Shown piece after piece: positions 1 through 38,189 of a stretch of DNA of 38,189 bases. The stretch is taken from assembly GCF_006539865.1 (NCBI RefSeq), contig NZ_BJNV01000051.1, positions 1 through 38,189 on the forward strand, read 5' to 3'. A model generated the notes under the pieces. That model was not told the origin of the DNA and did no database searches. It worked only from the letters and a program-made list of their open reading frames with translations. Position numbers and translations under genes: made by a program. The stretch comes from Zoogloea ramigera (GTDB lineage Bacteria; Pseudomonadota; Gammaproteobacteria; Burkholderiales; Rhodocyclaceae). Position 1 is the stretch's first letter, and each line of letters begins with the position of its first letter.

Positions 1-3000
1 TTAAGCGGCGCCGTTACATCGTCACTGCCGGATAGGCAGCTCAGAAAGGGCCGTCGGGCACGCCCGGCGCGGAGAAGCTCGTCACTGCCGGATAGGCAGC
101 TCAGAAAAGCGTGGCCACCGCCACGCGGGATTTCACGATCGTCACTGCCGGATAGGCAGCTCAGAAACTTGAGGGACTGCAGACGGTTGGCCAGACGTTC
201 GTCACTGCCGGATAGGCAGCTCAGAAAAGCGCCGTTGCCGTGCAGCGCAGCAGCAGCCACGTCACTGCCGGATAGGCAGCTCAGAAAGCGAGCGTGCAGA
301 CGTACCTTCGCGACTCAATCGTCACTGCCGGATAGGCAGCTCAGAAAGGCCAGTTGCCAAACTCTGCGTAGCACGCTCCCGTCACTGCCGGATAGGCAGC
401 TCAGAAAGTTGCGCAGGGCGCCGGCCACGTCGATCAGCGTCGTCACTGCCGGATAGGCAGCTCAGAAAATCACCCCGCCGCGCCGAATCTTCTGCATGAC
501 CGTCACTGCCGGATAGGCAGCTCAGAAAGTTTCGCCACAGGGCGGCAATGATCGCCGCCAGCGTCACTGCCGGATAGGCAGCTCAGAAACAGCACCGCCC
601 CCGATGGCAGCCGCTGGGCGCCGTCACTGCCGGATAGGCAGCTCAGAAAGATCGCCTTGTAGAGCGCGGCCGGGTTCTTGGCGTCACTGCCGGATAGGCA
701 GCTCAGAAAAGGGTGGCGATCAAGGGAAGCAGATAACGCATCGTCACTGCCGGATAGGCAGCTCAGAAAAGTGGGAGTACGCGACGTTGGGGGCTGCGGT
801 GACGTCACTGCCGGATAGGCAGCTCAGAAAACCTGAAAGCCTCGTCATGCCCACCAAGCACCCGTCACTGCCGGATAGGCAGCTCAGAAAAGACCGGATG
901 TCCGTGTCACAAACGACGGCGTCGTCACTGCCGGATAGGCAGCTCAGAAATACGCGCTTATCGAGCCACAGCCCGACGGGCGCGTCACTGCCGGATAGGC
1001 AGCTCAGAAAGCAAGGGGCCGCTCTTGCGAGGGCTGGCGGCCCGTCACTGCCGGATAGGCAGCTCAGAAATACTGCGCCGTGTGGCCGGCACTCGAGACC
1101 TGCGTCACTGCCGGATAGGCAGCTCAGAAATGTCCGCGTACTCCGGGCAGCAGGGCAGTGGCCGTCACTGCCGGATAGGCAGCTCAGAAATCAAGCCCCT
1201 GCATGGCCAGTTCGACCAGATCCGTCACTGCCGGATAGGCAGCTCAGAAATGCATCACGGACATCCCCTTATAAAGAAGGGACGTCACTGCCGGATAGGC
1301 AGCTCAGAAATCTCGAAAGCCACTACCGGCCGCCCTTGCCTCCGTCACTGCCGGATAGGCAGCTCAGAAAACGTGGAGGTCGACGGCAGTCAGGCCGGCC
1401 TCCGTCACTGCCGGATAGGCAGCTCAGAAAACTCGGGCCTGCCTCGGCCGCGAGACCATTGTCGTCACTGCCGGATAGGCAGCTCAGAAAGGGCGGAGGC
1501 GACGATCTTACGCATCGGGGGCCGTCACTGCCGGATAGGCAGCTCAGAAAACCGCCGCGTTCCGCACGCCCACCGCGCCGCTCGTCACTGCCGGATAGGC
1601 AGCTCAGAAATATAATGAACACATCAACACACAACGCAGACCCGTCACTGCCGGATAGGCAGCTCAGAAATTGTCCGTCAGCCGCTCGCGCTGGTGCATG
1701 TCCGTCACTGCCGGATAGGCAGCTCAGAAAGGCGCCGGTGCGATTCGCGGGGCCGATACCGCCGTCACTGCCGGATAGGCAGCTCAGAAAATGGTCCCCC
1801 CATGCACAGAGTTGGCGTGGTTCGTCACTGCCGGATAGGCAGCTCAGAAAAGCGTGGCCATCGTCTTGTTGATGCTGACGGCCGTCACTGCCGGATAGGC
1901 AGCTCAGAAAGAGGTGTCCGACGTGTCGCCGACGACAAGGAACGTCACTGCCGGATAGGCAGCTCAGAAAGTGACATTCGACAACGTGGCGGGCTACGCG
2001 CACGTCACTGCCGGATAGGCAGCTCAGAAATAGCCTGGCAGGTGGCAGGCCGGGTCAGCGCCCGTCACTGCCGGATAGGCAGCTCAGAAAGGCATCGTGT
2101 CGGGCGCCATGGCCACGCTCACCGTCACTGCCGGATAGGCAGCTCAGAAACGTATGGGCGGCTGGTCAGCGCGTACTCAGGCCGTCACTGCCGGATAGGC
2201 AGCTCAGAAATGGTCAATCGCGCCACCGCGCCGGAGATCTACCGTCACTGCCGGATAGGCAGCTCAGAAACACACGACGGCGCCCAGGTTGGCGTCATAG
2301 AGCGTCACTGCCGGATAGGCAGCTCAGAAAGGCTGCGTAGCGGACATTGGTAAGCGCCGGGCCGTCACTGCCGGATAGGCAGCTCAGAAAACTGGCGCCG
2401 GCGCCGACGTGGGGCCTCTGGACGTCACTGCCGGATAGGCAGCTCAGAAAGGCCACGCTCTCAAACACCGCCCTGCCCTTTTCGTCACTGCCGGATAGGC
2501 AGCTCAGAAAGAGCAGATCGACCTGACGTCGTTCGGCATCCCCCGTCACTGCCGGATAGGCAGCTCAGAAATCCTGAAACAGCGTCGGATGCTTCAAAAA
2601 CTCCGTCACTGCCGGATAGGCAGCTCAGAAAACGACCCGCGGCCACTTTGCCGGCAGCCTCGGCGTCACTGCCGGATAGGCAGCTCAGAAATGGCCGTCG
2701 GAAGGCAGGCGGACCGCGTTGAGCGTCACTGCCGGATAGGCAGCTCAGAAAAGCTTCCAGGCGTCGACGTCGTGCGGCCGGCCCGTCACTGCCGGATAGG
2801 CAGCTCAGAAAATGGTCTTCGGCATGATCTGCCGCGCCTCAAGCGTCACTGCCGGATAGGCAGCTCAGAAAACAAAGCCCGCCGCGTTGCGGCTCACGCA
2901 CACCGTCACTGCCGGATAGGCAGCTCAGAAAAATCCGCAGCAGCGATGACGACCGCACGATCACGTCACTGCCGGATAGGCAGCTCAGAAAGCCGACATC

Positions 3001-4586
3001 GCCGTGTGCAAGGCCCTCGGCCTCGTCACTGCCGGATAGGCAGCTCAGAAATGCGTAATGTGTGAGGGCGAAGAAGGGTTCTACGTCACTGCCGGATAGG
3101 CAGCTCAGAAAGCTCGGAGACGTTGGCGACGATCACCAGCTTGCGTCACTGCCGGATAGGCAGCTCAGAAACTCACGGTGTCGTGGAACGATGGCGCCGC
3201 GGTCGTCACTGCCGGATAGGCAGCTCAGAAAACCAGCCAATCCTGTTCGATGATGGCGGTGCGGCGTCACTGCCGGATAGGCAGCTCAGAAACAGGTCGG
3301 TGAGGGTGGCCGGCATGTCACACCCGTCACTGCCGGATAGGCAGCTCAGAAAACACGACGGGCAAGCGGGTTTTTCTTTGGTCACGTCACTGCCGGATAG
3401 GCAGCTCAGAAACTTCACCGGGCAGGGCGTGCTGCAGGCCTCGGCCGTCACTGCCGGATAGGCAGCTCAGAAATGCTTGTGCAGGCGGGCGCCGACCCAC
3501 TCACGCGTCACTGCCGGATAGGCAGCTCAGAAACAGCTGCCCAGCGTCATTGACCTGCAGCGGCACGTCACTGCCGGATAGGCAGCTCAGAAAGATAGAT
3601 ACCTGAGCGGTAATCCGATGGCTGCGCGTCACTGCCGGATAGGCAGCTCAGAAAATGATGTCGCTACGGTTCATGCTGGTTCCTTGCGTCACTGCCGGAT
3701 AGGCAGCTCAGAAAGAGCGAAGTATTTGCCCGCGTCAGTAACGTACCGTCACTGCCGGATAGGCAGCTCAGAAACAATACGGCCTGAGGGCTTGTTGCCC
3801 CATCCGCGTCACTGCCGGATAGGCAGCTCAGAAAAATCATGGCCAAAAATGGCCTGCGCGGCGTGGCGTCACTGCCGGATAGGCAGCTCAGAAATCGGGC
3901 ATTGGCTCGGTGATCGGCGGCACCAACGTCACTGCCGGATAGGCAGCTCAGAAAAGCCAGGGAAATCAGCACGAGACGAGATAGTGCGTCACTGCCGGAT
4001 AGGCAGCTCAGAAAGCAGCCCCGCCCTCAATCGCGCCATCGGCGGCCGTCACTGCCGGATAGGCAGCTCAGAAATGGTCGTCGGTCAGCTCTCGCAGCAG
4101 GACCGGCGTCACTGCCGGATAGGCAGCTCAGAAATCAGGGTGACCTGTTCGAGGCCCCTGTGCCAGCGTCACTGCCGGATAGGCAGCTCAGAAAAGAAAA
4201 ACCTTTTTGAGTTCCTGGCCTGGGTGCGTCACTGCCGGATAGGCAGCTCAGAAAACGGGCTCGGTGACAAATCCCTGGCTCAGCATCGTCACTGCCGGAT
4301 AGGCAGCTCAGAAATGAGCTGTCGCTCGAGGAGCGGGAGCGCAACCCGTCACTGCCGGATAGGCAGCTCAGAAAAGGGGCGCGGGGGTTTGCGGGCGCCG
4401 GGCTCGCGTCACTGCCGGATAGGCAGCTCAGAAAGCCCGGGTTCTCGTAGTCGGCTTCGCTGATCTCGTCACTGCCGGATAGGCAGCTCAGAAACCCGAA
4501 AATCTCCCTTACGAAGGAATGGAAACCGTCACTGCCGGATAGGCAGCTCAGAAAAAGCAGATGATGCTTGATGAAGACGAGGCGAA

Positions 4587-4611
4587 CGTCACTGCCGGAT
4601 AGGCTCAGAAA
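4587..4611 (+). repeat. CRISPR repeat with a 3-nt deletion in the hairpin
   Basis: This repeat is 25 nt instead of 28. GGCAGCTCAG is shortened to GGCTCAG, so three bases at the hairpin/handle border are lost. The 3' side of the stem can no longer form the outer two pairs with CTGCC. Spacers on both sides are 32 nt. It lies six repeats from the trailer end, the oldest part of the array. Confidence 0.95.
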
Positions 4612-4883
4612 GTGCACGCCGCCCGGTCGCACCTCGCCTTGCGCGTCACTGCCGGATAGGCAGCTCAGAAACCGGTCCCACAGCGGTGCGGCAGCGGTGA
4701 AGGCGTCACTGCCGGATAGGCAGCTCAGAAAGCGGGCGGTGAGGTCGCGGAGCTTCTGGTTCACGTCACTGCCGGATAGGCAGCTCAGAAAGAGGGTGCC
4801 GGTCTGGATGATGGCGAGCAGGCCGTCACTGCCGGATAGGCAGCTCAGAAAGCCATGACCGCCCCCCTCAGCAATGCCACCGT

Positions 4884-4911
4884 CGTCACTGCCGGATAGG
4901 CAGCTCAGCAG
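4884..4911 (+). repeat. Degenerate terminal CRISPR repeat
   Basis: The final repeat ends CTCAGCAG instead of CTCAGAAA and is followed by unique sequence. A diverged last repeat is typical of the trailer end, which fixes the array polarity left to right. The next gene starts 62 bases downstream, and no terminator-like hairpin with a T-run is seen between them. Confidence 0.9.
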
Positions 4912-4973
4912 ACATCACCAAACGCACGCCTTCCCGCTAAACTCCTGTCCTCTCCTCTCCCCCGGAGCCCCCC

Positions 4974-5669
4974 ATGAACGCCCACTGGATCGACATTTCC
5001 ACCGCCCGGGGTGAGACGTTTTCGGGTTATCTCTCGCTGCCCCCCACTGGCCGCGGGCCGGGGATCGTGTTGATCCAGGAGATCTGGGGCGTCAATGAAC
5101 ACATCCGGACGCTGGCCGACCAGTACGCGCTGGACGGCTACGTGGTGCTGGCGCCGGACCTGTTCTGGCGGCTGGAGCGGCGGGTTGACCTGGCCTACGA
5201 CGAGGCAGGCAGCGCGCGGGCCCGTCAGCTGCTGCAGACGGTGGACGGCACGCAGGCGGCGGCCGACGTGGCAGCGGCGGTCGACGTGCTGCGCGCGCGG
5301 CCCGAGGTCACCGGCCGGGTGGCGACGCTGGGCTACTGTTTCGGCGGCCAGATGGCCTTCCGCGCCGCGGCACTGGCCCGGGCTGACGCGGCGGTGTGCT
5401 ATTACGGCGGCGGCATCGCGGGCCATCTGGACCTCGCCCCACGGGTGACGATGCCCGTGCTGTTCCACCACGCGGCGCTCGATGCGCTGATTCCGCAGGA
5501 CGCCGTGGCCGCGATCAAGGCCGCCTTTGCCGGCCGGAGCAACGCCGTCCTTCTGGATTACCCGGGCGTCGACCACGGCTTCAACTGCTGGGGCCGGCCG
5601 CGCTACAACCAGCAGGCGGCCGCCCTCGCCCACGGCCTGACGCTGGAGTTCCTGTCGCAGCACCTTTGA
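4974..5669 (+). CDS. Dienelactone hydrolase family protein
   Basis: This 231-residue protein is a cytoplasmic alpha/beta hydrolase of the dienelactone hydrolase (carboxymethylenebutenolidase) family, which opens lactone rings such as dienelactones from chlorocatechol breakdown; many members act on other substrates. The family's cysteine nucleophile is visible in GYCFGG (C122), with D170 in HHAALDALIP, H201 in GVDHGF and the conserved E36 in QEIWG, so the catalytic set is complete and the length is standard. CCGGAG lies just upstream of the ATG. It sits directly after the CRISPR trailer and 13 bases before a small lipoprotein gene. No catechol-pathway genes are nearby, so the substrate cannot be inferred. 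Confidence 0.93.
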   Translation: MNAHWIDISTARGETFSGYLSLPPTGRGPGIVLIQEIWGVNEHIRTLADQYALDGYVVLAPDLFWRLERRVDLAYDEAGSARARQLLQTVDGTQAAADVAAAVDVLRARPEVTGRVATLGYCFGGQMAFRAAALARADAAVCYYGGGIAGHLDLAPRVTMPVLFHHAALDALIPQDAVAAIKAAFAGRSNAVLLDYPGVDHGFNCWGRPRYNQQAAALAHGLTLEFLSQHL

Positions 5670-5682
5670 GTGCCTGCTGGCG

Positions 5683-6006
5683 ATGATGAAGCGTGGATTC
5701 CACTCGCCCGGGCGCCCTACCAGCCGGCTGGCCGCGGCGCTGCTCGCCGCCAGCCTGGGCGCCTGCGTGTTTCTGCCCGAGACCACCACCCGCTACGACC
5801 CGGACTGCGGCGTCACCCAGCGCCACATGACCCTCAAGGCCTACCAGATCGCGGCCTTCGGAGGCTGCCGCAACGAGGGCTGCGCCGAGCTGCTGGTGAT
5901 CGCCGGCGCGGTGTCGGCCACCAGCCTGGTGATCTCGGGCAGCATCGCCGTGGTGGGCGACGCGGTGTACTGGCTGGAAAGAAGGGGCCGCTGCCTCATG
6001 AAGTGA
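5683..6006 (+). CDS. Small putative lipoprotein, unknown function
   Basis: The 107-residue product is not recognised. Its N-terminus is a basic stretch followed by LAAALLAASLGAC, a good signal-peptidase II lipobox with C28 as the lipidated residue. After about 45 residues containing three cysteines comes a hydrophobic segment (about 70-93, LLVIAGAVSATSLVISGS) and a basic tail, so it may be both lipidated and membrane-anchored. Two adjacent ATG codons (5683, 5686) are possible starts; no strong ribosome-binding site separates them. It follows the hydrolase by 13 bases and may be cotranscribed with it. Its 3' end faces the convergent antiporter gene 18 bases away. Confidence 0.7.
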   Translation: MMKRGFHSPGRPTSRLAAALLAASLGACVFLPETTTRYDPDCGVTQRHMTLKAYQIAAFGGCRNEGCAELLVIAGAVSATSLVISGSIAVVGDAVYWLERRGRCLMK

Positions 6007-6024
6007 GGCGACGGCCCTGGCGCG

Positions 6025-7338
6025 TCAGTGGGCCGGCGCTGCGGCCACCGGCGGCGCGGCTGGTGCCTTGTGGCCGGCATCGGGATGCCAGCCGAGCACC
6101 GCCATCAGCACCGCAAAGCCGGCCACGTAGGCCACCGGCACATGCCAGCCGTGCTTCACCCACTGCACGGCCGACTTTGCTTCGGGGTACATGTTGGAGA
6201 GCGCCACGCCGGCCGACGAGCCGAACCACAGCATCGATCCGCCAAAACCCACCGCATAGGCCAGCACGCCCCAGTCGTAGCCGCCCTGGCGCAGGGCCAG
6301 CGCGGTGAGCGGGATGTTGTCGAAGAAGGCCGAGATGAAGCCCAGCGCCAGCGCCGACACCCACGAGGCCGGCGGCAGCCTGTCCACTGGCATCATAGAG
6401 GCGCACAGCACCAGCGACAGCAGGAAGACCGAGCCCTTGATGGTCTCCGGGAGCACTTCCCAGTCGTGGCGGCGCACGCCGACGGTGATCATGATGGCCA
6501 CCCACACGGCCACGCCGATGAAGGGGAAGTGCTCGGCCAGCTCGGGGTAATTGACGTTGATCACGATGTTGGTGGCCACCGCGAAGACCAGCATGGTGCC
6601 GACGACGGCCAGGCGCCCCCAGTCGATGTGGGTGTGCTCATGCACGTGGTGGATGATCGGCGAATGGGCGTGCTGCTGCCTGGCACCGAAGTAGCCGATG
6701 ATCACCAGCGCGACGAGGGCCGCCACGTAGGCGTCGAGCACGATCAGCGGGCTGATGCCGTCGATCCACATCATCGTGGTGGTGGTGTCGCCCACCACCG
6801 AGCCCGAGCCGCCGGCATTGGAAGCACCGACGATCGCCGCCAGGTAGCCCACATGCACCTTGGCGCGGAACAGCTGGTGGGCCATCGCGCCGCCGATCAG
6901 CGCCGCGGCGATGTTGTCGAGGAAGCCGGAGATGACGAACACCATCACCAGCATCAGAAAACCGCCGCGCCAGTCGGCCGGCAGAAAGCGCGGCAGGATC
7001 ACCGGCACGTGGCTCTTCTCGAAGTGCCGCGCCAGCAGCGCAAAGCCGGTGAGCAGGCAGAACAGGTTGGCGACGGTCACCCACTCGTGGCCCAGGTGGC
7101 CGACGAAGCCCGCCACCCCGACGCCCGTCTTGAAGCCGGTAACGGCGATCTTGTAGGCGCTGATCGTGGCGAGGCCGCCCAGGGCCACGTAGAGCGTGGC
7201 GTGGTGAAACAGTGCGACGCCGAGCAGCGTGCACGCAAACAGGATGAACTCGACGGGAATCCCGCCGACGGTGGGAATGTCGCCGGCGGCAAAAGCCGAC
7301 AACGGCAACATCAAAAAAACCAACAGGAAACGATGCAT
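6025..7338 (-). CDS. nhaD: NhaD-type Na+/H+ antiporter
   Basis: A 437-residue polytopic inner-membrane protein of the ion-transporter superfamily that includes NhaD and ArsB. NhaD proteins exchange cytoplasmic Na+ or Li+ for protons and help in alkaline or salty conditions. The sequence shows many hydrophobic spans and conserved polar stretches inside them, such as SNAGGSGSVVGDTTTTMMW and two related FLDNIAAAL and FFDNIPLTAL segments, as in a two-fold repeated transporter. The start at 7338 was chosen because GTGGAG lies six to ten bases upstream; a longer frame to 7401 has no such signal. The N-terminus (LLVFLMLPLSAFAAG) looks like a signal peptide or first helix. A histidine-rich cytosolic stretch (HAHSPIIHHVHEHTH) is present. 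The exact ion is inferred from family only. Confidence 0.85.
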   Translation of the reverse strand: MHRFLLVFLMLPLSAFAAGDIPTVGGIPVEFILFACTLLGVALFHHATLYVALGGLATISAYKIAVTGFKTGVGVAGFVGHLGHEWVTVANLFCLLTGFALLARHFEKSHVPVILPRFLPADWRGGFLMLVMVFVISGFLDNIAAALIGGAMAHQLFRAKVHVGYLAAIVGASNAGGSGSVVGDTTTTMMWIDGISPLIVLDAYVAALVALVIIGYFGARQQHAHSPIIHHVHEHTHIDWGRLAVVGTMLVFAVATNIVINVNYPELAEHFPFIGVAVWVAIMITVGVRRHDWEVLPETIKGSVFLLSLVLCASMMPVDRLPPASWVSALALGFISAFFDNIPLTALALRQGGYDWGVLAYAVGFGGSMLWFGSSAGVALSNMYPEAKSAVQWVKHGWHVPVAYVAGFAVLMAVLGWHPDAGHKAPAAPPVAAAPAH

Positions 7339-7485
7339 GGGAACTCCACGGGGCTGATCCGGCACCCGCACACGCCAGCGCCTGTGTTCAGGGCCAGCCA
7401 CTACGGAAAGGCGGTATTTTGACAGGAAGCCGGCGAATCCGCTGCCAAGGAAGCCCGCGCCCGACCGCCGGGCCCGCGGAGAGGC

Positions 7486-7911
7486 TCAGCGCACCAGGGT
7501 CACCGCGGTGTCGACGCGGCGGATCACGTCGGTGGCCACCGAGCCCATCAGCGCGTGCCTGAGCGCCCCGCGGCCGTGGGAGCCCATCACCACCTGCCCG
7601 GCCTTGAGCTGGGTGGCGTAGTGGGCGATGGTGTCGGCCACATGACCCACCGCCAGGTGGCGGGTGTATTTAACGCCGGCCCGGTCGAGGCGCGCGCAGG
7701 CCTCGGCGAGGGCCGCGAGGCCCTCCTGCCGGTAGTAGCCCTCGATGGCGTCGGCCTCGACGAACATCCGCACATGCCCCGACTCCACCGGGATCTGCAC
7801 GTTGAGCACATGCACGTCCATCGCCAGCCCGGCCGCCGCCAGCCGGCACACCGCGTCGACTGCCCGCAGGCTGTGGTCGGAGCCGTCCACCGCAATCAGA
7901 GTCGTAATCAT
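7486..7911 (-). CDS. Universal stress protein (UspA family)
   Basis: The 141-residue protein is a single-domain UspA-type protein. It begins MITTLIAVDGSDHS, the usual first strand and turn, and carries the ATP-binding signature near the C-terminus (VVMGSHGRGALRHALMGSVA, fitting G-2X-G-9X-G-S/T), so nucleotide binding is expected. Such proteins accumulate under stress and are cytoplasmic. The ATG overlaps the stop of the terC gene upstream by four bases (ATGA), which implies translational coupling. It is the last gene of the aroD-aroE-terC-usp run. Confidence 0.93.
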   Translation of the reverse strand: MITTLIAVDGSDHSLRAVDAVCRLAAAGLAMDVHVLNVQIPVESGHVRMFVEADAIEGYYRQEGLAALAEACARLDRAGVKYTRHLAVGHVADTIAHYATQLKAGQVVMGSHGRGALRHALMGSVATDVIRRVDTAVTLVR

Positions 7912-8645
7912 GCTTGCCCGCCTTGTTTGTCCGACGCCGCCGGGGCGTCGAGGCTGATCTCGATCACTTCGGCCTTCCGCGCGTGGCGGTGGGCCAGCCA
8001 CTTGCCGACCGCCACCACCAGCACCGCGCCGGCCGCGCCGCTGGCGTACTTGAGCCAGCCCGGCAGCGCGCCGAAGTAACCCGTCACCGCGCTGTCGGAC
8101 ACCGCCATGCCGCCGGCGATCCAGCCCAGCAACGCGCCGCCCAGGGTGATCACCACCGGGAAGCGGTCCATCAGTTTCAGCACGAAGCGGCTGCCCCACA
8201 CGATGATCGGCACGCTCACCAGAATCCCGAACACCACCAGCGCCATGTCGCCGTGGGCTGCGCCAGCCACCGCGATCACGTTGTCGAGGCTCATCACCAC
8301 GTCGGCCACGATCACCGTCCGCACCGCGCCCCACAGGTTGTCGCTGGCCGCCATGCCCTCGTGGGCGTCGTCGTCCTCGGGCAGCAGCAGCTTGATGCCT
8401 ATCCACAGCAAAAGCACCGCCCCCAGCAGCTTGAGCCACGGCAGCGCCAGCAGCTGCACCGCAAAGAAGATCAGCACGATGCGCACCGCGATCGCCCCGA
8501 CCACCCCCCAGAAGATGCCCTTGGCGCGCTGGGCCTCGGGGAGGCGGCGGCAGGCCAGGGCGATGACCACCGCGTTGTCGCCACCCAGCAGGATGTCGAT
8601 CATGATGATCTGCGCGACGGCGATGAGGAAAGTGGATGCGTCCAT
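7908..8645 (-). CDS. TerC-family integral membrane protein (putative metal exporter)
   Basis: This 245-residue membrane protein belongs to the TerC/YjbE family, whose studied members are linked to Mn2+ export, metalation of secreted enzymes, or tellurite resistance. Family hallmarks are the two acidic transmembrane motifs, GGDNAVVIA near residue 22 and SLDNVIAVA near residue 120, in about seven hydrophobic spans with a central hydrophilic loop (LLPEDDDAHEG). The C-terminal 35 residues are polar and cytosolic. It lies 27 bases after aroE and overlaps the stress protein gene by four bases. No yybP-ykoY manganese riboswitch is visible directly upstream, where the sequence is the aroE 3' end. The transported metal is not determined by sequence. 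Confidence 0.88.
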   Translation of the reverse strand: MDASTFLIAVAQIIMIDILLGGDNAVVIALACRRLPEAQRAKGIFWGVVGAIAVRIVLIFFAVQLLALPWLKLLGAVLLLWIGIKLLLPEDDDAHEGMAASDNLWGAVRTVIVADVVMSLDNVIAVAGAAHGDMALVVFGILVSVPIIVWGSRFVLKLMDRFPVVITLGGALLGWIAGGMAVSDSAVTGYFGALPGWLKYASGAAGAVLVVAVGKWLAHRHARKAEVIEISLDAPAASDKQGGQA

Positions 8646-8672
8646 GGTGAATTCCGATTGAAGGGAGCCGGC

Positions 8673-9488
8673 TCAGCTGCCCTGCAGCATCTGCAGCACC
8701 GGCGCGGTGTCGGGGCGCACCCCGCGCCACAAAAAGAAGGATTCCGCCGCCTGCCCCACCAGCATCCCCAGGCCGTCCGAAACCCGGCTCGCCCCGAGGG
8801 CGCGGGCTGCCGCCATGAAGGGCGTCTCGGTGTTGCCATAGACCATGTCATAGGCCAGCGCGCCGGGGGCGAAGATGCCCGCCGGCAGCGGCAGGCTCTC
8901 GCCGTGCAGGCCCGCCGAGGTGGCGTTGATGACAAGGTCGAAGTGCTGCCCGGCCAGCCCGTCGCAGGGCTCGACGTCGACCGCCGCCACGCCGGCAAAC
9001 TGCTCGCGCAGCGCCTCGGCCCTGGCCTGGGTACGGTTGACGATGACGAGCCGGGCGGGGCCCGCCTCGGCCACGGGCAGCACCGAGCCCCGCGCCGCGC
9101 CGCCGGCGCCGAGGATCAGCACGCGCTTGCCGCCAATCGCAAAACCCAGGCGCTGCTGGATGTCATTTACCAGGCCGATGCCGTCGGTGTTGTCGCCGAA
9201 GATGCCGTCGGCGTCGAAGCGCAGGGTGTTCACCGCCTGCGCGAGGCGCGCCCTCTCGGTGAGGGTGTCGGCCAGCGCGAGGGCCTCGACCTTGAACGGC
9301 ACGGTCACATTCATGCCGCGCCCACCGGCCTGGCGGAAGGTCTCCACACAGGCCCGGAAGCCGTCGAGCGGCCCGAGGATCGCCTCGTAGCGGATGTCCT
9401 GATTGCACTGGCGGGCGAAGGCCGCGTGCAGGGCCGGCGACTTGGAGTGGGCGATCGGGTTGCCGATCACGGCGTAGCGGTCAGTCAT
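8673..9488 (-). CDS. aroE: Shikimate dehydrogenase
   Basis: AroE reduces 3-dehydroshikimate to shikimate with NADPH, the fourth step of the chorismate pathway, in the cytoplasm. The 271-residue length matches the family. Substrate-binding SKSP (about 15-18) is present, as are the catalytic K66 in NVTVPFK and D102 in GDNTDG. The Rossmann loop is GAGGAARG (about 127-134), and NRTQAR (151-156) is the NADP-selecting motif. The start at 9488 gives the expected MTDRYAVIGNPIAHSKSP beginning. It follows aroD by 38 bases in the same direction; reversible enzymes of this family can also serve quinate/shikimate use. Confidence 0.96.
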   Translation of the reverse strand: MTDRYAVIGNPIAHSKSPALHAAFARQCNQDIRYEAILGPLDGFRACVETFRQAGGRGMNVTVPFKVEALALADTLTERARLAQAVNTLRFDADGIFGDNTDGIGLVNDIQQRLGFAIGGKRVLILGAGGAARGSVLPVAEAGPARLVIVNRTQARAEALREQFAGVAAVDVEPCDGLAGQHFDLVINATSAGLHGESLPLPAGIFAPGALAYDMVYGNTETPFMAAARALGASRVSDGLGMLVGQAAESFFLWRGVRPDTAPVLQMLQGS

Positions 9489-9526
9489 TTGGAAACCTCG
9501 GCGGGCAGGGGCCCGAACTCTAGCAA

Positions 9527-10309
9527 TCAACGGCCGGCGATGGCGCGCTGGAGCACGTCCACCACGCGGTTTACATCCTCCACCGGCACCTGGCCCGGGG
9601 CCGAACTCTGCTCGCCCACCGCAAAGCTCACCGACGAGCCGAACACCCAGCCGCACAGCCGGCTCACCGCGCCGTAGCCGCCCATGGCCATGCTGATGAC
9701 CGGCACCGCCAGGGTCTCGCGGGCGGTGAGGGTGGCGTCGAGCAGCGTCAGCACGTCGCGGGGCGACTGGGGCATCACGGCGATCTTCACCACATCGGCG
9801 CCGGCCTCTTCCATCGCCGCAAACTTCGCCACCAGCGCCTCGGCGGGCGGCGTTTCGTGGAAGTTGTGGAAGGAGGCGACCAGGCACACGCCGGTCTCCC
9901 GGGCCAGCGCCACCGCCTGGGCAAAGTGCGCCTCGCCGGCGCTGAGCTCGTAGTCGCACAGCGCGACGGCTCCCGAACGGCACACCGCGGCATACAGCGC
10001 CAGCACCTGGTCTTCATCGAGGGGAATCGGCTGGCCGCCCTCGCGGGTGGAGCGACGGGTGAACAGCAACGGGATGTCGCCGGCCTGCTGGCAGATGGCC
10101 CGGGCCAGCGCGACGACGCGCCCGGTGTCGGCGATGGCCGCGAAAAAGTCGACCCGCCATTCGAGCAGGTCGGGCCGCTTGGGCAGGATCACCGCCAGCT
10201 CGCGCAGCACCGCCGCCTCGTCGGCGCCCACCAGCGGGGTGCACACCAGTGGCTCCTTGCCGGCGCCCAGCAGGGTGTTGTTAAGTTGGATCGGCCTCGA
10301 AAACGACAT
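9527..10309 (-). CDS. aroD: Type I 3-dehydroquinate dehydratase
   Basis: AroD converts 3-dehydroquinate to 3-dehydroshikimate by a Schiff-base mechanism. The 260-residue protein has all key residues: E50 in LEWRVDFF, the general-base histidine in SFHNFH (H148), the Schiff-base lysine in VVKIAVMP (K175), R217 in SRLCGW and the SSAPGQ loop. The ATG at 10309 was chosen because GGGAG lies eight bases upstream; a TTG one codon earlier is less likely. It is the first gene of the minus-strand run with aroE and is divergent from an IclR-type regulator 217 bases away. Many betaproteobacteria use the unrelated type II enzyme (AroQ) for biosynthesis, so this could be an inducible or additional enzyme. 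Confidence 0.96.
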   Translation of the reverse strand: MSFSRPIQLNNTLLGAGKEPLVCTPLVGADEAAVLRELAVILPKRPDLLEWRVDFFAAIADTGRVVALARAICQQAGDIPLLFTRRSTREGGQPIPLDEDQVLALYAAVCRSGAVALCDYELSAGEAHFAQAVALARETGVCLVASFHNFHETPPAEALVAKFAAMEEAGADVVKIAVMPQSPRDVLTLLDATLTARETLAVPVISMAMGGYGAVSRLCGWVFGSSVSFAVGEQSSAPGQVPVEDVNRVVDVLQRAIAGR

Positions 10310-10526
10310 CAATGACTCCCGCCAGGTTCACGCCGGGCCACGTGGCCCGCGCCTCGCCCCATCAGTTTTGCGAGGCAAAACAGCGTTTTACCATATCGAC
10401 GCCGGCCCCGTCATCGAAAGCCGGCCCGCGCGGCGCGGCCGTCCCTGCCGATGGGGCCCCTGGCCGGGGATTTTTGCCGGCGTGCGATAATCCAGACAGA
10501 GCCAAACAACAATCATGGGGGAGACC

Positions 10527-11225
10527 ATGGCGAATGAAGGTGGCGTCGCGGCCGTCGAGCGCGCGCTGACAATCCTCGACGCATTCCGCGAATCCGACCA
10601 GAGCCTCACGCTCACCGAGATCTCGAAGCGCGTCGGCTTCTACAAGAGCACCACCCTGCGCCTCGCCGAATCCCTCGAGAAGTTCGGCTATCTGCGCCGC
10701 CTCGAGGACGGCGCCTTCCGCCTCGGCCCCAAGCCGCTGTTCCTCGGCTCGCTGTACCAGCGCCACTTCCGGCTGGCCGAGTTCGTGCCGCCGGTGCTGC
10801 GCCAGATCGCCGCCGAGCTCAACGAGGGCGCCTCGTTCTTTGTGCGCGAGAGCGACCAGCGGGTGTGCGTGCACCGGGTCGAATCGGCCCGGGCGATCCG
10901 CGACGTGATCCACGAAGGCATGCGCCTGCCCCTCGAGCTGGGCGCCGCCGGGCACGTCATCATGGCCTTCGGCGGCCAGCCCGGCGCCCGCTACGACCAG
11001 GTGCGGCGCGACCTCTTCTCGGCCTCCTTCGGCGAGCGCGACCCCGAGATCGCCGCCGTCGCCAGCCCGGTGTTCGCCGTCGGCGGGCGGCTGGCCGGCG
11101 CCCTCAGCGTGTCGGGCCCGCGCTACCGCTTCGAGCAGGCCGACCCCCGCCAGATGGCCGAGGTGCTGCACCGGCACTGCGCCGCGCTCACCGGGGCCCT
11201 GGGCGGTGTGTGGCCGGGGCGCTGA
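10527..11225 (+). CDS. IclR-family transcriptional regulator
   Basis: The 232-residue protein has an N-terminal winged helix-turn-helix (about 7-65, with LTLTEISKRVGFYKSTTLRLAESL as helix-turn-helix) and a C-terminal GAF-like IclR effector domain (about 80-230). IclR proteins are cytoplasmic dimers or tetramers that respond to small organic acids and often control aromatic or quinate/shikimate catabolism (PobR and PcaU are examples). The ATG at 10527 is preferred over 10515 because GGGGGAG lies just before it. It is divergent from aroD-aroE across 217 bases, which makes that pair a natural candidate target; this is inference. Its 3' end overlaps the convergent hydrolase gene by 38 bases. Confidence 0.93.
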   Translation: MANEGGVAAVERALTILDAFRESDQSLTLTEISKRVGFYKSTTLRLAESLEKFGYLRRLEDGAFRLGPKPLFLGSLYQRHFRLAEFVPPVLRQIAAELNEGASFFVRESDQRVCVHRVESARAIRDVIHEGMRLPLELGAAGHVIMAFGGQPGARYDQVRRDLFSASFGERDPEIAAVASPVFAVGGRLAGALSVSGPRYRFEQADPRQMAEVLHRHCAALTGALGGVWPGR

Positions 11226-12129
11226 AGCCCACCTCAACCTCCTGCCAATCCCCGCAGAACGCCTCGATCGCCGCCGCCAGCCGCTCCGGCTGGTCGTGCT
11301 GGGTGTTGTGCCCGGAGTCCTCAATGTCCACCCGCGCGTGGTGGGCAAAGCAGCCGATGCGCCGCGCGAGCTCTACCGGGTCGCGGCCGAAGCGCTGCTG
11401 CACGAAGCCCCCGTCGGCGATCGCATGCAGCACCGGCGCCGCGATCAGGCGCCACAGGGCCATCTCGTCTTCGGGGATGTAAGGCGTCGGCGGCATCACC
11501 TTCAGCCACGGGTCGAAGGCCATCGCGAACAGCCCGTCGTCGCGCCGGTGGCCGATCTCGGCCGCCAGAAACGCCGCCCGCTCCGCCGTGAGGCGCGGGT
11601 TGGCCTGCATCAGGCGCGCCGCCAGGGCGGCCCGCTCCGGGTAGCCGCGCATCTGCGGCGGGGCGGCGCCAAAGGCGTCGAGCCAGGCCTGCATGCGCCG
11701 GGGCGCGCTGTCGGGCGTGTCGTGCAGGAGGCCCAGGTGGTCGATCATCACCAGCCGCCCGACCCGCTCCGGCCGCAGGCCGGCCACCAGCGCCGCCACC
11801 CGCGCGCCCATGCTGTGCCCGACGATGCAGGCCGGCGTATCGGGGGAATAGTGCAGCAGGAACGCCTCCAGATCGGCGCACAGATCGGCGATCGCGTAGG
11901 GCGCGTGCTGCCAGCCCGACGCCCCGTGGCCGCGCCAGTCCAGGGCGATCACGTGCCAGCCCCGCTTCAGCGCATCGACGACGAACTGGAAGGTCGGCGA
12001 GGCGTCCTGGCGGCCGTGGAGCATGAAGAGCCGCGGCGCCCCCTCCGCCCCCCAGTGGCGCACGTTGCAGGTGAGGCCACGCAGCGTGATGCGCTCGCAG
12101 CGGGAAGTAAGATGGGCATGGGTCGTCAT
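11188..12129 (-). CDS. Alpha/beta hydrolase
   Basis: A 313-residue alpha/beta-hydrolase-fold enzyme. The oxyanion-hole motif is MLHGRQDAS (about 36-44), the nucleophile elbow is GHSMGAR with S106, and the likely catalytic histidine is in DSGHNTQHDQP near the C-terminus. DWRGHGAS (about 64-71) is the usual strand-4 turn. No signal peptide is present, so it should be cytoplasmic. The start at 12129 is chosen because the upstream in-frame extension is low-complexity noncoding-like sequence and GAGAG lies upstream of this ATG. The substrate is unknown; esterase or haloalkane-dehalogenase-like relatives are all possible. Its end overlaps the end of the IclR gene on the other strand by 38 bases. 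Confidence 0.9.
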   Translation of the reverse strand: MTTHAHLTSRCERITLRGLTCNVRHWGAEGAPRLFMLHGRQDASPTFQFVVDALKRGWHVIALDWRGHGASGWQHAPYAIADLCADLEAFLLHYSPDTPACIVGHSMGARVAALVAGLRPERVGRLVMIDHLGLLHDTPDSAPRRMQAWLDAFGAAPPQMRGYPERAALAARLMQANPRLTAERAAFLAAEIGHRRDDGLFAMAFDPWLKVMPPTPYIPEDEMALWRLIAAPVLHAIADGGFVQQRFGRDPVELARRIGCFAHHARVDIEDSGHNTQHDQPERLAAAIEAFCGDWQEVEVGFSAPATHRPGPR

Positions 12130-12190
12130 CAACGAGCTCTCGGCATCGGCGGCAAGGCCCCGCATTCTATTCGGCCCGGCCGGCGGCGGC

Positions 12191-12244
12191 CCACTCCCCA
12201 CTCCCCATTTCCCACCCCAGCCCATTTCCCGCTCCCCACTCCCT
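12191..12244. repeat. Low-complexity C-rich tract with CACTCCC/CATTTCCC units
   Basis: Imperfect short units of the form CCCACTCCCC, CCCATTTCCC and CCCGCTCCCC are repeated about six times between the divergent hydrolase and helicase genes. Such tracts are length-variable in many GC-rich proteobacteria. No function is claimed. Confidence 0.7.
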
Positions 12245-12295
12245 GCGGCCCCCTGTTAAAGTCCTGCGCCTGACCTCCGTCTGACGTCTTTTTAC

Positions 12296-15640
<3,345 letters not shown>

Positions 15641-15642
15641 GC

Positions 15643-15670
15643 GGCTTAGCCCACCAGAGCGTAACCCGAC
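15643..15670. repeat. REP-like intergenic repeat, partial copy
   Basis: The sequence GGCTTAGCC...GAGCGTAACCCGAC resembles the other two REP-like copies nearby (consensus half CGGGTTAGCGCAGCGTAACCCG) but with a disturbed centre. It lies just after the helicase stop codon. Confidence 0.5.
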
Positions 15671-15762
15671 ACCCCCACACCGACCCGACATCGCACGCCC
15701 CCGCAAGGGGACGGAAAGCGCCACCGTGGCACGATGGCGCATCGACATTGCATGGGAGGTTT

Positions 15763-15784
15763 CGGGTTGCGCTGCGCTAACCCG
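15763..15784. repeat. REP-like palindromic repeat
   Basis: CGGGTT-gcgctgcgct-AACCCG forms a 6-bp stem with a 10-base loop. It overlaps the stop codon of the small membrane protein gene. The same unit, in the opposite orientation, lies at 16381-16404. Elements of this type are dispersed in many beta- and gammaproteobacterial genomes. Confidence 0.7.
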
Positions 15785-16052
15785 ACCTGCTCGAACGGCA
15801 CCAGGAGAGGACGCCGCCGATCAGCAGCAGCAGCGCCAGGGACAGCAAAAATGCGACCAGCAGAATAAAGGCAAACTCGATGTCTGCACTGACTTCCTGG
15901 GAATGGGCGCCCAACAGATCGACGATTGCATTGCCGACGGAACGAAGGCCCGCTGGCAGGAGATCCGGCTGAAGATAAAAGAGCTTGGTGAGGGCCGCGG
16001 TGCACATCAGCACCCCGATGAATTTCAGCCCTTTGGTGCTTATTGCGGTCAT
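15777..16052 (-). CDS. Small two-helix membrane protein, possible immunity protein
   Basis: The 91-residue product has two hydrophobic stretches (about 9-27, and 58-83 IEFAFILLVAFLLSLALLLL) separated by about 30 polar residues, so it should be an inner-membrane protein. The ATG overlaps the stop of the upstream effector remnant (ATGA arrangement), and AAGGTG lies about nine bases upstream. Overlap with a DUF2778-like reading frame suggests it is the cognate immunity protein of a periplasmic toxin; this is inferred from position and topology, not homology. The GC content is lower than in the flanking helicase gene. The stop lies inside a REP-like palindrome, so the C-terminus (WCRSSRSG) may be recent. 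Confidence 0.6.
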   Translation of the reverse strand: MTAISTKGLKFIGVLMCTAALTKLFYLQPDLLPAGLRSVGNAIVDLLGAHSQEVSADIEFAFILLVAFLLSLALLLLIGGVLSWCRSSRSG

Positions 16053-16257
16053 TCGACTCGCACCTTGGCGTAGGCTTTCAGCTCACTATTCGGGATCGCC
16101 TCGAGCGGATAAGACTTCATACAGATTTCAGGCAGGCGGACTGTCTCTTGTTCTTGTCCTGCCCCATGCCGGAAAACGCCGGATACGCCTGGCGATCGAT
16201 CGAGAAAGCGCTCTGCGCCTTCCCATTGAGCTTGAATGTGCAGACTATCAATGGCAC
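16049..16257 (-). pseudogene. Remnant of a DUF2778 (Tlde1-like) effector gene
   Basis: Reading from a GTG at 16257 (GGGAGAG upstream) gives 46 residues, including CTFKLNGKAQSAFS, PAFSGMGQDKN and a cysteine (SACL), ending at a TGA at 16117-16119. This resembles, from memory, the N-terminus of DUF2778 proteins, where similar words are followed by a GPIPxGxYYI block and a catalytic His/Cys region. Those are missing here. A second frame (16120 to 16049) gives a tail-like piece, AIPNSELKAYAKV, and runs into the membrane protein gene. The simplest reading is an internal deletion with frameshift that removed the catalytic core. DUF2778 members include peptidoglycan-targeting type VI secretion effectors. 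Alternatively these are two unrelated micro-ORFs. Confidence 0.5.
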
Positions 16258-16380
16258 GGGCGTCTCTCCCTCATGTAGTCAATCGGCTTGACGGCAGCGT
16301 CGGCTCACAGGCTCGCGGGGGCCATTCGTAGGCCGCGCGATGGCGGAATGTGCTGCACCTTTTTATGTTGTAGCAGTCGC

Positions 16381-16406
16381 GTCGGGTTGGCGCAGCGTAA
16401 TCCGGC
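16381..16406. repeat. REP-like repeat, inverted relative to 15763-15784
   Basis: GTCGGGTTGGCGCAGCGTAA followed by TCCGGC matches the reverse complement of the copy at 15763-15784 with a few changes. Together the two copies bracket the effector remnant and the small membrane protein gene. Bases 16258-16380 between the remnant and this repeat show no supported gene. Confidence 0.65.
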
Positions 16407-16467
16407 ACGCCATGCCCGGACGCTACGCACGCCCGACACGTTCAAGGCCGATCGAGCACCTTGCAGA

Positions 16468-16968
16468 TCAAGCCTCGACGTCGTCGAGGAAACGGTGCAT
16501 CACATAGGCATCCACGTAACCCAGGCGCTGATGCCGGAACGCCTTCGGCAGCGTCCCCACGATGGCAAACCCCAGCTTCTGCCACAGCGCCACCGCCGCC
16601 GTGTTGGTGCTCACCACAAAATTGAACTGCATCGCCCGGTAACCCGCCCGCGCCGCCTCGCGCAGGCAGTGCAGCCCCAGCTGCCGCCCCGCTCCCCGCC
16701 CCGCATACGTTGGCGAGACCATGAACGAGGCATTCGCCACATGCGAACCCAGATCGCGCTGGTTGGCGATCAGCTTGTACATCCCCACGACCCGCCCGCC
16801 TTCGTCCTCCGCCACATACGACACCACCCCCGGCCCGAACCAGTAGGCCAGCGCCTCGTCATGGCCGGTGTCGGGCGCAAAGACATAGGTGGAGCCCGAC
16901 GCCACCACCGCCTGGAAGATCGGCCACATGGCGGGGAAGTCGGAGGGATGGGCGGGGCGGATGAGCAT
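16468..16968 (-). CDS. GNAT-family N-acetyltransferase
   Basis: The 166-residue protein is a single GNAT domain that transfers an acetyl group from acetyl-CoA to an amine. It starts MLIRPAHPSDF, typical of strand 1, has the acceptor-side strand GRVVGMYKL, the acetyl-CoA pyrophosphate loop in GRGAGRQLG (R/Q-x-x-G-x-G/A pattern, about 99-107), and the late motif NTAAVALWQKLGF that precedes the last strands. It is cytoplasmic and full length. The ATG lacks a clear ribosome-binding site. It lies downstream of the Gabija pair on the same strand but 188 bases away and is GC-rich, so it probably belongs to the core genome. The substrate is unknown. Confidence 0.92.
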   Translation of the reverse strand: MLIRPAHPSDFPAMWPIFQAVVASGSTYVFAPDTGHDEALAYWFGPGVVSYVAEDEGGRVVGMYKLIANQRDLGSHVANASFMVSPTYAGRGAGRQLGLHCLREAARAGYRAMQFNFVVSTNTAAVALWQKLGFAIVGTLPKAFRHQRLGYVDAYVMHRFLDDVEA

Positions 16969-17156
16969 GGGGTATTAGTGGGCAGCTTGGAGCTTGGCGG
17001 CGAGGATGACAGCAATCGACTGCAGTCGGTAGTACCCTCGATGCGGACGGACACGGCATTAGCTTCAAACGGGTCAGAGAGGTGACTCACACGCTTCTCG
17101 TGATGCACGATCACTTCACTACTACGGTCTGCGCAACTAGCGCGATTCAAGAGGGC

Positions 17157-19127
17157 CTACTCGGGGATAGCCAGCACCTCGCCAGGCTTGAACCACTTGC
17201 TCTTCTGAGCGTATTCCAACGCCTTGAGTCCATCCTTCGCCCAGAGCACGAGCGCCAAGCTCTCCTTCGCACGGCTGCTGGTCACGTAGAGGAGCCGGAG
17301 CGTTCGGTCAATTGACGTCTCCTTGCCCTCCTCCACGTTCTTGACATCGGAATCACCGAGAGGGGCACCAAACAGGCGGTCGTAGGCAAAAAGATTGCCT
17401 GCGGCATCCTCGTCGTCCATCACGACCATTACATGGTCGAACTCTGATCCCTTGACCACTTGGTGCGTCGCGAGATGAGACTTTCCGCTCAGGTAGGTCT
17501 TGAACCGACGAAGCTGAATCCAAGGCGACTCCAGGAGCCTATGCCAGCCGCGAGCTAATCTGTTCTCGAGGGGCTCCGGTTGCCTTGGCTTCGGCGCCGG
17601 CGGTGGTGGGTTAGTGTTGTTGAACGCAGCCACCAGTCGCTTGTCAGGCTCGAACAAGCCAACCTGGAGTACTGATTCGAGCACCTCGCGCACAGTCACT
17701 GCGGGCTTGACGCACACCTTGACGAAGTTTTCGACAGCCTGCTGGTATGCCTTGAGCAAATGCGTGCGAGCTTCACCGTCTTCGGGGAGCTCCTGTAGCC
17801 GGCCGTAGCGATGTAGCACTTCCATGACGGCGAAGTCCGATGGGGCGCCACCATCCTTGATACAGTCGGCGAGGTCCATTACTTCCCGCAAGAGCATCTG
17901 GACTGCACTTGGCCCTGAGACATCGCCATTTGCATCCGGACGGACCGAGTCTGGATCGAGGAGAGATAGCGCCTCAAAGATCTCCAAAAAGTTGCCACGG
18001 CGGGCCACCAGAGAGTGCTCCAAGGCGAGCACCTTGTGCCCTGAATTACCTGGTTTCCAGTCGGCCAAGCCCGTCGCGGCCTGCATCGCCGACTCGCAGA
18101 GTGCCTCGCGACGCAGCTTGTCCTCTGCCGAGGCTGATGTATTGCCGATGAAAATACGAACTAGACCTGCTGACTTCTCTGCGCGCGGATGCTGTTGGAC
18201 GGCTTTCTTGGGCTGGGTTCGCCCTTCCAAATCAGAATCCCAAATGTCATTTATGAGATCAACAATGCGCCGTTGGCTTCTATGGTTCATCTCCAGCTTT
18301 GGCGTCGCCCAACCCCCTGGAACCATGCTCGAAAGATCCGCATGCCCATCCAAGTAGATGCGCTGGCGGTGGTCGCCGAGCAGTCCCAGTATCAGCCTTG
18401 ACGGGTCTTCAGCAACGACCTCCAAAAGCGCGTCTAGGATGCCCTTCATCGTGTCCTGTGACTCGTCGATGAGGATGACGGGATGCTGGTCCCGAAGGAT
18501 GCGACGCAGCGTCGGCCTCTGCTTGAGTAACCAGGAAGCCAAGGCCAAGACCTGCGAATGGTTCAGCGCTCCATCGCCATGGCGTTTACGGTCTGGGCTG
18601 TAGGTGAATTGCGGTATCGCGGCGAGAGCGGCTGCTTTGGTCTCTAGCTCCCCAATTTTCTCCTTGTCTTTGTCGGTTGGACCATTCTTTCGCCCAGCAG
18701 CGGCGTCGCGCACTTTCTGAAGTGCGTCCGCGTTCATGGCCAGAAGTGCTTCACGAATGTCGTCGTCGAAGCCTGAAATCAAGTCCCAGCAAAACGAGTG
18801 GATGGTGGCGATCTCAGTTAGGTCGTTCGTACCAAGACGACCCGTGACCACGAGCGCAGCGTTCTTCGTGTACGTGATGACACGAATCGTCTGAGCACGA
18901 GCCCTTAGCTCTCGCGCGAACCTGATAGCAGGTGCAGGCTCTACCTGCGCATCCTCCATGCCGACCCCAGTGAGCTTACGAAGCACTGCCACCAAGGTGC
19001 GCGTCTTGCCGGACCCGGCACCGGCAAACAGAAAGAAGCTCCGTGGTGGCGTGCTGGTAACGTAGCCAACGATTTCGTCGACGACACCAGCGTCTCGTTC
19101 ATTAGGATCGTCCTTTACGGCAGCCAT
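17157..19127 (-). CDS. gajB: Gabija-type UvrD-like helicase (GajB-like)
   Basis: A 656-residue superfamily 1 helicase. Visible motifs are Walker A AGAGSGKT (35-42), TYTKNAA (motif Ia region, 85-91), DESQD (221-225), GDHRQRIY (251-258), NHRS (281-284), the late HQVVKGSEFDHV motif V and YVTSSRAKESL motif VI, so the core is complete. In Gabija, GajB senses nucleotides or DNA ends and works with the GajA nuclease complex against phage. The ATG at 19127 overlaps the last base of the gajA TGA stop (TGATG) and has a G-rich Shine-Dalgarno upstream; a longer frame to 19172 is unlikely. It is longer than the roughly 500-residue GajB of Bacillus as I remember it. Base composition is lower in GC than the flanking genes, consistent with horizontal transfer. 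Confidence 0.85.
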   Translation of the reverse strand: MAAVKDDPNERDAGVVDEIVGYVTSTPPRSFFLFAGAGSGKTRTLVAVLRKLTGVGMEDAQVEPAPAIRFARELRARAQTIRVITYTKNAALVVTGRLGTNDLTEIATIHSFCWDLISGFDDDIREALLAMNADALQKVRDAAAGRKNGPTDKDKEKIGELETKAAALAAIPQFTYSPDRKRHGDGALNHSQVLALASWLLKQRPTLRRILRDQHPVILIDESQDTMKGILDALLEVVAEDPSRLILGLLGDHRQRIYLDGHADLSSMVPGGWATPKLEMNHRSQRRIVDLINDIWDSDLEGRTQPKKAVQQHPRAEKSAGLVRIFIGNTSASAEDKLRREALCESAMQAATGLADWKPGNSGHKVLALEHSLVARRGNFLEIFEALSLLDPDSVRPDANGDVSGPSAVQMLLREVMDLADCIKDGGAPSDFAVMEVLHRYGRLQELPEDGEARTHLLKAYQQAVENFVKVCVKPAVTVREVLESVLQVGLFEPDKRLVAAFNNTNPPPPAPKPRQPEPLENRLARGWHRLLESPWIQLRRFKTYLSGKSHLATHQVVKGSEFDHVMVVMDDEDAAGNLFAYDRLFGAPLGDSDVKNVEEGKETSIDRTLRLLYVTSSRAKESLALVLWAKDGLKALEYAQKSKWFKPGEVLAIPE

Positions 19128-21427
19128 CAGCCCGCCCCCTTCTTGGAAGGTGCCAACTCCGTGTCGAGCCAAGTCAGTGCATCGGCGATATATGCGGGGC
19201 AGACTACCTTGTCGCCCAAGCTGATGCGCTCAAACATGGTTGCAGCGAACTCAGCCTTGGCAAAGCTCCCCCGCAGCATTGCATGCAGGTCCTTGCTAAG
19301 TGCCACGAGATCCTGCTGCGCGATAACGGTCTTAACGACTAGGCGCAGCGGCCCAACCAACTTCGGCAGTGGGACATCATCTTCATCCGGCTTCTGGTTC
19401 TTCTTTTGCTCAACGCTCTTGAACCAATCGATATTGGTCAGGATCAACGAATCTTCAAAAGAACTCGGCCATGGGCCGCCCTTTGGTATGGGGACCTGCC
19501 ATGCAAATCGGACCCGCCCACCACTCTGGTCGCTCCAAACCTGGTCGGCCTCCTTCGGGTCGGCCAAGAGGTGCAGATCCTTCTGCTTAGGATGCCAGCC
19601 ATTGAGCGTGTCGTTCCCGCACTCGAGTAACTCGGGGTCGACGATTGCTGCAGCTTTGCGGACGGTTTTGCCTTGGGCGTCCTTCGTCACTTCTACAGGG
19701 TCCACATCGGTGATGACCACCGTCGGAATACCAAGTCTCTCAACGAGCGGGCGCAGCCGATGTGCGTGGCGCCCACCAAGGTCTAAGAAGGAGATGTACC
19801 GCTTGTCGAGTTCATGGAAGTCGCGCTCAATGAACAGGGGCACGAGCATCCTCTCCGCAGCCCCTTCGACGAAGATCGCGGCGTCCGCGAATAAGAGATC
19901 CGTGTGCTGCACTCGGAAATACCGCTCCGCGAAGGTTCGGGTTTCTTTGTCGCTCCCGAATGCGGTGGCGAGGTCAATGACGTCTGAGCTTGGCATTCCG
20001 CCCGCAGCCGCCGCAACTCGCCGTACATAGCGCAGCCGATCGAAGTTTTCAGCGTGAGCCAAGTGACTCGCGTGGGTGCTGATGACCAGTTGGCTACTCA
20101 AATGTGCATGCTCAGGCGCCACCGGACTGATGAGCTCTGCCGCGCGTCGAGGGAAGATGCGCTGTACTTGAACATGTAGGTGCGCTTCCGGCTCCTCCAC
20201 CAACACTACATGCACGGCAGCGGGGCTACCTTCAGCCGGCTTCAACCTGGAGTCTCGGAACGAGACCAGTTGGTAGCTCAACGACTGCAGGTTCTGGTAA
20301 CCGAGTCCGATTGAATACTCTGGAAGGTAGACATCCGCCTGCTGGCCGTCGAGGCGGTACTGCACCGCCGTACTGTGGTCAAGTAAGTCGCCGGTCTGGA
20401 TTCGTGTTCTGAAATGAATCTCCTGGGGATCGTGAAGCGTCGGATACCCTAGCTTCTTCACATCCTCAATGGATGGCGTCAGCGCGGCCTTGATTCGCGC
20501 GTCGAGCTCGAGTTGGGCACTGGCGACGGCCGCGACAAGCTCCGGTTGATGGCCCTGACCTGTAGTCGCGATGTTGAGGTGCTGCCGCGCGTACTTCAGC
20601 AATTGGTTGGAAAACAGGCCAACGCGGTGCGTACCCGCCGTGGATCGAGTTTCTGCCTCCTCCCTGCCGAGGCCGCGTTGCGCAGCGACGAAATCTACGC
20701 GCAAGAGCTTGGAGAGCTTGGTGCGATCCACAGGAGCTGCCTGTGAAGGCAAAGCCTGCGGTGCAATAGCCGGCGGATTTGAAAATGGTCCTTGGGACGG
20801 GTCGAGCTTGTAAACCAAGACACTTCCAAGATCGGCCGGGTAGCGAAGCCAGTAGTCAATAAGGTCGGCCGGCCACGCGTGAGCCTCCTTCGGAAGGGCC
20901 ATCACTGGCTGTCTGGCCTCTCGATATCGCCAGGCCAGCTTCTGGAGCGCCTCCACCGAAGAAGCGGGCTCAAGGCGCATTCGAACGCCTACAGCTCCCC
21001 CGCTCCAGTTCAAGGAGGTGATGAAGGGTGAAACTAAGTTGTAGGACCCCGACTGCGCATCGAACCATAGATCCAGCGTGGGCATGCGTGCCAAGAGTTC
21101 AGAAAGCTGATCTTCCCATTTGGCAAGGTCGCCTGAGGCCGACGCGGGATCTTCCGTCAGCTTCTCCCATGCCTCGCCAAGCGCTCGCAGCGCGGGCCAC
21201 TGGTCGAGACTGATATCGAAGGCGCCGAATATCTGTCCCGTCGTTGCCAAGAAATTGCGGACTGCAGTGAGGATTGATGTCTTTCCACTGTTGTTGGCAC
21301 CGACTAGAACTGTCGTCTTCTTGTCGATCTGAACCCGAGCTTGGGCCAGGCGCCGGAAACGGCTGAGCTCAATGCACGTCAGACTGACGTTGGGCGCCTG
21401 TGAGGGCTTGGGCGGCTGAGCGCTCAT
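19127..21427 (-). CDS. gajA: Gabija-type OLD-family ATPase/TOPRIM nuclease (GajA-like)
   Basis: A 766-residue OLD-family protein. The N-terminal ABC-type ATPase has Walker A GANNSGKT (43-50), a long insertion with helical segments (about 80-380), Walker B VVLVEEPEAHLH (407-418) and an H-loop-like STHASHLAH (450-458). The C-terminal TOPRIM nuclease shows IFVEGAAE (518-525, E521 and E525) and ITDVDP (572-577), the acidic metal-binding residues. Pairing of a class 2 OLD nuclease with a UvrD helicase defines Gabija; GajA is a nicking nuclease inhibited by nucleotides in the studied system. AAGGAG lies six bases before the ATG. It is longer than the roughly 580 residues I recall for the Bacillus protein. 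Codon use is less GC-biased than in its neighbours. Confidence 0.88.
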   Translation of the reverse strand: MSAQPPKPSQAPNVSLTCIELSRFRRLAQARVQIDKKTTVLVGANNSGKTSILTAVRNFLATTGQIFGAFDISLDQWPALRALGEAWEKLTEDPASASGDLAKWEDQLSELLARMPTLDLWFDAQSGSYNLVSPFITSLNWSGGAVGVRMRLEPASSVEALQKLAWRYREARQPVMALPKEAHAWPADLIDYWLRYPADLGSVLVYKLDPSQGPFSNPPAIAPQALPSQAAPVDRTKLSKLLRVDFVAAQRGLGREEAETRSTAGTHRVGLFSNQLLKYARQHLNIATTGQGHQPELVAAVASAQLELDARIKAALTPSIEDVKKLGYPTLHDPQEIHFRTRIQTGDLLDHSTAVQYRLDGQQADVYLPEYSIGLGYQNLQSLSYQLVSFRDSRLKPAEGSPAAVHVVLVEEPEAHLHVQVQRIFPRRAAELISPVAPEHAHLSSQLVISTHASHLAHAENFDRLRYVRRVAAAAGGMPSSDVIDLATAFGSDKETRTFAERYFRVQHTDLLFADAAIFVEGAAERMLVPLFIERDFHELDKRYISFLDLGGRHAHRLRPLVERLGIPTVVITDVDPVEVTKDAQGKTVRKAAAIVDPELLECGNDTLNGWHPKQKDLHLLADPKEADQVWSDQSGGRVRFAWQVPIPKGGPWPSSFEDSLILTNIDWFKSVEQKKNQKPDEDDVPLPKLVGPLRLVVKTVIAQQDLVALSKDLHAMLRGSFAKAEFAATMFERISLGDKVVCPAYIADALTWLDTELAPSKKGAG

Positions 21428-21504
21428 CTGTACTCCTTCGAATTGATCGGGCTTTTTGTTTCACCGCACAGAGTCCGGACCGCAATGCTGGTAGCCCTTG
21501 AATA

Positions 21505-21518
21505 CTCTGCTATCAGAG
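21505..21518. promoter_or_regulatory. Short inverted repeat upstream of gajA, possible operator
   Basis: CTCTG-CTAT-CAGAG is a perfect 5-bp inverted repeat about 80 bases upstream of the gajA start. It could be part of the promoter/operator of the defence operon. No clear -35/-10 pair could be assigned, so this is only a candidate. Confidence 0.25.
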
Positions 21519-21596
21519 GGAAGCCTCGCTACGACAACAAGTGAGGAGCGTTCCAAAATGGCCGACAACCGCCCCCTCGAATCATACCTTCCCAAC

Positions 21597-21620
21597 ATAA
21601 AAATGGCGGCCCAAGCCGCC
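21597..21620 (-). terminator. Rho-independent terminator for the hypothetical gene at 21667-22041
   Basis: On the minus strand GGCGGC-TTGG-GCCGCC is followed by ATTTTTAT. The six-pair GC stem, four-base loop and T-run lie 46 bases after the stop codon of the minus-strand gene. Confidence 0.75.
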
Positions 21621-21666
21621 GTTGTTCATCAATTCCTGCCACCCATTCCAGGTAGCGGCGCTTCGC

Positions 21667-22041
21667 TCACTCCCCAGCCACCACCTTCTTCGCCTTGCTG
21701 GCCTTGCTGCGTTCGCTTTTCTTTTTCAGGCCGATGGCGGCGACTTCGTTGGAGTCGAGGCCGTAGCGGACCTTGACTTCGCCCTTGGCGCCGACGATGA
21801 CGTTCTGGAGTTTCCAGCGGGCGCGGCGGACGGTGTCGCGGGCGGCGGCGGCGGTGTTGTCGGCGTGGATGAGGGCTTCTTCGGCGGCGAGCAGCTCTTC
21901 GTAGCAGAGGGTTGCAGCCTCGACGCTGTGTTCGGGGTTGATGGGAACGTAGTCGGGGATCTTCTTGAGGGCGAGGTAGGCCTCGACGTTGGCCTGGGTC
22001 TGTTCAGCGGAAACGCGGGTGTTCGGGTTGATGTTCGGCAT
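21667..22041 (-). CDS. Hypothetical protein with Lys/Ala-rich tail
   Basis: A 124-residue soluble protein of unknown function. It begins MPNINPNTRVSAEQTQAN, has a predicted helical middle rich in Ala and Glu (LLAAEEALIHADNTAAAARDTVRRARWKL), a conserved-looking YGLDSNEVAAIGLKKKSER segment and a basic tail (KASKAKKVV). There is no signal peptide or cysteine cluster. Proteins with the GLKKKSE ending are, from memory, found as small uncharacterised proteins in several phyla. GGAG lies seven bases before the ATG, and a good terminator follows, so it is a self-contained transcription unit. It lies beside the 21-bp repeat array. No function is proposed. Confidence 0.75.
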   Translation of the reverse strand: MPNINPNTRVSAEQTQANVEAYLALKKIPDYVPINPEHSVEAATLCYEELLAAEEALIHADNTAAAARDTVRRARWKLQNVIVGAKGEVKVRYGLDSNEVAAIGLKKKSERSKASKAKKVVAGE

Positions 22042-22280
22042 GGTGTCTCCAGTACATTGGGTTGTCGAGAGAAGCGGGCACTACGGTTGCCGATATTACG
22101 CCCGGGTGCGGCCCGCGTGAAGGTCAACGTCATTTTATTTGACGGTTTTTGCGTACACCATGGGATTACCCCCATGCGTCGGGGGTGGGGCGACGCCGAC
22201 GGCGCGGGAAAGCGTGGGCGAGGGGGCGGGGATGCCGATGTCAGGCGTGCCGATGGGGCCGTTTGCCCGGGCAGGCCTGT

Positions 22281-22545
22281 TTTTGGCGGTGAAACGGCGT
22301 TGTCGGGCGGAACAACAACGATGTTCGGGCCGACAACGTCGTTGTCAGGGCAAACATTGATGTTTTTCGGCCTGCAACAACGTTGTTGGGCCAAACAATT
22401 GAATTGTCGGGCCGAACAATTGAGTTGTCAGGCCGAGCGATGTTGTTTTTCGGCGTGCAACAACGTTGTTCGATGAAACATCGTTGTTGTCTTGGCAAAC
22501 ATTGACGTTGCAAGGCCGAACATCGTTGTTTTTTGGCCAAGGATG
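22281..22545. repeat. Degenerate 21-bp tandem repeat with palindromic core, about 13 units
   Basis: A GGCC/GGC-plus-A anchor recurs at about 22285, 22306, 22328, 22349, 22369, 22389, 22410, 22431, 22452, 22472, 22494, 22514 and 22535, a spacing of 20-22 bases. Between anchors are variants of the palindrome AACAACGTTGTT (also AACAATTGAATTG, AACATCGTTGTT). The 614-base gap 22042-22655 holds this array and no supported gene. The period of 21 equals two turns of B-DNA, and also seven codons, so both strands show spurious heptapeptide ORFs. No match to a known element is recognised. Confidence 0.85.
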
Positions 22546-22655
22546 TTGGCTGCGCGTGCAAGGATGGGCTTTAAAGCCCTGAAATGTGGATTTTCAGGGC
22601 TGATTGGCCGGTTTTTCGTGCTGCCGCAGGGGGCGGCAGCGTGGCCGGCCGGGGC

Positions 22656-23623
22656 TTACCACAGCTCGATGGATTCGAAGCCGGGGTCGGCCTTTTCTTC
22701 GACGGTGGGGATTTCGTCGGTGGGGGCGAGCTGGCCGACGATGCGGGTGAAGCTGGCGTCGAGGGTGGAGCCGAGCTCGAGGAGGTCGAGCACGCGGCCG
22801 GTGGCGTGGCGGACGACGTCGCTGACGGTGGCCTCCTGGCGGTTGGTGAGGCCGAGACTGAGGTACATGCCCTCGATGCTGTCGGTCATGGTCTCGAGTT
22901 CGAGGCGGGCCGAGATCTGGATGTCGCGGTAGGTGGTGCGCAGCTCTTCGACGGCGCTGCGGGTGATGGCGGCGATGTGCAGCATCTCCTGCGCCCGCCT
23001 GACGGCCTCGAGGCGGGCGCAGACGTTGTCGATGGCCAGGTCGGCGGCCTCGGCGACGATGGCCAGGTGGTCGCGGATGCGGCCGCAGTATTCGGCATCG
23101 TCGAGGGGCATGTTGACGACCAGGATGGAGACTTTCTCGTGGTTCACGACCATCCGGTTCTTGAAGCTGAAGATGCGGCCCATGCCGAGCATCTTGTCGA
23201 ACACCGACTCTTCGAGGGGCGAGGCGGGGCCGTTTTCGGTGAGGGTGATGGTCTGGCCGGGGGTGCGGAACTGGACATGCCCCTTGAGGCCGAACTCGGC
23301 AGTGGTGGCGACGGTTTCGCGGGCCAGCGACTGCAGGCTGTAGCAGCCGAGGGCGCGGCGGGCGTACTTGATCCTAGAAACGGCAGTTGACCGCTTTCCG
23401 TAACTTCAAGGGTCGCAGGAGCACACGCTTTCGTGCTTTCGCCGACGCTCACCCAGATGGTGACAGCGCTACACGCCCGCTGGCACGTCTGGGCGGGCGC
23501 CTGGCTTTGTCGCTCCGCCTTGCAGGCATGAGCCTGCCGCGTTGTCGCTTCGCGCCAGACACCCGCCCATACGCACCAGCAGGCGCGTCCAACTGCCGTT
23601 TCTAGGTTGATACGAATCCGGAT
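22656..23623 (-). pseudogene. Signalling-type (GAF-like) protein gene broken by a MITE
   Basis: The 3' part (22656-23372) reads without stops from KYARRALGCYSLQSLARET through VFDKMLGMGRIFSFKNRM to a helical C-terminus (LARLELETMTD, ending GFESIELW). The first about 110 residues look GAF- or sensor-like, followed by helices; the family was not identified. The reading frame is cut at 23372 by an inserted element (23373-23606). Removing the element and one TTGAT copy joins it to 23607-23623, giving IRIRIKYARR, with GAGGGG upstream but ATC where a start codon would be expected. What remains could only be translated from GTG 23204 or an ATG further in, as a 182-residue or shorter C-terminal fragment. 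It is therefore called disrupted. Confidence 0.65.
23373..23606. mobile_element. 234-bp MITE with 17-bp terminal inverted repeats
   Basis: The ends are CCTAGAAACGGCAGTTG (23373-23389) and its exact reverse complement (23590-23606). The direct repeat TTGAT flanks it on both sides (23368-23372 and 23607-23611), as expected for a 5-bp target duplication. The inside has no transposase and contains hairpins such as GCAGGC-ATGA-GCCTGC and CGCCCGC...GCGGGCG. It is therefore a non-autonomous miniature element. The CCTAGA-type end with a 5-bp duplication recalls the IS1380 family (ISEcp1 ends similarly), but this assignment is tentative. Confidence 0.9.
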
Positions 23624-23665
23624 TTCTTTACCCCTCGGGCACCGATCGGGGCGCCGCCGCCCTTT

Positions 23666-24319
23666 TCAGCGGGTGAGCCTGCGGATCTCGCCGCCGCAGC
23701 TGGCGGCAACCCGGGCGTATTCCTCGGGGGTGTCGATGAGTGCCTGGGCGGCGTCAACCTTGTTGATCTCGCGCTTGACGAAGGGCACCCAGCGCTCCTG
23801 CAGCTCGGCCTGGAGGCGGGCGTTGGTCTCGCCCCGGGGGCCGCGCCACGGGCCGGTGCCGGCAAAGCGGGCCTGGAGGGCGTCGGCGAGGGTCTTCTCG
23901 ATGGCCTTGAGGTGGGCCTGGTAGGCGCGCACGTGGCGCATCTCGTGTTCGTGGATCTCGCGGTAGGCGCAGCTGCCGGGCGGGAATTCACGGGCCACGT
24001 AAACCGTCATCGGGCTGAAGCCATAGCGCACCGTGAGCTGCGGGCTGGCGCATTCCCAGCGGCCGCTGGGGTCGACGTAGGACGACACGCGGGTCTCGAA
24101 GCGCACCGTGGCGGTGCCCCGGGTGAGCCCGAGCACCTGCTGGCCGCCGCGCGCCTGGGGCGGGCCGAGCAGGGTGAGGGTTTTGTAGCTGGTGCGGGTG
24201 TCGAGGCTGATCGGCTCGTCGTGGAGCTCGAGCTTCACCGCCGGGGGCGCCAGGCTGTCGCAGCCATCGGCGAGGCAATGGCCGCACAACAGCAGGAGCA
24301 GGAGCCCGCCAAGGCGCAT
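23666..24319 (-). CDS. Secreted HExxH protein, possibly DUF922-like
   Basis: The 217-residue protein starts with a Sec signal peptide (MRLGGLLLLLLCGHCLADG) and so is likely periplasmic. The central part is beta-rich (TRTSYKTLTLLGPP, TVRFETRV, LTVRYGFSPMTVYV). It is followed by EIHEHEMRHVRAYQ, which contains a HExxH zinc-metallopeptidase motif (HEMRH), and by helices. This layout resembles the DUF922 group of predicted Zn-dependent proteins; activity is unproven. Five cysteines remain after the signal peptide. The ATG at 24319 lies 13 bases after the stop of the chemoreceptor gene, so they are probably cotranscribed. The longer upstream frame is a shadow of that gene. Confidence 0.8.
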   Translation of the reverse strand: MRLGGLLLLLLCGHCLADGCDSLAPPAVKLELHDEPISLDTRTSYKTLTLLGPPQARGGQQVLGLTRGTATVRFETRVSSYVDPSGRWECASPQLTVRYGFSPMTVYVAREFPPGSCAYREIHEHEMRHVRAYQAHLKAIEKTLADALQARFAGTGPWRGPRGETNARLQAELQERWVPFVKREINKVDAAQALIDTPEEYARVAASCGGEIRRLTR

Positions 24320-24332
24320 GACGCTGCGCCGC

Positions 24333-25424
24333 TCAGGCGACGCTGTCGGCCATGCGGTCGAGGCTGTCAATGACGCGGACGCTGGCCCGCTCCATGGCTT
24401 CGACGTGCTTGAGCATCTCGACCATGTCGCCCCGGTCGCGGGCGTCGATGGCGGCGATGCCGAGGTCGTGCACGGCCGCGTGGGGGGTGTCGAGCTCGCG
24501 GTAGGCGGGCAGCTTGCTGAAGGTATCCCGGCCCTCGCCCTCGAAATACCATTTGCCGAGGCGGCATTCGGTGTGGTGCGGCACGTCGTGGGTGTGGAGC
24601 TCGATGAGCCCGAACAGGCCGGGGTACACCCGGAACTTGAACACCAGGTGGTCAACCTTGGCGACTTCGACGAAGCTCTTGATGGCGCTCCTGGCGATGA
24701 CGTCCTCCATCTGGTGGGAGAGGTTCATCAGCTTTTCCATGTCTTCGGTGGCACGGGCGCCGCGGCTGCTGAAGTCTTCGGCGGTGCGGGCCAGCACTTC
24801 CATCGCGCCCTTGGCCGAGATCGAGTTGTCTCGGATGCCCACCACCAGGCCTTCGATGTCCTTGGTGGCCTTGGCGGTGCGCTCGGCAAGCTTGCGCACC
24901 TCGTCGGCCACCACCGCGAAGCCGCGCCCGGCCTCACCGGCCCGCGCTGCCTCGATGGCCGCGTTGAGGGCCAGCAGGTTGGTCTGGTCGGCGATCTCGT
25001 GGATGAGCTGGACGATGGCGCCGATCTCGCCGGCCTGCTGGGCGAGGCCGTCGACCTCCTTGGCGGTGGTGGCGGAGTTTTCGGCCAGGACGTGCAGGCT
25101 GCTGGCGATCTCGGTGGAGGCCTGGCCGCTGGTCATGGAGACATGGGCCGCCTCGAGGGCGCGGGCCTTTTCTTCGCGGAGCCGGGTCGCCATGGCGGCG
25201 AGGCTCTGCTGGGAACCGGACAGGGTGCCGCTGAAAAGCGCCAGATTGCGCAGCACGGCCTTGAGGGTTTCGCACTCGCTGTCCTTGGCTTGCGCCAGGG
25301 CCTGCTGTTCGGCGAGCCGCTGGCGGAGTTCGACAAGCTCGGCGTCGAGGGTTTGCTGCCTGGCGGTGAGCGCGAGGTTTTCGGCTTCAAGCGCTGCAAT
25401 GCGCTTTTGTTTTTTGAAGAGCAT
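24333..25424 (-). CDS. Soluble methyl-accepting chemoreceptor with CZB zinc-binding domain
   Basis: The 363-residue protein has no membrane span. It begins with a coiled coil (about 8-60), then a short MCP signalling domain with the highly conserved hairpin tip [20 protein letters not shown] (143-162) and [18 protein letters not shown] (167-184). A C-terminal CZB domain follows, with the expected H259, C287 (in CRLGKWY), H315 and H319 zinc ligands. CZB receptors sense zinc or hypochlorous acid and signal through CheA or regulate diguanylate cyclases. AAGGA lies six bases before the ATG at 25424, which fixes the start. No che genes are nearby. Confidence 0.92.
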
Positions 25425-25694
25425 TTTGGTCCTTAGAGGCCGGGAAGGCCTGGCTTGATAGTCGTCTGCATCACCGCGGCACGGCTGCACCAGCGGGAGT
25501 GTGGGCAACGGTCGACGGGTGGGCAATCAGGGCGGAACACAATAACGGGGGAAACCTGAACCGTGATGGCAGTTTCTATCGGCCGCCCCGCACCTTTCCT
25601 TAAGGCAATGGACACGCCGGCCAGGCCAGGCCACTTCAAAAAATGCTGGCGTTTCTGCGAAAGGCCTTTTAGAATGCCGCCTCTTCTCGCACCT

Positions 25695-25779
<85 letters not shown>

Positions 25780-25837
25780 AGGCATTTGCAGGTCGGCACC
25801 CGCTCGGGGCCTTTCCGGCAAGGCTGGCAGAAGAAAT

Positions 25838-25914
25838 GGAGTGGTAGTTCAGTTGGTTAGAATACCGGCCTGTCACGCCGGGGGTCGCGGGTTCGAGTCC
25901 CGTCCACTCCGCCA
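25838..25914 (+). tRNA. tRNA-Asp (GTC)
   Basis: The acceptor stem GGAGTGG pairs with CCACTCC. The anticodon loop CTGTCAC gives GTC, the T-arm is CGGGTTCGAGTCCCG, the discriminator is G and CCA is encoded. It lies 58 bases after tRNA-Leu. Confidence 0.98.
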
Positions 25915-25944
25915 ACATCAAGCAGCACCAGGCAACACCTTGAA

Positions 25945-26020
25945 GCGGCAGTAGCTCAGTTGGTAGAGCGCAACCTTGCCAAGGTTGAGGTCGAGAGTTC
26001 GAGACTCTTCTGCCGCTCCA
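25945..26020 (+). tRNA. tRNA-Gly (GCC)
   Basis: The acceptor stem GCGGCAG pairs with CTGCCGC. The anticodon arm CAACC-TTGCCAA-GGTTG gives anticodon GCC, the T-arm contains GTTCGAGAC, and CCA is encoded. It lies 30 bases after tRNA-Asp. No rho-independent terminator is seen after it. Confidence 0.98.
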
Positions 26021-26119
26021 TATCCCCGCATCACCCCCTCATTTGTTTTGCCAAGGCTTCGGTTGCGTTGCCCACCGCGCACTCGTCGGCGTTCGACCAC
26101 GTCCAGGGTGATGCCGGGC

Positions 26120-26206
26120 TGTAGGGGCGACTTCAGTCGCCCTCCGCGCGTTGATCACGGACAGGCCGTTGATCGGAGTCCGCGGGCGACTGAAGTCGCC
26201 CCTACA
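26120..26206. repeat. REPIN: inverted pair of REP sequences
   Basis: A 23-bp arm at 26120-26142, containing GGGGCGACTTCAGTCGCC, is repeated as a perfect reverse complement at 26184-26206. The spacer is 41 bases. Each arm is itself a near palindrome (GGCGAC-TTCA-GTCGCC). Two inverted REPs with a short spacer is the form mobilised in trans by RAYT transposases. It lies between tRNA-Gly and the bestrophin stop codon. Confidence 0.85.
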
Positions 26207-26220
26207 AGCCGCCCGCCGCC

Positions 26221-27141
26221 TCACACCATCACGTAATCCACCACCTCGGGCAGGCTGCTGCGGGGGGTCTCGCCGACCAGCTCGCAGATCGACAGCTCGA
26301 TGCCGTGGCACATGGCGGCCAGCGCGAGGTCGTTGGGTTCGTTGCCGAAGGGCTCCTCGATCTGTTCGCCGATCACGTCCAGCGCCAGGAAGGTGTAGGC
26401 GATGAAGGGGCCGACGAGCACGGTGAGCCAGCCGATGGCGTTGGCGAGGCCAACCGGCAGCAGCAGGCAATACACCATCACGGTGCGGTTCATGAGCACC
26501 CGGTAGGTGTAGGGGATGGGCGTGTTGGCGATGCGCTCGCAGGCGCCAGAGGCTTCGGTGAGCAGGTTGAGGTTGGTGTCCATCGACTGCAGCTGCAGGT
26601 CGGTGAGACTGCCGGCGCGCCGGGCGGCGGCAAAGTCTTGAGCCAGGCACAGCAGCAGCGCCGAGGGCACGAAGCGGGCGGCGCAGACGCGGTCGACCAC
26701 CGCCGGGTCGAGGCGGCAGGCCAGGTCGGCGCGCGGGTCGGTGCCGCGCAGCTGGTGCTTGAGGGCGAAGGCGAAGGCCGCCAGGGTGCGCGCCACGCGG
26801 CGCTGCAGCGCGACCTCGTCGGGTGCGAAGCTGGCGATCTCGCGGGTCAGCGAGCGGGCGCCGATCAGCAGCGCGCCCCATTGCTTGCGCGCCTCCCAGT
26901 AGCGGTCGTAGCTGACGGTGTTGCGGAAGCCCAGAAAGATCGCCAGCGCGATGCCCATCAGCGTGAAGGGCGGGATCGACAGCGCCGATTCGGCGTGGGC
27001 GCTCATCCACCAGTGGCGGCCGAGCACGCTGAGCACCGAGACGGCCAGCACCAGGGCCAGCCGGGAGACGATGTAGGGCAGCACCGAACCGCGCCACACG
27101 AAAAGCAGGCGGAACCAGTGCAGGTGGGGGCGGACGATCAT
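26221..27141 (-). CDS. Bestrophin-family membrane protein
   Basis: This 306-residue inner-membrane protein belongs to the bacterial bestrophin family (UPF0187/YneE), pentameric channels that conduct anions in eukaryotes and cations in at least one bacterial case. Family words are visible: GFRNTVSYDRYWEARKQW after the second helix, IPYTYRVLMNRT, and the C-terminal IEEPFGNEPNDL. About four membrane segments are present. The ATG at 27141 gives MIVRPHLHWFRLLFVWRGSV, the usual N-terminus; the frame extends upstream to 27216 but that part is not family-like. The stop lies next to the REPIN. The gene is probably monocistronic. Confidence 0.92.
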   Translation of the reverse strand: MIVRPHLHWFRLLFVWRGSVLPYIVSRLALVLAVSVLSVLGRHWWMSAHAESALSIPPFTLMGIALAIFLGFRNTVSYDRYWEARKQWGALLIGARSLTREIASFAPDEVALQRRVARTLAAFAFALKHQLRGTDPRADLACRLDPAVVDRVCAARFVPSALLLCLAQDFAAARRAGSLTDLQLQSMDTNLNLLTEASGACERIANTPIPYTYRVLMNRTVMVYCLLLPVGLANAIGWLTVLVGPFIAYTFLALDVIGEQIEEPFGNEPNDLALAAMCHGIELSICELVGETPRSSLPEVVDYVMV

Positions 27142-27285
27142 GGCGACGCTCGAGGGGAAAGGCCGCCATTTTGCCGCGTCAGGGCAGATCACCAAAGGGC
27201 GGTGTGCGGGGGACACAGCAAAGAGCCACGTGGCATACGATAATGGGAAGACCCCAGCCCCTCAACCCCGCACAAAGGAAGCCCC

Positions 27286-27732
27286 ATGAAAGCCCGCCAC
27301 CGCCTCGTCGCCCTGCCCCTCGCCGCCGCGCTGCTGTCAGCCTGCAGCCCCTTCACCCGCATCGAGGGCGACGCCAATACGGCGGGCAAGCTCGACGGCC
27401 GCTGGGCCGTGCGCTACGTGGCCGGCAAGGAGATCCCCAAGCCGCACCCGGAGCTCCGCTTCGACAGCGCCGCCGGCACCCTCAGCGGCTCGGACGGCTG
27501 CAACCGCATCAGCGGCCGCTTCAGCTTTGAAGACGGCCGCCTGAAGGCCCGGGTGGCATCCACCCGGATGGCCTGCCTCAACGAGACGGCGGCCAGCACC
27601 AGCGCGGCGATCCACACCCTGCTCGGGCAGGGCGCCGAGGTGGTGGAGGTGGCCGTGGGCGCCGGCCGCGTGCTGCTGCTCAAGAACGCCGAAGCCGAGA
27701 TCCGGCTGGTGCCGGCCGAGCACGACCAGTAA
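27286..27732 (+). CDS. META-domain lipoprotein (HslJ-like)
   Basis: The 148-residue protein carries a lipoprotein signal peptide (LPLAAALLSAC, lipidated C20). A META domain follows, with the family words LDGRWAV, LSGSDGCNRISGRF and STRMACLNE, similar to HslJ-type proteins associated with heat shock and novobiocin resistance. Two mature-domain cysteines (in DGCN and MACL) are typical. It is expected in the periplasm, attached to a membrane. AAAGGAAG lies before the ATG, and CGATAAT at 27238-27244 could be the -10 region. It converges with the 2-hydroxyacid dehydrogenase gene across 106 bases that show no other feature. Confidence 0.9.
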   Translation: MKARHRLVALPLAAALLSACSPFTRIEGDANTAGKLDGRWAVRYVAGKEIPKPHPELRFDSAAGTLSGSDGCNRISGRFSFEDGRLKARVASTRMACLNETAASTSAAIHTLLGQGAEVVEVAVGAGRVLLLKNAEAEIRLVPAEHDQ

Positions 27733-27838
27733 GCGCTTGCCCGCGAATGGGTGGCCAACGCCTGGCGCGCGCTTGCGGTGCGGGCGGCACCGGGCGCTTC
27801 GGCCCCGGGCCGGGTCATCCGCGGACACGCGCCGCGGC

Positions 27839-28792
27839 TCAGGCCACCCGGTTGCGCGGCTCGCCGGCAGCGAAGGCCTCGATGTTGCCGATGAGCTGGT
27901 CGGCCAGGGCCTGCATGGCCTCGCCGCTCGACCACGCCACGTGGGGCGTGAGGATGAAGTTGCCGGCCGCCAGCAGGTCGGCGGCCAGCAGCGGGTTGTC
28001 GCGGGGCGGCTCTTCGGAGAGCACATCGAAGCCGGCGCCGCTGATGCGCCCACTGCGCAGGGCGTCGGCGAGGGCGTGTTCATCCACCAACCCGCCGCGG
28101 GCGGTGTTGATGAGCAGCGCGCCGGGCTTCATCGCGGCGAGCTCACGGGCGCCGATGAGGTGGCGGGTGTGCTCGGTGAGCGGGCAGTGGAGGCTGATCA
28201 CGTCGGCCTCGCCAATCAGCTGCTCGAAGGGCAGGTAGCCCTCGCGCACCGCGGCGGCGCCCTTGTGCTCGCCGCGCAGCACCGTCATGCCGAAGGCCTC
28301 GGCGATGCGTGCGACGCCCTGGCCGAGGGTGCCGCTGCCAAGAATGCCCAGCTTGCGGCCGGCGAGGTCGCGGATCGGATAGTCGAAATAGCAGAACTGC
28401 TCGCTCGTCTGCCAGCGCCCGGCGGCCACCGAGCGGTGGTAGGGCCCGATCTGCCGGATGAGCGCCAGCAGCAGCGCAAACACATGCTCGGGCACCGTGT
28501 CGCGGGCGTAGCCGCGCACGTTGGAGACCACGATGCCGCGCGCCCGGCAGGCGTCGAGGTCGATATTGTTGTAGCCGGTGGCGGCCACCGCGACCATCTG
28601 CAGCGCCGGCAGCGCGGCGATGAGGTCGGCCGTCAGGCGGCGCTTGTTGACGATGGCGATGGTGGCATCGACGAGGCGGTCGGCCACGTCACCCTGGGCC
28701 GTCGCCTCGAAATCGACCCATTCGTGGGCGAAGGCCGGGCGGCGAAAGCGGGCGCGGACGGCGCCGGCCTCGATGTTGACGATGCGGTGCAT
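27839..28792 (-). CDS. D-2-hydroxyacid dehydrogenase
   Basis: The 317-residue cytoplasmic enzyme reduces 2-keto acids to D-2-hydroxy acids with NAD(P)H (glycerate/hydroxypyruvate reductase type). The catalytic triad is present: R232 in NTARGG, E261 in SEEPP and H284 in TPHVAW. The Rossmann motif GSGTLGQG (152-159) is intact, and the substrate loop VAATGYNNID (68-77) matches this family. R173 follows the second strand (MTVLRGEHK) where an acidic residue would favour NAD, so NADPH use is possible. It lies 42 bases after cobO on the same strand, so it may be read through from the B12 operon, although no B12 role for this family is known. Confidence 0.92.
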   Translation of the reverse strand: MHRIVNIEAGAVRARFRRPAFAHEWVDFEATAQGDVADRLVDATIAIVNKRRLTADLIAALPALQMVAVAATGYNNIDLDACRARGIVVSNVRGYARDTVPEHVFALLLALIRQIGPYHRSVAAGRWQTSEQFCYFDYPIRDLAGRKLGILGSGTLGQGVARIAEAFGMTVLRGEHKGAAAVREGYLPFEQLIGEADVISLHCPLTEHTRHLIGARELAAMKPGALLINTARGGLVDEHALADALRSGRISGAGFDVLSEEPPRDNPLLAADLLAAGNFILTPHVAWSSGEAMQALADQLIGNIEAFAAGEPRNRVA

Positions 28793-28834
28793 GGCGGCCT
28801 CGGCAAAAGCGCCAAGCTTACCGCGTCCGCCGGA

Positions 28835-29443
28835 CTAGAACTCCAGGCCGGCCTGGGCGGCGATGCCGGCCTTGAAGGCGTGCTTGACGACGCCCATGTC
28901 GGTAACCGTGTCGGCCGCCTCGATGAGCGCCTCCGGCGCGCCGCGGCCGGTGACGATGACGTGCTGCAGGGCCGGGCGGGCCTGCAGGTCGGCGATGACC
29001 TCGGCCACCTCGAGGTAGCCGTACTTGAGCACGATGTTGAGCTCGTCGAACACCACCAGGCCGATCGCCGGGTCGGCCAGGAAGCGCCTGGCCTGCTCCC
29101 AGCCGGCGCGGGCGCTGGCGATGTCGGCGCTGCGGTCCTGGGTGTCCCAGGTGAAGCCGTCGCCCATCACGTGCCATTCGACCTCCGGCTGGCGCCGGAA
29201 GAAGGCCTCCTCGCCGGTGTCGGAGCGGCCCTTCACGAACTGCACGACGCCTACCTTCATGCCGTGGCCGATGGCCCGGGCGAGCACGCCGAAGGCGGCG
29301 CTGGACTTGCCCTTGCCGTTGCCGGTGTTCACCAGCAGCACGCCACGGGTGTCGGTGGCAGCGGCGATGGCGGCGTCGACGACGGCCTTTTTACGTTCCA
29401 TGCGGGCCTTGTGGCGGGTGTCGCGGTCGGAGGTGTCGGTCAT
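28835..29443 (-). CDS. cobO: Corrinoid adenosyltransferase (CobA/CobO/BtuR type)
   Basis: The 202-residue cytoplasmic enzyme transfers adenosyl from ATP to Co(I) corrinoids, making the coenzyme form during salvage and synthesis. The P-loop is NTGNGKGKSS (39-48), unusual in shape but standard for this family. Further hallmarks are VQFVKGRSDTGEE, FDELNIVLKYGYL and VTGRGAP. The N-terminal basic helix (HKARMERKKAVVD) is also typical. It follows btuD by 42 bases in the btuBCD-cobO order, linking uptake directly to adenosylation. The ATG at 29443 has AGAGAG upstream. Confidence 0.96.
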   Translation of the reverse strand: MTDTSDRDTRHKARMERKKAVVDAAIAAATDTRGVLLVNTGNGKGKSSAAFGVLARAIGHGMKVGVVQFVKGRSDTGEEAFFRRQPEVEWHVMGDGFTWDTQDRSADIASARAGWEQARRFLADPAIGLVVFDELNIVLKYGYLEVAEVIADLQARPALQHVIVTGRGAPEALIEAADTVTDMGVVKHAFKAGIAAQAGLEF

Positions 29444-29485
29444 GGGGTTCTCTCTTTTATCGTTGGAGTTTTGGGTGCCGGGCTT

Positions 29486-30268
29486 TCAGGCGGGCACGAA
29501 CAGCGTCGTGTCGCCATCCTGCACCGCCCGCAGCGGGTGGCCGAAGGCGGCGGACAGGCGCGGCGCGGTGAGGATCTCGGCGGCCCGCCCGAAGGCGTGG
29601 CCGCCCTCGCCGTCGAGCAGCAGCACGTGGCTGGCGTAGCGGGCGGCGAGGTTGATGTCGTGGAGCACCATCGTCACCCCGGCGCCACCGGCGGCGAGCA
29701 TCGCGAAGTGGTCCAGCACCTGGATCTGGTGGTGCAGGTCGAGGTGGGCGAGGGGCTCGTCGAGCAGATACAGCCGCGGCTGCTGCACCAGCAGCGCGGC
29801 GATGGCGAGGCGCTGACGCTCGCCGCCGGAGAGGGTGGGTACCTGGCGCTCGGCAAAGCCGGCGAGGCCCATCTGCTCGAGCGCGACCATCGCGATGGCT
29901 TCGTCCTCGGGGCCTTCCCAGTCCCAGCGGCCGAGGTAGGGGTGGCGGCCGACCAGGGCCGTTTCGAGCACCGTGGCGCTGAAGAAATCGGGCTGGCTCT
30001 GGGCCAGCAGGCCGCGCAGGCAGGCCTCATGGCCGCGGGGCCAGGCGGCGTAGGGCTGGCCCGACAGCAGCACGCTGCCGCCGGCCGGCGCGCGCAGCCC
30101 GGCCAGGGTATGCAGCAGGGTGCTCTTGCCGGCGCCGTTGCGGCCGAGGATCACCAGCGTGTCGGCGGGCTGCAGCGTGAAGTCGAGGCCGCGGCAGACG
30201 TCCCGCGCGCCGACGCTGACATGTAGCGCGTCGGTGCCGAGCACCGGCGGGCGGGCGTCCATCTTCAT
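29486..30268 (-). CDS. btuD: Cobalamin ABC transporter ATP-binding protein
   Basis: The 260-residue ABC ATPase of the iron-siderophore/B12 group sits on the inner face of the membrane and drives BtuC. Walker A GRNGAGKST (42-50), the Q-loop around LLAQSQP (87-93), signature LSGGERQ (146-152), Walker B LYLLDEP (166-172) and the switch histidine H203 (VLHD) are all present. The start ATG at 30268 overlaps the btuC stop by four bases (ATGA), which favours it over longer frames. Assignment to B12 rather than siderophore transport rests on the riboswitch-btuB and cobO context. Confidence 0.93.
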   Translation of the reverse strand: MKMDARPPVLGTDALHVSVGARDVCRGLDFTLQPADTLVILGRNGAGKSTLLHTLAGLRAPAGGSVLLSGQPYAAWPRGHEACLRGLLAQSQPDFFSATVLETALVGRHPYLGRWDWEGPEDEAIAMVALEQMGLAGFAERQVPTLSGGERQRLAIAALLVQQPRLYLLDEPLAHLDLHHQIQVLDHFAMLAAGGAGVTMVLHDINLAARYASHVLLLDGEGGHAFGRAAEILTAPRLSAAFGHPLRAVQDGDTTLFVPA

Positions 30269-31356
30269 CGCGGATGCCTCGCCAGCAGAAACAGGAACAC
30301 CGGCACGCCGATCAGCGCGGTGAGCACGCCCACCGGCAGCTGGATCGGCGCGACGACGGTGCGGGCGGCGGTGTCGGCCACGGTGAGCAGCACGCCGCCG
30401 GCCAGGGTGGCGGCGGGCAGCAGCAGGCGCTGGTCGTTGCCGATGGCGAGGCGCACCAGGTGCGGCACGATCAGCCCCACAAAACCCACCGAACCAATGG
30501 TGGTGACGGCCACCGCGGTGAGCAACGAGCCGAGCCCATACACCAGCCCGCGCAGGCGCCCGACCCGCACGCCGAGGGCCCGGGCGGTGACCTCTCCGCG
30601 GGTGAGCAGGTTGAGCTCCCGCGCGAAGGGCAGCACCGCGACGAGGCCGAGCACCAGCAGCACCAGCGCCGGCCACGGCCGGGTGGCGCTGCTGGCGTCG
30701 CCCATCAGCCAGAACAGCATGCCCTTGACGCGGCCTTCGGGGGCCAGGCTGAGCATCAGCGCCACCGCCGCGCCGCAGCCGGCGGCGACGATGACGCCGG
30801 TGAGGAGCAGGCGGGTCTGGGTCCACGAGCCGTCGCCGTGGGCGAGGCCGAACACCAGCAGGGTCGCGCCCAGCGCGCCGATGGCCGCCGAGGCGTCGAT
30901 CCAGCCGCCGCCGAGGCCGGCCAGGATGGCCCCCAGCGCGCCGACCGCCGCGCCGCCGGAGATGCCCAGCACGTAGGGGTCGGCCAGGGGGTTGCGCAGC
31001 AGGACCTGCATCAACGCGCCGGCCAGGGCCAGCAGGCCGCCGCAGGCGAAGGCCGCCACCGCCCGCGGCAGGCGCAGGGTGCGCACGATGTCGGCCTCCA
31101 TGCTGCCGCCAGCGCCGGTGAGGGCTGCCAGCATGGCGTCACTTGAAACCGGCAGCGCGCCCGCCATCAGGGCCCAGGCGAAGGCGGCCAGGGCCGCGGC
31201 GACGAGGCCGGCGATGACCAGCCAGGCCCGGCGATAGCCGCGCCGGCGGACGGCCCCCGCTACCGCAACGGCGGCCGCGCGCCCGGCATCGGGCAGCGCA
31301 TCGCCCTGCACCGAAGCCCCGCGCCGGGCGTGATCCGGCCCCAGGGCCGCGCTCAT
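30265..31356 (-). CDS. btuC: Cobalamin ABC transporter permease
   Basis: A 363-residue FecCD/BtuC-type permease with about ten transmembrane helices. Family words are LRLPRAVAAFACGGLLALAG, RNPLADPYVLGISGGAA (substrate gate region), FWLMGD, VGFVGLIVPHLVR (coupling-helix region), and the C-terminal GVLTALIGVPVFLFLLARH. It forms a dimer with two BtuD subunits. The ATG at 31356 has GAGGTG upstream; a GTG at 31365 is an alternative. The hydrophilic first 40 residues are longer than usual. It lies 61 bases after btuB. No btuF-like binding protein gene is present in the window. Confidence 0.93.
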   Translation of the reverse strand: MSAALGPDHARRGASVQGDALPDAGRAAAVAVAGAVRRRGYRRAWLVIAGLVAAALAAFAWALMAGALPVSSDAMLAALTGAGGSMEADIVRTLRLPRAVAAFACGGLLALAGALMQVLLRNPLADPYVLGISGGAAVGALGAILAGLGGGWIDASAAIGALGATLLVFGLAHGDGSWTQTRLLLTGVIVAAGCGAAVALMLSLAPEGRVKGMLFWLMGDASSATRPWPALVLLVLGLVAVLPFARELNLLTRGEVTARALGVRVGRLRGLVYGLGSLLTAVAVTTIGSVGFVGLIVPHLVRLAIGNDQRLLLPAATLAGGVLLTVADTAARTVVAPIQLPVGVLTALIGVPVFLFLLARHPR

Positions 31357-31417
31357 GGCCGGCACCTCGACAGCGGATCGGGCTTGCCCAGCTCGGTCAA
31401 TGCGTGCTCCTTAGGGG

Positions 31418-33319
31418 TTAGCGCGACAGATAGCGTACGCCGACGAAGACGTTGGCGCCCAGCGTGTTGTAGCCGTTGGCCAGCGTGTAGTCCTTGTCGA
31501 ACAGGTTGTTGGCGCGGGCCTCGAGCTGCCAGTTGCGGTCGAGCTTGTAGTGGGCGAACAGGTTCACCAGCCCGTAGCCGCCGAGCCGGCGGGTGTTGGC
31601 GGCGTCGTCGAAGCGCTTGCCGCTGCCGAACACCTCGCTGCCCACAGTGAGGGCGCCGAAGCTGCGCGTCACGCCGAGACGGGCGGTTTCGCGGGCGCGG
31701 CGGGCGAGCAGCTTGTCGGTGGCCTCGTTGCGCGGGTCGACCAGGTCGAGGCTGGCGGTGACTTCCCAGGCGCCGAGCAGCGCGCCGTAGGCGAACTCCC
31801 AGCCCTTGATGCGGGCTTCGGAAGTCTGGGTGGGCACGTAGGCCCAGGTGGGCGCCGACGCGCCCCACTGGATCAGGTTGTCGATCTTGTTGTCGAAATA
31901 CACCACCGCGGCGCGGGTGCCGGCGGCGTCGTAGCGCAGCGCGAGCTCGCGGTTGCGGCCTTCCTCGGGCTTCAGGTTCGGGTCGCCGTGGTTGCCGCCA
32001 CTATCGACGTAGTACAGATCGTTGAGGGTGGGCGCCTTGAAAGAGGTGCCGAGGGAGGCATTGGTGCGCAGCTGCGGGGTGATGCGGTAGCCGTAGCCGA
32101 GCACGTGGGTCAGCTTGTCGCCGAACTGGGAGTTGCTGTCGTGGCGCAGGTTGGCCTGCAGCAGGTGATTGCCGAGGGCACCGTTCCAGCCGGCCATGAA
32201 GGACGAGATGTCCCGCGACTTGACGGTGTAGGTGGTGGAGCTGTCGGCGTTCTGCTCGACGTGCTCGTAGGCGAGCATCAGGCTGCCGACGGCGAGCTTG
32301 ATGTCGTTCTGCCACAGCAGCTGCTCCTGCTTGGAGTTGTAGCGGCTGGTGCCGCGGAAGCCGGTGGATTCGTCCTTGGACTGGGCCAGGCGCAGGGTGC
32401 TCTGCCAGTTGTCGGCGAGGCGGTTGCGGCTCTCGAGGGCGATCACCTCGGTGGCCGCGTCGTTGCCCACGTCGGCACCGCCGCGGGCGTTGTAGCCACC
32501 GCCGTCGTACCAGTTGCGGGAGTCGATGCGGATCAGGTTGAGGCCGAGCTCGTGGCCGGGGGCCAGCGTGTAGCCCAGGCGCGCGGCCAGAGTGCGGGAG
32601 CGGAAGCCGTCCCGGTCGGCATCGAGGGCCGGGTTGTAGTTGTGGCGGACGGTCTGCGCCGGGTAGGGGCCCTTGCGCGCCGAGACGCCGCTGGTTTCGT
32701 ATTCGGCCGCGCGCAGCGCGTACGACCACGGGCCGGTGGAACCCGAGACACCGGCGCCGAGCTGGGTGGTGCCCAGGGTGCCGACACCGCCGAAGGCCTC
32801 GACGAGGGCCGGGCCTTCGCCCTTCTTGGTGAAGATCTGGATCACGCCACCCACCGCGTCGGCGCCGTACATGGCCGAAGCCGGGCCGCGCAGGATCTCG
32901 ATACGCTCGATCTGCGACAGGGGGATGCTCTCGAGCGAGGGCTGGCCGCTGGTCACCGAGCCGACGCGCACGCCGTCGATCAGCAGGATCGTGTGGTTGG
33001 CGTTGGCGCCGCGCAGGTAGAGGGAGGAGGTCTTGCCCGGCCCGCCGTTGGCGGCCACCTGCACGCCCGGCTGGCGGGCCAGCAGGTCGAGCACGGTGCC
33101 GGGGCCGGCGCGCTCGATCTCCTCGCGGTCGATCTGGTCGACGCTGGCCAGCAGCTCGTCGGCGCGCTGGGGCTGGCGGGTCGCGGTGATCACGACGGTG
33201 GGCTGCTCGGTGGGCGCAGCAGCAAGAATGATGGGGGCAGAGGCGCTGCCGGCAGCGAAAGCGACAGCAGGAAATGCGGCGGCAACCGCGAGCGCGGCGG
33301 CAGAATGGCGGATGGTCAT
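31418..33319 (-). CDS. btuB: TonB-dependent vitamin B12 receptor
   Basis: The 633-residue outer-membrane receptor imports cobalamin with TonB energy. A signal peptide (about 1-22, ending AVAFA) is followed by the TonB box TVVITATR (41-48). A plug domain comes next (IERAGPGTVLDLLARQPGVQV, LYLRGANANHTILLIDGVRVGS, IERIEILRGPASAMYGADAVGGVIQI), then a 22-strand barrel with the TonB-receptor motif NLKPEEGRNRELALRY and final strand ANVFVGVRYLSR. The specific VRVGS and SAMYG words match BtuB proteins. The ATG at 33319 has GGGAG nine bases upstream. A cobalamin riboswitch precedes it, which fixes the substrate with good confidence. The last residue is Arg, not the usual aromatic. Confidence 0.95.
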   Translation of the reverse strand: MTIRHSAAALAVAAAFPAVAFAAGSASAPIILAAAPTEQPTVVITATRQPQRADELLASVDQIDREEIERAGPGTVLDLLARQPGVQVAANGGPGKTSSLYLRGANANHTILLIDGVRVGSVTSGQPSLESIPLSQIERIEILRGPASAMYGADAVGGVIQIFTKKGEGPALVEAFGGVGTLGTTQLGAGVSGSTGPWSYALRAAEYETSGVSARKGPYPAQTVRHNYNPALDADRDGFRSRTLAARLGYTLAPGHELGLNLIRIDSRNWYDGGGYNARGGADVGNDAATEVIALESRNRLADNWQSTLRLAQSKDESTGFRGTSRYNSKQEQLLWQNDIKLAVGSLMLAYEHVEQNADSSTTYTVKSRDISSFMAGWNGALGNHLLQANLRHDSNSQFGDKLTHVLGYGYRITPQLRTNASLGTSFKAPTLNDLYYVDSGGNHGDPNLKPEEGRNRELALRYDAAGTRAAVVYFDNKIDNLIQWGASAPTWAYVPTQTSEARIKGWEFAYGALLGAWEVTASLDLVDPRNEATDKLLARRARETARLGVTRSFGALTVGSEVFGSGKRFDDAANTRRLGGYGLVNLFAHYKLDRNWQLEARANNLFDKDYTLANGYNTLGANVFVGVRYLSR

Positions 33320-33507
33320 TGTTATGGTCTCCCTGACCCGGTGGCGTCCCCGCCAAACCGGGCTGATGGCTTGGGAAAGCGCTGGGGAGATGGGAGACCC
33401 AGGCCGAGTTCGACCACGCGTCGCCACCACCCCGTGGCACTTCCGCTTCATGTGATCAAGGCCGGTATCCGGGCTTGCAGGTCGAGGCGGGCCTGTCGGA
33501 CGACAAA

Positions 33508-33682
33508 GGCGGACCTCTCGCAACGCGTCGCCTTCCCAGGCTCAAGGCCCAGTGGCATGAATGACGCGCCGAACACCTGCTTACCGTTGCGGGGGCAGCA
33601 CAGGCATGACGGCTTCGATGGGAAGCACGCGCACCTGTTTCCCGTTTAACTCCGGGGCCGATCGGCCCGTGGAGCACCTGGA
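33508..33682 (-). promoter_or_regulatory. Cobalamin riboswitch in the btuB leader
   Basis: Read on the minus strand, the leader contains in order CAGGTGCTCC, GGAGTTAAACGGGAA with ACAGGTGC, the conserved core CTGCCCCCGCAACGGTAAGC, the B12-box element GCCACTGGGCC and TGGGAAGGCG. This matches the classic cobalamin riboswitch (adenosylcobalamin aptamer). The remaining leader to the btuB ATG is about 190 bases, long enough for an expression platform; no clear terminator hairpin with a T-run was found, so control may act on translation. The rest of 33320-33765 shows no gene. Confidence 0.95.
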
Positions 33683-33765
33683 ACACGAGCCCGGGCAGAT
33701 GCAACGCCCGGACAGCCCTTGATGATAGCATCGAAAGCCCTGGCCAGCCCCACTTCCCACCCACC

Positions 33766-34311
33766 ATGCCCACTCACCTGATCCTCGGCGGCGCCCGTTC
33801 GGGCAAGAGCCGCCACGCCGAACAACTCGCCGCCGCCAGCGGGCTGGCGGTGCATGTGATCGTCACCGCCGAAGCCCTCGACGACGAGATGGCCGCCCGC
33901 ATCGCCCGCCACCAGGCCGACCGGCCCGCCGGCTGGGCGGTGCACGAAGCGCCCCGCAACCTCGCCACCACGCTGGCGGCCGTCGCCGCGCCCGACCGCT
34001 GCGTGGTGGTCGACTGCCTGACCCTGTGGCTCGCCAACCTGCTGGACGGCGCCGAGACGCTCGCCCCCGGCGCCGACGCGGGTGCGCTGCCGGCCTTCGC
34101 CCGCGAGCGCGCCGCGCTGCTCGCGCTCATCCCGCAGCTGCCTGGCCCGGTGATCTTCGTCGCCAACGAGGTCGGCCTCGGCCTGGTGCCCGAATCGCCG
34201 CTGGGCCGCCTGTTCCGCGACGAAGCGGGCCGCGTGAACCAAGCCGTCGCGGCGCTGTGCGGGCGCGTGAGCTTCGTGGCGGCCGGCCTGCCCCTTCAGT
34301 TGAAGGGCTGA
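33766..34311 (+). CDS. cobU: Adenosylcobinamide kinase / adenosylcobinamide-phosphate guanylyltransferase
   Basis: The 181-residue bifunctional enzyme phosphorylates adenosylcobinamide and then activates it as the GDP derivative for lower-ligand attachment. The P-loop GGARSGKS (8-15) opens the protein as in all CobU/CobP. H49 in RIARHQADRP is the likely guanylylated histidine. DCLTLWLANLL and VANEVGLGLVPESPLGRLFRDEAGRVNQ are strong family words. It is cytoplasmic and full length. It is divergent from the btuB riboswitch, sharing an 84-base gap, and has no riboswitch of its own in view. The next plus-strand gene is gdhA rather than another cob gene. Confidence 0.96.
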   Translation: MPTHLILGGARSGKSRHAEQLAAASGLAVHVIVTAEALDDEMAARIARHQADRPAGWAVHEAPRNLATTLAAVAAPDRCVVVDCLTLWLANLLDGAETLAPGADAGALPAFARERAALLALIPQLPGPVIFVANEVGLGLVPESPLGRLFRDEAGRVNQAVAALCGRVSFVAAGLPLQLKG

Positions 34312-34383
34312 AGCGGCGCAAACGCCCCAAAACGGTGCATTTTCTCGTCTTTCTATTGATTTCGATCAGCTATCGGCGCCAAC

Positions 34384-34400
34384 CGAACCAAATTGGTGCA
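34384..34400 (+). promoter_or_regulatory. Candidate NtrC-type site upstream of gdhA
   Basis: CGAACCA-AAT-TGGTGCA has the dyad spacing of NtrC sites (TGCACCA-N3-TGGTGCA), with the right half perfect and the left half matching five of seven. Two more GGTGCA half-sites lie at about 34335 and 34426, all within 125 bases of the gdhA start. Nitrogen control of gdhA would make sense, but no sigma-54 promoter was recognised. Confidence 0.35.
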
Positions 34401-34458
34401 CACCTTGATAGATAATCCCGGTTTTGGTGCATCCAGTTTCCAATCCGGAGTGAAATCG

Positions 34459-35802
34459 ATGAAATACGCGTCGGCAAAACAGTTTCTGCAGTACGTCTCG
34501 GACCGCAACCCAGGCCAGCCCGAGTTCCTCCAGGCGGTCACCGAGGTCGTGGAGAGCCTGTGGCCGTTTATCGAGCAGAACCCCCGCTACGTCGAACATG
34601 GCCTGCTGGATCGCCTGGTCGAGCCCGAGCGCGTGCTGATGTTCCGCGTGTCGTGGATGGACGACCGCGGCCAGGTGCAGGTCAACCGCGGCTACCGCAT
34701 CCAGCACAGCATGGCCATCGGCCCCTACAAGGGCGGCATCCGCTTCCACCCGTCGGTGACCCTGTCGGTGCTGAAGTTCCTGGCCTTCGAGCAGACCTTC
34801 AAGAACGCCCTCACCACGCTGCCCATGGGCGGCGGCAAGGGCGGCTCCGACTTCGACCCCAAGGGCAAGAGCCCGGCCGAGGTCATGCGCTTCTGCCAGG
34901 CCTTCGTCAGCGAACTGTTCCGCCATGTGGGCTCCGACACCGACGTGCCGGCCGGTGACATCGGCGTGGGCGGCCGGGAGGTCGGCTACATGGCCGGCAT
35001 GTACAAGAAACTCAGCAACCGCGCCGACTGCGTGTTCACCGGCAAGGGCCTGAGCTTCGGCGGCTCGCTGATCCGCCCCGAGGCCACCGGCTACGGCACG
35101 GTGTATTTCGCCGACGAGATGCTCAAGACCCGCGGCCTGTCCTTCCAGGGTCTCCGCGTGAGCGTGTCGGGCTCGGGCAACGTGGCCCAGTACGCGGTCG
35201 AGAAGGCCATGGCGCTGGGCGCCAAGGTGCTCACCGTGTCCGACTCCAGCGGCACCGTGATCGACGAAGAAGGCTTCACCCCCGAAAAGCTGGCCATCCT
35301 GATGGACGTCAAGAACCACCATTACGGCCGCGTCAGCGACTACGCCGCGCGCACCGGCGCCCGCTTCGAAGCCGGCAAGCGGCCGTGGGGCGTGAAGGTG
35401 GACGTGGCCCTGCCCTGCGCCACCCAGAACGAACTCGACGCCGACGACGCCGCCACCCTGATCAAGAACGGCGTGCGCTGCGTGGCCGAGGGCGCCAACA
35501 TGCCCTCCACCATCGAGGCCGCCAAGGCGTTTGAAGCGGCCGGCGTGCTGTACGCGCCCGGCAAGGCCAGCAACGCCGGCGGCGTGGCCACCTCGGGCCT
35601 CGAGATGAGCCAGAACGCCATGCGCATGGCGTGGCCGCGTGAGGAGGTCGACGCCCGCCTGCTGGAGATCATGAAGGGCATCCACGCCGCCTGCGTGCAG
35701 TACGGCAAGCGCCCCGACGGCAGCGTCAGCTATGTGGATGGCGCCAACATCGCCGGCTTCGTGAAGGTGGCCGACGCCATGCTGGCCCAGGGCGTGGTGT
35801 AA
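34459..35802 (+). CDS. gdhA: NADP-specific glutamate dehydrogenase
   Basis: The 447-residue cytoplasmic enzyme makes glutamate from 2-oxoglutarate and ammonia with NADPH. It has the length of the E. coli hexameric enzyme. The catalytic-lysine region is GPYKGGIRFHPSV and LPMGGGKGGSDFDPKGKS, with the active-site aspartate in DVPAGDIGVGGREVGYM. The Rossmann part is RVSVSGSGNVAQYAVEKA followed by S in VSDSSG, favouring NADP. EGANMPST and GGVATSGLEMSQNA are further hallmarks. The ATG at 34459 has GGAG eight bases upstream; a GTG further up is less likely. It has its own upstream region and strong terminator, so it is independent although it lies inside the cob genes. Confidence 0.97.
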   Translation: MKYASAKQFLQYVSDRNPGQPEFLQAVTEVVESLWPFIEQNPRYVEHGLLDRLVEPERVLMFRVSWMDDRGQVQVNRGYRIQHSMAIGPYKGGIRFHPSVTLSVLKFLAFEQTFKNALTTLPMGGGKGGSDFDPKGKSPAEVMRFCQAFVSELFRHVGSDTDVPAGDIGVGGREVGYMAGMYKKLSNRADCVFTGKGLSFGGSLIRPEATGYGTVYFADEMLKTRGLSFQGLRVSVSGSGNVAQYAVEKAMALGAKVLTVSDSSGTVIDEEGFTPEKLAILMDVKNHHYGRVSDYAARTGARFEAGKRPWGVKVDVALPCATQNELDADDAATLIKNGVRCVAEGANMPSTIEAAKAFEAAGVLYAPGKASNAGGVATSGLEMSQNAMRMAWPREEVDARLLEIMKGIHAACVQYGKRPDGSVSYVDGANIAGFVKVADAMLAQGVV

Positions 35803-35825
35803 GCCCGCCAGCCCCGTCGCCAGCA

Positions 35826-35861
35826 CGCCTGCCGGGAAGCAATCCCGGCAGGCGTTTTTTT
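35826..35861 (+). terminator. Rho-independent terminator of gdhA
   Basis: CGCCTGCCGGGA-AGCAA-TCCCGGCAGGCG is a perfect 12-bp stem with a 5-base loop followed by seven T. It lies 23 bases after the gdhA stop. Confidence 0.97.
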
Positions 35862-35953
35862 ATGGATGACGCGCGGGGCGACGCACCGGGTTTCACGTTT
35901 GCCGCCTCCGCGCGCTACCATCCCCGCCTTCGCTCGTCCGACACCGCCCCGCC

Positions 35954-36988
35954 ATGACCTACGCCATCGCCCGCCCCGACCAGGGCATCGCCGCCGCCCT
36001 CCAGCAACGCATCGACACCAAGACCAAGCCCCTCGGCGCCCTCGGCAGGCTGGAGGCGCTGGCCCGGCAGATCGGCCTGATCCAGCAGACCCTCAGCCCG
36101 GCGCTGCGCGAGCCGCACATGCTGGTGTTCGCGGGCGACCACGGCGCGGCCAGGGCCGGCGTGTCGGCCTACCCCCAGGACGTGACCTGGCAGATGGTCG
36201 AGAACTTCCTGGCCGGCGGCGCGGCGATCAATGTGTTCGCACGCCAGATGGGCATGGGCCTGACGGTCGTCGACGCCGGCGTGGCCCACGACTTCGGCAC
36301 CCGCCCGGGCCTGGTGAACGCCAAGGTCGCCCCCGGCACCGCCAACTACCTGGAAGAGCCGGCGATGAGCGCCGCCCAGCGCGACGCCGCCCTCACCCGC
36401 GGCCGTGAGCTCGCGCAGAACCTGGCCGCCAACGGGTGCACGGTGGTCGGCTTCGGCGAGATGGGCATCGGCAACACCGCCGCCGCCTCGCTGCTCACCC
36501 ACTGCCTCACCGGCGCCGAGCTCAACGGCGTGATCGGCCGCGGCACCGGCCACGACGACGCCGGCATGGAGCGCAAGCGCGCCCTGCTGGCCCGGGCGAT
36601 CGCCCGCGGCGGCCGCCCCGCCGACCCGCTGGCGGCGCTGGCCGAATACGGCGGCTTCGAGATCGCGATGATGGCCGGCGCGATGCTGGGCGCCGCCGAG
36701 GCGAAGATGGTGTTGCTGATCGACGGCTTCATCGTCACCAGCGCGTTGCTGGTGGCCCACGCGCTGGCCCCCGAGATCCTCGACTACTGCGTCTTCGCCC
36801 ACCGCTCCAACGAGGCCGGCCACGTCGTCCAGCTGGCCCGCCTGGGCATCGAGCCGCTGGTGCAGCTCGACCTGCGCCTGGGCGAAGGCACCGGCGCCGC
36901 GCTGGCCTACCCGCTGGTGCAGGCGGCGGTGAACTTCATGAACGAGATGGCCAGCTTCGAATCGGCTGGCGTCGCCGGCAAGGCCTGA
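35954..36988 (+). CDS. cobT: Nicotinate-nucleotide-dimethylbenzimidazole phosphoribosyltransferase
   Basis: The 344-residue enzyme makes alpha-ribazole phosphate from a lower-ligand base and nicotinate mononucleotide for cobalamin. Family motifs include [10 protein letters not shown] (25-34), [16 protein letters not shown] (59-74), [14 protein letters not shown] (167-179, E169) and the catalytic E311 in [10 protein letters not shown]. Length is standard. The gene lies 92 bases after the gdhA terminator and starts the cobT-cobS-cobC run; the gap to cobS is 14 bases. No second riboswitch is visible in the short upstream region. Confidence 0.97.
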
Positions 36989-37002
36989 GCGCCGGCCTGC
37001 CC

Positions 37003-37770
37003 ATGCGCCAGCTCGAACTCTTCTTCATCGCCCTGGCCTATTTCACCCGCCTGCCGGTACCCGGCTGGGTGGCCTTCGCGCCCGAAAAGCTCGGCCAGGC
37101 GGCCCGTTTTCTGCCGCTGGTGGGCTGGGTCGTGGCGGCGATCGGCGCGGCGGTGTACTGGCTGGCGGCACAGGCGCTGCCGGTCGACATCGCCGTCGTG
37201 CTGTCGATGGCCGCCACCGTGCGCGTCACCGGCGCCTTCCACGAGGACGGCTGGGCCGACACCTGTGACGGCCTGGGCGGCGGCTGGACCAAGGCCCGGG
37301 TGCTGGAGATCATGAAGGACTCCCGCATCGGCAGCTTCGGCGCAATCGGCCTGGTGCTGCTGATCCTGGGCAAATACCTGGCCCTTTCCCACCTCGGCGC
37401 CGAGCACGATTACCCGCTCGTCGCCGCGCTGCTGGTCGCCCACCCGCTGTCGCGCCTCGCCGCGGTGAGCCTGATGGCGGTGCTCGACTACGCTCGCGCC
37501 GACGACAGCTCCAAGTCGGCCCCGGTGGCCCGCCGCCTGAGCGCCACCGAGCTCGGCCTGGCAAGCCTTTTCGGGGTGCTGCCGCTGTTGCTGCTGAATC
37601 CGCGGGAGGCGCTCGGAGCCCTCATCGCCACCGCCGCCGTCACCCTGTGGTCGCTGCGCACCTATGCCCGCCGGCTCGGCGGCTACACCGGCGACTGCCT
37701 GGGCGCCACCCAACAACTGGCCGAAGTGGCCATCTATTTCGGGATCCTCGCCGCATGGAGCTTTACCTGA
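37003..37770 (+). CDS. cobS: Adenosylcobinamide-GDP ribazoletransferase (cobalamin synthase)
   Basis: The 255-residue integral membrane enzyme joins adenosylcobinamide-GDP to alpha-ribazole (phosphate), the last assembly step. The N-terminus [14 protein letters not shown] is the family signature, followed by the acidic metal-binding region [18 protein letters not shown] (about 77-94) and [15 protein letters not shown]. Several hydrophobic helices follow, with the late [16 protein letters not shown] motif. The ATG at 37003 gives the normal beginning. It lies 14 bases after cobT and overlaps cobC by 16 bases, a tight operon. Confidence 0.96.
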
Positions 37771-38189
37771 TCCGCCACCCCCGGCCGCAAGTCGCGCCGG
37801 GGGTCTGCTACGGCCAGACCGACCTCGGCCTCGCCGAACCCGCCGCCGAAGTGGCCGAGCGCCTGCGCCCGCTACTGCCCGCCGACTTCGCGCTCCATGC
37901 CAGCCCGCTGGCCCGCGCCCGCCTGCTCGCCGAAGCCCTCGGCACGCCGCGGCTCGACGCGCGCCTCCAGGAGATCCACTTCGGCGACTGGGAAGGGCGC
38001 AGCTTCGACGAGATCGGCCAGCCGGCGCTCGACGCCTGGGCCGCGTCGCCCCTCGACTTCGCGCCACCGGGGGGCGAATCGCCCCGCCGGATGGCCGCCC
38101 GCAGCCACGCCTTTCTGGCCGAGCTGCGCGCCGAGGCGCCCGCCGCCGCGGTGGTGGTGGCCCACGGCGGGCCGCTGCGCGCCATCGCC
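37755..38189 (+). CDS. cobC: Alpha-ribazole phosphatase (histidine phosphatase family), 3' end outside window
   Basis: The reading frame opens at ATG 37755 and has no stop before the window ends, giving the first 145 residues. [16 protein letters not shown] holds the phosphohistidine H8, HASPLARAR (about 48-56) the second phosphate-binding arginines, [14 protein letters not shown] the conserved acidic segment, and [12 protein letters not shown] the second catalytic histidine. It dephosphorylates alpha-ribazole or cobalamin 5'-phosphate. The usual RHG of the superfamily is RHP here, followed by a proline-rich start that I associate with betaproteobacterial CobC proteins. It overlaps the cobS end by 16 bases and is the last gene visible of the run. 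Confidence 0.9.

Follow-up and report, generated by a model that had tools for sequence, protein, structure and literature searches.

The window analyzed here, a stretch of 38,189 nucleotides that is the entire contig C51 of the Zoogloea ramigera genome G000, carries an array of short palindromes at positions 22281–22545. A spacer defined by position only (22122–22280) separates the array from a probable promoter on the minus strand (22093–22121), which is followed on the same strand by a small open reading frame (21667–22041) encoding a protein of 124 residues. This protein belongs to an unnamed family, delimited with a hidden Markov model (HMM), and is the probable partner of the array. Directly on the 3' side of the array–gene pair, GajB- and GajA-type genes of the Gabija anti-phage system, identified with PADLOC, occupy positions 17157–21427. 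Two other elements of the window are a long CRISPR-like array at the start of the contig (19 to about 4800; repeat CGTCACTGCCGGATAGGCAGCTCAGAAA, spacing of about 60 nt according to Tandem Repeats Finder) and, read from the sequence at 23374–23605, an insert of about 230 bp with inverted ends CTAGAAACGGCAGTTG / CAACTGCCGTTTCTAG, which corresponds to the MITE of a first-pass annotation of this DNA.

The array is made up of about 13 degenerate units of 20 to 22 nt, with a core of the ACAAC/GTTGT type and GGCC-type linkers, and neither the array nor the spacer is assigned to a strand. It was characterized by autocorrelation against shuffled sequences, by Tandem Repeats Finder and by comparison with relatives. 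The self-match of 22281–22545 at lag 21 is 0.529, as compared with a mean of 0.252 (standard deviation 0.029, maximum 0.336) in 1000 dinucleotide-preserving shuffles. Lag 83 exceeds lag 21, with a self-match of 0.648, and lags 42, 62, 104 and 125 are likewise elevated, which indicates that about four units form one higher-order repeat; Tandem Repeats Finder reports periods of 21 and 83, and four units read from the sequence measure about 83 nt. Six palindrome centers with at least six of seven paired arm positions are found in the array; 500 shuffles average 1.25 such centers and reach 6 at most. The array is enriched in palindromes, though many of its units are imperfect. Hence, the coordinates and the description given in the first-pass annotation hold, and so does the autocorrelation peak at 21 that it proposed to look for. 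Its picture of uniform units of about 21 bp has to be relaxed, since units of 20 and 22 nt exist. The units are contiguous and degenerate, unlike the identical repeats and unrelated spacers of a CRISPR.

As 21 nt correspond to seven codons, the array could also be read as translated heptapeptide repeats, a reading that the first-pass annotation had named as the one that would overturn its own. Several open frames do cross the array, but open frames come cheap in stop-poor repeats, and the 83-nt super-repeat together with the 20- and 22-nt units breaks every frame. We regard this explanation as almost certainly wrong. Most related arrays overlap short ORFs of about 90–200 codons, and two of them (L087 and L117) touch longer ones.

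The small gene, previously described as unknown, still has no match in Pfam, NCBIfam or PADLOC, but it can now be assigned to a family and is likely to be the partner of the array. Other members of the family give only weak matches below cut-off, with unrelated names, and the family profile finds nothing better than E = 0.07 among PDB sequences. Members have in common a C-terminal signature, YGxDSxxxxxxGxKKxSER, followed by a basic tail. An HMM built from the Zoogloea relatives recognized array-adjacent ORFs in eleven more loci of a pattern scan (six cyanobacterial by title, the other five by protein resemblance, one of these proteins being a fragment) and in one Acidobacteriota locus. In every one of these loci, the array lies on the 5' side of the family ORF. 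Within Zoogloea, 15 of 23 genomes have the gene at E ≤ 1e-10; the profile search gave 60 matches in these 23 genomes, and the members tested below are the fetched loci rather than all matches. Counting in each case the genome that had been selected for its array, the gene is present in 1 of 397 Pseudomonadota (the genome of the window itself) and, at E ≤ 1e-6, in 16 of 395 Bacteroidota and 19 of 292 cyanobacteria. One draft genome contains eight strong paralogs. Conversely, three of ten array-bearing genomes (G060, G064, G068) gave no family gene, perhaps due to incomplete assemblies.

The family probably forms part of a superfamily wider than counted here. Three more distant relatives (L239, L264, L317) have tails of the type GG[TV][RK][RK]S[ED]RK[RK]P; a 21-nt array is found upstream of L239 (AATTCGGGTAGTCGTTTACTG) and downstream of L317. 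In addition, searches of Bacteroidota returned proteins of about 240–256 residues that resemble doubled relatives (L262, L263, L266, L234), with a 21-nt array upstream in L263 and downstream in L262, and a 16-nt period upstream in L266.

The association of gene and array was then counted on a core set of members. From 89 rows, removal of matches weaker than E = 1e-20 and of repeats left 76, and removal of a gene fetched twice (L083 is L044) left 75; upstream sequence was sufficient in 73 of these, and downstream sequence likewise in 73. With an array called at a lag-21 z of at least 3.5, a cut chosen after the values had been viewed, 58 of 73 distinct members have an array upstream and none of 73 has one downstream, where the largest z is 3.3; an earlier tally of 59/74 upstream had counted one gene twice. 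At z ≥ 5, an upstream array is still called in 50 of 73. The upstream arrays are distributed as 37/44 in Zoogloea, where the members were found by protein in fetched loci; 13/13 in cyanobacteria, ten of them detected via their arrays and the other three via the protein in genomes selected for arrays; 2/2 in Acidobacteriota, both from one array-selected genome; and 6/14 in Bacteroidota, two of the six coming from the array-selected genome and the rest amounting to 4/12 outside it. Eight of the 14 Bacteroidota members are thus devoid of a clear upstream array. In a cyanobacterial sample drawn by protein, which includes one member of the core set, an array is upstream in 13 of 24 and downstream in 5 of 24, and 11 of 24 have no clear upstream array. 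Six members with GFKKKSERKRP-type tails (L305–L309 and L311) have no clear upstream array. Comparison of the loci shows array and gene to be paired, with a strong preference for the upstream side. To judge from these sequences, four phyla or more have this pairing, and the small gene is likely to be the partner of the array.

AlphaFold2 models of the window protein and of L109, both computed from the same 13 sequences and of low confidence at the N-terminus, contain a helix at residues 12–27, a long helix at 40–93, a short helix at 98–102 and no strand (mean pLDDT 82.5 and 85.4, pTM 0.50 and 0.55, respectively). The basic tail is of low confidence in both. The model of the window protein matches no PDB fold at E ≤ 0.001, and the libraries searched recognize no DNA-binding domain in this protein. 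The predicted helix of 54 residues would be about 80 Å long, close to the 71 Å spanned by 21 bp.

The question arises whether the array acts as DNA or as RNA. Upstream of the small gene, a -35-like TTCACG (22116–22121) and a -10-like TAATAT (22093–22098) separated by 17 nt were read from the sequence as a probable promoter, and the ortholog in the relative G005 keeps this pair as TTCACT-17-TAATAT. A consensus scan with a cut at 9 of 12 positions, below which TTCACG-17-TAATAT falls and is therefore unlisted, found one promoter-like site inside the array, on the minus strand at 22431–22403, for 0.3 expected. If 22093–22121 is the promoter, the array is upstream of the transcription of the gene; the site inside the array makes transcription through part of it possible. 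The single strands of 22270–22560 fold better than shuffled sequences, with z of -7.9 for the plus and -7.4 for the minus strand, as is expected of palindromes. Among the 59 arrays submitted to folding, z is below -2 for 35 sense and 38 antisense strands and the sense strand is the more stable in 27.

These data bear on the idea of an RNA-level unit comparable to type III toxin–antitoxin systems, where transcribed repeats would bind or restrain the adjacent protein. By analogy with the order of ToxIN, tandem repeats with locus-specific words lie directly upstream of a small gene; they fold beyond shuffles, a promoter-like site is found within the array and 43 of 64 oriented arrays, gene-linked ones included, sit downstream of a co-directional gene. 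The latter bias is mild and counts to that extent against a pure DNA view. Nevertheless, neither strand is favored (27/59), and the symmetry would therefore be that of the DNA. Moreover, the probable promoter lies between array and gene, hairpins in RNA do not need a strict spacing of 21 nt and the predicted long helices do not resemble an RNase. Hence, an RNA-level unit seems to us distinctly improbable, and the RNA half of the "structured RNA/DNA element" proposed in the first-pass annotation finds no support in strand asymmetry.

The unit words differ between paralogs, with TAGAT/ATCTA, AATCA/TGATT, CTACAT/ATGTAG, TAGTNACTA and GTGCACGATCAACGTGCAC among them, and a second copy in one cyanobacterial genome has the word CGATGCATTAACAATGCAAGT. 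Arrays share 8-mers (above 0.08) in 17 of 17 pairs whose proteins are more than 0.9 identical and in 1 of 1516 pairs below 0.6 identity. Array and protein distances are correlated over all 59 arrays (Mantel test, rho 0.23, p 0.001) and not significantly so within Zoogloea (rho 0.03, p 0.26). Word sharing among orthologs can be explained by plain descent. Comparison shows that the 21-nt phase stays constant as the word changes between distant paralogs; this persistence beyond sequence similarity is not accounted for by descent. Of 58 distinct arrays, 27 reach p ≤ 0.05 for symmetry of the folded 21-nt profile and 31 miss it, the 59 arrays of the symmetry run including one gene twice. The initial proposal that phase and symmetry matter more than the letters, as in a cooperative binding array, finds partial support: the comparisons favor it, as the period survives between words that look unrelated.

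The constancy of the spacing extends beyond the gene-linked arrays. A first scan of genome contigs, in which two palindromes and a spacing of 21 nt were imposed, gave at least 117 stretches; among the matches listed, arrays occur in dozens of contigs of the Nostoc type, with a few further cases in assemblies of Acidobacteriota, Bacteroidota and Planctomycetes. Sixteen of these loci were inspected as sequence, and some are chance matches with no array. The same scan supplied the loci used for the ORF overlaps, the oriented arrays and the core spacings. With the gap left free (0–30 nt), the pairs among the matches listed for 12 genomes selected as array-bearing were nearly all 21 or 42 nt apart, with one at 22. 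The same free-gap search in 397 Pseudomonadota returned 21-spaced pairs in the genome of the window only, and one pair each, at other spacings, in three others. In loci where one 21-spaced pair was imposed by selection and the remaining spacings were free, 396 consecutive core spacings are distributed as 359 at 21, 24 at 42, 2 at 22, 3 at 41 and 8 others. Between adjacent units of the pattern-scan loci, 1171 substitutions were summed, or 3.3 per pair. Substitutions have thus built up with hardly any indels, a pattern indicative of selection on spacing. Longer ORFs flank most of the related arrays, whatever the orientation of the genes. A few loci have other periods: upstream of L316, the period is 20 rather than 21 (0.64 at lag 20), with a word containing CTTCCC/GGGAAC, and in L187 and L188 the best lags are 20 or 41.

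Arrays also occur apart from the gene. The first-pass annotation knew of no matching element, but the word of the window array is found again in the same genome on contig C20 (77% identity) and, through weak matches only, on C2. It had also proposed to look for the unit in relatives and plasmids; blastn finds the word in 2 of 59 other relatives, and two array queries give no match in 72,556 plasmid records. The orphan search in this genome used the window word and that of a second paralog, located on C9, which has a same-word orphan array on C14 (80% identity). Neither C20 nor C14 yielded a family gene. Over 488 bp, including about 150 bp of one flank, the C20 copy can be aligned to the gene-linked locus of G005 at 75% identity. 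It lies between two genes (L011, 4600–6600), again near possible defense genes; we take its neighbors to be the end of an HNH/DUF1524-type gene and an AAA ATPase gene. The genes on either side of the C14 array are presumably liv-type transporter genes, and REP sequences border the region of this array on both sides. In three cyanobacterial genomes (G061, G063, G069), there are many arrays as against one or two strong family genes. The dispersed arrays occupy intergenic gaps, sometimes within operons. In G005 and G007, an array occupies the space separating two neighboring genes, presumably genes B and C of a toluene-monooxygenase-type operon. The gap between them measures 14–28 nt in 11 of the 13 Zoogloea genomes that have the pair, and 414 nt in G005 and 355 nt in G007, which shows that arrays are gained, and that an array between close co-directional genes is tolerated.

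Gain of this kind is what would be expected of a selfish or mobile unit, in which the small protein would do for the array what RAYT does for REP, copying, moving or amplifying it, with the orphan arrays as its offspring. The array-filled gaps, the C14 copy with REP on both sides and the likeness of the C20 copy to a gene-linked locus, flank included, speak for it, and so does the occurrence of a REP sequence in 9 of 15 non-window loci examined (14 of the 15 being array loci), near the array in several. By distances measured by hand, GTAG-type REP palindromes touch the outer end of the arrays, or come within about 100 nt of it, in L270, L272, L274, L044 and L288; in L288, they are on both sides. 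On the other hand, REPs may merely have landed near arrays, the copies are too divergent for a recent move to be dated, and the protein, of 124 residues and predicted to be all-helical, matches no transposase family. All in all, a selfish unit appears unlikely.

We favor instead, with a probability of roughly 60%, the view that the array acts in cis, as the DNA component of a two-part unit composed of palindromes phased at about two helical turns, a promoter and a small gene, and that it is bound by the protein encoded in the same unit. According to the model, this protein, with a helix of 16 residues, a helix of 54 residues and a disordered basic tail, would bind its own array in side-by-side units of 21 bp. 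Once bound, it would coat the DNA upstream of its own promoter and have a role in autoregulation or as a boundary. The dispersed arrays may be secondary sites of action of the same protein. The binding, the regulation and the role of the orphan arrays are what we infer from the comparisons above. Going further, the chances seem evenly balanced that an undescribed class of sequence-specific DNA-coating systems exists in at least four phyla, in which a rod-like protein of about 124 residues would be associated with its own phased array, paralogs would have distinct words and the scattered arrays would serve as trans sites.

An array upstream of a gene for a small, basic-tailed protein, a phase of about two turns and dispersed secondary arrays might also evoke a centromere-like or partition site, where the small protein would be the adaptor, or else a site organizing the chromosome. 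However, the neighboring ORFs were grouped into clusters rather than annotated singly, and a partition NTPase did not show up in the 25 largest of these. Setting aside the family itself, antisense frames and ortholog flanks, the only ORFs that recur, beside three paralog groups, are ones that we take to be sensor-kinase-like. These are found at L191, L195, L203, L208, L213, L242 and L284 and could be there by chance, such genes being common. With eight strong paralogs in one draft genome and the blank search of plasmid records added to this, we consider a partition-like role very improbable.

If the small protein does bind its array, the pairs would show a DNA-binding rod that switches specificity while the helix register is kept, and would account for one class of the extragenic repeats found in cyanobacteria and elsewhere. 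What could pass for an isolated oddity becomes a testable system, with dozens of gene–array pairs, varied words and one spacing, and small genes left blank by the annotation libraries searched gain partners. If the wider DNA-coating class is real, it would offer natural orthogonal protein–array pairs that conserve the helical phase and leave the sequence free.

Finally, the array–gene unit can be compared with known systems. In plasmid iterons, tandem sites about two turns apart and with a replicon-specific word lie beside the gene of the cognate Rep binder. The arrays of the window and of the family have the same layout, spaced by about two turns beside the gene of a candidate binder, and the likeness is one of layout alone. 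In contrast with iterons, the units are palindromic, gave no plasmid match with the two array queries and belong to draft genomes where paralogs are numerous and orphan arrays occur; Pfam and NCBIfam return no Rep initiator for the window protein and only unrelated names below cut-off for other members. Type II parC–ParR systems have an array upstream of the gene of a small basic protein, a ribbon-helix-helix adaptor, with a ParM-like ATPase in the operon. Here too, an array precedes the gene of a small basic protein, but there are several paralogs per genome and the model, from a 13-row alignment that is weak at the N-terminus, has no strand for a ribbon-helix-helix. No ParM-like ATPase is found beside the array in the window, where the neighbors are GajA/GajB and a gene with no Pfam match. 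In type III toxin–antitoxin systems such as ToxIN, tandem repeats of about 34–48 nt lie directly upstream of a small gene. Position and locus-specific pairing are alike; the units of 21 nt, the symmetric DNA words with no strand preference, the all-helical model and the orphan arrays are unlike. As to an endoribonuclease toxin fold, the window protein and L109 are both predicted to have long helices, and PADLOC finds no match for either.

Among dispersed repeats, cyanobacterial STRRs are short tandem intergenic repeats with units of 7 nt. To our knowledge, no gene family is linked to STRRs or to TAACTGA-type heptamer repeats. The latter are described as short intergenic tandem repeats of 7-nt units (PMC4679880), and the arrays resemble them as short tandem intergenic repeats and differ from them in unit length. 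REP/REPIN elements with RAYT are dispersed extragenic palindromes, at times grouped in tandem and accompanied by a related gene elsewhere (PMC3733652, PMC3116915). The arrays share all three traits and are distinguished by their fixed period of 21 nt and by a linked gene with no transposase family match. By eye, the GTAG/CGTC tag is not regular in the array units listed, the word of L197/L198 containing GTAG nonetheless, and no RAYT tyrosine transposase family appears among the Pfam and NCBIfam results for array-linked proteins. The open-licence literature, subscription literature being outside the search, yielded nothing on the array–gene unit. No family library gave an accepted match, and the defining features of iterons, parC and ToxIN are absent or doubtful in the unit; its layout, an array beside the gene of a binder, is one known in principle from these same three systems.
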